DNA from: a virus | DNA length: 46,522 nucleotides | Virus record (IMG/VR): IMGVR_UViG_3300023313_000011 | Span: 1-46,522 of that record | Strand: one strand, 5' to 3' | Part shown: positions 1 to 46,522 of the stretch, in pieces | Position numbering within the stretch: position 1 is the stretch's first letter | How the letters are laid out: every line of letters starts with the position of its first letter | Notes under the pieces: model-generated | Databases searched by the model: none | What the model saw: the letters and a program-made list of their open reading frames with translations, nothing else | Told to the model about the DNA's origin: nothing | Made by a program: the position numbers and the translations under genes

Positions 1-151
1 TGTTTTTCGACTTTTCCAAAACCCAATAATTACACCTATACTGTAATTATGACCCTTTTTTGGTCCAAAATCGACGATTCGTACAAGAAATACCAAAAAG
101 TACCAAATGCCGTTTGACCCTTTTCGGTCATGATATTTACCTTGGGCCCAT
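1..151. other. Non-coding leader upstream of terminase with paired GACC/GGTC motifs
   Basis: No convincing gene is seen here. The stretch is AT-rich with homopolymer runs. The ten bases TGACCCTTTT occur twice (50-59 and 115-124), and each copy is followed by GGTC, giving small GACC...GGTC inverted repeats at 51-65 and 116-129. A location just before the large terminase gene suits a packaging-recognition or regulatory region, but nothing in the sequence proves that. Confidence 0.4.
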
Positions 152-180
152 TTGACATTCTTTTCAAAGTGTGCTAGTAT
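152..180 (+). promoter_or_regulatory. Sigma70-type promoter before terminase
   Basis: TTGACA at 152-157, a 17-base spacer and TAGTAT at 175-180, preceded by TG one base upstream (TGc), give a near-consensus extended -10 promoter. The predicted transcript starts near 187. That lies downstream of the ATG at 181 and argues that the terminase gene starts at the in-frame ATG at 238. Confidence 0.75.
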
Positions 181-237
181 ATGTGCCCTCGTTTTAAGGC
201 CTTGCTAGAGAACCCAAAGTGTGGTAAGCTGGACACA

Positions 238-1776
238 ATGCCGCACGACGAAGAAAAGGCCCAAGACCTGTTGATGAAGAAGCTCATGATTGAGCGAGGA
301 CTCCTGGAAGAGGAGGAGATTTCCGATGATGAGGTGGAACTCCTGAGCTTGCTGAGCGCTGACCAGGGCACGGAATCACTCGACCAATACATACGAAGGG
401 TGACGCCACGATACCCGCCGCCGGAGCATGTCCAGGTCATCATGGACCTGTTCGAGGCCTCACGCCATGAGTCTATCCGCGCCACCGTCTCACTGCCGCC
501 CAGACATGCCAAGACAGAGACTGCGATGTCAGGTCTGGCCTGGCGATTACATTACGATCCGGCCTGTCTAAACGCGTTTTGTTCCTATTCAGCGAGGTTC
601 GCGGGCACGAAATCGAGGAATATCCAGCGAAGATTTGTGGAGGGCGGGGGCGAGTTGGACCCAAATAACAAGGCCGTGGACTCCTGGGGCACCATGCGAG
701 GAGGTGGCCTTGTGGCGCCTGGCGTGGGCGGACTCATCACGGGATTGGGCATAACAGGGGTGGGAATAATCGATGATCCTATCAAGAACCGCGAGGAAGC
801 GGATTCAGCCCTAGTGAGGAACAAGCTGTGGGAATGGTACACATCCACCTTTCATACGCGTATCCAGCCCGGGGCTTCAGTTATCATCATTGCTACGCGT
901 TGGCACGCCGATGACCTTATAGGTAGGCTCCATTCGAGCGACTATGAGCACGAGACCTTCGAGGAAATCAACCTGCCGGCCGTCATGGATGAACACAACC
1001 TGCCCGCTGACGAACGCGTCTTAGGGGAGTCAGGTAGGCCTATAAAGGGTGTTTTTCGCGAGGATGTCAAGGCATTGTGGCCTGGATACTGGCCTATCGA
1101 GGAACTTGCCAAGAAGAGGACAGGGGCCGGGGAGTACGACTGGTGGGCTCTATATCAAGGAGTTCCACAGCCCAAAGGGTCCACAATCTTCTCGCCCACG
1201 CCATCTCGGTACAATTTGCTCGATTTCAAGCGCAATCTCCTGTCAAAAGGCGGGTACAGACTGATAATCTCCGTGGATCCGGCCGCCACAGCCTCAAGTA
1301 GGGCGGATTACTCGGTGGCCTCAGTCATGGCTGCCAAGGGATATGGGGACGATATGCAGACCTATTTGCTCTATGTAATGCGTGGTCAGTGGACCATTCC
1401 AGACCTGTGCAGGAACCTAAAGTCCCTGCAGGCAGAGTGGGGAGTGCCGATGGCCATCGAGGCTGTAGGCGCGTTTAAGGCGATCCCAGACCTATTGAGG
1501 GAGTCCGATCCTAGCCTGATTTTCTTCCCTGTGGTGCTGAAAGGGGACAAATTCGCCCGAAGTCAGCCCTATGCCACCGCGTGGAATGAAGGACGTGTCC
1601 ATATTCCCCTAGAGGAGGAGTGGGCCAAGGATTGGATAGCGGAGCATGCGGGTTTCACAGGGGTGAATGATAGGAACGATGACCAGGTGGATGCTGGAGC
1701 TCACGCGTTCACCGCTTTACTGCGTACGCAGCCTGTCAGGAAGATACCTACGCCGCCAGTTGGACCGTTCGGGTGA
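238..1776 (+). CDS. terL: Terminase large subunit (DNA packaging ATPase/nuclease)
   Basis: This is the packaging motor that translocates DNA into the prohead and cuts the concatemer. A P-loop variant PPRHAKTE lies near the N-terminus, ATRWHADDLIGRL about a third of the way in, and a nuclease-type acidic cluster ISVDPAATASSRADYS with a later NDDQVDAG in the C-terminal half. This is the usual order for TerL (ATPase then RNase H-like nuclease), and about 512 residues is a normal length. The reading frame is open from ATG 181, but the promoter at 152-180 would place the RNA start after it, so the in-frame ATG at 238 is preferred. Neither start has a clear Shine-Dalgarno. No small terminase subunit was recognised in the window. 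The downstream portal gene supports the call. Confidence 0.93.
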   Translation: MPHDEEKAQDLLMKKLMIERGLLEEEEISDDEVELLSLLSADQGTESLDQYIRRVTPRYPPPEHVQVIMDLFEASRHESIRATVSLPPRHAKTETAMSGLAWRLHYDPACLNAFCSYSARFAGTKSRNIQRRFVEGGGELDPNNKAVDSWGTMRGGGLVAPGVGGLITGLGITGVGIIDDPIKNREEADSALVRNKLWEWYTSTFHTRIQPGASVIIIATRWHADDLIGRLHSSDYEHETFEEINLPAVMDEHNLPADERVLGESGRPIKGVFREDVKALWPGYWPIEELAKKRTGAGEYDWWALYQGVPQPKGSTIFSPTPSRYNLLDFKRNLLSKGGYRLIISVDPAATASSRADYSVASVMAAKGYGDDMQTYLLYVMRGQWTIPDLCRNLKSLQAEWGVPMAIEAVGAFKAIPDLLRESDPSLIFFPVVLKGDKFARSQPYATAWNEGRVHIPLEEEWAKDWIAEHAGFTGVNDRNDDQVDAGAHAFTALLRTQPVRKIPTPPVGPFG

Positions 1777-1809
1777 GGCCACCGAGGACCCCACACGGGC
1801 CTAAAAACC

Positions 1810-1838
1810 TTGCAAACTGGCATGATTTGTGGTAGAGT
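1810..1838 (+). promoter_or_regulatory. Promoter before portal gene
   Basis: TTGCAA at 1810-1815, a 17-base spacer and TAGAGT at 1833-1838 with TGg directly before it match an extended -10 sigma70 promoter. The predicted start is about 1845, which coincides with the GTG start of the portal frame, so the transcript may have almost no leader. Confidence 0.55.
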
Positions 1839-1844
1839 GCCAGG

Positions 1845-3518
1845 GTGTCAAGCGATATGTACTATGAATTGAAGGACGATTTGCCCGGCGACGAGGACCT
1901 GAAAGACGGTTCTATCCCATACGGGTTATTGGCAAAACACCGTCACCCAGAGTATCTTGGGGAGTTCTGGGCGCGTGCCAGAGCCTTCTATAAAGGGGGA
2001 GTTCACCTATTAGAGGACCGCACAATCCTCGAGAGTGTGTTCCCCCGACATGTAGGCGAGAGCGACGCTGTCTACTCAATGCGCAAGAAATTGGCTCATT
2101 ATGCCAACCATTCGGGCGCTCTAATGAACCATATGACGGGTCGATTGTTCTCGGATACCCTCAATGTAAGGCCCAAAGATAACTCCCCAGAGTGGTACCA
2201 GGACTTCTTCGAAGACACCTCCAGGAACACAATCGGGGGCAATATCCTGCCGTTAGACGCGTTATGCTCTAGAATCCTCCTAGATGCCATGCAATGTAAA
2301 GCGGGGTATATACTGATCGAGATGCCAAAGACGTCTAAAATGGCCAATAGTTTGGCCGAACAAGAGGCTCATGGGGACCTAAATGCGTGGGCAGTACAGG
2401 TGAAACCCGAGAGTGTAATTGACTGGGATTTGGACTCAGATGGAGGGTTCAATTGGGCCCTGCTGTGCTTCACTTCGTGCAAGAGAGAGAGCGTTTTCAG
2501 CGCTAGGTCCAAGGTCACAGAGACATACTGGCTCTACGACAAGGAAGGCTGGGTCAAGTGGGAAGTCTCTTATCCGAAGGGCGAGCCCCCAAAAGACAAC
2601 TCCGTGGTCCACCCTGTCGACCTTGGCAAGCACACATTTGGTGTAGTACCTCTCGTGAAGATGGAGCTCCCAGACGGCTTGTGGGTGATGTCGAAACTCG
2701 AGAGTCTGGCCCGTGAACTATTCAACAAACGAAACGCGTTAGCATGGTCCGAGTACAAGGCTTTGCTGCCTGTGCTCTACGAGTTTTTAGATCCGGGTAT
2801 GATGCCCAGCATGCCAGGACCGGCCGGCGATGAAGATCGTGCGACGAGCCAAACACGCTCCACAGCACACGTCCAACAACGCCAAGCGGCGCCTGGCCAG
2901 GGCGATGAAGCGAAGTGGATCGCACCACCAGACGCTCCTTTTAATCACGCGTTAGGGTCTTGCGAGGCCATCCGTGATGAAATGCACCGAATCGTGCACC
3001 AAATGGCGCTGGCAACGGACCCCAACGCGTCAAGCATGCGACGTTCCTCCGAGAGCAAGAAGCATGACGGGTCAGCCCTCGACACGGTTTTGCAGGAATA
3101 CGGTGACCTATTAAAGCGAATGATTCGGGATATTCTAAGGACCCTGGCCCAAGGGCGAGGGGATTCAGAGATAATCTGGGAAATCGGAGGTCTTGAGAAG
3201 TTTGATATGCTCAACGCCAACTCCATCCTGAACGACGAGGTGATTCTGGACACGGTAGAGCTACCGAGTGCTACATTCAAGGCAGAGCGAAAGAAAGCAG
3301 TTGCGCGAAGCGTCCTAGGTGGTACAGTATCAGAAGAGAAGCTTTTACTGATTGACCAAGAAATTGAAGACTACTTCACGAGCGAGGCTTTTGAATCTGA
3401 TGAGGAAGAAGACCTCACAAGAGAAGAAGTCGCGTTCAATTCCTCCTCAAACCTACCTAAGGACGACGACGATGAACTCACAACCCTCCTCAACGGTAGC
3501 CGAAACACCCCTGGCTAG
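1845..3518 (+). CDS. Portal protein
   Basis: A protein of 557 residues between the terminase and a MuF-like head gene, the standard place of the portal. Portals form the dodecameric ring through which DNA enters and to which the tail attaches. The sequence has the usual mix of an alpha/beta N-terminal half and a helical stem/crown region rich in charged residues. It ends in a very acidic tail (KDDDDE). The open frame begins with GTG at 1845, exactly where the promoter predicts transcription to start. An ATG at 1857 (beginning MYYELKDD) is an equally good start. No strong ribosome site precedes either. The call rests on position, size and overall resemblance to portal families, not on a short catalytic motif. 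Confidence 0.85.
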   Translation: MSSDMYYELKDDLPGDEDLKDGSIPYGLLAKHRHPEYLGEFWARARAFYKGGVHLLEDRTILESVFPRHVGESDAVYSMRKKLAHYANHSGALMNHMTGRLFSDTLNVRPKDNSPEWYQDFFEDTSRNTIGGNILPLDALCSRILLDAMQCKAGYILIEMPKTSKMANSLAEQEAHGDLNAWAVQVKPESVIDWDLDSDGGFNWALLCFTSCKRESVFSARSKVTETYWLYDKEGWVKWEVSYPKGEPPKDNSVVHPVDLGKHTFGVVPLVKMELPDGLWVMSKLESLARELFNKRNALAWSEYKALLPVLYEFLDPGMMPSMPGPAGDEDRATSQTRSTAHVQQRQAAPGQGDEAKWIAPPDAPFNHALGSCEAIRDEMHRIVHQMALATDPNASSMRRSSESKKHDGSALDTVLQEYGDLLKRMIRDILRTLAQGRGDSEIIWEIGGLEKFDMLNANSILNDEVILDTVELPSATFKAERKKAVARSVLGGTVSEEKLLLIDQEIEDYFTSEAFESDEEEDLTREEVAFNSSSNLPKDDDDELTTLLNGSRNTPG

Positions 3519-3544
3519 ACTGATACGGGTAAAGAAGGCAGAAC

Positions 3545-4411
3545 TTGACAATCAACGAAAAGAGAGCGAGAGCTCTCGCGAGAAAGCGGCTATTGCAGAA
3601 CTCAGAAGAGTTGAGGGCTATGACGGAGCGATCCATGATGCCCTTCTACCTGATTCTCCAATGGTTAGAAAACGCGATATCCGACGCGCTAAAAGAATGG
3701 TTAAAGCTAAATCCAGATCTGAGCGTAAAGTTCTCCGCCAAAATGCTAAGAGATCTACTGCGAATGCTCGACGAACCTCTAAAGCTGGTAAAAACAGCAG
3801 GTGAGGTGCTTGGACAACAGCTTGTAGAGGCTGACTATGAGGCCAAGACCTTGTCAGAGGAGCACACACAGGACACGTGGATTCTCCTGTTGTTCCTATT
3901 TGAGGACTCCTTCGAAAAGCCTAACGTGTTGAAGTCCACACACAAGAAGAGGAAGTATTCCCAACGCGTAAAGAAGTTCAAAGCTGACGCCAAGCGATCT
4001 ATAAAGAGACAACTCACCGTATCTATGATACTTGAGGACACAATAGGGAGCATGCTAGAGCGCTTAAGGAAGTTGTACCCTGCCAAGGCCAGGGAGAAAC
4101 TGCAGGACCCTGAGGCCGCAGCAAGGGGCTTGGTGAAGACACCACGTCATATAGGCACAAGGATTATAAGGACGGAGCCTATGATAACGTACAACGAGGA
4201 GCAGGCTAGGAACATAGCCACCTTAGAGAACGTAGATATGCTCATGTGGGAATCCACTATGGACATGAGAACATGTCCTATATGTACTGACCTTGATGGC
4301 AAGACTGCTCTTGAGGGAGAGTCTTTCGCGTTAGGCATAGTCCTACCACCAGCACACCCATTTTGTAGATGTTCTGTAATCCCATGGAAAAAAGCATGGG
4401 GAAAACTTTAA
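3545..4411 (+). CDS. MuF-like minor head protein (SPP1 gp7 type)
   Basis: The C-terminal part carries the MuF signature: CPICTDLDG, a GxxFxxG-like stretch, then PPAHPFCRCSVIPW. These proteins bind the portal inside the prohead and are packaged with it. The first possible start after the upstream in-frame stop (3530) is TTG at 3545, with AAGG seven bases before it; the next start is ATG at 3620. A second frame is also open over 3472-3804 and has a better ribosome site (AAGGA then ATG at 3472), so the N-terminus is uncertain: a start in the other frame followed by a shift, or an assembly error, cannot be excluded. The core and C-terminus are secure. Confidence 0.85.
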   Translation: MTINEKRARALARKRLLQNSEELRAMTERSMMPFYLILQWLENAISDALKEWLKLNPDLSVKFSAKMLRDLLRMLDEPLKLVKTAGEVLGQQLVEADYEAKTLSEEHTQDTWILLLFLFEDSFEKPNVLKSTHKKRKYSQRVKKFKADAKRSIKRQLTVSMILEDTIGSMLERLRKLYPAKAREKLQDPEAAARGLVKTPRHIGTRIIRTEPMITYNEEQARNIATLENVDMLMWESTMDMRTCPICTDLDGKTALEGESFALGIVLPPAHPFCRCSVIPWKKAWGKL

Positions 4412-4423
4412 CCGTGGTATGAT
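4412..4423 (+). promoter_or_regulatory. Extended -10 promoter before scaffold gene
   Basis: TGgTATGAT (hexamer 4418-4423) matches the extended -10 seen at the other promoters in this window. The matching -35 position (about 4395-4400) is poor, so activity would rest on the extended -10 or an activator. The leader to the ATG at 4477 would be about 45 bases. Confidence 0.4.
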
Positions 4424-4476
4424 TACCACACAACACACGCGCAATAGCGTTGCACGGCCTACGGGCAGGAGATAGT

Positions 4477-5223
4477 ATGAAAAACAAGCTAGAAAACAAA
4501 GCACTCTTTAATCAAAACGACGGATCTGGCGGAGGGGCACCTCCTGAGGGAGAAGCACCAGCATTCGACCCAGCCAAGTTCCAGGAAGAGATGAAGGACT
4601 TCACAGTCCGTGCAGTCAACGGCGCAGTCTCAACCCACCTCACACGCGCTCTTGATAAACGCCTTGAGGAGAACAACGCCGGCATTCTGAGCAAGCTTCA
4701 GGAACTCATGCCCCAACAGGCGGCCGCATCCCCTGCACCTACAGTAGAACCTTCCAGCGACCTCGACGCTGCCATCAAGAACGCCACCGCCCCTCTCATG
4801 AAACAACTGGAGGAACAACGTGCTCTAAATGAGCGGAATGCCGCCGCGGCGAAGGCGGAGCAAGATAAGCGCATGCAACAAGAGGAACAATCGGCCCTGT
4901 CACAGGCCCTTTCAGCCAACGGCGTGCCTGGACCTCTCGCACAAGCAGCGGTACACGTCCTTCGTGGTAGTTTAGAGCGCGACTCTTCAGGGTCCTTGGT
5001 GTACGTGTCGAAGGAAAACGGCCCTACGGGTCAGTACGAGGAGCGAATCTCCATCGAGGAGGGTGTTTCGCGTTACCTTCGAACGGACGAAGGCAAGCAC
5101 TTTTTGCCTGCACGAGCCGTAGGAGGAGCTGGCAACACAGGAGGCTCAGCACCAGCTGCCGCAGGTGGCAAGGAATCTGACGGGGACTTTGTAGGGCGCA
5201 TGCTCTCCAACTTGCTAGGATGA
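4477..5223 (+). CDS. Prohead scaffolding protein
   Basis: The composition is that of a scaffold: no cysteine, a highly charged and glutamine-rich coiled-coil stretch (roughly residues 70-145, LEEQRALNERNAAAAKAEQD region), glycine/alanine linkers at both ends and an acidic, low-complexity N-terminus. Scaffolds direct assembly of the capsid shell and leave before maturation. It lies after portal and MuF-like genes, as expected, but the capsid gene is 3.4 kb further on rather than adjacent. The start at 4477 is chosen because AGGAG lies seven bases upstream; an upstream ATG at 4450 in frame lacks a ribosome site. No serine-protease motif was seen, so a maturation-protease fusion is not supported. 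Confidence 0.75.
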   Translation: MKNKLENKALFNQNDGSGGGAPPEGEAPAFDPAKFQEEMKDFTVRAVNGAVSTHLTRALDKRLEENNAGILSKLQELMPQQAAASPAPTVEPSSDLDAAIKNATAPLMKQLEEQRALNERNAAAAKAEQDKRMQQEEQSALSQALSANGVPGPLAQAAVHVLRGSLERDSSGSLVYVSKENGPTGQYEERISIEEGVSRYLRTDEGKHFLPARAVGGAGNTGGSAPAAAGGKESDGDFVGRMLSNLLG

Positions 5224-5684
5224 GACGGGTTGCTGCAATATTAGCAGTCCTCGTGATGAGCTGCTCCCCCTACATGCCAAACGCAAGAGGCATAAAGGTA
5301 GTGGAGGGGCTCAAGCTCGACAATCAGGCCAAGGCCATGCTGCTGACTCAGAAATTCGTGGAAGACTCCATGGGCTTCCCTTCGGGCAGTATCTGGCAAG
5401 ACATCGAGGTGTTTTGGTCCAACGAGACCTGTACTCATTCAAACGGGTCAACGGGGCGAGCAGTCAAGTACAACGGAAAGTGCTACGCAGGTATCGGGTT
5501 CAACTGTAGGGAACTCTATGTAGCTCTGAGTTCTGGAACACGTATCTGTGGCACGGCGCTGGCCCATGAGTTGACGCATTGCGTTATACTAGAGGCTACT
5601 GGGGATGCGGATAAATACCACACCTCTAAGGCGTGGGACGGTACCACGCTGGCTGATGAGGGGATCTGTGCAAGAGGATGGTAA
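5220..5684 (+). CDS. Secreted HExxH zincin-like lipoprotein
   Basis: A 154-residue protein with a lipoprotein-type signal: basic MRR, a hydrophobic stretch and a cysteine at residue 15 (VMSC). A zinc-binding HELTH motif lies near residues 116-120 (AHELTHCV), with TLADEG about 30 residues later that could hold the third metal ligand. Several cysteines suggest disulfides outside the cytoplasm. The inference is a small membrane-anchored metalloprotease or metal-binding protein made late in infection. It overlaps the scaffold stop by four bases (ATGA) and the next gene by seven bases, so it is translated with the head genes. Its substrate is unknown. A second HExxH lipoprotein is encoded at 36203-36814 on the other strand and is not closely similar by eye. 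Confidence 0.65.
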   Translation: MRRVAAILAVLVMSCSPYMPNARGIKVVEGLKLDNQAKAMLLTQKFVEDSMGFPSGSIWQDIEVFWSNETCTHSNGSTGRAVKYNGKCYAGIGFNCRELYVALSSGTRICGTALAHELTHCVILEATGDADKYHTSKAWDGTTLADEGICARGW

Positions 5685-6151
5685 CCTTCCTTATAGTAAC
5701 GGCCCTGGTCTACGTCGTGGGGAACGTAGGTGGATATGTAGTCCACAGGCTCCTACACCAACCGTGGACCGGCCGGCCATACGAGGACCACTATAATCAC
5801 CACTTCATAATCTACCCGCCTGAGGACTACCTCTCCTACGTGTATAGGGAGCCTCCTATTGAAGCAGAGCAGGCCAAGTACTACGTACCTGTGTTCGTGG
5901 TTATCATGGCCCCTCTACTTCTATTCGGGTGGGAATGGTACGCTGTTGGGTTTGTGGAGAGTTGCGCCGTTCTTAAGCTTAACGCGTGGATTCACGATTC
6001 TATACATGTTAGAGGCCATTGGTTGGAGAGGTTCGATTGGTTTCACACCTTGAGGGACTGGCACCTGACGCATCACGTTGATGTGAGCAAGAACTTCGGT
6101 ATATTCTCATTCTTCACAGATCATATCCTGGGTACATTCAAGAAGAGGTGA
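5678..6151 (+). CDS. Fatty acid hydroxylase/sterol desaturase-like membrane protein
   Basis: A 157-residue protein with four spaced histidine clusters: H23xxxH27, H38xxHH42, H106xxxH110 and H129xxHH133. This is the di-metal-binding pattern of membrane fatty acid hydroxylases, sterol desaturases and carotenoid hydroxylases. Hydrophobic segments lie at about residues 3-22 and 70-100. Family members insert an oxygen or a double bond into lipid substrates using a di-iron centre and O2. The protein is short but all histidine clusters are present, so it looks intact. It starts seven bases inside the previous gene (ATGGTAA). The family is unusual in a phage head operon, and remodelling of host membrane lipid or pigment is an inference. 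The exact substrate cannot be read from sequence. Confidence 0.75.
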   Translation: MVTFLIVTALVYVVGNVGGYVVHRLLHQPWTGRPYEDHYNHHFIIYPPEDYLSYVYREPPIEAEQAKYYVPVFVVIMAPLLLFGWEWYAVGFVESCAVLKLNAWIHDSIHVRGHWLERFDWFHTLRDWHLTHHVDVSKNFGIFSFFTDHILGTFKKR

Positions 6152-6155
6152 GGAT

Positions 6156-6359
6156 ATGAATGAGAAAGACACCCGGGACATCAAGGTCATAACAGCGATG
6201 CTATCCATAATATTCACTTGCCCTATCAGGGCAGGGAATTGGTTGGAGGCAGAGAATCCGGCGTTTGGTGGACTTTCAGCCCTAGAGATGGTGGCTGAAG
6301 GGGAGTCTGACAGGGTACTTAAGTACTTGACAAGTATGGCATCCAGCGGTGGTTGGTAA
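6156..6359 (+). CDS. Small protein resembling the Xre/MbcA/ParS toxin-binding domain
   Basis: A 67-residue protein. Residues from about 26 onwards (AGNWLEAENPAFGGLSALEM, then GESDRVLKYL) match the shape of the DUF2384 domain found at the C-terminus of RES/Xre-type and MbcT/MbcA antitoxins: a W-L then NPxxGGxxPL-like core and a helix ending in L. It lacks a separate DNA-binding helix-turn-helix, and no partner toxin gene is next to it. A GAGG ribosome site sits just upstream. A phage orphan antitoxin could neutralise a host toxin, which is inference. The match is by eye only. Confidence 0.5.
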   Translation: MNEKDTRDIKVITAMLSIIFTCPIRAGNWLEAENPAFGGLSALEMVAEGESDRVLKYLTSMASSGGW

Positions 6360-6391
6360 TAAAGTCCCTAAAATAAGTAGTAAAAGCCCCT

Positions 6392-6403
6392 GTGTGGTAG
6401 TAC
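6392..6403 (+). promoter_or_regulatory. Possible extended -10 promoter before dcd
   Basis: TGgTAGTAC (hexamer 6398-6403) resembles the extended -10 elements upstream of the portal and capsid genes. There is no good -35 at 17 bases. Transcription would start near 6410, leaving only about three bases before the ATG at 6413, which also has no Shine-Dalgarno. A near-leaderless transcript is therefore possible. Confidence 0.35.
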
Positions 6404-6412
6404 GATAACTGC

Positions 6413-7006
6413 ATGATCCTTTCAGATAGAGATATTAGAATGCGATTATCTGGCAGCTGGGACCCTGAAACGTCCAAGCCTACAGATATCGTCATAATCC
6501 CAACCCCGTCCGAGATTCAGATACAACCCGCTTCTGTAGACTTGAGATTAGGAACATCGTTCGCAGTGTGCGACGGTAGCCCTATTGATACGCGTAATCA
6601 GAGCTCTGTGGAGAGTGCCTACTCTCGTTTTGATACGGTGGATGGAGCACCTGTTGTCCTCGAACCTGGAGAATTCATGCTAGCTTGTACTGAGGAGTGG
6701 TGTAAAATCCCCCTCGACCTGGTAGCACGTGTTGAGGGGCGTTCCAGCTTAGGCAGGATAGGTATAGTCATACACGCCACAGCGGGTTTCATCGACCCTG
6801 GATTCGAAGGGCAGATAACTCTAGAGCTTACCAACTTGAGCAAGAGCAGAATCATGTTACATTCAGGCATGAGGATAGCACAGCTTGCTTTCACACAGTT
6901 GACCAACAAGGCTATGTCTTACGCGTCAAAAGGCAAGTACCAGGGACAAGAAGGTGTAACAATCAGCCAAATAGGCTTAGACGTACAGAAAGAGATAACA
7001 TGTTAG
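6413..7006 (+). CDS. dcd: dCTP deaminase (Dcd family, possibly bifunctional dCTP deaminase/dUTPase)
   Basis: Dcd converts dCTP to dUTP, and the bifunctional forms go on to dUMP, the substrate for thymidylate synthase. The 197-residue protein has the family core: IQPASVDLRLG, EGRSSLGRIG, HATAGFIDPGFEGQITLEL and the C-terminal KYQGQEG. The AGFIDPGFEG form and KYQGQ tail resemble the mycobacterial/archaeal-like bifunctional group more than the E. coli form. It overlaps the deoxynucleotide kinase gene by seven bases. With ThyX and the class II reductase on the other strand, it completes a dTTP supply route. Mono- versus bifunctional activity is not certain from sequence. Confidence 0.92.
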   Translation: MILSDRDIRMRLSGSWDPETSKPTDIVIIPTPSEIQIQPASVDLRLGTSFAVCDGSPIDTRNQSSVESAYSRFDTVDGAPVVLEPGEFMLACTEEWCKIPLDLVARVEGRSSLGRIGIVIHATAGFIDPGFEGQITLELTNLSKSRIMLHSGMRIAQLAFTQLTNKAMSYASKGKYQGQEGVTISQIGLDVQKEITC

Positions 7007-7752
7007 TGATAGCGTTTTTAGCCAGGGCAGGATCCGGTAAGACCACAGCGGCCGAGTTCCTTAGAAAGAACCACGGCGCTGTGAGGTTGAGTTTCGCTGG
7101 CCCCCTCAAGTACATGGCCATGATGGTAGGAGAACTATCCCAGTGTCAGGTATTTGGGGACAAGAAAGAAGAGATGGATGATAGGCTTGGTATGTCTCCC
7201 AGGAGTTACCTTCAGAGGATGGGTAGTGCCGCAAAGGTATGTATGGGAGATGAGGTTTGGGTACACGCTCTCCTGCACAAGATAAAGCAGGAGGAAGAGA
7301 AAGGTACCGAGATTGTGGTGGTAGATGACTGCCGCTATATGAATGAGGCCAAGGCAATGAAAGCCTTATATAATGGACACGTTATCAAAATCGAAGCGGA
7401 CGTACCTAAAATGCAGCATCCTAGCGAGGCTGAGGTCGACCTTGTGCCTATGGATGACATAACTATAACTCTTCACAATGACAAAAGCCTAGGGCTGAAG
7501 TCTTTCGAGGACCAAATACAGGGAGTACTGTTGAAATGTCTTGGTATATTCGGGCCTCAACACGACGAAGATACAAAAGGAATCAAGGCAGAAGTACCAT
7601 TGGAGTCGATAGATGCCCTAAGAATAGCCCTCACAGACCTCAATAGAGCGGAGGCGTCGGCATGGGTGTTCAATAATCAGGACACCGAGGATTCGTATGA
7701 TGCGCTTAGGGATGCAGCCAGTAGTTTGATAAGGAGACTTGAAAATGAGTAG
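7000..7752 (+). CDS. Deoxynucleoside monophosphate kinase-like P-loop protein
   Basis: The N-terminus has a Walker A loop ARAGSGKT (residues 8-15) followed by AEFL and FAGPLK, typical of phage deoxynucleoside monophosphate kinases that phosphorylate dNMPs to dNDPs. VVVDDCRYMNEA fits the DxR/Walker B-like strand of this family, and a LID-type region follows. At 250 residues it is slightly long: the last 60 or so residues (from about residue 190) form an extra helical extension of unknown role. Overlap with dcd supports a shared nucleotide function. Confidence 0.8.
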   Translation: MLVIAFLARAGSGKTTAAEFLRKNHGAVRLSFAGPLKYMAMMVGELSQCQVFGDKKEEMDDRLGMSPRSYLQRMGSAAKVCMGDEVWVHALLHKIKQEEEKGTEIVVVDDCRYMNEAKAMKALYNGHVIKIEADVPKMQHPSEAEVDLVPMDDITITLHNDKSLGLKSFEDQIQGVLLKCLGIFGPQHDEDTKGIKAEVPLESIDALRIALTDLNRAEASAWVFNNQDTEDSYDALRDAASSLIRRLENE

Positions 7753-7993
7753 AAAGAGAAAAAAACCAAGAGACGTCAGCGTATCCATGCATTTCACAGA
7801 GAAAGAGTACGACGCGTTGATGGTAGAAGTACATAAATTCCCGGAAATCTCCATAGCAGAGTACTGCAAATTCAAGGTACTGAACCCTACTGTCACTGAT
7901 ATGCGCCGTTTCATAAAATCTGCCATCATGGAAGCTGTTGGTAAAAAACCTATTGGGGACGGAGGTATTCGAACCTGGTGGGAGGACGAGTGA
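7745..7993 (+). CDS. Small basic protein, unknown function
   Basis: 82 residues starting MSRKRKKP. ATG 7745 is chosen because AAGGAG lies eight bases before it; the frame is open a little further upstream from a TTG. The N-terminus is strongly basic, followed by VSVSMHFTEKEYDALMVEV, which resembles the strand-helix start of ribbon-helix-helix-like DNA-binding proteins, but the match is weak. It overlaps the kinase stop. The product could be a small regulator; no firm family is recognised. Confidence 0.6.
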   Translation: MSRKRKKPRDVSVSMHFTEKEYDALMVEVHKFPEISIAEYCKFKVLNPTVTDMRRFIKSAIMEAVGKKPIGDGGIRTWWEDE

Positions 7994-8229
7994 GCGTGAC
8001 GGACATGTTTAAGGAATTGATACCTTTTGTAGGCGCAGAGGATAGCCCAGAGATCAGGAAGGAGATGGCGAGCATCATAATTCGTTTCACTCCTAGCCTT
8101 ACGCGTGATGATGTAGAGAAGGCCATCGATGGTATCCTTGCCAATATAGCCCCTGAAGAAGTTACTGTCAGCGAGGCTAAGACCTATATAGTACCTGGAT
8201 CCAAGAGGAAAAAGTACCTCTTGAACTAA
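7990..8229 (+). CDS. Hypothetical protein
   Basis: 79 residues from a GTG that overlaps the previous stop (GTGA), with GGAGG four bases upstream. An in-frame GTG at 7978 lies further up but inside the previous gene. The sequence is a mostly helical, acidic/basic mix with no recognised motif. It is the last gene before the structured RNA region. Confidence 0.55.
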   Translation: MSVTDMFKELIPFVGAEDSPEIRKEMASIIIRFTPSLTRDDVEKAIDGILANIAPEEVTVSEAKTYIVPGSKRKKYLLN

Positions 8230-8234
8230 TTTAT

Positions 8235-8316
8235 GCGTGTGGCGTTTGGTGCACTTCTTGTGGCGGAATAATAGTACTACCGTCGCTTGAACCCGGTTCA
8301 ATTCCGGGCCACACGC
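8235..8316 (+). ncRNA. tRNA-like element with acceptor stem and T-arm (copy 1)
   Basis: GCGTGTGG (8235-8242) can pair over eight bases with CCACACGC (8309-8316). Between them lies a perfect T-arm: stem CCCGG (8292-8296), loop TTCAATT, stem CCGGG (8304-8308), directly joined to the 3' acceptor strand as in a tRNA. The middle 49 bases do not fold into convincing D and anticodon arms: only GGCGG (8262-8266)/CCGTC (8280-8284) and short CAC/GTG pairings are visible. The 3' end reads ACC followed by six T, not CCA. It is therefore a tRNA-like or decayed tRNA element, not a normal tRNA. It follows the last gene of the accessory operon and may also end that transcript. Confidence 0.5.
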
Positions 8317-8333
8317 ACCTTTTTTAAGAAAGT
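8287..8333 (+). repeat. 47-base direct repeat, copy 1 (T-arm, acceptor 3' strand, T-run)
   Basis: Identical to 8486-8532. It spans the T-arm hairpin, CCACACGCACC, six T and AAGAAAGT. Perfect identity over 47 bases, while flanks differ completely, points to recent duplication or strong selection. Confidence 0.9.
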
Positions 8334-8345
8334 ATCAAAAAAGAG

Positions 8346-8374
8346 TTGCATTTACAGCTCTATATTGCTATACA
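8346..8374 (+). promoter_or_regulatory. Promoter for the structured RNA
   Basis: TTGCAT (8346-8351), 17 bases, TATACA (8369-8374) with TGc before the hexamer. The predicted start is about 8381, just before the 10-base-pair closing stem of the RNA at 8388. The position suggests a dedicated promoter for a small RNA. Confidence 0.55.
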
Positions 8375-8380
8375 TTATAT

Positions 8381-8525
8381 GCCACTAAGGCAGGTAGCTC
8401 CTGCCGGTGGGGTAACACGAGTGGTAACTACGTAGGGGAACGTATCTGACCTCTACGTAGTTGACTGCTCACTACCTGCCTCTGTTTGAACCCGGTTCAA
8501 TTCCGGGCCACACGCACCTTTTTTA
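8381..8525 (+). ncRNA. Structured small RNA with competing stems and a tRNA-like 3' module
   Basis: Starting just after its own promoter, the sequence has an outer stem AGGCAGGTAG (8388-8397) with CTACCTGCCT (8472-8481). Inside it is a long arm (8419-8438 with 8450-8470, about 20 pairs and one bulged G, loop 8439-8449). A second CCTGCC at 8400-8405 can pair with the same GGCAGG (8389-8394) using a five-base loop, so the outer stem and a local hairpin exclude each other. The 3' end is a T-arm hairpin (8491-8507), CCACACGC and six T (8519-8524). No open frame of note exists. A regulatory RNA or leader switch upstream of the capsid gene is inferred; no known RNA family is recognised. Confidence 0.55.
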
Positions 8526-8532
8526 AGAAAGT
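8486..8532 (+). repeat. 47-base direct repeat, copy 2
   Basis: Identical to 8287-8333. Here the T-arm has no own 5' acceptor strand nearby; the only GCGTGTGG is at 8235-8242, so both copies could compete for it in a read-through transcript. Confidence 0.9.
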
Positions 8533-8534
8533 TC

Positions 8535-8563
8535 TTGACAAGATTCAGGAACTTTGGTATAGT
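8535..8563 (+). promoter_or_regulatory. Strong promoter for the major capsid gene
   Basis: TTGACA (8535-8540), 17 bases, TATAGT (8558-8563) preceded by TGg: the best promoter match in the window. The transcript would start near 8570 and carry a leader of about 105 bases to the capsid ATG, including a GCCC-CAAA-GGGC hairpin shortly before the AAGGA ribosome site. Confidence 0.75.
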
Positions 8564-8675
8564 GCAATTACGCTACATCTAGTAGTTGCACGCGGTTCCC
8601 ATGCGACAAGGGAGATTTGACAAAAACCTCTTCTGTAGCATAACGCCCCAAAGGGCATAAAAAGGAACCAAAAAC

Positions 8676-9779
8676 ATGGCTGATATTAATAAAGCGGCGA
8701 TTGCGAACGCCCTAACTCAACGCTTCTCTGACCGAATCGCTTCCACCATTAACCGTACTGTGCTTCTTGCTCAAATTGTACCCGTTAAGAACGACCGCGG
8801 TCAAGGACAAAATGTCCAGTGGGACGCTAAATTCGGAGCTGCCACAGGCGCACCTATCGCTGATGGCGCTGACGTTACTGTATTCAACAACGATGACAAA
8901 GTACCTGCAGTCCTACAATTCGCTGTACACCACGATGCATTCCGTCTTACTGGTCTTGCCCGTGCTGCCGCTGCAGCCGCTGGTAACCCTAGTGATCTTT
9001 CTGACCTTTTCATGGACGCCTTAGGCGACAGTGTTGAGCGTCAAGCAAAGGGAATCTCTCAACAACTTTATCTAGGCGCTGGTACTACCGGCCCTCAACT
9101 CATTCACGGACTTGCCCCTGTGGCAGGTGTAGCAGCCATCGGAGATTCCGGTGTTTATGCTACCATTGATCGCGCAGTTCGCCCTGCATGGTCTTCAACT
9201 GTGATTGACGCTACTGCATTCAACGCAGCTAACCTTACCGGTCGTTTTGGTCTTACCTTAGCCGGTGAGTCAGCCCCTGAAGGCATCAAGATGATGCGCG
9301 CCGCAAGTCGTGCCATCTATGAAGCCAGCTCAGAGCCTTATGATGTTATCATCACAAGCCCTATCATTCATGAAGCTTACGGGTTAGCCGTACACGCTGA
9401 ACGTCGCTGGACCGACACTGTTCGTACCGCAAGTGGTATGGTCAAGTTGGACGCTGGTTATCAGGTACTTGAGTTTGATGGTAAAATCATCATTCAAGAC
9501 GTTGATTGTCCCGCAGGAGAGATGTTGTTCATCAATACTCGCCACATGCACATCCAGCAGCTCGCTGACCGTGCTGACCGTGTAAACGGAGCTCTTGGTA
9601 TGGCAAGCGTAGCAGGAACTGCAGACGAATTCCTCGGTGGAGGAAAGACCAAGCTTTCTGCACGTATCCAGCCTCTTCAGGTTGCCGGTGATGCCAATCC
9701 GTTCGCTCTCTACAGCTATCTTCAGTTGTGCGTTAAGAGCCCGAACCGCTTCGCACGTATCACGAACCTTATCCCTTAA
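8676..9779 (+). CDS. Major capsid protein (HK97-fold)
   Basis: A 367-residue protein with a strong dedicated promoter, an AAGGA ribosome site and position after the head assembly genes. It has the features of an HK97-fold shell protein: a helical N-terminal arm, a long extended-loop region (roughly 40-90, DADVTVFNNDD-like), a spine helix and a C-terminal strand region (KTKLSARIQPLQVAG). Codon use differs from neighbours: it is rich in GCT/CGT/CTT-type codons and has no ACGCGT, in line with high expression. No N-terminal protease cleavage site can be defined. The assignment rests on position, composition and fold-level resemblance. Confidence 0.85.
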   Translation: MADINKAAIANALTQRFSDRIASTINRTVLLAQIVPVKNDRGQGQNVQWDAKFGAATGAPIADGADVTVFNNDDKVPAVLQFAVHHDAFRLTGLARAAAAAAGNPSDLSDLFMDALGDSVERQAKGISQQLYLGAGTTGPQLIHGLAPVAGVAAIGDSGVYATIDRAVRPAWSSTVIDATAFNAANLTGRFGLTLAGESAPEGIKMMRAASRAIYEASSEPYDVIITSPIIHEAYGLAVHAERRWTDTVRTASGMVKLDAGYQVLEFDGKIIIQDVDCPAGEMLFINTRHMHIQQLADRADRVNGALGMASVAGTADEFLGGGKTKLSARIQPLQVAGDANPFALYSYLQLCVKSPNRFARITNLIP

Positions 9780-9787
9780 CCCCTAGC

Positions 9788-9851
9788 CCTCGCTCTGTTT
9801 TAGAGGTGAGGACAGGGTGAGATGCGGCCACACTCTTACGGGTAGTGGCCG
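9788..9851 (+). terminator. Two hairpins after the capsid gene (partial terminator or processing site)
   Basis: CCTCGCTCT (9788-9796) pairs with AGAGGTGAGG (9802-9811), and CGGCCAC (9825-9831) pairs with GTGGCCG (9845-9851), followed by TTTA. The short T-run makes full termination doubtful. Structures here could stabilise capsid mRNA or reduce read-through into the neck genes. Confidence 0.45.
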
Positions 9852-9868
9852 TTTAACTAAAGGTAAAA

Positions 9869-10132
9869 ATGAATACAAAACGATTTAAAAACACAGGTAA
9901 AACTAACGCCAAATTCAAGATTTGGGGAGATCCCAACATGGCGCCTAAAGAGTACGATGTTGCTCCTGGCGAGGAATGCGATATCCCTCTAGGATACGCG
10001 GGTAATTTCATCAAGCGACGAGCCCCTGAATTGGTGGCCCTTGATAAACTGCCAGCACCTTCCTTCACGGTTAAGGCCAAGGCTCCTGCTAAGGCACCAA
10101 CCAAGGCTCCTGCCAAGGCACCTAAGAAATAA
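9869..10132 (+). CDS. Small head protein with AKAP-type repeats
   Basis: 87 residues directly after the capsid gene. The N-terminal 60 residues look like a small beta-rich domain; the tail is a tandem low-complexity KAPAKAPTKAPAKAPKK. Lysine/proline/alanine tails of this kind occur in small head-associated or DNA-binding proteins. Its stop overlaps the next ATG (TAATG). A decoration or head-completion role is likely from position only. Confidence 0.6.
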   Translation: MNTKRFKNTGKTNAKFKIWGDPNMAPKEYDVAPGEECDIPLGYAGNFIKRRAPELVALDKLPAPSFTVKAKAPAKAPTKAPAKAPKK

Positions 10133-10521
10133 TGACACTCACACTCCAACAACGTGCGGACGTTCGGGTCAGCCTAGGCTGGTCTGCGCAGTTCTCACAG
10201 ACGGATAACGCGTTAGAAAATGCGTTTGATGGGTTGGAGACCCAGCCTGAACATGAGACCCAGATAATCGACCTCTTGGCGGACATCGTGTTGATAAAGA
10301 CTCAACTCGTGGACTCTCGCAAGAGATTGAAGGCTCTAAAGGTAGGCTCTCTAGGTCTCGACGCATTTCGTAGTGAAATGATGGCGTTGAGGGCAGAGGG
10401 CCAACGTGTTGTAGGTGAGATGGCAGTAATTATGGGCGTAGAAGTACGTCACAATATCTTTGGATCCAGTGGCCCTAAACGCCAAAGTTGGTACGGTCCT
10501 GAAGACACAAACTTAATCTAA
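10132..10521 (+). CDS. Head completion protein candidate
   Basis: 129 residues between capsid and neck genes, mainly helical (residues 40-100) with a polar C-terminus. In phages of this layout the gene here usually makes a head-tail connector (gp6-like adaptor). No family motif is recognised, so this is a position-based call. Confidence 0.5.
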   Translation: MTLTLQQRADVRVSLGWSAQFSQTDNALENAFDGLETQPEHETQIIDLLADIVLIKTQLVDSRKRLKALKVGSLGLDAFRSEMMALRAEGQRVVGEMAVIMGVEVRHNIFGSSGPKRQSWYGPEDTNLI

Positions 10522-10539
10522 CAACTAGCATATCGGGGC

Positions 10540-10586
10540 GAGGGTGTCATGGCCCGGCCTGATTCTCCTATGACTTGACACTCTCA
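10540..10586 (+). promoter_or_regulatory. Inverted repeat between neck genes
   Basis: GAGGGTGTCA (10540-10549) and TGACACTCTC (10577-10586) form a nine- to ten-pair stem with a 27-base loop in the only gap of the neck cluster (10522-10599). It may act as an mRNA processing or translation-control hairpin. The gap holds no gene. Confidence 0.4.
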
Positions 10587-10599
10587 ACCCACTAATTTT

Positions 10600-11079
10600 A
10601 TGGCAGGCTCAGCAACACTAAACCCCAATACGTTAATTGACGATTTGATAACTGATGTTATCGATGGTCTTCGTGAGGACTTGCACCCTGCTTTTGGTGT
10701 GAGACCTTTTCGTGTCTACACGGTACGTAGGACTTGGAGTGGAGGAATTATCGGGTCAGGCGACCCTATCGATATTGAGACTGAAATTACTCCTCAGCCT
10801 AATGTTGAGCCTTTCTACGATATGTACCGCACCCAAGAAGAGTGTGGTTATGATGTTGCGGGTTATGTAAAAATGACAGAGGTCTCATTGACCTACACTC
10901 AGTCTGACCTATTGGCCATGGAAGCCCCTGAGGGCACGCAGCACCTCATAAAGATAATGGAGGCACATGGACAGGGCCAGGCGCCTAAGTACTGCGTACA
11001 CGCCAAACCTCCCTATCCTGACCGCGTCAAGGACATGGGTTGGATGATGTTCTTAACAGTCGAGCAGGATGAAGCATGA
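10600..11079 (+). CDS. Neck/head-tail connector protein candidate
   Basis: 159 residues. The middle is beta-rich (RPFRVYTVRRTWSGG, then VAGYVKMTEVSLTYTQSDL), a layout seen in head-closure (stopper) proteins. It overlaps the next gene by four bases (ATGA). A stopper role between portal/adaptor and tail terminator fits the order but is not proven by motif. Confidence 0.5.
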   Translation: MAGSATLNPNTLIDDLITDVIDGLREDLHPAFGVRPFRVYTVRRTWSGGIIGSGDPIDIETEITPQPNVEPFYDMYRTQEECGYDVAGYVKMTEVSLTYTQSDLLAMEAPEGTQHLIKIMEAHGQGQAPKYCVHAKPPYPDRVKDMGWMMFLTVEQDEA

Positions 11080-11552
11080 TTGTAGAAGTAGATAGATTAG
11101 AATCTGTTATACGCAGGCGTGGACACCTGACACGGGATGTTATCATAGCGGGCATTCGCGCTGCTATGATTAGAGGAAATCGTATCTTGGCTAGGCGAAT
11201 GCCTAAGGATCTTCTTCGTCTTAGAGATAGTTGGCAAGTGAAAAACATCAACGCTAACAACATCGTAGGTATCCTTATCAACGCGGCTCCATATGCCGGT
11301 ACTATAGAGGCCGGGGCACGTCCCCATATTGTCAGCAGGGCAGGGCGCAGGCGAATCGTCGAATGGGGCATGAGGAAACTCAAGCTCGATGAGGACGGAG
11401 CTACGCGTATGATGTTCACCATTGTCAAGCGTCTACGAGAAAAGGGGCAACCTGGGCACTTCTTCGTGTTGAAGAAGCTTCCTAGATTGAACGGAGTTCT
11501 CAAGAACGAAGTCGATAAACATATCAAAGCTGCCAGGAACGCCGTTAGATGA
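11076..11552 (+). CDS. HK97 gp10-like tail completion protein
   Basis: 158 residues, basic. It shows the hallmark middle motif of the HK97-gp10 family (APYAGTIEAGARPH), preceded by a helical region with RMPKDLLRLRDSW. Proteins of this family join head and tail. It overlaps both neighbours by four bases. The length is slightly above the family norm because of a basic C-terminal helix (residues 120-158). Confidence 0.7.
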   Translation: MIVEVDRLESVIRRRGHLTRDVIIAGIRAAMIRGNRILARRMPKDLLRLRDSWQVKNINANNIVGILINAAPYAGTIEAGARPHIVSRAGRRRIVEWGMRKLKLDEDGATRMMFTIVKRLREKGQPGHFFVLKKLPRLNGVLKNEVDKHIKAARNAVR

Positions 11553-12934
11553 GTGTAGTTAAACTCAGAGCGCTGGAACTCCTTGGGGACCTCATATCTA
11601 ATGAGATCACTTCCCTTGGAGGCAAGGTATGCGCTGGCGCCGAGCCGCGTGGTACCAAGCTGAAATTCCCTAGCGTGGCCTTGATCTCAAAAGGCTTCAC
11701 GTTCCACCCTTTTGAAGCTGATTCCATCGACAATGTCCGGAATATTGAGAGGACCTTTGGTCCCCGTACCGCGGTCTTCGAGGTAGGGACGTGGGTAGGA
11801 CGTGTCATGATTAGTGTAGGCTCCAAGAGCGCACTTATCCGATACCAGCTAGAACATGAAATAGAACAAATTTTCCTAGGCAACGCTGACCTAACAGCCG
11901 CCGATGCGCAGGATATAGCAGGGAAGGGCTACCTTAGGCCAGGAATCACCCTCATTGACGTCCCAGACTGCGACAATGCTCGCTGCGCCTTCGAGATGGA
12001 AAACGGGTCTTGGTTTAACGAGAAGGTCTTTGCGAATGAGTGGTATTCCCACATGTTCCTAACGGCGCATATCCCCGCCATGGTCAGGGCCACAAACATC
12101 CCCGACCTATCCACCCTAGAGCTGTCCCTGACCGAGGACCTCGATACGGTGGTCACAAGTGTGGCTGAGGCGGACGCTCTACCCGATATCCAGACCATCA
12201 CCATTCTTGATGCTGGAGGAAACTCCACAGTTGTGACACCTTACACCGTCGACACGTTATCCCCGGCACAGGTGGCCATCATCCTAGGAAAACCCGTACC
12301 GACGTACATGTTCCTAGGCTCTGACGTGGTAGGTGCTGAGGAACTCGTAACAGGGGCCTTCCCTATGACTGACTCGGGGGCCATAAAGGAGGTCAACGAC
12401 GTAGCGCTAAACGGGTTAACGACAGAGCTCCCTAACAACAATACGGGCATGGCCACCTCTGACCCTCTAGGGCTAGATGTAGGAGCCGAGGCACTCACCA
12501 TTATGTATATTGGCAGGGTCATCGACTTCCCTACCACGACGAACCTATTCGGTAAAAGACAACCAGCGGCGGGCAACCTAGGCTGGGAAATCTACAACCT
12601 CTCTACGGGTTCTATGTCCTTCGCTACCACAACACCTAGTGGTACCAAGACAAACACCGTAGCTGTGAACCACGGGATACAGAATCAGCAAGTTATCGTG
12701 GCGACCAGGTCCATAACCAACAATATCCAATCTCTCTACACCAGAGAGGGCTCAGCGAGCTCTACACGTTTCGCAGACTCACTGACCAGCACGTCGACCT
12801 TCGCCATCGGAAAGGGGCGCCTGTCTGGAACCCCTCAGAGGTTCGGGGCCATCATGGTATGGGTAGGGGCTGACGCAGAAGACTTTGGGGAGCTTGATAG
12901 GCTCACCATGGCACAGACCTTGGGGTACGAATAA
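11549..12934 (+). CDS. Tail terminator-type protein fused to a LamG-like C-terminal domain
   Basis: 461 residues, far longer than a tail terminator (usually about 130-200). The first half (1-190) has a tail-completion-like layout: a starting helix, then PRTAVFEVGTWVGRVMISVG. The second half, from about 260, looks like a concanavalin/LamG-type jelly roll (LFGKRQPAAGNLGWEIYNLS ... GRLSGTPQRFGAIMVW). LamG-like domains bind carbohydrates on phage surfaces. The inference is a neck protein displaying a sugar-binding domain. Position between the gp10-like gene and the sheath supports the N-terminal call. The joint near 190-260 is inferred by eye. Confidence 0.6.
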   Translation: MSVVKLRALELLGDLISNEITSLGGKVCAGAEPRGTKLKFPSVALISKGFTFHPFEADSIDNVRNIERTFGPRTAVFEVGTWVGRVMISVGSKSALIRYQLEHEIEQIFLGNADLTAADAQDIAGKGYLRPGITLIDVPDCDNARCAFEMENGSWFNEKVFANEWYSHMFLTAHIPAMVRATNIPDLSTLELSLTEDLDTVVTSVAEADALPDIQTITILDAGGNSTVVTPYTVDTLSPAQVAIILGKPVPTYMFLGSDVVGAEELVTGAFPMTDSGAIKEVNDVALNGLTTELPNNNTGMATSDPLGLDVGAEALTIMYIGRVIDFPTTTNLFGKRQPAAGNLGWEIYNLSTGSMSFATTTPSGTKTNTVAVNHGIQNQQVIVATRSITNNIQSLYTREGSASSTRFADSLTSTSTFAIGKGRLSGTPQRFGAIMVWVGADAEDFGELDRLTMAQTLGYE

Positions 12935-13257
12935 TGTCTATAGATCCTGACATCTACACGGCTGCTATGGCCGAGTACCCAAAGAAAGATGTTGACGGGT
13001 GGAGTATGACTTTACATTTGGCACAAAATGTGCTAGAAATAGGTAATGAAAATGGTATCTTCGCCTCAATCCCCCTGACCCCTGCCATTTTAGCAATGAC
13101 GCCAGAAGAACTAGATTCAACCTACCTTGAAGCCGCCATTTTGACGTCAAGAGGTCTTAGAACTTCCTACGGAAACAAGAACAACGAAGACATGAACCCT
13201 ACAGTAAGGGAGATGCGAAAATTTAACCGCGACCGAAACGCTAAGAAAGTGAAATAG
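12934..13257 (+). CDS. Hypothetical protein upstream of sheath
   Basis: 107 residues joined to the previous stop by TAATG and one base before the sheath ATG. Mixed helix/strand, with a basic C-terminus (MRKFNRDRNAKKVK). No family recognised. Confidence 0.5.
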   Translation: MSIDPDIYTAAMAEYPKKDVDGWSMTLHLAQNVLEIGNENGIFASIPLTPAILAMTPEELDSTYLEAAILTSRGLRTSYGNKNNEDMNPTVREMRKFNRDRNAKKVK

Positions 13258-13258
13258 A

Positions 13259-14737
13259 ATGCCAGCACCATTATTTACAACCAATCCATCCGAGTTCGGG
13301 CGCGTCGAAGGCGTCTATGTTTTTGAAAAGAACCCGCCCTCCTTTATTCAGGGATTGTTCCTTAATGCTGTAGGCATTGTTGGCCAGACCTTGCGAGGAC
13401 CTGTTGATACCCCCGTGGAAATCACCAGCGCATCCCGCTTCGAGGAAGTATTTGGCCAGCGAAGCTACTTTGGACAAGGCACTAGTGTCAACAAAGTGCG
13501 TGAATTCATCATGAACAAGCCTTTTGGTAAAATCGTGGTTGTTCGAGCTGCCTCAACTGGCGCCTTGCCCGCCGAGGCTGACTTTTTATCTACCTCGGGT
13601 GCAGCAACACCTATTATAAACGTGTCAGCCAGTTCTCCTGGTCTTTGGGGTGCTGATATCACCTGTGATTTATTGGCTGCTACCGATGGTAATGCTAACC
13701 ACTTCAATCTCAAGGTGAATTATCGCAATGACGCCATACTCTACGAGAACCTGAACGTATCTGCGGGTAATGATAACCTCCTTGAGGTAATTGGTGCCGA
13801 TCTAGGTAACCACATCACAGCAATTAAACTTGCTGATGGTCGCCCAGACAATGTCGCTGCCAAGCTACTTAACGACACGGTAGCTACTGACGGAGCTCTA
13901 CTTGATACGGACTACGTGAATACGGGTCGAGCCATCGATAACATTCAAGGGTACCAAGGTGTAGGCCTTGTGGCTGTTGCCGACCGTGCCAACGCTACCA
14001 TCAACAGCAAGTTGTTTTTGGCAGCTTCAGCTTCCTCTGACCGCTTGTTCCTAATTTGGAATGGTAATCACGCTGAAACCATCGCCAACGTAGCACTCGA
14101 CGCCGCTGATTACCGTCACGATCGTATCATCTACTGCGAGAACTCTGTCAAGACCTTTGACTTTGATATTGGAGCACTCATTGAGACTCCTCCTCACGCA
14201 TGGATGGCCTCAATCTTGTCACAAACTGATGTTGACGAAAACCCTGGGGTTGAATCTTCCAAGGTTATCACAGCAGGTATCTCTGAAATTCACAACCAAA
14301 ACCGTTCACGCGAGGACTATATCACCTTGAAAGAGGCGGGTATCACAAGTCTTGAACGTGACGCAGGTGGTGGATTCCTCTTCGTGTCGGGCATCGTGAA
14401 CGACCTTACTCCTGGTAAGACAGAGATTACGCGTCGACGCTCCGCAGACTTCCTGCAACTGAGCGTGGCAGACCGCCTTCGTTTCTTCCTGAAGAAGAAG
14501 AATACCGCAGCCAACCGTTCACAAATGGGCGCAGAAGTTGTGGCATTCCTAGCCTCATTGAAAGATGATGGCCGAGTGGTAGAGGACTTCCAGGTAGAGC
14601 AAGCCTCTGTCAATACTGAATCTGAACGTGCCAAGGGCCGTGAGCGCATCCTAATGCGTGTCAAGCTAGTGGGACATATCTTAGCGCTGATTCTCGAAAC
14701 CGAGATTGGTGAAACTGTAACCCTACGTGACGCGTAA
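13259..14737 (+). CDS. Contractile tail sheath protein
   Basis: 492 residues with the general sheath layout: an N-terminal region with GLFLNAVGIVGQTLRGPVDTP, a VVVRAAS strand region typical of the first sheath domain, a variable middle, and a C-terminal half (MGAEVVAFLASLKDDGRVVEDF) that forms the contractile core. It is followed by a tube gene, chaperone and tape measure in the order of a Mu-like myovirus. A sheath makes the tail contractile and drives the tube through the envelope. Confidence 0.9.
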   Translation: MPAPLFTTNPSEFGRVEGVYVFEKNPPSFIQGLFLNAVGIVGQTLRGPVDTPVEITSASRFEEVFGQRSYFGQGTSVNKVREFIMNKPFGKIVVVRAASTGALPAEADFLSTSGAATPIINVSASSPGLWGADITCDLLAATDGNANHFNLKVNYRNDAILYENLNVSAGNDNLLEVIGADLGNHITAIKLADGRPDNVAAKLLNDTVATDGALLDTDYVNTGRAIDNIQGYQGVGLVAVADRANATINSKLFLAASASSDRLFLIWNGNHAETIANVALDAADYRHDRIIYCENSVKTFDFDIGALIETPPHAWMASILSQTDVDENPGVESSKVITAGISEIHNQNRSREDYITLKEAGITSLERDAGGGFLFVSGIVNDLTPGKTEITRRRSADFLQLSVADRLRFFLKKKNTAANRSQMGAEVVAFLASLKDDGRVVEDFQVEQASVNTESERAKGRERILMRVKLVGHILALILETEIGETVTLRDA

Positions 14738-14757
14738 GAAAGTAATAGGAGTAAATA

Positions 14758-15204
14758 ATGTCTTTAAGAATTAGAGGCGCAGAGGCGACTTTGCGCATTA
14801 CAGTAGACGGCGAGAGCCAAACCGGGTCTTGGCTCAAGGTCAAGGATTTCAAATCCTCAGCCCGCCAGGATATCGTTGAAACGGACTACCTAGGAGAGTT
14901 GGAGACCGATTTGGACCTCCAACATCACGGTTTCGACCTGAGCTTCTCTGTGGATATCCAAGATCGCAAGGTAATGGATTTCCTAACCAAGGTTGTCGAC
15001 CGCGAGGCGATTCAGCGTGCACACCCAAGCATCACAATCAACGTTATCTACGCGTTTCGTGGCAATAACGGGGAGCCTGTATCAGAGACTTTCTACAACG
15101 TTATTTTGAAAGTCAACGAGACCAGCGCAGGTGGACGTAAAGACTACGTCAACACCAGCTTCGAGGGTAAAGCCAAGAAGCGTCAAGTACTTGTCCTAGG
15201 ATAA
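14758..15204 (+). CDS. Tail tube protein
   Basis: 148 residues directly after the sheath. Beta-rich, with a GSWLKVKDFKSSARQDI start and FDLSFSVDIQDR strand, as in tube proteins that form the hexameric inner tail. AGGAG precedes the ATG. Size and position are right for myovirus tubes. Confidence 0.85.
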   Translation: MSLRIRGAEATLRITVDGESQTGSWLKVKDFKSSARQDIVETDYLGELETDLDLQHHGFDLSFSVDIQDRKVMDFLTKVVDREAIQRAHPSITINVIYAFRGNNGEPVSETFYNVILKVNETSAGGRKDYVNTSFEGKAKKRQVLVLG

Positions 15205-15228
15205 GCACGGGAAACATAGGAGAATCAA

Positions 15229-15642
15229 ATGATATCAAGCAACAAGAAACATTTACTTCATAAGAAATTCACATTGCCAAAGGGCTGTTCAATTCAGACT
15301 TTCGTCATGCGAGAAATCGATGGCGAAGACGAGCGCGAAGCGGGTCGCTGGATTGCTGCACGAGGCAACGTGGAAGACTCAGGAATCACGCTCATTGAGG
15401 AGCAGCTCAAGGTCGCCCTGGTGGCGGTCAATGGCCGTAAGGTCGATGCACCTTTTCAGGGCTTGGAGAAGTTTTCTTCAAAGACACGTCGCTTCATGAT
15501 GGAGGCTTTTGGTCAAATGAACGGCATTGAGGAAGATGAAGTCGAGGATTTTCTGGGAGCGTCGGCCCAAATAGTGGAGGAGAGCCCACCGGAGATCGGC
15601 GCAGTACAGCCAGCTCAACCCCTGGCGTACGTCGTAGAGTAA
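15229..15642 (+). CDS. Tail assembly chaperone, short form (G-type)
   Basis: 137 residues between tube and tape measure, the place of lambda G and Mu gp41-like genes. Tail chaperones coat the tape measure during assembly. The C-terminal part is acidic (EEDEVEDFLGAS). Its frame ends at 15640-15642 but the region to 15851 continues in the -1 frame, giving a long form (listed separately). Confidence 0.8.
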   Translation: MISSNKKHLLHKKFTLPKGCSIQTFVMREIDGEDEREAGRWIAARGNVEDSGITLIEEQLKVALVAVNGRKVDAPFQGLEKFSSKTRRFMMEAFGQMNGIEEDEVEDFLGASAQIVEESPPEIGAVQPAQPLAYVVE

Positions 15643-15851
15643 GCGGGATATCGATATATAGAAAAATAACGCGTTCACTACTCGAGGAGTGGGTGCGCAT
15701 TAGTTGGAGTCTATCAGAGAGTTTTGAGGATTATCTGAAAAGACCACGAGCAGAGAGACTCATGCTCCACAAGGAGTTAAGCAAACAAATTGATAGGGCC
15801 TACGGAGGTGGAGGCTCTAAGAACGACAGGAACCAAGGTAGGACTTTCTAA
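15229..15851 (+). CDS. Tail assembly chaperone, long -1 frameshift form (G-T-type)
   Basis: The -1 frame relative to the short form is open from about 15540 and ends with TAA at 15849-15851, overlapping the tape measure ATG. Translated by hand it gives a coherent C-terminal segment (LLEEWVRISWSLSESF ... RAERLMLHKELSKQIDRAYG). Without a good start of its own (only an internal ATG at 15762 and a GTG), it must be read by frameshifting, as in lambda G-GT and most caudoviruses. No canonical X XXY YYZ heptamer is present in the overlap. The candidate slip sites are TTTT (15549-15552) and GGGA (15555-15558). The long product would be about 207 residues. Confidence 0.7.
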
Positions 15852-17602
15852 TGGCCCAAGCGACAACCACATACGATGTCATAACGCGTTATAAGCTGGA
15901 TGATCGCGCGTCAAGAAAGATGGACGTAATGTCCCGTCGATTTTCCAAACTATCTAGGAATTTACGACTGGCATCCGCCGGGTACTTGCTTGGTAGTGGT
16001 GTCAGGTCTTTAATGAAGCATACGGTAGGCTTCAACAGAGAGCTGGGCAAAGCGCGTAATTCCATGGCCACCGTTATTCAGATGTTCAACGAAGGTGCTA
16101 GCAGAGGCAGCGCTATGGAGATGTCCTCGAAGTTCATCGAACGTATGCGAAAGGATGCTAAGGAGACGGCTGGAACCATGATGGAGATGGTCGACTTCGC
16201 TAAGCAGATTTCAGCACCTCTCATGGAGGCTGGTATAACCATGGAAGGACTCGCGCAGTTCACCAAGAAGTCCATGGTAGCGGCAGCAGCAACGGGTGTT
16301 AGACAAGACGTGGCGGCAAACGATATCAGGCAGGCCATTCAACGTGGTGTGACTGTAAGAGATCCGTTAGCGAACATGTTGTTGAACTCCATCAAGATGT
16401 CCAGAAAAGAATTTGGCAAGCTCTCCAAGCAGATGAGAGCCAAGACATTATTTAGGGCCCTAGATAGTAAGGCCATTAAGGACGCAGAAAAGGCCTACAA
16501 GAAGAGCTTCGAAGGAAACTACTCGACAATGATCTCCAACCTTCAGGAATTTGGAGGCAAAGTCGGGGAGAAGCTTTTCGCTAAATTGACAAAATTATTC
16601 ATTAAGTTCAACAAGTGGTTCGACAAGAACAAAAATGCTGTTAACAGTATGGCCGATAGAATGGGCAATGCCTTGCTCACAGCGTTCAATACTGTCCAAA
16701 AAGTAGTTGGGTTCATAGTTGAACACAAAGAGCTATTCACACTCCTAGCCAAGGCAGCCCTAGTTGCTAAGACCGTCGGTGTTGTCTCGGATGTAACTAT
16801 GTTAGGGGCAGGCGCTTTAAACTTCGTTAGAACCGGTATGGGGGGTATGGCTGGAAGGACAGGAAGCAGTATCGTAGGAAGTGCTTTCGGAGCAGGAGCC
16901 AATGCTAAAGGGGTGGAGGCCATGGGAGTGGCTGTAACGTCCCTGGTAGGATCAGCTGCAGCGGGTTACGCGTTAGGTACGATGTTTGATGATCTATATG
17001 ATATATCAGGTAGATTGGTAGGTACATTCGATGCATTAGATACAGCTGCCATACAAGATAAGCTTAGAAAACAAGGAAAGATCAAGAACGTAAATGGATT
17101 GACACCAGAAGGTTATTTCAACGCTAGTGCCCATAATACCACAATGACAATGCCTCTTATTATAGCTAAGCAGAAGAAGATAATGCTAGATTTAAAGAGT
17201 AGATTGGAGGAATATGGTAAATTTGGGCATACCTATAGAGGTAAATTTTATAGTGCTAAGGGCACTCCTGCTTACATGGAGAAGGAAAAAGCATTAGCCT
17301 CTGCGACATCACTCCTCCATTCGATGGAAGGTATATTATCTATGGCTAACAAGAGACTGAATATAAGGTACTCTAGCGAGTGGACCAAAAGTATCGAGGA
17401 AAAGTGGGCCCGAGAACATAGCGCACTCTTCAAAGACGTCAAGGATAAAACCGATCCCAAGAACAACGTCAATATCGGCAAACTCGTCATTCAGGTAGAT
17501 AGCGACGATCCTGACCGCCTAGCACTAGGCCTAGAGGACCTCTTCAGTGACCTTCTCAAGAACGGCGCACAGGCAACTGGTGCTCTATACGAGGGCAGGT
17601 AA
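15851..17602 (+). CDS. Tape measure protein
   Basis: 583 residues. The first half is helical with repeated basic patches (RASRKMDVMSRRFSKLSRNL) and a phage minor tail pattern (ARNSMATVIQMFNEGASRG); glycine/alanine-rich hydrophobic segments lie at about 300-390, as expected for a membrane-crossing region. Its length sets the tail length; at about 1.5 angstrom per residue this gives a tail near 85-90 nm. The start overlaps the chaperone stop. Confidence 0.88.
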   Translation: MAQATTTYDVITRYKLDDRASRKMDVMSRRFSKLSRNLRLASAGYLLGSGVRSLMKHTVGFNRELGKARNSMATVIQMFNEGASRGSAMEMSSKFIERMRKDAKETAGTMMEMVDFAKQISAPLMEAGITMEGLAQFTKKSMVAAAATGVRQDVAANDIRQAIQRGVTVRDPLANMLLNSIKMSRKEFGKLSKQMRAKTLFRALDSKAIKDAEKAYKKSFEGNYSTMISNLQEFGGKVGEKLFAKLTKLFIKFNKWFDKNKNAVNSMADRMGNALLTAFNTVQKVVGFIVEHKELFTLLAKAALVAKTVGVVSDVTMLGAGALNFVRTGMGGMAGRTGSSIVGSAFGAGANAKGVEAMGVAVTSLVGSAAAGYALGTMFDDLYDISGRLVGTFDALDTAAIQDKLRKQGKIKNVNGLTPEGYFNASAHNTTMTMPLIIAKQKKIMLDLKSRLEEYGKFGHTYRGKFYSAKGTPAYMEKEKALASATSLLHSMEGILSMANKRLNIRYSSEWTKSIEEKWAREHSALFKDVKDKTDPKNNVNIGKLVIQVDSDDPDRLALGLEDLFSDLLKNGAQATGALYEGR

Positions 17603-18714
17603 TGGCTGTTCTCAATCTAAACGGTCCCCTGTCACAGGCGGAGGCGCGTGCCCTTCCTAAAGGGGAGAAATCCGTAAGCGGTGGTACTTTCTCTATTGTT
17701 GAGATCACAGAGGATGGTACCAACGGTGCTGAGTTCTATTGGGACGTTAACAATCGTAGTATCCCAAAACAACCATGGGGCGGAGGGGTCCAACAGAGGA
17801 CTTCGCGTATGGACTATCCGGGTACCGAAAATGTCACGGAGCAAGTCCTAGGATCGAACTTCACCAACTTCGACTTGAAAGGCGATTGGCAAGATAAATT
17901 CAACTCCGCTGGGTACGCCATAAAGACTTGGAAGGACTTCCAGGCCATGGTACGCAGGGGAAACATAACGCGTATTGAATTTAAGAGTATGGCCTTCACA
18001 GGCATCATCACTGATTTCGCTTGGACCTATCGCAGAGAGTACGATATAGGGTACAGCATCACTTTCAGCCCGCACAGACGCGTTGATGACGCCCCCTCAC
18101 GCAAGAACCTCGTAGCTCACGACAAGTCACCCTCTGAGTTATCGGACAAGATAAAGCTAGCTATCCAGAATGATATGAAGAGTATCAACGATAGGGCTCC
18201 CTCTGCGCAGTTGGCGGGCAGTTTGGGCTCCGACCTGCTCAAGGATCTTGAGAACCTAACGGACTCATCCAACGCTTTCGACATCGTGAACACCCAGCGC
18301 ATCCTGGCCATCGGGGCGGACAAGGGCCTAAGCCTTCGCAAGGCCATCGCAATCACTGACCTTGTTGTAGCTCGAGCGGCTCGCTTGAGTGAACGCGTTA
18401 AGGCCGTGCGAGCTGACACCTCACTGCTCTACCAGACACCACTCAGTGTACTCCACATGGAGTCTTGGGCCCGTGGGTTGAACGCATCGGCCCTGCGAAT
18501 AGCTGTGGATGGATATGATGCCAAGAAACAACTTCGAAGAAGGGCAGACCCTAGAGCGAAAGCCCTGTACCGCCCCTTCGCTGGTGAGAGTCTCTACTCC
18601 ATATCTAACAGATTCTACAACACTCCACAGCGTTGGCGAGAGATCAAAACCAGAAACAATTTAACATACACTCAGATGACGGGCCTTGAGCTCCTCATCA
18701 TACCAGAAGAATAA
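17602..18714 (+). CDS. Baseplate protein with C-terminal LysM (DNA circularisation/Mu gp43-like)
   Basis: 370 residues. The last 50 form a LysM-like peptidoglycan-binding domain (FAGESLYSISNRFYNTPQRW, NNLT). The N-terminal half resembles the Mu gpN-type DNA circularisation domain, with WRYRRE- and TFSPH-like patches. Located between the tape measure and the hub protein, as in Mu. LysM would bring the baseplate to peptidoglycan. Confidence 0.75.
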   Translation: MAVLNLNGPLSQAEARALPKGEKSVSGGTFSIVEITEDGTNGAEFYWDVNNRSIPKQPWGGGVQQRTSRMDYPGTENVTEQVLGSNFTNFDLKGDWQDKFNSAGYAIKTWKDFQAMVRRGNITRIEFKSMAFTGIITDFAWTYRREYDIGYSITFSPHRRVDDAPSRKNLVAHDKSPSELSDKIKLAIQNDMKSINDRAPSAQLAGSLGSDLLKDLENLTDSSNAFDIVNTQRILAIGADKGLSLRKAIAITDLVVARAARLSERVKAVRADTSLLYQTPLSVLHMESWARGLNASALRIAVDGYDAKKQLRRRADPRAKALYRPFAGESLYSISNRFYNTPQRWREIKTRNNLTYTQMTGLELLIIPEE

Positions 18715-20156
18715 TGCCTAAAATTCCAAGCATATTAGACTCAGGTCACATTCGAAAGAGCGTGTACCATCCCAAAGCGTTGGTTATCATCCGCGCCTTG
18801 GCGGAGACGTTTGGCGAGGAACAACAAAAGCTTTCTTTCTGGACTATACCAACAAGCTTCCATATTACGCGTAATTCCTACCGCCAGCCCGACAGCTGGA
18901 GCATAGAATTCGATAGCAAGGACTTCCCAATCCAGCCTAGCCTGGTACGTACGGGGCAGGTCACTATCTACCTCTATGATTCTATCAAGCCGGAGATAGA
19001 GCGAGGCGACGTTAGGGACAAGGAGCCACTCATTACGGGTCTGTTGGATTCTGTATCGGTGGAGTTCTCCGAGAGTGGAAGGACGGTCTCCTTCGATGGG
19101 CAGGACATGACCTCCCTATTCGTAGGTACTCAATTCAAGAGGCGCAGAAGGAACTTCAACAACCTTCGCCTGGACAAGGCCCTCGAAAACCTAATGGGAG
19201 AGGTCGACAAGAGTGGCGAGATGAGTCTAATCCTAGACATCCCATTTAGCCCAAGCAAACTACCTATCATTGGCAGGTCTGTGAGCCGCACCAATAAAAA
19301 GGGATTCCCCGCCAAAAAAGGTGAGAAGTACTGGGACGTCATGTACAATCTAGCCCTGAAACATGGGTTCATCCTCTACGTCAAGGGACTGACATTGATT
19401 CTGTCTCTGCCAGAAACCCTAGAGGGCACCACACCAGATAGGCCTAACAAGATATCTGAGACGGAGAAGGCAAGACTCCAGGCCATCGACACGAAACGCA
19501 GAAAACAAGCTGAGTCCACCTTCCTGATGGTGTGGGGCAAGAATTTAGAGAGCGTCAACATGGAAAGAACCATGGGAAAGCAACGTGTCCCTCAGATTGA
19601 GGTCACTGCCTATGACGCCAAAAAGAGGAAGACCCTCATCGGGAAGTACCCTGAAAAGAAGCAGGTCGTGGTTGACGGGTTAGGCACAAAGAGAAACTCC
19701 GTGATAACCTCGGTGGTTTACGGGATAACGGACATCGATACCCTCCGAACCCTAGCGAAGCTTCAGTACACGTTGATAGCGAGGAGCGAGCAGCTTGTCA
19801 ACATCAAGACTCGTGACATGGAAGACGACAACGGTAGCTCCCTGCTCTATATTGGCACGGGTGATCGCGTGTGGGTGGCCTTCGACCCGTACAACACAGA
19901 AGGCCTTGCCAAGGTCCCTAAAGAAAGACGCGTTAGGTGGCTCATGGATAGGTCATGGACCTTAGAGGCAGCCACTATCTTCGCAGAGGGATTCGAGCGC
20001 GCTAAGACCTTCAACAAGCCTTTCTTTGTCCGAGAGGCTACCATTGATTGGTCTAAAGATGATGGTGTATCTATCGAGATTCGTATGGTAAACTTCGTTA
20101 CAACATCGGGTTCACAAGGCGAATCAAATGTAAAGGAGGCCAAGAGCAATGTCTAA
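18714..20156 (+). CDS. Baseplate hub protein (Mu gp44/gpP, T4 gp27-like)
   Basis: 480 residues directly before the spike gene. The first half has the strand-rich hub pattern (PTSFHITRNSYRQPDSWSIE, then YLYDSIKPEIERGD) of late-control-D-type hub proteins; RRRRNFNNLRLD follows. The hub connects tube and baseplate and carries the spike. Overlap of the start (TAATG) with the previous gene and of the end with the spike gene supports a complex. Confidence 0.8.
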   Translation: MPKIPSILDSGHIRKSVYHPKALVIIRALAETFGEEQQKLSFWTIPTSFHITRNSYRQPDSWSIEFDSKDFPIQPSLVRTGQVTIYLYDSIKPEIERGDVRDKEPLITGLLDSVSVEFSESGRTVSFDGQDMTSLFVGTQFKRRRRNFNNLRLDKALENLMGEVDKSGEMSLILDIPFSPSKLPIIGRSVSRTNKKGFPAKKGEKYWDVMYNLALKHGFILYVKGLTLILSLPETLEGTTPDRPNKISETEKARLQAIDTKRRKQAESTFLMVWGKNLESVNMERTMGKQRVPQIEVTAYDAKKRKTLIGKYPEKKQVVVDGLGTKRNSVITSVVYGITDIDTLRTLAKLQYTLIARSEQLVNIKTRDMEDDNGSSLLYIGTGDRVWVAFDPYNTEGLAKVPKERRVRWLMDRSWTLEAATIFAEGFERAKTFNKPFFVREATIDWSKDDGVSIEIRMVNFVTTSGSQGESNVKEAKSNV

Positions 20157-20721
20157 TATTTTACGCACCAAACACAAGAGGAAAGTACGCAAGCGCTTCG
20201 ACCTGACGGGACTGAACAAGACACTAGAAGGGCTTGGATTCACAAAGGGTTTCTGCACGTGCCTAGGCACCGTTGTGGCTGACCCTGACAATGCTGAGGA
20301 CTTCGACCTTGACGGCGAAGATTTGACCGTGGAGGTTGAGTTACATCCGTCTGGCACTCAACTCACGGTACGCGTTGGCAGCGTAGCTGGTGGACAAGGC
20401 TTGGGAATTTGGGGAGTGCCTCCTGTAGGCGCTGAGGTGCTCGTTGCTATCCCTGATGGGGACCTCGACTTTGAGCCCTTGATAGTGAGCTTCTACTCGA
20501 CGGGGCAGATGCCCTCTGACGTAGGACCCCTCAAAATAGTGATATCCGCCCCAGTTGGCGGCGAGGTCTACATTCACGACGGCAGTGGCGACGTATCACC
20601 TCTCGTGAAACAAGCTGCCTTCGATGCACATATTCACCCCACTGGCGTAGGTCCGTCCGATGTACCGACTAACGCGTTACCTGACTCTCTCTCCTACACT
20701 GAGGTACTGAAAGCAAAATGA
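20149..20721 (+). CDS. Baseplate spike (Mu gp45/gpV-like)
   Basis: 190 residues. After a short N-terminus, an OB-like region (LTVRVGSVAGGQGLGIWGVP, PVGAEVLVAIPDGD) and a C-terminal strand tip with histidines (DAHIHPTG) fit phage spikes that puncture the outer membrane. Metal-binding histidines at the tip are a usual feature. It overlaps both neighbours. Confidence 0.78.
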   Translation: MSNILRTKHKRKVRKRFDLTGLNKTLEGLGFTKGFCTCLGTVVADPDNAEDFDLDGEDLTVEVELHPSGTQLTVRVGSVAGGQGLGIWGVPPVGAEVLVAIPDGDLDFEPLIVSFYSTGQMPSDVGPLKIVISAPVGGEVYIHDGSGDVSPLVKQAAFDAHIHPTGVGPSDVPTNALPDSLSYTEVLKAK

Positions 20722-21194
20722 GCGTTCTATCACAATTCAGCTTGCAAAATGCCTTCGTCACGGAGTTCGGTAAGTTATCCAGCTCCACGGCCATTGCTGA
20801 CGCGTTTGGTAATTATTTCAAGAAGTCCTCGTTGGCAGGCGTGAACCCTGTACCCTCACAGGTGCTCCTAGCCAGGGACGCCATGGCGGCTGCATTGGTC
20901 CTCCCCAATGGGAGCTCCCCTTCGCAGGCAGCTAGTGCTATATCCTCATCCCTAGGAGTGTTTTGGGTCACACTGGCAGCGGCGGCGTCTACGGTTTGGC
21001 CGGCAGCCACAGCGATAACCCCTCCTCCTGGGATAGCAGCACTGTCAGATTCATTGATTTCTGTGCTTCAGGACAATGCTTCACAGGACGTCACACTTTC
21101 CCAAGCTGCAGACGCGTTAGCCGCTGTTATACACCCTGCAGCAGGCACAGGTGGAACGGCTCTAATAGGAGGAGTGGCCACGCCAATTTCATAA
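20718..21194 (+). CDS. Hypothetical baseplate-region protein
   Basis: 158 residues, alanine/serine-rich with several hydrophobic stretches (about 75-110) and no charged clusters. It lies inside the baseplate cluster, between spike and wedge genes, with ATGA and TAATG overlaps. No family is recognised; a small structural or membrane-contacting role is possible. Confidence 0.5.
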   Translation: MSVLSQFSLQNAFVTEFGKLSSSTAIADAFGNYFKKSSLAGVNPVPSQVLLARDAMAAALVLPNGSSPSQAASAISSSLGVFWVTLAAAASTVWPAATAITPPPGIAALSDSLISVLQDNASQDVTLSQAADALAAVIHPAAGTGGTALIGGVATPIS

Positions 21195-21598
21195 TGCCTA
21201 CCAAAATAGAACAAGAAATGCTCGAGTTGTTTGGGAAGGACATCCTTTTCAAGAACGACTACGAGGTATCCCCTAGCGGAGACTACAAGACCTTAGAGGG
21301 CTTGGATAATCTCAAGGAAGCCGTATACCGGCGTCTCATAACGGTGCCTGGGGAATATATCTTCGTGCCTCAATATGGCGTAGGTGTGCTCAAATACCTG
21401 AAACAACGCGTAACACCAGGGCTCGTGACAGGTCTTCAAAACACTATCACAGAGCAACTCTACAGAGAATCGCGAATTGACAGCGTGGAGGAGGTCATCG
21501 TGGCCTTCGAAGACAACGTCATGCGAATATCCATCATTTTAAAGGTATCCGGACGGACCGTTAAATTCCGACCGTTTCAATTCAAGGAGCTACAATAA
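21194..21598 (+). CDS. Baseplate wedge protein (gp25/gp46-like)
   Basis: 134 residues starting MPTKIEQEMLELFG at the TAATG overlap. The frame is open further upstream inside the previous gene but no start there is needed. The lysozyme-like gp25 pattern is visible (EAVYRRLITVPGEYIFVPQYG). gp25/W-type proteins initiate baseplate and sheath assembly. Order spike, gp25-like, J-like is conserved in Mu- and P2-type phages. Confidence 0.8.
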   Translation: MPTKIEQEMLELFGKDILFKNDYEVSPSGDYKTLEGLDNLKEAVYRRLITVPGEYIFVPQYGVGVLKYLKQRVTPGLVTGLQNTITEQLYRESRIDSVEEVIVAFEDNVMRISIILKVSGRTVKFRPFQFKELQ

Positions 21599-22677
21599 TG
21601 CCTATCGCACCATCCTTCGACGACCTAGAGATACTAGGGAAAGCGGAGCTCATTATCAACAGACCTGACCTACAGGCCGCGGAGGGGGACATCACAGAGA
21701 TGCTCATAAAAGCCGCCGCTGCCATGGCAGACAGGTGCATCGAGTACTCAGCTTCCTCGTTTCGCGATACCTTCGTTGACGGCGCAAGTGGGCAGGCCCT
21801 GACGGACCTCGCCAACGACCATTGGGCCATTCAGCGAAATACTGCGGTGGCAGCCACAGGGTCCGTTGACTTCACACGTGTAGCAGCCACAGGTCCAGCG
21901 GGCACCATACCTTCGGGTACTGTCGTCGCTACGGCCATTAGCTCGGACGGTACACGTTTTACGTACACCACGGACATCAACCTACCTTTTGCGCTCAACG
22001 AGACCGGCGCCAAATCAGTACCTGTTACAGCGCAAGAGCTAGGTCCTGGCAGCAACGCCGCCATCGGACAAGTGAACGTGGTCGCATCCACACTCTTTGA
22101 GGCGTTTACCGTGACCAATCCGGGCCTTCTTGTCGGAGGTACGGATGCCGAGACTGACGCTGAATTACGCGTTAGGATCCAGGAATTCCCGTCGTCCTTA
22201 AGAAGAGGGACCCTCCCAGCCCTTGAGGCAGGTGCCAAGACCGTGGCGGGGGTATCCCTGGCCAGCGCCTTCGAGGACGCACAAGGTTTCGTGTCAGTGT
22301 ACGTTGCGGACGTTGCAGGTAATGCTAACACGCAGATGATCAACGATGTACAGGACGAATTAGACACGAATTGGAAGTGCGCTGGTACTATCCTAAGTGT
22401 CCTAGTAGGCACACCATTGTCGACAGATGTGGACTATTCCATCACGGTTAGACCAGGGACTGACGTGTTCGCTCTTGAGACTCTCATTCAGGCAGCCATC
22501 GAGGGTACCATGAATAAGCTCAAAATGGGCGATACTTTGAGTGTTTCTTCATTAAATACAGCTATTACGAACGTAGATATTGACAACATCACCGTAGTCA
22601 GTGTAAACTTACCAGCGGCGGACATTGCACCGTTCAACAATCAAGTAATCAAACCAGGGACTATCACAAGGTCTTAA
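21598..22677 (+). CDS. Baseplate J-like protein (gp47/gp6-like)
   Basis: 359 residues with the J family signature: ASSFRDTFVDGASGQALTDL, VAATGSVDFTR, then GGTDAETDAELRVRIQEF and a C-terminal region (VDYSITVRPGTD). J proteins build the wedge ring of contractile baseplates. Start overlaps the gp25-like stop. Confidence 0.85.
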   Translation: MPIAPSFDDLEILGKAELIINRPDLQAAEGDITEMLIKAAAAMADRCIEYSASSFRDTFVDGASGQALTDLANDHWAIQRNTAVAATGSVDFTRVAATGPAGTIPSGTVVATAISSDGTRFTYTTDINLPFALNETGAKSVPVTAQELGPGSNAAIGQVNVVASTLFEAFTVTNPGLLVGGTDAETDAELRVRIQEFPSSLRRGTLPALEAGAKTVAGVSLASAFEDAQGFVSVYVADVAGNANTQMINDVQDELDTNWKCAGTILSVLVGTPLSTDVDYSITVRPGTDVFALETLIQAAIEGTMNKLKMGDTLSVSSLNTAITNVDIDNITVVSVNLPAADIAPFNNQVIKPGTITRS

Positions 22678-22678
22678 T

Positions 22679-23530
22679 ATGGCAGAACAAGACTACATAG
22701 ACCACGTATTGGCCGCCCTCCCTAAGTGGTTTTCGGACCATCCTAGGGCGCAGGAAACTGTTAAGGCGTTGGCTAAGGTCATGCAGTCAGCTGAGGATAT
22801 CACAGCCTTCTGGGCAGATCAAGCCGAAATCCTCCTGGCCGTCGGGGCCGTTGGGAATGAGCCTGACTGGTTATCCCAGCATGCCGCCGATAGAGGGTCA
22901 GCCAGACAGGCCAACGAGACGGACGCCTCCTTAAGAACGCGTTTACGCTCTGTGGCAGAGGCACTGACTTTGAGCTCCGTGTTGACAGCTGCCCAGGCCG
23001 TGGTGACCGCCGAGGGGATATCAGGCACCGTCGGTGTGTTCGAGCTTCGCCCTAGCAGAGCCTTCTTCCTGGTAAATAGTGCTGACGTGGCTGGGCCTCC
23101 TGGGACCATAACAGGAACGGCGCCCAACATGGTATTCACGCCCCCTGCACAATTCAACCCGTTCAACCCTAAGTACGATGGCGTGATAGGACACACCCTG
23201 AACATCATCCAGGCAGGTAACCCAGCTAACGTAGGGGCTTTCGACGTGACGGGTATCGTAGGTGACACCATAACGTACCAGAACGCGTCTGGAGTACCAG
23301 ATACCGCGGAATACTCCATTGTGAGACGCGTAGCGGACGGGTCTAACATCGTCGCTAAGAGACACTCCTACTTCAATCGAGGATGGCGCATGGGAGGGAA
23401 CTCCCCCACCCTCGTCGTAATACTCCCATTTGGCTGCACGGAGGCAACCCGTACCTCTGTAGCAGAATCATTAAGAACAAAGAAAGGGGCCGGCATTCGC
23501 TTAGTTGTGGAATGTCGAGCTAATCCATAA
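22679..23530 (+). CDS. Baseplate/tail protein (gp48/gpI-like)
   Basis: 283 residues following J. The N-terminus is helical (LPKWFSDHPRAQETVKALAKV, DITAFWADQAEILL) as in gpI/gp48 proteins that link the wedge to the fibre, while residues about 145-230 form an extra beta domain (PPAQFNPFNPKYDGVIGH). The extra domain is longer than in P2 gpI. Confidence 0.65.
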   Translation: MAEQDYIDHVLAALPKWFSDHPRAQETVKALAKVMQSAEDITAFWADQAEILLAVGAVGNEPDWLSQHAADRGSARQANETDASLRTRLRSVAEALTLSSVLTAAQAVVTAEGISGTVGVFELRPSRAFFLVNSADVAGPPGTITGTAPNMVFTPPAQFNPFNPKYDGVIGHTLNIIQAGNPANVGAFDVTGIVGDTITYQNASGVPDTAEYSIVRRVADGSNIVAKRHSYFNRGWRMGGNSPTLVVILPFGCTEATRTSVAESLRTKKGAGIRLVVECRANP

Positions 23531-23531
23531 T

Positions 23532-24680
23532 ATGCCAGTAGTACCAGCAAACATAATTACACCTCACTCTTCTGTGGAGTACAATGATGGCGAGGGTCTA
23601 GTTCATACTGACCTAAATGCTCAACAAGCGCAAATGAACGCACGCTTTACTGACGTGTTAGGCTCTGGCCTAAATTCCAGTGGAGACTATCCTAGCATAG
23701 TGGCCTCAATATCAAGCACCTCAACGCTGTTTGTACCTAAGGCAGGCCAGGCATATTTATCCCCAGGAGCAGGGTTGACCCTCAATATGGCATCTGGATG
23801 GATCGGCCAGAAGAACCCTCTATTCTCTACATTTGATGGAACAAATCCAGAACTCATAATGGCAAGAGTAGAATTAGGCGCAGGTCCTCACTTTACATTG
23901 GACGCAGCTGACGTGGTAAACCCTAGGATTGACCTGGTACAAGTAAGGCTGTCCGAAGTAGCTAATTCCTCTATTTCTCGTGATTTTAAGGATGCTGTGA
24001 CCGGGTTCCTTACGACGCAGGTGCAGAATAAGTCTAAAAGTGTACAGGTAGAATTCAGCATCAAAGTTGGTACTCCTGCAGCATCCCCTGTAGCACCTGT
24101 TGTAGATGCAGGTTGGGCATTAATGGCTAAAATTACTGTACAGGCTAATGCCACTGTAGTAGCCACACCAGATCTTCTAGATATGAGGATGCCTATGAAG
24201 ACCTATACCTATAGGATGAACCATACAGCTTTAGGGTTACATCAGCCAGGGGTAGCGTGGGACGTAGTTACAGCGGATCGCGCTAGTAAATTGGATAATA
24301 GTTTGAACAAAGCTTTAGCATTCTGCCCAGCTGGATTTAGCAACATGCGCGTAATAGGAGTGTTTCTAAACGCTGTCATAGCAGGCAATGATAGTTCAGC
24401 TAAATTGGTATCTTATACAGATTCCGTGGCAGTTAGCACTGTAGTAGAAGATATGACAAGTACTTTGGTACCTGGAGGAGGATTATTCGGATTAGCATAT
24501 ACGGCTGTAAATCCACAGAGGCCTATATGGTCAAATGTTTATGGCGTACATGAAAACCTAACGGATAGTGTAGGCTTTCCTGTATCTCATTCCCTATTTA
24601 GGAGAGTCGCCTTAGAAATTGGCGGAGGTTCTGGTTCTGAGGTTTTTGAGGTCGGATTCGTCATGGCAGGCGACCTGTAG
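23532..24680 (+). CDS. Tail fibre-type protein
   Basis: 382 residues from the ATG right after the previous stop; the frame is open 27 bases further upstream into the previous gene. Beta-rich with DVLGSGLNSSGDYPSIVASIS and PGAGLTLNMASG, typical for virion surface proteins. Codon use is more AT-rich than in the baseplate genes, which suggests a different origin. First gene of the fibre/host-range block. Confidence 0.55.
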   Translation: MPVVPANIITPHSSVEYNDGEGLVHTDLNAQQAQMNARFTDVLGSGLNSSGDYPSIVASISSTSTLFVPKAGQAYLSPGAGLTLNMASGWIGQKNPLFSTFDGTNPELIMARVELGAGPHFTLDAADVVNPRIDLVQVRLSEVANSSISRDFKDAVTGFLTTQVQNKSKSVQVEFSIKVGTPAASPVAPVVDAGWALMAKITVQANATVVATPDLLDMRMPMKTYTYRMNHTALGLHQPGVAWDVVTADRASKLDNSLNKALAFCPAGFSNMRVIGVFLNAVIAGNDSSAKLVSYTDSVAVSTVVEDMTSTLVPGGGLFGLAYTAVNPQRPIWSNVYGVHENLTDSVGFPVSHSLFRRVALEIGGGSGSEVFEVGFVMAGDL

Positions 24681-24683
24681 AAA

Positions 24684-25028
24684 ATGACTGACGTCGAGAA
24701 AATGATCATGGACCTTCTTAAGAAGATCAACGAGTGTCAGTCTGAAATGATGCAGAAAATCACCACCAACACGACAAACATCCAACACCTTACGCGCACG
24801 TTGAATAGCCTTGACAAGGTTGTTCGACTAGGCAACGGGTCGTCTCTGGTGTCAGTCGTATCTAAGCTCGAACAAGAAATCGAACGTATTGAGGAGACAG
24901 CTATGGAGCAGCTCCAAGCAATCGAACTCAGCGCCTCTAAGAGGCACTCTAGTCGCAAAGAAATCTACATGGCCCTCATAGCCATGCTCACTAGCGCCAT
25001 AGCGGCAGGGGTATCGGTAATCAAGTGA
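24684..25028 (+). CDS. Coiled-coil protein with C-terminal membrane segment (holin/XhlA-like)
   Basis: 114 residues. Long coiled coil (about 1-85, MTDVEKMIMDLLKKINECQ ... LEQEIERIEE), then MALIAMLTSAIAAGVSVI as a single membrane segment at the C-terminus. This is the layout of XhlA-like lysis accessory proteins, but it lies in the fibre cluster. An alternative is a fibre trimerisation or membrane-contact protein. The stop overlaps the next GTG (GTGA). Confidence 0.5.
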   Translation: MTDVEKMIMDLLKKINECQSEMMQKITTNTTNIQHLTRTLNSLDKVVRLGNGSSLVSVVSKLEQEIERIEETAMEQLQAIELSASKRHSSRKEIYMALIAMLTSAIAAGVSVIK

Positions 25029-25507
25029 CTCCTAGAGTCCGCATAAGGCAGAGTGACATCCGCCAAAACACGCCCAACACTCCCTCTAGGGATGCGGGTG
25101 AGGAGCTATCGTCGAGAGGACGGTACTTCGAGGCGGACTGTACTGCTACGGATGTTGTTGGGGACTTTGTTAGAGTCACTGGCGCTCCTGTTAACGCGTT
25201 CTACCAAGTTGGTAACGTCGACATCACCATCCCAGCGCATATGCCTGTAGCGGGCATAATCACGGAGAAGTCCACCCTTACGCGTTGTTTTGTGGTCAGG
25301 TTTGGCATCGTTGACGTGGGACTATTCCCTTCACCCCCGGTGTTAGTGCCAGGACAAAAGTATTGGGTAGGTTTCGACGGGCGCTTGACTCCCTCGATGC
25401 CCGTGCCTGTATCAGGAATTTCAATAGTGCAGCTCATAGGGCATGCGCTTTCACAAAATGAGCTACTTCTCTTAGAGGGCTCCACACCATTCAAGTTGAA
25501 ACGATGA
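25025..25507 (+). CDS. Hypothetical beta-rich virion protein
   Basis: 160 residues from a GTG start overlapping the previous stop. Beta-rich (YFEADCTATDVVGDFVRVTG, PGQKYWVGFDGRLT), which suggests a small surface or decoration domain. No catalytic motif seen. Confidence 0.5.
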   Translation: MTPRVRIRQSDIRQNTPNTPSRDAGEELSSRGRYFEADCTATDVVGDFVRVTGAPVNAFYQVGNVDITIPAHMPVAGIITEKSTLTRCFVVRFGIVDVGLFPSPPVLVPGQKYWVGFDGRLTPSMPVPVSGISIVQLIGHALSQNELLLLEGSTPFKLKR

Positions 25508-25872
25508 AAAAGAAGATCAAAAAGACCAAAGACCTCACCAAGGGCACCATGCGCCTTCGGGGTAACCTCAAACTCAAGTACGCAGCATCGGTGTACTCCA
25601 TGCAGGCATCCAGCGCCAAGCTAGAGACCATGCAGGCACGTTTGAAGCACCTGGCAGAGACCGATGAGAAGTTTGCAGAGGTGCTAGGCATGTTGAGCGA
25701 GGAGCAAGAGCTCAAAGCTGACGCGTCTAAGTCCGCGGCCAAGCTACAAGTCACAGCCAAAGAGGTGTGCGAGAAATTCAACATTCCATTCCCGGAATTC
25801 CGCCAATACGTGGTGGATACGGAGAGTGGGCAAATAACACACACCCCAATAAAGGACAAAGATAATGGCTGA
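25504..25872 (+). CDS. Hypothetical helical protein
   Basis: 122 residues, basic at the start (MKKKIKKTKD), then a long helical or coiled-coil stretch (ASSAKLETMQARLKHLAET). It overlaps the fibre gene behind it. Could be a fibre chaperone or linker; no family recognised. Confidence 0.5.
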   Translation: MKKKIKKTKDLTKGTMRLRGNLKLKYAASVYSMQASSAKLETMQARLKHLAETDEKFAEVLGMLSEEQELKADASKSAAKLQVTAKEVCEKFNIPFPEFRQYVVDTESGQITHTPIKDKDNG

Positions 25873-27187
25873 AGTAAGAGTTTTATATATGGACGCGGTA
25901 GACGGTTTCCCTTCGGAGATCGATCCTGCCTTAGATACGATCACCCTAGCGGGCCTAACCCTTGGTGGCGACCTCGCCATGGGCGGAAACAAGATCACTG
26001 GACTTCTCGATGGCACTGCAGTGACGGACGCAGTGACCTTTGGGCAGTTCGACGCAGCCTTGACGGGCTTGGACTACAAAGCTAGTGTACGCGTAGCAAC
26101 GACTGCCGATTCCGGTGGTACGTTCAACGCAGGCGGCGGCACTTTGGCGAAGGGTCAAATTGTAGGTGCTCCTGGTACCATCGACGGTGTGCTCCTTGTA
26201 GCAGGGGACCGTGTCTTGGTGAAGAACCAAACCACGCCCCTCCAAAACGGCATCTACGAAGTTACCGCTTCCATCACCACGTGGGACCGTGCTAGCGATT
26301 GTGATGACGACTTGGAAGTCGCCGATGGTATCACCACTTGGGTGGGCGAAGGTACGACACAAGGAGATACGCGTTGGACACTCACGACCAACGATCCCAT
26401 CACCGTGAACACCACTGGTCAGACCTGGGTACAGACCGCAGGGTCCGGTTCGAACACCGGGGGCAACGGCATCAACATCGCAGGTAGCGTGGTATCGGTG
26501 GACCTCGACGCTACACCGGGCCTCGAGTTCAACGCTGCTAAATTACGCGTATTGGTAGACCCCGCAGGCGCCGTGCTTCGCGGAGCAGCTGGCCTCAGCG
26601 TGAGCACCGGTAACGGCCTTAGCATCACAGCCAACGCCGTGACAGTCGACCTCGCAGCCACACCAGGCCTCGAGTTCAACGCTGGGCAACTTCAGGCCAA
26701 GGTAGACCCTGCAGGAGCTCTTCAACGTGTAGCTGCAGGCCTCGGTATCATCGTCGACGGTGTCAGCATCCAAATCAACGGGTCAAACCAGCTCGAAGTC
26801 ATTGGCGCAGGCGATGCAAATCGCTTGACCAACCCCTTCACAGCACAGGTGACCCTATCCTTGGGAGACCCTGTCTTCGCAACCACGACTAACGGTGAAG
26901 TCGGAAAAGCTGACGCTTCTGTAGCAGCATCCGCACGCGGGTTCATCGGACTTGCAAAGACAGCCGCCGCCGCAACAGCCGCCGTGGACGTAGTGAGCGA
27001 CGGTATTGCATCCGGTGTACTGACAGGTGGAAGTTTCACCGCAGGTCAGGCAGTGTTTGTAGGTGCAGGCGGTGGATTAGTAGCAACCCGTCCATCCGTG
27101 TCAGGTAGTCACGTGATGTACCTGGGACGTGCGGTTAACCCCAACGACCTTATGCTTCAACCTCAATACTTCGGGCGAGTAGCATAA
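25865..27187 (+). CDS. Long tail fibre with internal repeats
   Basis: 440 residues. The middle carries two near-identical repeats, each of the form GNGxxI... VxVDLxATPGLEFNA..L.. VDPAGAxxR (about residues 200-285), a pattern of extended beta-prism-like fibre shafts. The C-terminus (GGSFTAGQAVFVGAGGGLVA ... MYLGRAVNPNDLMLQP) resembles a fibre tip. The repeats at the DNA level lie about 26460-26740 and allow in-frame expansion or contraction. Confidence 0.65.
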   Translation: MAEVRVLYMDAVDGFPSEIDPALDTITLAGLTLGGDLAMGGNKITGLLDGTAVTDAVTFGQFDAALTGLDYKASVRVATTADSGGTFNAGGGTLAKGQIVGAPGTIDGVLLVAGDRVLVKNQTTPLQNGIYEVTASITTWDRASDCDDDLEVADGITTWVGEGTTQGDTRWTLTTNDPITVNTTGQTWVQTAGSGSNTGGNGINIAGSVVSVDLDATPGLEFNAAKLRVLVDPAGAVLRGAAGLSVSTGNGLSITANAVTVDLAATPGLEFNAGQLQAKVDPAGALQRVAAGLGIIVDGVSIQINGSNQLEVIGAGDANRLTNPFTAQVTLSLGDPVFATTTNGEVGKADASVAASARGFIGLAKTAAAATAAVDVVSDGIASGVLTGGSFTAGQAVFVGAGGGLVATRPSVSGSHVMYLGRAVNPNDLMLQPQYFGRVA

Positions 27188-27777
27188 TGACCAAACCAGT
27201 GGACAGAGTACAGCTGCAAAAGCAGGAAAGCGCCTCAGGCGGTGGTGACGCCGCTGACCAGGATGAGTTCCTCTCGACCTGTCCGCTGGACCCTCATGAA
27301 GATGCCCCGGAGGTCCAGGGTGTCTTCTTCCAACCTCCCTCACCAAGTGTACTTCGAGATGAAAACGTGTACCTCGGCAGGGACGTTGCAGGCAACATGC
27401 TCTTCAGGGATGCTGTCGACGCCACAGAGAGAACCTTAAGCGACCTCCTATCAGGTGGTGGCGGTGGGCTTCTCCCCGGCACTCACAGGGTCCTAGACCA
27501 GCTTGTACACGACATCGCAGAGAACTTCTTTGTGGACTTTGACTATCTTTCAAGCAAGAAGAAGAGAGTTACGCGTATGACCTACTGGACTGACGCGTCT
27601 ATGACAACGAAGATACGGGAATCCCTAATAACGTACGGGTCAGGTGACCTGAAAAAGAAGCCCATCGAAGTGGCGACCATCCAATTTGATGGTTCTGGCA
27701 CAGAAGTTGAGCGTCTAACAGAATCAATAACTTACGACGATAAGAAGGTACTTTCGGTCCAAGGTGTGTTAACATGA
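27187..27777 (+). CDS. Fibre-cluster protein, unknown function
   Basis: 196 residues. N-terminal half low-complexity (ESASGGGDAADQDEF, GGGGGLLPG), C-terminal half an alpha/beta domain (VTRMTYWTDASMTTKIRESL). Possible fibre attachment or chaperone protein. Linked by TAATG and ATGA overlaps. Confidence 0.5.
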   Translation: MTKPVDRVQLQKQESASGGGDAADQDEFLSTCPLDPHEDAPEVQGVFFQPPSPSVLRDENVYLGRDVAGNMLFRDAVDATERTLSDLLSGGGGGLLPGTHRVLDQLVHDIAENFFVDFDYLSSKKKRVTRMTYWTDASMTTKIRESLITYGSGDLKKKPIEVATIQFDGSGTEVERLTESITYDDKKVLSVQGVLT

Positions 27778-27956
27778 GTTTCAATATAATAACAGGAGAC
27801 GTGACCGCTGAGGTCACAGATGAAGACGGTAATCCTATCAAGATTGATAACGACCGTCTTCTCACAAGAGATAGACAAATAACCCAAGCACTGGATAGTA
27901 TTTTAGAGTGCTTAGAATCTATAGATAAGCGGCTGGCCCGCATGGAGAGCGAATAA
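27774..27956 (+). CDS. Small coiled-coil protein
   Basis: 60 residues; the second half is a short coiled coil (ITQALDSILECLESIDKRLA). The first half begins MSFNIITGDVTAEVTDEDG. Likely a fibre trimer clamp or linker from layout and place; no family match. Confidence 0.5.
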   Translation: MSFNIITGDVTAEVTDEDGNPIKIDNDRLLTRDRQITQALDSILECLESIDKRLARMESE

Positions 27957-28534
27957 TGAGCGACATGAGAAAAGTAGGCGGGCGCAAAAACACCCCGCAG
28001 GTAGTTGGTAATGACGGCCGAGCCTGGGTGCAAGCCCTGACTCATGAGGCTTTCTTTCACGCGGGATTACGAGGAGATGCCTACAGCGTGTTGACGGAGG
28101 TTGATCTTACGGATGGTCTTCTGACCCCACTGAGTTGGATTCAGAACAATGACACGGCCCTCGACAGTGGCCACGAACGTCTGTGTGTTATCAATGAGTT
28201 GGTAATCTCCGCGGACGCCAACGTGCACCTTGAGGTGTTCTTAGCAGAGGGATATACCTCAGGAGGGGCCGACAAGATTCCCCTCAACATCAACCGTGGA
28301 TCAACGCGTAAGGCTCAAGTTACGGTCAAGGATGGTTCCTCAGCGCCTCTCGTGTTGGACGGTCTTGGCAGCGAGACACAGAGCCTGTTCATCGCAGGAT
28401 ATGCACCTTACACACACCCTGTCAACATCCTGCTTCCTTCCACCAAGACACTAGCTGTCAAGGCTATGGGAGCTGCAGGAAACAAAGTACGCGTAGAGAT
28501 GAACTTGTTCTTTTTACCGGTATCAACTGACTAA
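27956..28534 (+). CDS. Virion surface protein candidate
   Basis: 192 residues, beta-rich, with LVISADANVHLEVFLAEG and a final VRVEMNLFFLP. The layout suggests a small receptor or adaptor domain. Ends with TAATG into the next gene. No family recognised. Confidence 0.45.
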   Translation: MSDMRKVGGRKNTPQVVGNDGRAWVQALTHEAFFHAGLRGDAYSVLTEVDLTDGLLTPLSWIQNNDTALDSGHERLCVINELVISADANVHLEVFLAEGYTSGGADKIPLNINRGSTRKAQVTVKDGSSAPLVLDGLGSETQSLFIAGYAPYTHPVNILLPSTKTLAVKAMGAAGNKVRVEMNLFFLPVSTD

Positions 28535-29589
28535 TGGCAATCAAGTCCCACCTAGCTGACTCTAAGGGGAGGCACATCGCCTCTCATGAGTTCGAACACG
28601 AGAATCGTCTACACGTAGCGACCTCGCCACGGTTCGCCTATAACTTCGCTCAACCGGCCTTGCTCCGCACGGACAATGGACAGGCGGAGATGAACGTCAA
28701 TGGTTTTGCCTCAGGTGCTGCCCTCAACGTGTGGGATGGTACGGGCGTGGGCGACGTAGGAGCTGCCGACTGGATACCAAGTGGTGTAGGGTCGGAGTCC
28801 GCCGCAGCGGTACATTCAGGCACGAATGGATGGGACACTGGAAATACACAGGACGGCGACAAGACGGAGTTCCTAGGCCCTATCACGGCTTTAGGGACTT
28901 ACGGGTTGTTGAACTTCTGGCTGAATCCTCAGATAGCACCAGCTGGCTCCACTGTAGAGCTAGGTTGGCGCGATGCTAACGGTGGTGTTGGGAACAAAGT
29001 CAACGCGGAGAACTACGTAGCTATGACCATTGGGGTGTGGCAACTTGTGTCCATTCCGTTGGCAGACTTCGGGGCCATCGGTAGCGTCACGAAACTACGC
29101 GTTAAGTACAAAAACACGAATCAAAGGCACTACATCGACGACATAAGCCTAGTGGCATCGGGGGGCACAGGGCCGTTCATTTACAGGATGTCCCGTCTCA
29201 ACATGCCTGCCTTGGATATCCATCGTCTGAGCCTAGCGGTAGCAGGACAGTCCAGTGGTTGGGCGGTCAACGACTTCGCCACTATCAACGGTGGTCTAGG
29301 AGCAGGGCTTCTGTTGAAGTTTTGGGACTACGCTACGGGTGAAGTGTTTTGGAGCTTCAACCTCAAGAACAACTTAGAGATGTTTGGGAGAACGGGTAAC
29401 GTGAACTCAATCACCTTCGCAGGCACACAACACCTAGTACTGTTGGATTACGACCTATCCGAGGCCAAAGCGAGAATCGAGAGTACTAGGGTCTTCGATA
29501 TCGTTGTGCGTGATGATTTGAGCTCCTTGCTCGGACTCAACGCGTTTGCAACAGGCGGAGAACTCAAGGAGAACGATCATGGATTTTAG
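28534..29589 (+). CDS. Virion protein with carbohydrate-binding-like domain
   Basis: 351 residues. Residues about 65-215 resemble a galactose-binding/CBM-like jelly roll: VNGFASGAALNVWDGTG, LGTYGLLNFWLNPQ and KLRVKYKNTNQRHYIDDISL, where the last is a typical end motif. It could bind host surface glycans. The C-terminal part (ALDIHRLSLAVAGQ) may be a second beta domain. Confidence 0.55.
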   Translation: MAIKSHLADSKGRHIASHEFEHENRLHVATSPRFAYNFAQPALLRTDNGQAEMNVNGFASGAALNVWDGTGVGDVGAADWIPSGVGSESAAAVHSGTNGWDTGNTQDGDKTEFLGPITALGTYGLLNFWLNPQIAPAGSTVELGWRDANGGVGNKVNAENYVAMTIGVWQLVSIPLADFGAIGSVTKLRVKYKNTNQRHYIDDISLVASGGTGPFIYRMSRLNMPALDIHRLSLAVAGQSSGWAVNDFATINGGLGAGLLLKFWDYATGEVFWSFNLKNNLEMFGRTGNVNSITFAGTQHLVLLDYDLSEAKARIESTRVFDIVVRDDLSSLLGLNAFATGGELKENDHGF

Positions 29590-30040
29590 ACCTTCCTCGC
29601 CAGTGTTTCTGGCAACACCTCCTAGTGGTCCTAGTGCCCCTGTGACGTTGAGTAACTTTCTCCCTCGATGGGAGAGATGGGGCAAGACCAGCATAGGGTC
29701 CTCCTACGTGACTGTTTGGGAATCCACTGTGTCAACGGAGCCATCGGCATTCTTCGAGTCAGTCTTTCAAGTCAACGATAGCAAGCTCCTTATGCGAATA
29801 TCTGTAGGAGGTATTGTTATCATGGATGGGCTGGACCTGGATGAATTGGAAGATGACTTCAAATTGGAAGGTGATGACATGGTTATGTTCTCACTTCAGC
29901 AATTTGAGGAAAAGCGTTGGTTCTTCAGACCGCCATGTCCTATCGGTATACCCGTGGGGAGCACTATGAAGATAGAGTTTCAATCCTATGATAACGACCT
30001 TGAACTAGAGAGAGGCATCGCAGTATGGGGCACACTATGA
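29579..30040 (+). CDS. Hypothetical virion-associated protein
   Basis: 153 residues starting MDFRPSSPVF. ATG 29579 is chosen because AAGGAG lies about seven bases upstream and it overlaps the previous stop; a frame extension upstream has no ribosome site. Beta-rich, with FESVFQVNDSKLLMRISVG and ending GIAVWGTL. No family recognised. Confidence 0.5.
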   Translation: MDFRPSSPVFLATPPSGPSAPVTLSNFLPRWERWGKTSIGSSYVTVWESTVSTEPSAFFESVFQVNDSKLLMRISVGGIVIMDGLDLDELEDDFKLEGDDMVMFSLQQFEEKRWFFRPPCPIGIPVGSTMKIEFQSYDNDLELERGIAVWGTL

Positions 30041-30723
30041 AAGTCCTGAACATACCTTTTTCAACATGGATTCAGGTTGCACAGAATAACGCGTTATCCA
30101 CGTTCCACAGACTCGACGGGTTGAATTCAGCTATGGCGTGGTGTGGTTCCTCCGAGTTGATTTACAGGACCTCGGTGGGAGCGCTTGACTTCCTAGCATG
30201 GAGCACAGCATTCCCTGCGTCTACAGCGGTCCTAGGTGAGGACGACGCTATAGCCCACATTGTCGGTCTTAACACGACTACAATAGTAACGACCACAGCC
30301 CCGACCTTCGAGGACACAAGAGGTATCTACCCGAAGTGGCAGGGCAATCTTTACACGACAATACCAGGGGCTACCAACTTCTTTGATGAAGTAGTATCCA
30401 CGGAGAAGCAACTTCGCGGTGGCTGGTATGAGGTGGTGGAAGGCTCCGTGGTTGTAGGGGACTACATAGAGAGCAGCGTGGTCGACAAAGACAACGTATT
30501 GGGGCTCTTTGGAGCCTACGGGTTAACACCAGGGGTCGACGTGTTAGAGCTGAAGAAGTACGTCAAGAAGGAGTACCTCAACCCAGTGACTGCCAGTGAA
30601 CGCCAGGTGTTTATCGCCAAGTCGACCTTTGTTGTCATGGCTGGCCTATATATTAGAACCGCGTATCAATCAGTAGGCACCACGCCTATAAAATTGAAGG
30701 TGACGACCCTGACTTATGAATAA
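30037..30723 (+). CDS. Hypothetical virion-associated protein
   Basis: 228 residues from the ATGA overlap at 30037; an in-frame ATG at 30025 is an alternative. Beta-rich with IPFSTWIQVAQNNALSTF and EKQLRGGWYEVVEGS. The next small gene starts eight bases inside this one. Confidence 0.5.
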   Translation: MKVLNIPFSTWIQVAQNNALSTFHRLDGLNSAMAWCGSSELIYRTSVGALDFLAWSTAFPASTAVLGEDDAIAHIVGLNTTTIVTTTAPTFEDTRGIYPKWQGNLYTTIPGATNFFDEVVSTEKQLRGGWYEVVEGSVVVGDYIESSVVDKDNVLGLFGAYGLTPGVDVLELKKYVKKEYLNPVTASERQVFIAKSTFVVMAGLYIRTAYQSVGTTPIKLKVTTLTYE

Positions 30724-30847
30724 GAAAATATATATAGATGGCGTGTTGGTAGCGAGGGCCCTAAAGGTCAAAGTACCAACAGGAACTGACCTTAACAAAC
30801 TTGTAGAAGAGGCAGCAAAGAAGCTTAAAGAGCAGAAAAAGGAATAA
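30716..30847 (+). CDS. Small 43-residue protein
   Basis: A short frame between its neighbours, read by hand: it starts MNKKIYIDGVLVARALKV and ends in a lysine/glutamate helix (EEAAKKLKEQKKE). It starts eight bases inside the previous gene and stops one base before the next ATG, so it fits the tightly packed operon exactly. Function unknown. Confidence 0.6.
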   Translation: MNKKIYIDGVLVARALKVKVPTGTDLNKLVEEAAKKLKEQKKE

Positions 30848-30848
30848 C

Positions 30849-31193
30849 ATGCGTAGAGTGGTAACGTTCGGGTTGGTGGTTTTGGCATTGGTGTTGATAG
30901 CGTTTGACGTCTATCTAGATATGAACTCAGTGCCTGGTGACACCTACTCTGAAATCATCCGTGATGCGGGTTTCCGTGTCGTAGCACTGCCCTGGGCCAT
31001 CGGGGCCCTAGTAGGACATTGGTTTTGGAACGGTACACGTTATTCAAACAGATTTACATGGGCCTTGGTCATAGTTGTGGCTATAGGCATGGAAGTATTG
31101 AACTATTTCGGACTGTGGCACCCTCTACCGAGTGCCCTGGTCGGCATTTGCAGTGGTAGGTTGGTATGGTCAGCAAAGGGACCATCAAAGTGA
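30849..31193 (+). CDS. Small membrane protein
   Basis: 114 residues with about four hydrophobic segments (3-22, 45-60, 70-85, 92-105). Start ATG one base after the previous stop. It may be a holin, or a membrane protein used in superinfection exclusion. It is placed upstream of the spanin/holin/endolysin set by only 1.5 kb. No family recognised. Confidence 0.5.
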   Translation: MRRVVTFGLVVLALVLIAFDVYLDMNSVPGDTYSEIIRDAGFRVVALPWAIGALVGHWFWNGTRYSNRFTWALVIVVAIGMEVLNYFGLWHPLPSALVGICSGRLVWSAKGPSK

Positions 31194-31198
31194 GATTC

Positions 31199-31408
31199 AT
31201 GAGTGAAGAGTATTTAGGCCCGTTCGACGGTACACAAGACACGTTTCAAACATCGGTGGACTTTGTCCCCGGTTCGTTACGCGTATTTGCGCCTATTTTG
31301 GGCAAGACCGTCGATTCCGTGGAGCTCGGTACAAACAAGGTGGTTATGGCAGAGTCCCCTTTAGAGGGTGACGTGTTGATATTCGTTTACAGGAGCATAG
31401 TAGGGTGA
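31199..31408 (+). CDS. Small beta-rich protein
   Basis: 69 residues from ATG 31199 (MSEEYLGPFDGTQDTF). The frame extends upstream to an ATG at 31166 inside the previous gene. PGSLRVFAP and VYRSIVG suggest a small beta-sandwich. The FDGTQDTFQT start resembles that of the next gene (DGVNKDFYV), suggesting the two are related fibre-tip-type domains. Confidence 0.5.
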   Translation: MSEEYLGPFDGTQDTFQTSVDFVPGSLRVFAPILGKTVDSVELGTNKVVMAESPLEGDVLIFVYRSIVG

Positions 31409-31860
31409 GTTTAGCACACATGAAGGACCTAGAAGGTGCTGTGGATGGCGTGAACAAGGACTTTTACGTGCCATCGGCGTTTCTGCCAGTAGAGTCCGAC
31501 TCAGAGCGCATCTTCCTGCGAGGTATTCCTAGGGTGAAGTCCTGGGATGATGGGTGGATTGTGCTCGACTACGCGACAGGACACTTTCGCCTCAATGAGG
31601 CTCCCTTGGTAGGCGATCCTCCACCTGCGGCTCTGTTTCTACAGGTAGTACCTGATGTTGCCTTAGAGCAGGTCACGAAACTCGTAGGTCAAATACGCGT
31701 TTCTCCAACTCCCTTGGGGAGCATAAGAGCTAGCGCTAAGATAACAGGGACTGTCAACGGTGACAGGAAGCTCTTCCCAACCAAGGTAGAGGCGAAGAGA
31801 ATCGTAGGAATAGTTTACCCGCTCGAGAGGCTCTCGGGCAAGATAAGTGAGTTGATATAA
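31405..31860 (+). CDS. Small virion-associated protein
   Basis: 151 residues from a GTG that overlaps the previous stop. The first 60 residues share the DGxxxxF...PVxxDSERIFLRG style of the preceding protein. Beta-rich; role in the fibre or baseplate is likely from place only. Confidence 0.5.
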   Translation: MSLAHMKDLEGAVDGVNKDFYVPSAFLPVESDSERIFLRGIPRVKSWDDGWIVLDYATGHFRLNEAPLVGDPPPAALFLQVVPDVALEQVTKLVGQIRVSPTPLGSIRASAKITGTVNGDRKLFPTKVEAKRIVGIVYPLERLSGKISELI

Positions 31861-32210
31861 TGGCAGAAGATCTAAGAATGTACGAGAACGAGTCTATAAC
31901 TGTCCTTCTGGACATCTTTGATGACTCCGGGAACCTTCTCGACTTGACGGGATCCTCCGTCCGCTTTGTGGTATGGGACCCAAATACAGACATCACGTCC
32001 TTCATCAAGAATTCCGCGAATGGTATTTCAGAGGTCGAGATCTTAAATCAAGTCACAGACCCCGGAGGAGTGAAGATTTACATCCAACCCTCGGACACTG
32101 CGCTATCGGCGACTTTGAGGTACAACATCTGGCTCGACCTATTGAGTGGGGAGCAACACGTAGTCGTGACGCCTGCTCGATTCGACATACTGAAAGCGAA
32201 GAGGGTGTAA
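31860..32210 (+). CDS. BppU-like N-terminal domain protein
   Basis: 116 residues with DITVLLDIFDDSG-like start and GSSVRFVVWDPNTDITSF, then a final strand YNIWLDLLSGEQHVV. This layout matches the small beta domain that begins baseplate upper proteins and other receptor-binding adaptors. TAATG at both ends. Confidence 0.55.
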   Translation: MAEDLRMYENESITVLLDIFDDSGNLLDLTGSSVRFVVWDPNTDITSFIKNSANGISEVEILNQVTDPGGVKIYIQPSDTALSATLRYNIWLDLLSGEQHVVVTPARFDILKAKRV

Positions 32211-32536
32211 TGGGCTGGATAGAAGCGAGTGTTATGGCCTTTGGAAGTCTTGGGTGGATATCGTTTGGGTTCATGGCCCTGCGTATCAGTGGCCTGAAGA
32301 GCTCAGCGGACGAGGCTGATATGACGCGTAAGGCACAAACTAAGGAGTTGGTCAAGACTAAGGACCTGTTCCTGGACTACAAAGAGCGCATGATAGCGCG
32401 GTTAAAGGATTTAGAGAATGAAATCAATGATTTGGAGAGAGAAATTGAGTTGTGCGTTACTCCTGGTAGTCGTCGTACTATCCTCAATAGCCTGCTCAAA
32501 AAGGCAAGTGCTGCTCGTAGAGATTCCAATAAGTAA
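32210..32536 (+). CDS. i-spanin (Rz-like)
   Basis: 108 residues: an N-terminal hydrophobic segment (MGWIEASVMAFGSLGWISFG), then a long charged coiled coil (RMIARLKDLENEINDLEREIE) with a basic C-terminus. Such inner-membrane spanin subunits bridge to the outer membrane lipoprotein partner in lysis. The partner gene is nested in another frame (32418-32717). ATG 32210 overlaps the previous stop; the same frame is open upstream without a start that fits. Confidence 0.75.
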   Translation: MGWIEASVMAFGSLGWISFGFMALRISGLKSSADEADMTRKAQTKELVKTKDLFLDYKERMIARLKDLENEINDLEREIELCVTPGSRRTILNSLLKKASAARRDSNK

Positions 32537-32717
32537 CTGCCTGCAGACACCTCCACCAAAAGCGAGCGCAATTACTTTCAAGGCTTGCGTAGGTTTCGAG
32601 GCCTGTTTGTCCTTCGAGGACGCAGGCAAATTATTAAAATATCTTAGGTCCATGGGGACATGGTCAAGGCAGGCTTATTTATCCTGCGGAGAGAAAAACG
32701 AAAATGAAAAACAGTAA
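32418..32717 (+). CDS. o-spanin (Rz1-like lipoprotein)
   Basis: 99 residues, starting inside the i-spanin gene in the +1 frame. N-terminal signal with a lipobox (SSIAC, Cys26) and a proline-containing segment (TPPPK) after it. The mature part is longer than classical Rz1. Outer-membrane spanins anchor in the outer membrane and bind the i-spanin to fuse membranes. Nested arrangement is typical. Confidence 0.75.
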   Translation: MKSMIWREKLSCALLLVVVVLSSIACSKRQVLLVEIPISNCLQTPPPKASAITFKACVGFEACLSFEDAGKLLKYLRSMGTWSRQAYLSCGEKNENEKQ

Positions 32718-33210
32718 ACGAATTATTTTTTTAGGGGCCTTCTTCTTTGGGACGGCGATGTTCCTAGCACCAGCACATGCTCAGCTTCAGGACGCAGGCG
32801 TGCCCGACGCATCCCAAGCCGACGCGTCACCACAAGAAACCATCGTGGAACGTGCTGAAAGTGCCCCAGGCTCCATGGCCATGGACTTGGCAGATGCTGT
32901 CAAAAAAGGGCAGTGGCGCATGGTCATCGCTATGGTGTTGAGTTTCGCGTTGGTCTTGCTAGGCAAATTCCGTGACAAGGTGAAGTGGTTCAAGGGTGAC
33001 CGTGGTGGAGCTGTACTAGCCTTGATGCTATCCCTAGGCGGCGCAGCTGCGCTAGCCTTGGCCTCAGACGCCACGTTAGACCTCAGGTTGGCATTAGGAG
33101 CACTAGGGGTGACCTGGACAGCGGTAGGAGGGTATACCTGGGTTAAGCGCTTAATTTGGCCTAAGGACGCACCTGACACGAATCAAGAGTCGACTGAAGA
33201 GGTAAAGTGA
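32704..33210 (+). CDS. Holin candidate with cleavable-type signal peptide
   Basis: 168 residues. A signal peptide (MKNSKRIIFLGAFFFG ... APAHA|Q, cut after residue 26) precedes an acidic linker (DAGVPDASQADASPQE), then two or three membrane segments (about 75-90, 105-125, 128-145). Position directly before the endolysin argues for a holin. The signal peptide plus linker is unusual; a signal-arrest or pinholin-like control is possible. It overlaps the o-spanin end by 14 bases and the endolysin start by four. Confidence 0.6.
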   Translation: MKNSKRIIFLGAFFFGTAMFLAPAHAQLQDAGVPDASQADASPQETIVERAESAPGSMAMDLADAVKKGQWRMVIAMVLSFALVLLGKFRDKVKWFKGDRGGAVLALMLSLGGAAALALASDATLDLRLALGALGVTWTAVGGYTWVKRLIWPKDAPDTNQESTEEVK

Positions 33211-34010
33211 TAGGCCTAGAGCGAAAGCTTTACGAGGAGGGCTCCAAGAGGGCCTTCGAGCGTGCCAAGACCATAGAAGGCGAAATGGACCTGAAACTAG
33301 TGGGAACTCCTTACAAAACTCCAAGTCACTACAACGGTGGTTTGCCAGGGTTCCCCAAACGTCTAGGGTTCCTACATAGCGACGTGCTAAACGCGTTCGT
33401 TGAAATGCAGGAGGCCAGCGGTTGGAACATCGTGTTGACTGACTGTTGGAGATCGGCCGCGACCTCCCTTCGCAGGAAGTACCCTAAAGGCAAGAAGATG
33501 CGCAAGCACGTTCAGCCTCCGGGATACTCCGGGCACAACTACGGGTTCTCCATAGATGTTTCAGTGAATCTGACCCTCAAGAAGATGGGTGTTTCCAAAA
33601 AGCAGCTTGATACGTTTATGCAGGCGTTTGGTTTCTACTGCCATCGAAAGGACCACCGCATAGCTAGCGAGTGTTGGCATTACAACGCGTTAGTGCTTGG
33701 GGAAGGTCCTGAGCACTGGCTCAAGTTCGCCTCTTGGAGAAATACCTCTGGGGCTGTTGAGGCTATGATTGAAGAAACCTATGGGAGGTTCTGGTCAATG
33801 AGTGATAGGTGCGTGCAAATCAAGCTAACGCGTTTGGGTCATTATAAGGGTGAGATTGATGGTAAATTTGGTAAGCACTCACAATCGGCCGCCAAAGCCT
33901 TCCAGCGAGCTTGGCACCTTAAAATTGATGGGGACGTAGGTCCAAGGACAGGCAGAGTGTTATCCTTCGTGGTAGCAGAGGCCTCTAGGCCCTCCACGCT
34001 CCATCTATGA
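33207..34010 (+). CDS. Endolysin: M15 peptidase plus peptidoglycan-binding domain
   Basis: 267 residues. The first 190 contain the M15/VanY-type zinc site: HNYGFSID (about residues 109-116, His and Asp ligands) and ECWHYN (about 157, second His). Residues 200-260 are a PG_binding_1-like domain (VQIKLTRLGHYKGEIDGKFG, AFQRAWHLKIDGDVG). It cuts peptide cross-links at lysis. There is no signal peptide, so release depends on a holin. The last 26 bases overlap the convergent metallophosphoesterase gene. Confidence 0.88.
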   Translation: MIGLERKLYEEGSKRAFERAKTIEGEMDLKLVGTPYKTPSHYNGGLPGFPKRLGFLHSDVLNAFVEMQEASGWNIVLTDCWRSAATSLRRKYPKGKKMRKHVQPPGYSGHNYGFSIDVSVNLTLKKMGVSKKQLDTFMQAFGFYCHRKDHRIASECWHYNALVLGEGPEHWLKFASWRNTSGAVEAMIEETYGRFWSMSDRCVQIKLTRLGHYKGEIDGKFGKHSQSAAKAFQRAWHLKIDGDVGPRTGRVLSFVVAEASRPSTLHL

Positions 34011-35427
34011 TGAATATGAGCTGGCGCTTTCCATTGCCGTAGATAGCACAATGGCAATGTGCCCAGCTCGATATCTCCCCTGTGTACTCCAAACGCAGGC
34101 GTGAGGACGTTCCTACTTGGTAGGCGCGTTGTTGAATGCCTGGGGTGTGAGAGTGCCCTATTATGGTATCCACGCCTAGCTTGGAGAACTGACGTATGCT
34201 CCCACGTGACCCGTTAGACCCGGCGTGACCGTGATGGCTGACATCAATGCCCGCTATGCTCTTAGGGGCTCCAAACGTGGTAGGCACGTCCAAATGGTCG
34301 ACCATCCACAGCTCAAACGGGTCACCACACTTCGCCCCACTAGGGGTCATTTTGGTGGTGTTCATAACCCGTCCCCACAGGGAGTGCCAAGTCTTGGCAT
34401 CTACGGGTGAGTCTAGCGGCGAAGTCTCCTTCAACCAGCGCATCAAGTGTTGATGGTGGTTTGACTGGACTATGAAATTCACAGTTCCTGGTGGCGTCGT
34501 TTCGTTTATGAAGGCGGCACATGCCTCCAACTCCTTGGATACCGATACGCCAGCCTCTGCTTTTACTGCCTGTACCAGCGGGTCTTTGGCAGTGTGGTGG
34601 TTCACACTATACCCGTCAAATACATCGTGTCGCACGATAGCGGCAGGTTTGAGGGTGTCTGTGATTCCACCATCCCCGTAGGTGGCCTCTCGGCAGATAT
34701 CATCGTTGAAGGCAGCGTGTTCGTCACCCGTAACGAGGGCTAGGGTCTCACCTTCTTGGACTCCCTCAAGGTTTCGATAGACGCCCAGGTCATAGAACCC
34801 GCCTTCGTCATCGATGAGTAGGGACCTAACATGGAACCTAGGTCCATCGAGTTCAACCACAAGACCTCCCAAGGTGTGGTGGTGGTCTCCCCGGACGCCA
34901 GCCTTAGAAGCACTGTAGTCAGGGACCGATATGGAACCCGTGGTGTGCATCATCTTTGGCAGGCGATTCTGCGGAGTAGGTACCATCTTGAGGGAAAGCT
35001 GAGGATGCCCAAACAGTGAGGATTCACCCGCAGAGAGCGTCTCTAGGCCTGTTAAGGGGTTTGTGGCCGTGGCCTGCACCCTGACATGCGCCATGAGGTA
35101 TAGGTGCTCGTGTAGCTTAACCAACTCGTCTGTCAGGTAAGGCATCAAGCATCTTGGCCACCATGCTCCTAGGTCGGCCTTGTGCTCTTCCTGCTTGGAA
35201 GTGGGATTCTTGTACCGTACTGGTACTATGAGAATCTCGGCCTCTATCTCCAACGCGTAAGAATGGAGAAGGGCCCAAGCTGTTTTGTCGACCGGCGTGT
35301 TGTTCGTGGCCGACGTTATTATGAATCTCTTAGCGTCTCTTACGTAGCGCTTCTTGTTGTTAGATAGCTCAAACTTTATATCCGATAGCTTCGGAGGTTT
35401 GGGCAATGGTACGTGTTTTTCTTCCAT
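33985..35427 (-). CDS. Calcineurin-like metallophosphoesterase (T5 A1-like architecture)
   Basis: 480 residues from ATG 35427. The frame can extend to TTG 35451, which has no ribosome site. Metal-binding motifs appear in the family order in the C-terminal two thirds: TGDEHAAFND, SNHHQHL, DVSHHGHAG and IGHSHTP (the GHxH end motif). The set and the surrounding pattern resemble the T5 A1 DNA-transfer protein type of phage phosphoesterase, so degradation of nucleic acid or takeover of host DNA early in infection is possible. The first motif (DxH) could not be placed with confidence. It is the last gene of the early arm. Confidence 0.7.
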   Translation of the reverse strand: MEEKHVPLPKPPKLSDIKFELSNNKKRYVRDAKRFIITSATNNTPVDKTAWALLHSYALEIEAEILIVPVRYKNPTSKQEEHKADLGAWWPRCLMPYLTDELVKLHEHLYLMAHVRVQATATNPLTGLETLSAGESSLFGHPQLSLKMVPTPQNRLPKMMHTTGSISVPDYSASKAGVRGDHHHTLGGLVVELDGPRFHVRSLLIDDEGGFYDLGVYRNLEGVQEGETLALVTGDEHAAFNDDICREATYGDGGITDTLKPAAIVRHDVFDGYSVNHHTAKDPLVQAVKAEAGVSVSKELEACAAFINETTPPGTVNFIVQSNHHQHLMRWLKETSPLDSPVDAKTWHSLWGRVMNTTKMTPSGAKCGDPFELWMVDHLDVPTTFGAPKSIAGIDVSHHGHAGSNGSRGSIRQFSKLGVDTIIGHSHTPGIQQRAYQVGTSSRLRLEYTGEISSWAHCHCAIYGNGKRQLIFIIDGAWRA

Positions 35428-35468
35428 ATAGTAACGGTAACACAAAGTCAACGCGTTTGTCTAGAAAC

Positions 35469-35606
35469 CTACTCATCGTTGTCCACTTCATCTTTGGCGG
35501 CAAGTTCCCCTAAGAAACTAGCAAGCTCAAATATGAGTAGGACGGCCCCAGTAAAAAGAACAACCCCTCCAAAAAACATCGCAAAAAATACCATTAACAT
35601 ATTCAT
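35469..35606 (-). CDS. Small membrane protein (45 residues)
   Basis: Read by hand: starts MNMLMVFFAMFFGGVVLF, followed by a second hydrophobic stretch (GAVLLIFELASFLG), and ends with an acidic tail (AAKDEVDNDE). AGGAAGG lies just upstream of the ATG. One or two membrane segments. It fills the gap between its neighbours. Function unknown; an early membrane modulator (holin-like or superinfection exclusion) is possible. Confidence 0.65.
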   Translation of the reverse strand: MNMLMVFFAMFFGGVVLFTGAVLLIFELASFLGELAAKDEVDNDE

Positions 35607-35619
35607 ACCTTCCTAAATA

Positions 35620-35937
35620 TCATTGTGCCTCTCTCCTTAGAGGAGAAAACCTATACGCAATATAATCCATCTTATCATGATCTTTACATTCTTCAGCTGA
35701 ATATTCAAGAAAACCTAATCCGTATTCAAAGCGTGAGGACACGAATGTATGCCCTATTTGCTCGAACGATAGATTATGCTCAAGTCCTTCTATATCTCTT
35801 AAGAAGTCCTCACAATCCTTAGCAGCCCTGTATTGGAAAGCATACCCTTCGAAGTAATGCGTTAGTCCTTCTGTATGAATAATAGCGTCGATGTAGGACT
35901 CTACCATAACGTCTAAACCTATAACTTTGTCATTCAT
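35620..35937 (-). CDS. Hypothetical protein
   Basis: 105 residues, acidic, with a ribosome site (AGGAAGAG) before the ATG. Helical with many aromatic residues (THYFEGYAFQYRAAKDCEDF). No family recognised. Confidence 0.55.
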   Translation of the reverse strand: MNDKVIGLDVMVESYIDAIIHTEGLTHYFEGYAFQYRAAKDCEDFLRDIEGLEHNLSFEQIGHTFVSSRFEYGLGFLEYSAEECKDHDKMDYIAYRFSPLRREAQ

Positions 35938-36206
35938 TTTCTCTTCCTAAATATCATGGTGTCAGTAGCTAGATGTGTATCTAACAATTCCTCTAGTGGG
36001 TGCTCTCCTACTACCTTAAGTCTTTTTGAGAACGTGGTCTGCAATGTTTTGGATATGTTTTCCGATAGCTCCAAAGGGAACTCTGGCAAGCCACGATACC
36101 CGTTCGGTAAATTACTGCAGTACTTGAATACAAACCCATCCTTCACGGTACTCAGGTATCCTATCAGGCCTCCGTTCATATGTACCTCTATCTCTTGAAT
36201 TCTCAT
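35934..36206 (-). CDS. Hypothetical protein
   Basis: 90 residues; GGAGGAG precedes the ATG, and the start overlaps the upstream stop (ATGA). Beta start (IEVHMNGGLIGYLSTVKDGF) then a helix. No family recognised. Confidence 0.55.
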   Translation of the reverse strand: MRIQEIEVHMNGGLIGYLSTVKDGFVFKYCSNLPNGYRGLPEFPLELSENISKTLQTTFSKRLKVVGEHPLEELLDTHLATDTMIFRKRK

Positions 36207-36814
36207 CTTCTCCTCCTGGTATGTCTGTATTTATGCCTCAGAACCGCGAGGTCCTCAAGGGATGCTTTTGGCATGAACATGCCCTCTATGGAAGGTGCCA
36301 TTATATCTCTATACTCGTCTTTGTGTTCTAACCCTAACGCATGTCCGAACTCATGTACAAAGGTTTCTGGGGATTCCTTGCCTAACGCGTAGATGGTGAT
36401 AGCTACGAACATGCGGTGGTTAGCTGCTTTGAGTATGTATGCCGTGGTTCCTGCCTTCTGCCCGTTAGGTTTTGGCGAGAACATCACAAACACGTCTGTA
36501 CCTTTTGTCAGCTCCATGTCAAACACGAAGACGTCGAAACCAATCCACTCGTTCCAGACCTTGACAGCCCTGTTGGCCATAACAGCACTGGACGTGTCAG
36601 CAGATACGTGTATGGGGATATGGTCCCAAGTTATAGGGTCCCCTACCTGCCCCTCATCACAAATCAACGGTACTGAAAACTCCTTGTTAGGGCCAAGGGG
36701 TTCACTCCAACACGCTTTGATTATCCTATTGTTATCGGGGGCCTTCCACCTACTCTTGCTTGAATAGGCGCAGGCCTGGGACAACGTCAAAACAACTATC
36801 AGGAAACTTCTCAT
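36203..36814 (-). CDS. Secreted matrixin-like zinc metalloprotease
   Basis: 203 residues with an N-terminal hydrophobic signal (MRSFLIVVLTLSQAC) whose cysteine at 15 suggests a lipoprotein, although the lipobox is imperfect. The zinc site is the full metzincin form HEFGHALGLEH (about residues 153-163), followed by an IM that can be the Met-turn (YRDIMAPS). This is the matrixin/astacin-type pattern, in which all three histidines bind zinc. It sits in the early arm, unlike the HExxH protein at 5220. Substrates are unknown; release or shaving of host envelope proteins or blocking of superinfection are inferences. Confidence 0.75.
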   Translation of the reverse strand: MRSFLIVVLTLSQACAYSSKSRWKAPDNNRIIKACWSEPLGPNKEFSVPLICDEGQVGDPITWDHIPIHVSADTSSAVMANRAVKVWNEWIGFDVFVFDMELTKGTDVFVMFSPKPNGQKAGTTAYILKAANHRMFVAITIYALGKESPETFVHEFGHALGLEHKDEYRDIMAPSIEGMFMPKASLEDLAVLRHKYRHTRRRR

Positions 36815-36817
36815 AAC

Positions 36818-37048
36818 TCATGGTCCTCTATACTCCATGGAATCATGAAGCTCTACGATGAGTTCCTCAAGTATCCTGGCAGCCTCCTCTAGGCCAGAAG
36901 CGAACGCGGAGTTGTAGCTCACTCTGGAGGCCGTGTCTTGAGAGTCAGGGTCAGAACGTAGAGCGTTTAAGGAGTCCTCTTTTGACTCTTCCAACTCTAC
37001 CTGAATAAGATCTATAGCCTTCTGCAACATCCCTACATTGTACATCAT
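36818..37048 (-). CDS. Small helical protein
   Basis: 76 residues from ATG 37048 (MMYNVGMLQKAIDLIQVEL); an upstream in-frame GTG at 37063 is an alternative. Strongly helical and acidic. Its stop lies next to the metalloprotease start. No family recognised. Confidence 0.5.
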   Translation of the reverse strand: MMYNVGMLQKAIDLIQVELEESKEDSLNALRSDPDSQDTASRVSYNSAFASGLEEAARILEELIVELHDSMEYRGP

Positions 37049-37068
37049 TGCAGGGACGCACACAAGCG

Positions 37069-37551
37069 CTACTTCTCCCTAGGGTCTCTAAGGGATATCA
37101 GTCTTTCAGCGGTCCTTATCATTTTACTAATGAGGCCTGCTTCACCCATTCGAGTAAACAACGGCTCAAATAAGAGCAAGTCATTGAGTAATTGGTGTAA
37201 ACCCGTGTTTAGAGCTTTCTCCACTGCCTTCAATATCCCTTGATAAGATAACTCCATCATCCTATCTGTGCTTATAAATACACCGTTCACTGTAAATCCC
37301 ACCCTAGGGGAGCCTACACACAAGTATTTATCTTTGATAAGCCTGCCTTTCTTGTCATATATGTCCCTAGTCTTGGTAAGGCAATAATTCTTTAGGTACT
37401 CTAGAGAAGCATCTTCGTATTCTCCTATATTTATACCATTTATACGGATCCCTCTACTCCTATAGGTGTCCTCATTAGGAGTCACAGTGAATCCCTCTGT
37501 ATTACTTATCTCTATCAAGGCACAAACCCCTTTTATATCTTTATCTTCCAT
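37069..37551 (-). CDS. Hypothetical protein
   Basis: 160 residues; AAAGGA lies before the ATG, eight bases after the reductase stop. Mixed beta and helix, with SNTEGFTVTPNEDTYRSRG early and a helical C-terminus. No family recognised. Confidence 0.55.
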   Translation of the reverse strand: MEDKDIKGVCALIEISNTEGFTVTPNEDTYRSRGIRINGINIGEYEDASLEYLKNYCLTKTRDIYDKKGRLIKDKYLCVGSPRVGFTVNGVFISTDRMMELSYQGILKAVEKALNTGLHQLLNDLLLFEPLFTRMGEAGLISKMIRTAERLISLRDPREK

Positions 37552-37559
37552 GGTTTCCT

Positions 37560-39485
37560 TTATTTCTTCGGTACTTCACACGTACCACCGTCACAGAACT
37601 CATCATCTGCTTCATGAGAAACGCGTACACCATTGAGATCGACTGGGCCTAATCCCGCTATATATCCCTTCACTTCTTCTTCAGTAGCGGCAGTCCAAGG
37701 GGCATGTGCAAAGGAGTGAGACTCAGGGAAGAAGCTCACGGATTTAAGACGATCCTGATAAGCGTCCAACATGTAAGGAATCTGCCCTCTATCTTCCTTC
37801 TTGTAGCTGATTGTAACACTGACCTGGTTATCTGCCCAGTAATGCTGCAGTTTTGCCGCATGTTCCATCTGCTCCCACGGAGACACATCCCCTTGACTAC
37901 GTACATTTGAAGAGTCCAAGACCCCGAAGTACACGGCAAACGTGTTAGGTTCACCAGGACTCAGGTCTACAACCCTGTAATTTGCCTTCCTGTACAAGTC
38001 GAGATATGGACTGAATTTATTCAAGCGGATAACTTGAAAATAACTCGTGCTAAGAGGGAAGTGCATCCCACTGCTCACACCTGGCAACTTGCTTACCGTA
38101 CCACTAGGTTTCACTGAGGTGATTTTGATAGACTCAGGGACTCCCATCCAACACGAATAGCGGCGATCTAGCTGTTTGAGGTAGTGGTAGCTCCTATCTA
38201 GCTGTGAGTAGAACTCCCCGCACCCTACCTCTGCGATCTTCTGTTGGATGCCTGTCAGTGAGCACCCTATCCGGCGATTCCGAGCCACGATGGCATTGGT
38301 ATCTTCTGAGTTCAACACCGGTACCAGCGTCACGGACTTCGCATAGAGATACGCGTATTTTAGGACACTCTGCATCTCGTATTCATTTTCAATACGCGTA
38401 GGGAACACCTCCACTAGGCAGCAAAGTTCCTTGTCCTCCAAGGTCTGCTCTGCGCAGGGATTTGATCCCTTGGCCTTGTAGTCCTTGTTGTCGGCAGGGT
38501 CCTTCATGCGTGAGAAGGACTTCATATTATCGATCCAGGCTATCCCTAATTCATCCACGTTACGCGTAGCAAACAAGATATCTTGGTAATCCTGGATAGA
38601 GGCTCCCTTCTCCACAACCACGCTGTGATTGGCCGCCCACCGGTAGTGGGAAGTTTCATAAGGGTACTTGCTAGGATCCTTGAGGGAGTAGTCCTCAAAC
38701 GAGTCTACCAGGGCAATTTGTGCGGAGCGACGTACTCCACCTGCTACAACACAACGGCCTATCAAAGCGAAGATGTCGTTGATGTTTTCCCCTGACAGTG
38801 TTCTCCAACACGCACGTAGAAGGTCACGAATGTCATCGAGCATCTCCTTCAATGGCGCGGGGCCAGAAGCCACCCCTCCTGAAGAGATAGGTGCTCCCTC
38901 TGGGCGAATCTCGGAGTAATCGAAGTAGACCTTTGGACCACCATTCACGTAGGTGTTCAAAAGAGTGCCCAGGGCATCAACCCATCCTTCACGAGTGTCT
39001 GGGATGATCATGACTCGAGTGGTCACGCCAGGAGGTGTCAACGTGACGCCGCTACCTTTCAGGTCAAAGCCTACACCTACCCCTAACATGAGCATGTCCA
39101 TGGCCCACTGGAAAGGCGCCGCCAAGTCGTCCTGTAGATTATCAGTAGACACGAATCCACAGTTATTAAGACTGGCCCCACCTGCTTTTAGACGTGTTCC
39201 ACAGTTTCGCAATCCACGCCCTGGGGGCAGGAATCGCATGTTGAACATATGATCGTACATCTTCTCTGCAGATTCGCAGGCCTTTTTGTCGGACCACGAT
39301 CCACCGGTCTTGAGCATGTGGTTGCGCTGAAAGGTGTAACAGCCATTGACCACGCGAGCGACCGTGTCTTGCCAAACCTCGTCATCTAACGCGTAGGTCC
39401 TAAGATAGACTAGCTCCCCTATGGGACCGAAAGGTGGTTTTTGAGTAGAGTACTTCTTGAGAAATTCTTCGTCTAAAAATATCAT
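37560..39485 (-). CDS. nrdJ: Class II (B12-dependent) ribonucleoside-triphosphate reductase
   Basis: 641 residues from the ATG 39485 that overlaps the upstream stop (ATGA). An in-frame ATG at 39572 would overlap the nuclease gene by 90 bases. The match is to the monomeric Lactobacillus leichmannii type: start LDEEFLKKYS with GELVYLRTYA, LNNCGFVST (redox cysteine), NPCAEQTLEDKELCCLVEVFPT (catalytic Cys and Glu), KPSGTVSKLPGVSSGMHFP and a C-terminal CDGGTCEVP with the swinging cysteine pair. It reduces NTPs to dNTPs using adenosylcobalamin, so no oxygen-dependent metal site or partner subunit is needed. The final tail reads CEVPKK. Confidence 0.93.
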   Translation of the reverse strand: MIFLDEEFLKKYSTQKPPFGPIGELVYLRTYALDDEVWQDTVARVVNGCYTFQRNHMLKTGGSWSDKKACESAEKMYDHMFNMRFLPPGRGLRNCGTRLKAGGASLNNCGFVSTDNLQDDLAAPFQWAMDMLMLGVGVGFDLKGSGVTLTPPGVTTRVMIIPDTREGWVDALGTLLNTYVNGGPKVYFDYSEIRPEGAPISSGGVASGPAPLKEMLDDIRDLLRACWRTLSGENINDIFALIGRCVVAGGVRRSAQIALVDSFEDYSLKDPSKYPYETSHYRWAANHSVVVEKGASIQDYQDILFATRNVDELGIAWIDNMKSFSRMKDPADNKDYKAKGSNPCAEQTLEDKELCCLVEVFPTRIENEYEMQSVLKYAYLYAKSVTLVPVLNSEDTNAIVARNRRIGCSLTGIQQKIAEVGCGEFYSQLDRSYHYLKQLDRRYSCWMGVPESIKITSVKPSGTVSKLPGVSSGMHFPLSTSYFQVIRLNKFSPYLDLYRKANYRVVDLSPGEPNTFAVYFGVLDSSNVRSQGDVSPWEQMEHAAKLQHYWADNQVSVTISYKKEDRGQIPYMLDAYQDRLKSVSFFPESHSFAHAPWTAATEEEVKGYIAGLGPVDLNGVRVSHEADDEFCDGGTCEVPKK

Positions 39486-39838
39486 TTCGTGTAAGGCACG
39501 GCGTGCCCCTCCTTCAATAGTTCTGCGCCTAGGTCTGAATTTAGGTGCCTTAGGGATATGAAACATAACCATCGACCGAATGAGTCGGCCTTCGAGGTGC
39601 TTATGAGTAGGTGTCCAAGTGCTTTTTCCTCGGCCTCAAGTAGAGCCTGGGTCCTATGTTTGGCTGCTCTTGCATCCGCCTTGGTCACTAGTGTTCCACC
39701 TCGAAGCTCTGGGGTATCAATCCCTAAAATTCTGAATGAGTGCGTGGTCTTAAGACGAAATCCACAATCTACCTCTAAGTAAACCGTATCCCCGTCGACT
39801 ACACGAATAAGCTTGGCTCTGTACACGTAGGCTATCAA
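39482..39838 (-). CDS. Staphylococcal nuclease-like (thermonuclease) protein
   Basis: 118 residues from a TTG start that overlaps the upstream stop, with AGAAGG eight bases before it. The core of the family is clear: LIRVVDGDTVYLEVDCGF, FRILGIDTPELRG, then ADSFGRWLC and DLGAELLKEGHAVPY, including the metal-binding aspartates and the catalytic RGxE-like patch. No signal peptide, so it works in the cytoplasm, perhaps on host DNA or RNA. Complete in length. Confidence 0.85.
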   Translation of the reverse strand: MIAYVYRAKLIRVVDGDTVYLEVDCGFRLKTTHSFRILGIDTPELRGGTLVTKADARAAKHRTQALLEAEEKALGHLLISTSKADSFGRWLCFISLRHLNSDLGAELLKEGHAVPYTK

Positions 39839-40095
39839 TTCAGCACCTTCTCTTTCTTGCTAGGCAAATTCCAGGTTGTGACTTCAACATCATTGATGAA
39901 GCTCTCCTCTTCCTCGAAATAAGGGATCAAAACTGCGTCTAGCGTGGCGTTGATTATAAAGTCCGATAGCTGTGGATTGTGCTTCTTAGCTATGGCAAAA
40001 ATACGCGTACGGACTTCCTCGGGGGGATCCCCTAGACTGCGAACGAGTTCTTCTCTAATTTCAACTATCAGTCTCTCTACTTCTTCTTCGTTCAT
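39835..40095 (-). CDS. Hypothetical acidic protein
   Basis: 86 residues from ATG 40095 (MNEEEVERLIVEIREELV), overlapping the upstream small gene (ATGA). The frame is open further up but that region encodes another gene in a different frame. Helical N-terminal half. No family recognised. Confidence 0.6.
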   Translation of the reverse strand: MNEEEVERLIVEIREELVRSLGDPPEEVRTRIFAIAKKHNPQLSDFIINATLDAVLIPYFEEEESFINDVEVTTWNLPSKKEKVLN

Positions 40096-40247
40096 TTTGC
40101 GTTTCTTTCTTGGGTCATTTTGTTGTAGGCCTCCTCTAGGGAGGCGCCGTAGTGATACGTGGTCAGGTGGTGTTGTTCTAGGCCATAACGCGTTTCTACA
40201 ATCCACCTACCGTGTTCTTTGTAGCACTTTATCTTAGAGGGTTCCAT
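40092..40247 (-). CDS. Small 51-residue protein
   Basis: Read by hand: starts MEPSKIKCYKEHGRWIVETR and ends YNKMTQERNAK. It overlaps the upstream stop by TGATG and the downstream start by ATGA, so it is part of the packed operon. It has an ACGCGT in its middle. Small mixed beta/helix protein; function unknown. Confidence 0.65.
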   Translation of the reverse strand: MEPSKIKCYKEHGRWIVETRYGLEQHHLTTYHYGASLEEAYNKMTQERNAK

Positions 40248-40558
40248 CACAGAGGGCCATAATTCCTCTCTGCTTCTAGGAGTTTCTCGTACTCTTCATC
40301 TTGCCTGTCTCTTATCTCTACAAGCCTAGTGAATATATCCTCTGAAATATCTCCATCATCATCGATTCTGAAACTGTTCAATAACTCATCGATTCTATTC
40401 ATAGTCGTCTTGCTTTTCAACACGTAATCCCTAAGGAAAGCAGATATAGTTTTGTTGGCACTCTCTGCGTTTTTGCGGATCTTATCGTGCTCAGCGCGAG
40501 ATACCCTGATTAAAATGTTTGTGTCCCTTCTATCTTTGGTCTTAGTTCTGCGTTTCAT
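40247..40558 (-). CDS. Ribbon-helix-helix-like DNA-binding protein
   Basis: 103 residues. Residues about 13-47 (DTNILIRVSRAEHDKIRK, then ISAFLRDYVLK) have the strand-helix-helix layout of RHH regulators and mobilisation proteins. The acidic C-terminal half may be for oligomerisation. AAGGAG precedes the ATG closely. The promoter 40576-40604 lies upstream, and an operator-like palindrome (GGTATATACC) is in its spacer, so autoregulation is an attractive inference. Confidence 0.6.
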   Translation of the reverse strand: MKRRTKTKDRRDTNILIRVSRAEHDKIRKNAESANKTISAFLRDYVLKSKTTMNRIDELLNSFRIDDDGDISEDIFTRLVEIRDRQDEEYEKLLEAERNYGPL

Positions 40559-40575
40559 GATTGCTCCTTTTTCAT

Positions 40576-40610
40576 GTCTTAACCTTATGTGGTATATACC
40601 GAATAGTCAA
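40576..40610 (-). promoter_or_regulatory. Early promoter with GGTATATACC palindrome
   Basis: On the - strand: TTGACT, 17 bases, TAAGGT. The palindrome GGTATATACC (40591-40600) falls in the spacer. A near-identical GGTATATAC occurs in the promoter region at 43421-43429 (read on the - strand), which suggests a shared operator bound by a phage regulator. Confidence 0.45.
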
Positions 40611-40622
40611 GTCTTGTATATA

Positions 40623-41402
40623 TTATTTTGGTCCTGCCCAAAGTAGGAGTTCCTCTCGGCCACGTTGTCCCAGGTACCCTTTGCCTCCTAGGAGTAACGT
40701 GTTGAACCCCTCATAGAGAGAAAGTACCTCCTCACAATTAGAGTTACTGACAACCACACGATTTCCACTCTGCACCAACTCCTTTGCTATAGTAGCGAGC
40801 TCCTCGTGTTTTGACTCATCAAAGCCCTCCTTGGTATATCCTGAAAAGGTACCTAGGTACGGAGGGTCGAAGTAATACGTGTTGCCTGACCCTTCCAATA
40901 CGGTATCCCTGAAATCCTTCAACATCACCTCTGGAACTCTTTCTTGCAAGGCTCTGACACTCTCTATGTTTATGAGCCTGTCTGTGAAGATACCAGGTGG
41001 AGTATTGAACTCTCCTTTTTTATTGAACCTTGCCATCTTTGAGAAGCTTCTCCTCAACAGGAACACGCAATCAGCGTCTGACGCTTTTCCTTTGTTGAAA
41101 AGATCTCTTACCTTTAGATAATGCTTGCTTGTATCTGACCTGTTATATAACTCCTGTAGGAAGTCTATAGGCTTCATCGTTATCATAGCGTTGACTGCCC
41201 TCACCAACATAGGACAACCGTCCGATAACATAACTCCCTTAGCCTGTGAAAGGTCCAGGTTCATCGGTACTACGCATGATCCTACAAAAGGCTCGATATA
41301 ATAACCCGTAGGTACTCCTATGGCCTCGACCACCGCTAACATCTGTGTGAACTTGCCTCCTGTCCAAGCCAGAGGTGACCTTATAAATTCTTGTGTTCTC
41401 AT
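40623..41402 (-). CDS. D12-class DNA adenine N6-methyltransferase (Dam family)
   Basis: 259 residues from the ATG overlapping the ThyX stop (ATGA); an upstream in-frame ATG at 41450 lies inside ThyX. The D12/Dam family motifs are present: SPLAWTGGKFTQML (SAM-binding FxGxxK type), IEPFVGS and the catalytic YFDPPYLG (DPPY, about residue 177). The enzyme methylates adenine in DNA. The target is not known; Dam itself acts on GATC, but this phage is heavily enriched in ACGCGT. No restriction partner gene was seen. Confidence 0.88.
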   Translation of the reverse strand: MRTQEFIRSPLAWTGGKFTQMLAVVEAIGVPTGYYIEPFVGSCVVPMNLDLSQAKGVMLSDGCPMLVRAVNAMITMKPIDFLQELYNRSDTSKHYLKVRDLFNKGKASDADCVFLLRRSFSKMARFNKKGEFNTPPGIFTDRLINIESVRALQERVPEVMLKDFRDTVLEGSGNTYYFDPPYLGTFSGYTKEGFDESKHEELATIAKELVQSGNRVVVSNSNCEEVLSLYEGFNTLLLGGKGYLGQRGREELLLWAGPK

Positions 41403-42169
41403 AATTCTTTGATGTTCCTTAAGGTTCTCCACCCTTTTAGATTGTCCCAATTATCAGGATTAATGTCCGACACAGCCACGTGTTCTAAAGGACTCCAATG
41501 ACCAGAGTTTATCAATCGTTCGAACAATTTTAAGTCCTCCTCATGGGTCTTCCCTCCTGATCTGTAGCTAACCCGTGCGCACCTAGCAACACTGATTTCA
41601 CGTACGAATTCTAGGTCTCGCTCCTCTTCCTTTATGTACGGTAGGTGCTCCATCGTCCCCCTAGGCTCACTGTTCTCCATAGCTTCGAACATGGCTATGG
41701 CTAGTTCCTCTATCTCTGGCTGGGCGTGAGAGGATATCCTCTGTGTGAAGAATCCCCTGTACTCAGTACCTGTCAAAACTACCTTAATGTGAGTAAACGG
41801 TTCAAGTATTCTGTTGATGTGTTGTTTATGTATACCTAGCAAATTCATCTTCCTAGCCTCCCTAATCACTGCGGACCTAGCAATATACCATGAATCTATA
41901 AAACCTTCTCTCTCTGGTGGTGAAGCTAATTTGTTACTAGACATACCGGGCATGTTCTTAGTTATTGTTTTGTGATCAATAGGGTTATCTAGTATATGTT
42001 GAATTACTTTATCAACAGGGATAGCTCTTGAGCTGGAAGTGTTTCTCGAGAATACTCTATGCGTGAGCATCTGTGAGTGAATGAACCTCGGGTATTCCAA
42101 CTCAAAAGTCGTTAGTCGGGAACCTACTGGGCTCATTGAATCTGCTAATATCTTTGCTGTTATCGTCAT
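41399..42169 (-). CDS. thyX: Flavin-dependent thymidylate synthase
   Basis: 256 residues. The ThyX signature RHRxxSxxxxSxR is present as THRVFSRNTSSSR (residues 36-48), with T in place of the first R. Further family blocks include WYIARSAVIREARKMN and SGHWSPLEHVA. It makes dTMP from dUMP with FAD, so it supplies thymidine with dUMP from the Dcd route. Start overlaps the previous stop (TAATG). Confidence 0.92.
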   Translation of the reverse strand: MTITAKILADSMSPVGSRLTTFELEYPRFIHSQMLTHRVFSRNTSSSRAIPVDKVIQHILDNPIDHKTITKNMPGMSSNKLASPPEREGFIDSWYIARSAVIREARKMNLLGIHKQHINRILEPFTHIKVVLTGTEYRGFFTQRISSHAQPEIEELAIAMFEAMENSEPRGTMEHLPYIKEEERDLEFVREISVARCARVSYRSGGKTHEEDLKLFERLINSGHWSPLEHVAVSDINPDNWDNLKGWRTLRNIKEL

Positions 42170-42438
42170 TATTTTCTATATCCGTCCAATACGCGTAAGG
42201 GCTCGTCTTCGAAACGTTTGATCTCATTCAACATGATCTCTCTGGCCTCTTCCTGAAGTTCCTCTATAAGTTTAGTAAAGTCCTCATACATCTCCTTAGC
42301 AAGCTTCTTTATCTCTTTATCTCTATCACTCTTCTTGCCTTTATACACACCTGGTAGGGCTTTTATTTGTGCCCACCAAGATATATAGACATATCGCTTT
42401 ATAAGAACTTTGTCGTCTTTGTATTTCATCGCTAACAT
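42169..42438 (-). CDS. Small helical basic protein
   Basis: 89 residues from ATG 42438 (MLAMKYKDDKVLIKRYVY), which follows GGGAG seven bases upstream and overlaps the RuvC-like stop (TAATG). The upstream in-frame extension is not needed. Helical and charged (ELQEEAREIMLNEIKRFE). No family recognised. Confidence 0.6.
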   Translation of the reverse strand: MLAMKYKDDKVLIKRYVYISWWAQIKALPGVYKGKKSDRDKEIKKLAKEMYEDFTKLIEELQEEAREIMLNEIKRFEDEPLRVLDGYRK

Positions 42439-42875
42439 TATAGTCTCCCAAAGTATTTGAGTCCAACACCGACTCCGTCCCACACATTGTGTTGTTTGGA
42501 TTTGTTTTTAGGTAAATTCATAGTCGCCTTTTCCTTGTCAGTAACGCGTTTCTTAATTCTCTCTACCATAACATCTTTAGGTACCTGACCCTTCCATTCG
42601 CGTGGTCTGTAAACCTTGTATTCAGAGCACAGGTGTCCGGCAACCATACCAGCACTGTAGGCCAAATCAACCAGGATGTTTTGCCCTCGAAGGCCTCCCT
42701 TGGATTGGCGTAGGGGGTAAATTTGAGGTATCTCTATAATTACCTTACTTACGCGTCTAAGCTTCATAAGGGTGATCTCCTCGTGACTGGCATAGAAGGC
42801 CCCTGTCATGACTCCTTTTTCTGTCCAGGTAGCTACTCCGTGCATGTAGACACCAGGATCTATAGAGATTATCAA
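42438..42875 (-). CDS. RuvC-like Holliday junction resolvase
   Basis: 145 residues of the RNase H-fold resolvase type. The acidic residues are D6 (SIDPG), E48 (IIEIPQ) and a C-terminal H129xxxD133 (HNVWDGVG), as in RuvC-type phage and poxvirus A22-like resolvases. It would trim branched replication or recombination intermediates before packaging. Start overlaps the previous stop. Confidence 0.75.
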   Translation of the reverse strand: MIISIDPGVYMHGVATWTEKGVMTGAFYASHEEITLMKLRRVSKVIIEIPQIYPLRQSKGGLRGQNILVDLAYSAGMVAGHLCSEYKVYRPREWKGQVPKDVMVERIKKRVTDKEKATMNLPKNKSKQHNVWDGVGVGLKYFGRL

Positions 42876-43078
42876 GTCTCTAGCTCAGCTGCGGCGCGCC
42901 TGCCTAGGTTTTGAAGCACAATAATCCGCATTCCTTCCCTTATCAACCACGCTATGGGCATCCCTGTACTTTCTGACAGTTTCTTATATATCCTGGCCTC
43001 GGCGGCTGAACACCGTAGTCCTATCTGTTGGGTCTTTCTCTTAGCTTCTCTCTTGGTTACTAGTTTTTTCGCTGTCAC
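42872..43078 (-). CDS. Small RHH-like regulatory protein
   Basis: 68 residues from a GTG start with AGGAG eight bases upstream. The core (GLRCSAAEARIYKKLSEST, then AWLIREGMRII) resembles an RHH DNA-binding domain. Lysine/arginine-rich N-terminus. The first 38 bases overlap the upstream small gene in another frame. Function as a repressor is inferred. Confidence 0.55.
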   Translation of the reverse strand: MTAKKLVTKREAKRKTQQIGLRCSAAEARIYKKLSESTGMPIAWLIREGMRIIVLQNLGRRAAAELET

Positions 43079-43220
43079 TCTTTTTCTCTCCTATCTTTCT
43101 TCTGGATTCTAGGTCTTCTATTTTTCTTCTTACGTTCTCTAATCCTCTCTTCCAAATAGATGCATCTGCCTCAGGTAACTCTATATAGATAGGTACGGTG
43201 TCCTCTCTGTCCCTAGCCAT
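43041..43220 (-). CDS. Small charged protein (59 residues)
   Basis: Read by hand: starts MARDREDTVPIYIELPEAD, with a helical charged middle (ENVRRKIEDLESRRKIGEKK). The ATG overlaps the upstream stop (TAATG), and the end runs 38 bases into the next gene in a different frame. Function unknown. Confidence 0.6.
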   Translation of the reverse strand: MARDREDTVPIYIELPEADASIWKRGLENVRRKIEDLESRRKIGEKKSDSEKTSNQERS

Positions 43221-43411
43221 TATAGCATCCAGTCCACTAGCCTACTTATATCTTCGGGTTCGGATTCACCTGTTACGAAGGATTCACAGACAAGCGCTTC
43301 TATCTCACACGTCTTGTCTTCCCCATCCACTAAGATGCTCAGACCGTTGCAACTGACTGCACAGAACCGGTCCTGCAGTTCCAAAATTATACTGTTTCGT
43401 ATGTCATCCAT
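43220..43411 (-). CDS. Small acidic protein
   Basis: 63 residues, strongly acidic with four cysteines. First gene behind the promoter at 43420-43446. ELQDRFCAVSCNGLSILVDG is mixed strand and helix. May be a host-acting early protein; no family recognised. Confidence 0.5.
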   Translation of the reverse strand: MDDIRNSIILELQDRFCAVSCNGLSILVDGEDKTCEIEALVCESFVTGESEPEDISRLVDWML

Positions 43412-43419
43412 GTAAAAAC

Positions 43420-43446
43420 AGTATATACCATTGAAGGAAAAGTCAA
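43420..43446 (-). promoter_or_regulatory. Early promoter with GGTATATAC motif
   Basis: On the - strand: TTGACT (43446-43441), then TATACT (43425-43420) at a 15-base spacing; TACTGT two bases on would give 17. GGTATATAC overlaps the -10 and matches the operator-like palindrome of the 40591-40600 promoter. Confidence 0.45.
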
Positions 43447-43465
43447 CGTTTTTAACGAAAAGAAA

Positions 43466-43486
43466 AACCCGCTTGTTAGGCGGGCT
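43466..43486 (-). terminator. Intrinsic terminator after the polymerase operon
   Basis: GCGGG (43484-43480) and CCCGC (43472-43468) on the - strand form a five-pair stem with a seven-base loop, followed by TTTTTCTTTTC. It lies just after the 43493-43768 gene stop and before the next promoter. Confidence 0.65.
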
Positions 43487-43492
43487 CTGTGC

Positions 43493-43768
43493 TCAGTAGA
43501 TAAAAACTACGCTTCCAAATTTCATCGAGGCGTTTGTTATGACGGGTATATTCCCTATGGTTATCTTTATGTTCTCATTACCTCCCTCAGGAGAGAAGTC
43601 TATATCTGAGTCTTCTATCAACGAGTCTGCGGTCTCTACACTCATTTCTACGTACTTAGGGGATAACCCTTGGTTCCTGACAACATTCAGGTATATCAAA
43701 CAGTCCTGGAACACCTCCCCGTCATCGTAGGCCAGAATAGTATGTGTTTTTACTCTTTTGGTTCCCAT
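43493..43768 (-). CDS. Hypothetical protein
   Basis: 91 residues, beta-rich with acidic patches (LIEDSDIDFSPEGGNENI). The start overlaps the polymerase end by 19 bases, so it is translated with it. No family recognised. Confidence 0.55.
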   Translation of the reverse strand: MGTKRVKTHTILAYDDGEVFQDCLIYLNVVRNQGLSPKYVEMSVETADSLIEDSDIDFSPEGGNENIKITIGNIPVITNASMKFGSVVFIY

Positions 43769-45648
43769 GGCACTAACCTCCCGTCTTTGTAAACACTATC
43801 CGCTCCCTTATACCACCTCTTCATAGCGAAAGGTTCGCACGTTATGGGAATATCTGGGATCCAATAACTCATAGTCTCAATCATAATTCTCTCCAACTCC
43901 TTACCTGCGTCATGGATATCAACGTGTGAGGGTACCTCTACACCTATTTCATCGTGAATGAAAGCCACGGGTCTACATCCATACAAGGGGGACTCACGCG
44001 TAGTGTAGCATGCCTTGCTAGACTCGTACATGGCCCTCTTAGCCCCCATAGCCGCCAGGTGCTGAAAGAACCCGTTACATATCGCTGTATAACTAACATC
44101 TCCTCTGATCATATCTGATCTTATGAAGTCTACGCGAGCCGTCGTATTCGATATTCTAGTGCAATATTGGAAGTAAGCATCCATCTCCGGCCACTTTCGC
44201 ATGAACGTATTCTTGAGTTCTTTGCTCTCGAGAAAATTAAGCTCTACCCCGTATTGCGCAGCGTAGTCCCGGAATGCTGACGGTCCCATACCACCGGGGA
44301 ATCCGAAGTTCGCTGGCTTGGCGTGTCGGCGAAGTTCCTTTATGTGTCTATCTCCACCCTTGAAAAGACGTTGCGCCTCTTCGTATTCTATACCAGCGAT
44401 CTCTGCCGCCATATCCAGATGCAAGTCCTTACCTTCTCTTAACGCGTCAGCCATACTTGAATACCCAAAAAGGTCTATGCATACCTGGGCGAGTGAACGC
44501 ATCTCCAACGTGTCATAATCGCAGAACACGAAAGTACTACCTTCACGGGGCACGAAACACTCCCTGACGTTGCCTACTCTTGGCAGGTTTTGGATGTTAG
44601 GCCTTGAGCAGGATGTTCGGTAGGTCTCCAAGATAGGATTGAAGGAGCAATTTATAGGATGCTCTGTGCCTCCCTCTAACACGGGTATGTAGGTGGTCAG
44701 AAGTTTCCGCCACTTCCCCATCTCCGCCACGGCCAACAGACCCGAATTATCAGTTTTGACGAGTACATCCCTTTTTAGGGACACCTTACCCGTTGGCGTT
44801 CTGGGTACCTCGGATCCTGTTCTATTAAAATACTCCTTTACAGCTAGTGCTATGGCCTTGGTATCCTTCGATCGCTTTACGTCTTCTCTCACGAATCCAG
44901 CTAATTGTGCCTCTTTGAGGTAGGTCTCCCACTTATCAGAGAATATAACAGATAGCTCCTTGACCATAGCACCGTCTGTGCGCATTCCCCACATGCTGGC
45001 CAGATACAGCGACCATGAAGCCTCCATCTGCCATCTCTCTCCGTGTACATCCTGCCCTAAACTCGGTAGTCCTGCTTTTATAGCTAGGTCTGATTGTTTT
45101 AAGTACATTGCCATCGTATCCTCGGCGTCAAATTCTGCGTATTCCTGTGCGTCTTTTGGCCAGTCAGCCACAGGAGTATCCTCCAACTCATTGTACCTTA
45201 GGCGCCAGGTATCCTCGCCCTTCTCTCGGTGTCTGCCAAGCAAGCGGCTGACCACGAATGCCAACCCGTAACGTTGTTTTTTATATTCGAAGGTTTCCTC
45301 GTTCCATACGAATTTTAACTCACCTAACGCGTTATCAATAATCTTCTGTCGAAGAAGTGTATCGGCCAGGCGCCCTTCGTCGATGGCCTGGAACACCAAT
45401 GGGACTAAGGATGGGTCCTCAGCGCATATTACCCCTAGATCGAAACACGTGTGGTGTCCTGTTAGGATCACGTCCTTGTCTTGTAGGACCTCCTTAAGGA
45501 ACGCTAGGCCATCCTTTGCCAGGAATATCTTGCCTGTGCCTCTCTGCCCTTTGCCCTCTTGTAGGGCTACGGATACACACACCAGCTTAGGCGCCGTGCA
45601 CCCTGGTGTTATCAGGTGCGTCTCCGTGTCGAATGCTATTACCTTCAT
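43750..45648 (-). CDS. polA: Family A DNA polymerase with 3'-5' exonuclease
   Basis: 632 residues. The exonuclease part starts with VIAFDTET (residues 3-10), then a later acidic site (QEYAEFDAEDT). The polymerase motifs follow: motif A CDYDTLEMRSLAQ (about residue 372), motif B RRHAKPANFGFPGG (about 438; F at the sugar-selecting position of the O helix) and motif C FIHDEIGVEVP (about 560). There is no 5'-3' exonuclease domain, as usual for phage PolA. It is the replicative polymerase. AGGAGG lies five bases before the ATG, and a terminator hairpin sits just upstream, so read-through or a separate start is needed. Confidence 0.93.
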   Translation of the reverse strand: MKVIAFDTETHLITPGCTAPKLVCVSVALQEGKGQRGTGKIFLAKDGLAFLKEVLQDKDVILTGHHTCFDLGVICAEDPSLVPLVFQAIDEGRLADTLLRQKIIDNALGELKFVWNEETFEYKKQRYGLAFVVSRLLGRHREKGEDTWRLRYNELEDTPVADWPKDAQEYAEFDAEDTMAMYLKQSDLAIKAGLPSLGQDVHGERWQMEASWSLYLASMWGMRTDGAMVKELSVIFSDKWETYLKEAQLAGFVREDVKRSKDTKAIALAVKEYFNRTGSEVPRTPTGKVSLKRDVLVKTDNSGLLAVAEMGKWRKLLTTYIPVLEGGTEHPINCSFNPILETYRTSCSRPNIQNLPRVGNVRECFVPREGSTFVFCDYDTLEMRSLAQVCIDLFGYSSMADALREGKDLHLDMAAEIAGIEYEEAQRLFKGGDRHIKELRRHAKPANFGFPGGMGPSAFRDYAAQYGVELNFLESKELKNTFMRKWPEMDAYFQYCTRISNTTARVDFIRSDMIRGDVSYTAICNGFFQHLAAMGAKRAMYESSKACYTTRESPLYGCRPVAFIHDEIGVEVPSHVDIHDAGKELERIMIETMSYWIPDIPITCEPFAMKRWYKGADSVYKDGRLVPWEPKE

Positions 45649-45664
45649 AAATCCTCCTCTGAAA

Positions 45665-45700
45665 AGAAAACCCCACTACTATCACTAGTAGTGGGGAATT
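45665..45700 (-). terminator. Intrinsic terminator/attenuator before polA
   Basis: CCCCACTACTA (45671-45681) pairs perfectly with TAGTAGTGGGG (45686-45696) around a four-base loop. On the - strand it is followed by TTTTCTTTTC. It lies between the ssDNA-binding-like gene and the polymerase, and may lower polymerase expression relative to the gene upstream. Confidence 0.75.
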
Positions 45701-45726
45701 CAACCCTATGACCCCAGAAAGGAATT

Positions 45727-46182
45727 TTATAGTGGAAGGAATGCGACTTTTGTGAAGTCCTTACCTGCCTTGGTTTGAATGCTGTAGGCCTCTACCTTCA
45801 TTTTGATTCCAGCAAGGATGTTGTCATCACCTGCGATGGCGTTTTCAACTGTAGCCTCATCCAATTCAATGTCGTCGAAGGACTTCACCCCAGGATCTTT
45901 GCCATTCTGCTTTGCGTACTCAAAGAGGCCTGCTCGGCAGAAGTCAGCGATGTTACCCAACGTACTGTCGTGTTTAAGAAGTCCCATCCAGCTGCAGGAA
46001 GCTCCTGCGGGAATTTCTTCACATGTAGAGGTGTCTACGTTGGCCTCTACTACGAAGAAGTCATCCCCAGCACGGGTCTTACCTGTACGTACTCGTGAAA
46101 TAGTTACGTCATAAAGACCTGGCTTGAAATAAATCCCGCCGCGTGTTCCTCGTGCATTCTTGATGTTTGATAATAGTCCCAT
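45727..46182 (-). CDS. Possible ssDNA-binding protein
   Basis: 151 residues from ATG 46182 (MGLLSNIKNARGTRGG); GAG-rich sequence lies just before it and the frame extension upstream is not supported. Beta-rich OB-like pattern (GLYDVTISRVRTGKTRAGDDF) followed by an acidic C-terminal half, which resembles phage ssDNA-binding or DUF669-type replication proteins. Placement before polA supports a replication role. It ends upstream of a strong terminator, which fits a highly expressed coat protein for DNA. Confidence 0.5.
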   Translation of the reverse strand: MGLLSNIKNARGTRGGIYFKPGLYDVTISRVRTGKTRAGDDFFVVEANVDTSTCEEIPAGASCSWMGLLKHDSTLGNIADFCRAGLFEYAKQNGKDPGVKSFDDIELDEATVENAIAGDDNILAGIKMKVEAYSIQTKAGKDFTKVAFLPL

Positions 46183-46246
46183 TTTCTTTTCTCTACTTTT
46201 CTCTACTCGTTGTGCGAACATCCATCGTGTTCGTGTCTTCATAATG

Positions 46247-46522
46247 CTACAGGGAAGGCTCTCGGTCAAGTCTTTTTCTAGGTTTTCTCCAAAGTTTTAT
46301 CTTGTCCCTGCCTATGTGCCCTAATTTCTTGGCGAAAGACGGTGTTATGTCCGCACACCCTCTGTATGCCTTACGTCGACCTACCTTCAATATTCTTGCC
46401 TTGGCTCTATCTTTCTCAAGCATGGAGTTGAACCAACCGTTTTCGTCCACCATACCGTAAGGACCTCTGTCCAGAACTATGCCCGTGGCAACCAGGCCAG
46501 TACGAAGGTTCTTGATCTTGAC
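46247..46522 (-). CDS. Partial hypothetical protein (cut by the window end)
   Basis: The reading frame runs off the right edge: it continues upstream of the ATG at 46453 in the same frame (VKIKNLRTGLVATGIVLDRG). The visible part is a small basic beta domain (GPYGMVDENGWFNSMLEKD, then basic IKLWRKPRKR). It resembles the small virion/early hypothetical proteins with GLVxxG strands, but no family is assigned. Confidence 0.5.
   Translation of the reverse strand, partial: VKIKNLRTGLVATGIVLDRGPYGMVDENGWFNSMLEKDRAKARILKVGRRKAYRGCADITPSFAKKLGHIGRDKIKLWRKPRKRLDREPSL

Follow-up and report, generated by a model that had tools for sequence, protein, structure and literature searches.

A tailed-phage genome from IMG/VR carries a tandem pair of predicted RNA elements at the junction between an upstream operon and the promoter of the capsid gene, and the two are tied together by a perfect 47-bp direct repeat. 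The first copy of the repeat (R1) is the 3' half of a tRNA-like element (RNA1), and the second (R2), 199 bp further on, follows a strongly folded element (RNA2) in which the copied acceptor strand has no partner. We favor, with slightly less than even confidence, a duplicated tRNA-like 3'-end module: the 3' end of RNA1 would insulate the capsid promoter, and recombination would have copied this 3' half onto RNA2.

The record, IMGVR_UViG_3300023313_000011, has terminase, portal, capsid, sheath and baseplate genes in 46.5 kb; the window analyzed here is that whole stretch of 46,522 nucleotides. The record contains no codon-reading tRNA, and no integrase was found among the about 30 window proteins scanned, a subset of its open reading frames.

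Features at the capsid-gene junction (window positions)
Feature	Position	Strand	Description
RNA1, predicted tRNA-like RNA	8235..8319	+	fold z -3.4; 1 of 200 shuffles equally good
R1, first repeat copy	8287..8333	+	T-arm, acceptor 3' strand, ACC, T6 and AAGAAAGT; 3' half of RNA1
Stretch separating R1 and R2	8334..8485	+	152 bp; possible weak promoter, then RNA2 body
Promoter of the sequence-only reading	8346..8374	+	TTGCAT-17-TATACA; weak, 7/12 (3/6 + 4/6)
Overlapping alternative promoter	8351-8378	+	TTTACA-16-CATTAT; 9/12, promoter scan
RNA2 body	8388..8481	+	P1 8388-8397/8472-8481; local hairpin 8389-8394/8400-8405; 20-pair arm 8419-8438/8450-8470
R2, second repeat copy	8486..8532	+	T-arm 8491-8507; acceptor strand CCACACGC 8508-8515, partnerless in RNA2
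Capsid-gene promoter	8535..8563	+	TTGACA-17-TATAGT; 11/12, TG before second hexamer
Major head (capsid) protein gene	8676..9779	+	PHROG 9953, E 2.4e-15

The repeat and the predicted folds of RNA1 and RNA2

RNA1 has the arrangement typical of a tRNA, a canonical T-arm (8292-8308; CCCGG TTCAATT CCGGG) stacked directly on an acceptor stem. The acceptor stem comprises 8 bp (8235-8242/8309-8316, GCGTGTGG/CCACACGC; 5' strand of the RNA, GCGUGUGG), and together the two stems form 13 stacked base pairs with no mismatch. The acceptor strand is followed by A-C-C and then by T6. Between the acceptor strands lies a hairpin with a 7-bp stem and a 13-nt loop (8260-8266/8280-8286) instead of the 5-bp/7-nt anticodon arm, and the centroid fold contains no stable D-stem. 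When both strands were searched with a descriptor that required a canonical T-arm directly next to an 8-bp acceptor stem paired throughout, the window gave this single match and 100 shuffled windows gave none. A 12-codon frame, ATG...TAA (MRVAFGALLVAE; 8232-8270), directly follows the preceding gene and overlaps the 5' half of RNA1; it has no clear ribosome-binding site.

The two copies of the 47-bp repeat are 100% identical, and the window contains no other long direct repeat that is perfect. Elsewhere, the open reading frame at 25865-27187 contains a 135-nt stretch in two tandem copies that are 70% identical (26462-26743). On the plus strand GCGTGTGG occurs only at 8235 and 19867, so RNA2 lacks an acceptor 5' strand of its own. 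In each copy the repeat tail is followed by a promoter sequence, the weak one preceding RNA2 after R1 and that of the capsid gene after R2. Between the copies, the 152-bp stretch has no open reading frame of its own of at least 60 aa, and in phage, plasmid and IMG/VR searches its sole match, besides short chance-level ones, was the sibling contig described below. We also considered a DNA operator, TTGAACCCGGTTCAA, which is confined to the two repeats, and a 17-mer, GGCAGGTAGCTCCTGCC, which matches two other viral contigs with similarity ending within 20 bp; both were set aside.

RNA2 is the most strongly folded element that we sampled in this genome. The segment 8381-8485 reaches -49.9 kcal/mol (RNAfold) with a z-score of -4.5 against 200 dinucleotide shuffles. 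A genome scan with 105-nt windows and 30 shuffles each gave z -5.5 for the window at 8381, which ranks first; the 311 sampled windows had a mean of -0.3, a standard deviation of 1.1 and a lowest value of -4.8. An earlier reading made from the sequence alone had described two alternative partners of a GGCAGG segment (8389-8394), and both exist: CCTGCC at 8400-8405 closes the local hairpin, and CCTGCC at 8475-8480 belongs to the distal helix P1, which extends to 10 bp. The 20-pair arm it described is likewise there, with one bulge. In shorter transcripts the local hairpin is lengthened by CCACU/GGUGG. The predicted balance between the helices varies with the ends of the RNA, the ratio of distal to local pair probability being 0.95:0.05 for 8381-8485, 0.73:0.27 for 8381-8519 and 0.45:0.55 within 8232-8532. 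These values come from unconstrained ViennaRNA calculations only; runs that forbade one helix behaved as over-constrained.

The sequence-only reading had drawn the element as 8381-8525. That interval encloses a real fold but amounts to half of the feature: it is too short on its left side, leaving out RNA1 with the first copy of the 47-bp repeat, and the duplication itself had escaped that reading. Its T-arm module is present and canonical; the module is, however, not RNA2's own but duplicates the 3' half of the neighboring tRNA-like RNA, which changes how the element is to be interpreted.

Promoters, relatives and known RNA families

What had been called a good promoter of RNA2 proves weak, agreeing with the consensus at 7 of 12 positions, and the promoter scan instead reports a different, overlapping site at 9 of 12; chance alone would yield 1.6 threshold-passing sites in the scanned kilobase. 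The placement directly upstream of the capsid promoter holds, as the feature stops 3 bp before it. At neither R1 nor R2 did a terminator scan detect a standard intrinsic terminator, and it returned no terminator-like site in 7900-8900. Three bases separate the acceptor stem from the U-run in R1, and 11 separate the T-arm from the U-run in R2. Downstream of the strong promoter, the 5' leader of the capsid gene (8551-8676) also folds strongly (z -3.6 at 8551, one of the lowest values sampled across the genome); capsid leaders of relatives are structured too, and no common fold was seen among them.

Only one other carrier of the pair was found, the sibling contig IMGVR_UViG_3300013233_000743, which is 98.8% identical over 13.1 kb. 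Within this alignment a 2.8-kb tract, 6016-8846, is free of differences, and in its flanks 500 bases contain up to 36 of them, a pattern that suggests a recent recombination tract. Because the identical tract includes protein-coding sequence, it reflects recent exchange or ancestry and not constraint on the RNA, and we rejected it as a sign of selection. Searches through the neighboring dNMP kinase gene or the small gene at 7978-8229 returned no further carriers. Twelve more contigs encode a capsid of the same family at 36-49% identity, and in none of them does the capsid junction contain the repeat or anything comparable to the tRNA-like element. A distant relative (L015) carries a canonical tRNA-Arg (tct) gene at 504-577.

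The relative with 49% capsid identity (L003) offers a parallel in position. There, a hairpin resembling an intrinsic terminator, CCCCTAG...CTAGGGG, lies in the gap that separates the scaffold gene from the capsid gene, and it is followed by T6 and then by AGTTCTTGACA. The tail of R2 matches this junction at 86% over 22 bp with an E-value of 0.59, so that the argument rests on position and context, not on the score. The arrangement in L003 is consistent with a terminator/promoter junction, and by analogy it suggests that transcripts arriving from upstream end at a junction of this type. In our phage a block at 5220-8229 lies between the scaffold and capsid genes and encodes a fatty-acid-hydroxylase-like protein, a dCTP deaminase and a deoxynucleoside monophosphate kinase; in L003 the scaffold and capsid genes are adjacent, and the block together with the RNAs may have been a single insertion.

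The folding statistics and the database models bear out the earlier view of a structured RNA outside known families. No Rfam model reached its cut-off in the window, and ARAGORN at its default threshold called neither a tRNA nor a tmRNA. At relaxed thresholds RNA1 scored 20.8 bits with tRNA-Sec (cut-off 47) and 16.4 bits with mascRNA, and the end of RNA2 scored 18.7 bits with tRNA (cut-off 29) by virtue of its T-arm copy. We rejected a canonical tRNA, as the hits to tRNA models, at 18.7-20.8 bits, all fell below threshold. The tRNA-Sec score arises essentially from the 8+5 acceptor/T geometry, which RNA1 shares with bacterial tRNA-Sec, as it shares a canonical T-arm and a 3' A followed by CC with the tRNA families (RF00005, RF01852). 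Unlike them, it lacks a D-stem, its hairpin has a 7-bp stem and a loop of 13 nt, and its scores lie far below the cut-offs; with no UCA anticodon, geometry is the only point on which a selenocysteine tRNA fits. Relaxed ARAGORN called 8236-8515 a tmRNA. RNA1 does resemble the tRNA-like domain of tmRNA (RF00023) in having an acceptor stem and T-arm with the D-stem missing, but the 5' part does not form P2 with the segment before the T-arm, ATKAGSSCRWGNTSGNYVGERI is implausible as a tag, and the tmRNA model finds no match. RNA1 is thus partly tRNA-like, and we class it neither as a tRNA nor as a tmRNA.

Small noncoding RNAs that bear tRNA-like modules include the bacterial Y RNAs (YrlA) and mascRNA. 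The present elements share such a module, the match to mascRNA being weak, but they meet no Rfam cut-off, and no gene for a Ro60-type partner was present among the proteins scanned. Literature searches turned up no account of such a phage RNA.

A duplicated 3' end and the competing explanations

How might two such elements have arisen, and what could they do? The explanation that we favor takes RNA1 to be a D-armless tRNA-like RNA or a decayed tRNA gene. Its acceptor/T-arm helix and U-run would most likely set the 3' end of the upstream transcript, through termination and/or processing of the RNase P/RNase Z type. An acceptor/T-stem minihelix is the minimal substrate of RNase P, which makes processing at 8235 plausible. 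A 3' end at this place would insulate the strong capsid promoter, and the helix followed by T6 may fill the role that the terminator hairpin and T-run appear to play in L003. Recombination at the tRNA-like 3' half would then have placed a second copy, R2, beyond the 152-bp stretch encoding RNA2, leaving RNA2 either as a small RNA that ends in a T-arm or as the leader of transcripts that read through into the capsid gene. Since R2 by itself has neither a terminator stem nor an acceptor partner, RNA2 would end inefficiently or run on into that gene.

The layout looks like the footprint of an insertion at a tRNA gene, an event that leaves complete and partial tRNA copies at the ends, with 44-bp repeats on record (PMC9897764). 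Here too the repeated segment corresponds to a tRNA-like 3' end, with a whole copy of the gene on one side and a 3'-partial copy on the other as in attL/attR, and the direct repeats are of matching size, 44-47 bp. Unlike such elements, however, the insert measures 152 bp and not kilobases, the pair lies within a phage genome, and the scan of about 30 proteins found no integrase. The repeat unit of 199 bp, far below the size of known tRNA-targeting elements, counts against integration, and given an insert of only 152 bp a small recombination or gene conversion is as likely as site-specific integration. An attP copy of a host tRNA was discarded, as neither of two T-arm/acceptor strings is matched exactly in genome_contigs (84,980 species).

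The same partial copy could also be debris, because partial tRNA copies are common remnants of this kind (PMC9897764): a decayed tRNA gene plus an accidental 199-bp insertion or duplication, with no present RNA function. Absence of the element from the 12 more distant relatives and the orphaned acceptor strand of RNA2 fit this explanation; we nonetheless think it unlikely, as RNA2 folds better than any other sampled window of the genome and the mismatch-free acceptor and T stems of RNA1 are unlike decayed sequence. We hold equally doubtful the proposal that RNA1, joined by RNA2 through its T-arm tail, acts in trans as a tRNA mimic, a decoy for tRNA-binding host proteins such as RNase P, the CCA enzyme, elongation factor, SmpB or a tRNA-cutting defense nuclease. 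The canonical T-loop, the 13-bp stack and the 3' ACC would suit a decoy, as would a record without a codon-reading tRNA, but the tRNA models score weakly, the D-stem is missing, the anticodon is not clear and RNA2 has no acceptor 5' strand.

A switch or attenuator, as the sequence-only reading proposed, would instead act in cis: RNA2 would be a leader in which the choice between the local hairpin and P1 sets read-through into the capsid gene directly downstream. Part of this proposal stands, in that the two helices are mutually exclusive and of similar predicted stability, with a balance that depends on RNA length; the bistability of 8381-8519 is equalled in 5% of shuffles and in none of 100 other genome windows, which is suggestive of a regulatory switch, not proof of one. 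The part that fails is the output, for neither fold is tied to a terminator or to a sequestered ribosome-binding site. Moreover, the strong capsid promoter downstream of RNA2 means that a switch could act on minor read-through only, and we judge this mechanism quite improbable. A further possibility follows from the joint transcript, in which the predicted partner of the acceptor 5' strand is R1 (probability 0.82) or R2 (0.18). The duplicate 3' halves might compete for this single strand, with a tRNA-like domain forming within RNA1 or, over about 260 nt, enclosing RNA2, and so couple a tRNA-mimic fold to transcription into the capsid operon, an idea to which we give very little credence.

The anatomy of the locus is unusual, it comes from essentially one genome, and RNA1 and RNA2 are predicted RNAs. 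Should the pair be debris, it would counsel caution, as a T-arm module located between phage genes may be a partial copy of a tRNA. If transcribed, it would represent a small RNA of phage origin that ends like a tRNA and matches no catalogued family, encoded at the junction that precedes the capsid gene, which is normally among the most highly expressed genes of a phage. It would also illustrate that a tRNA-like 3' half copied within a virus genome can give another RNA a new tail.
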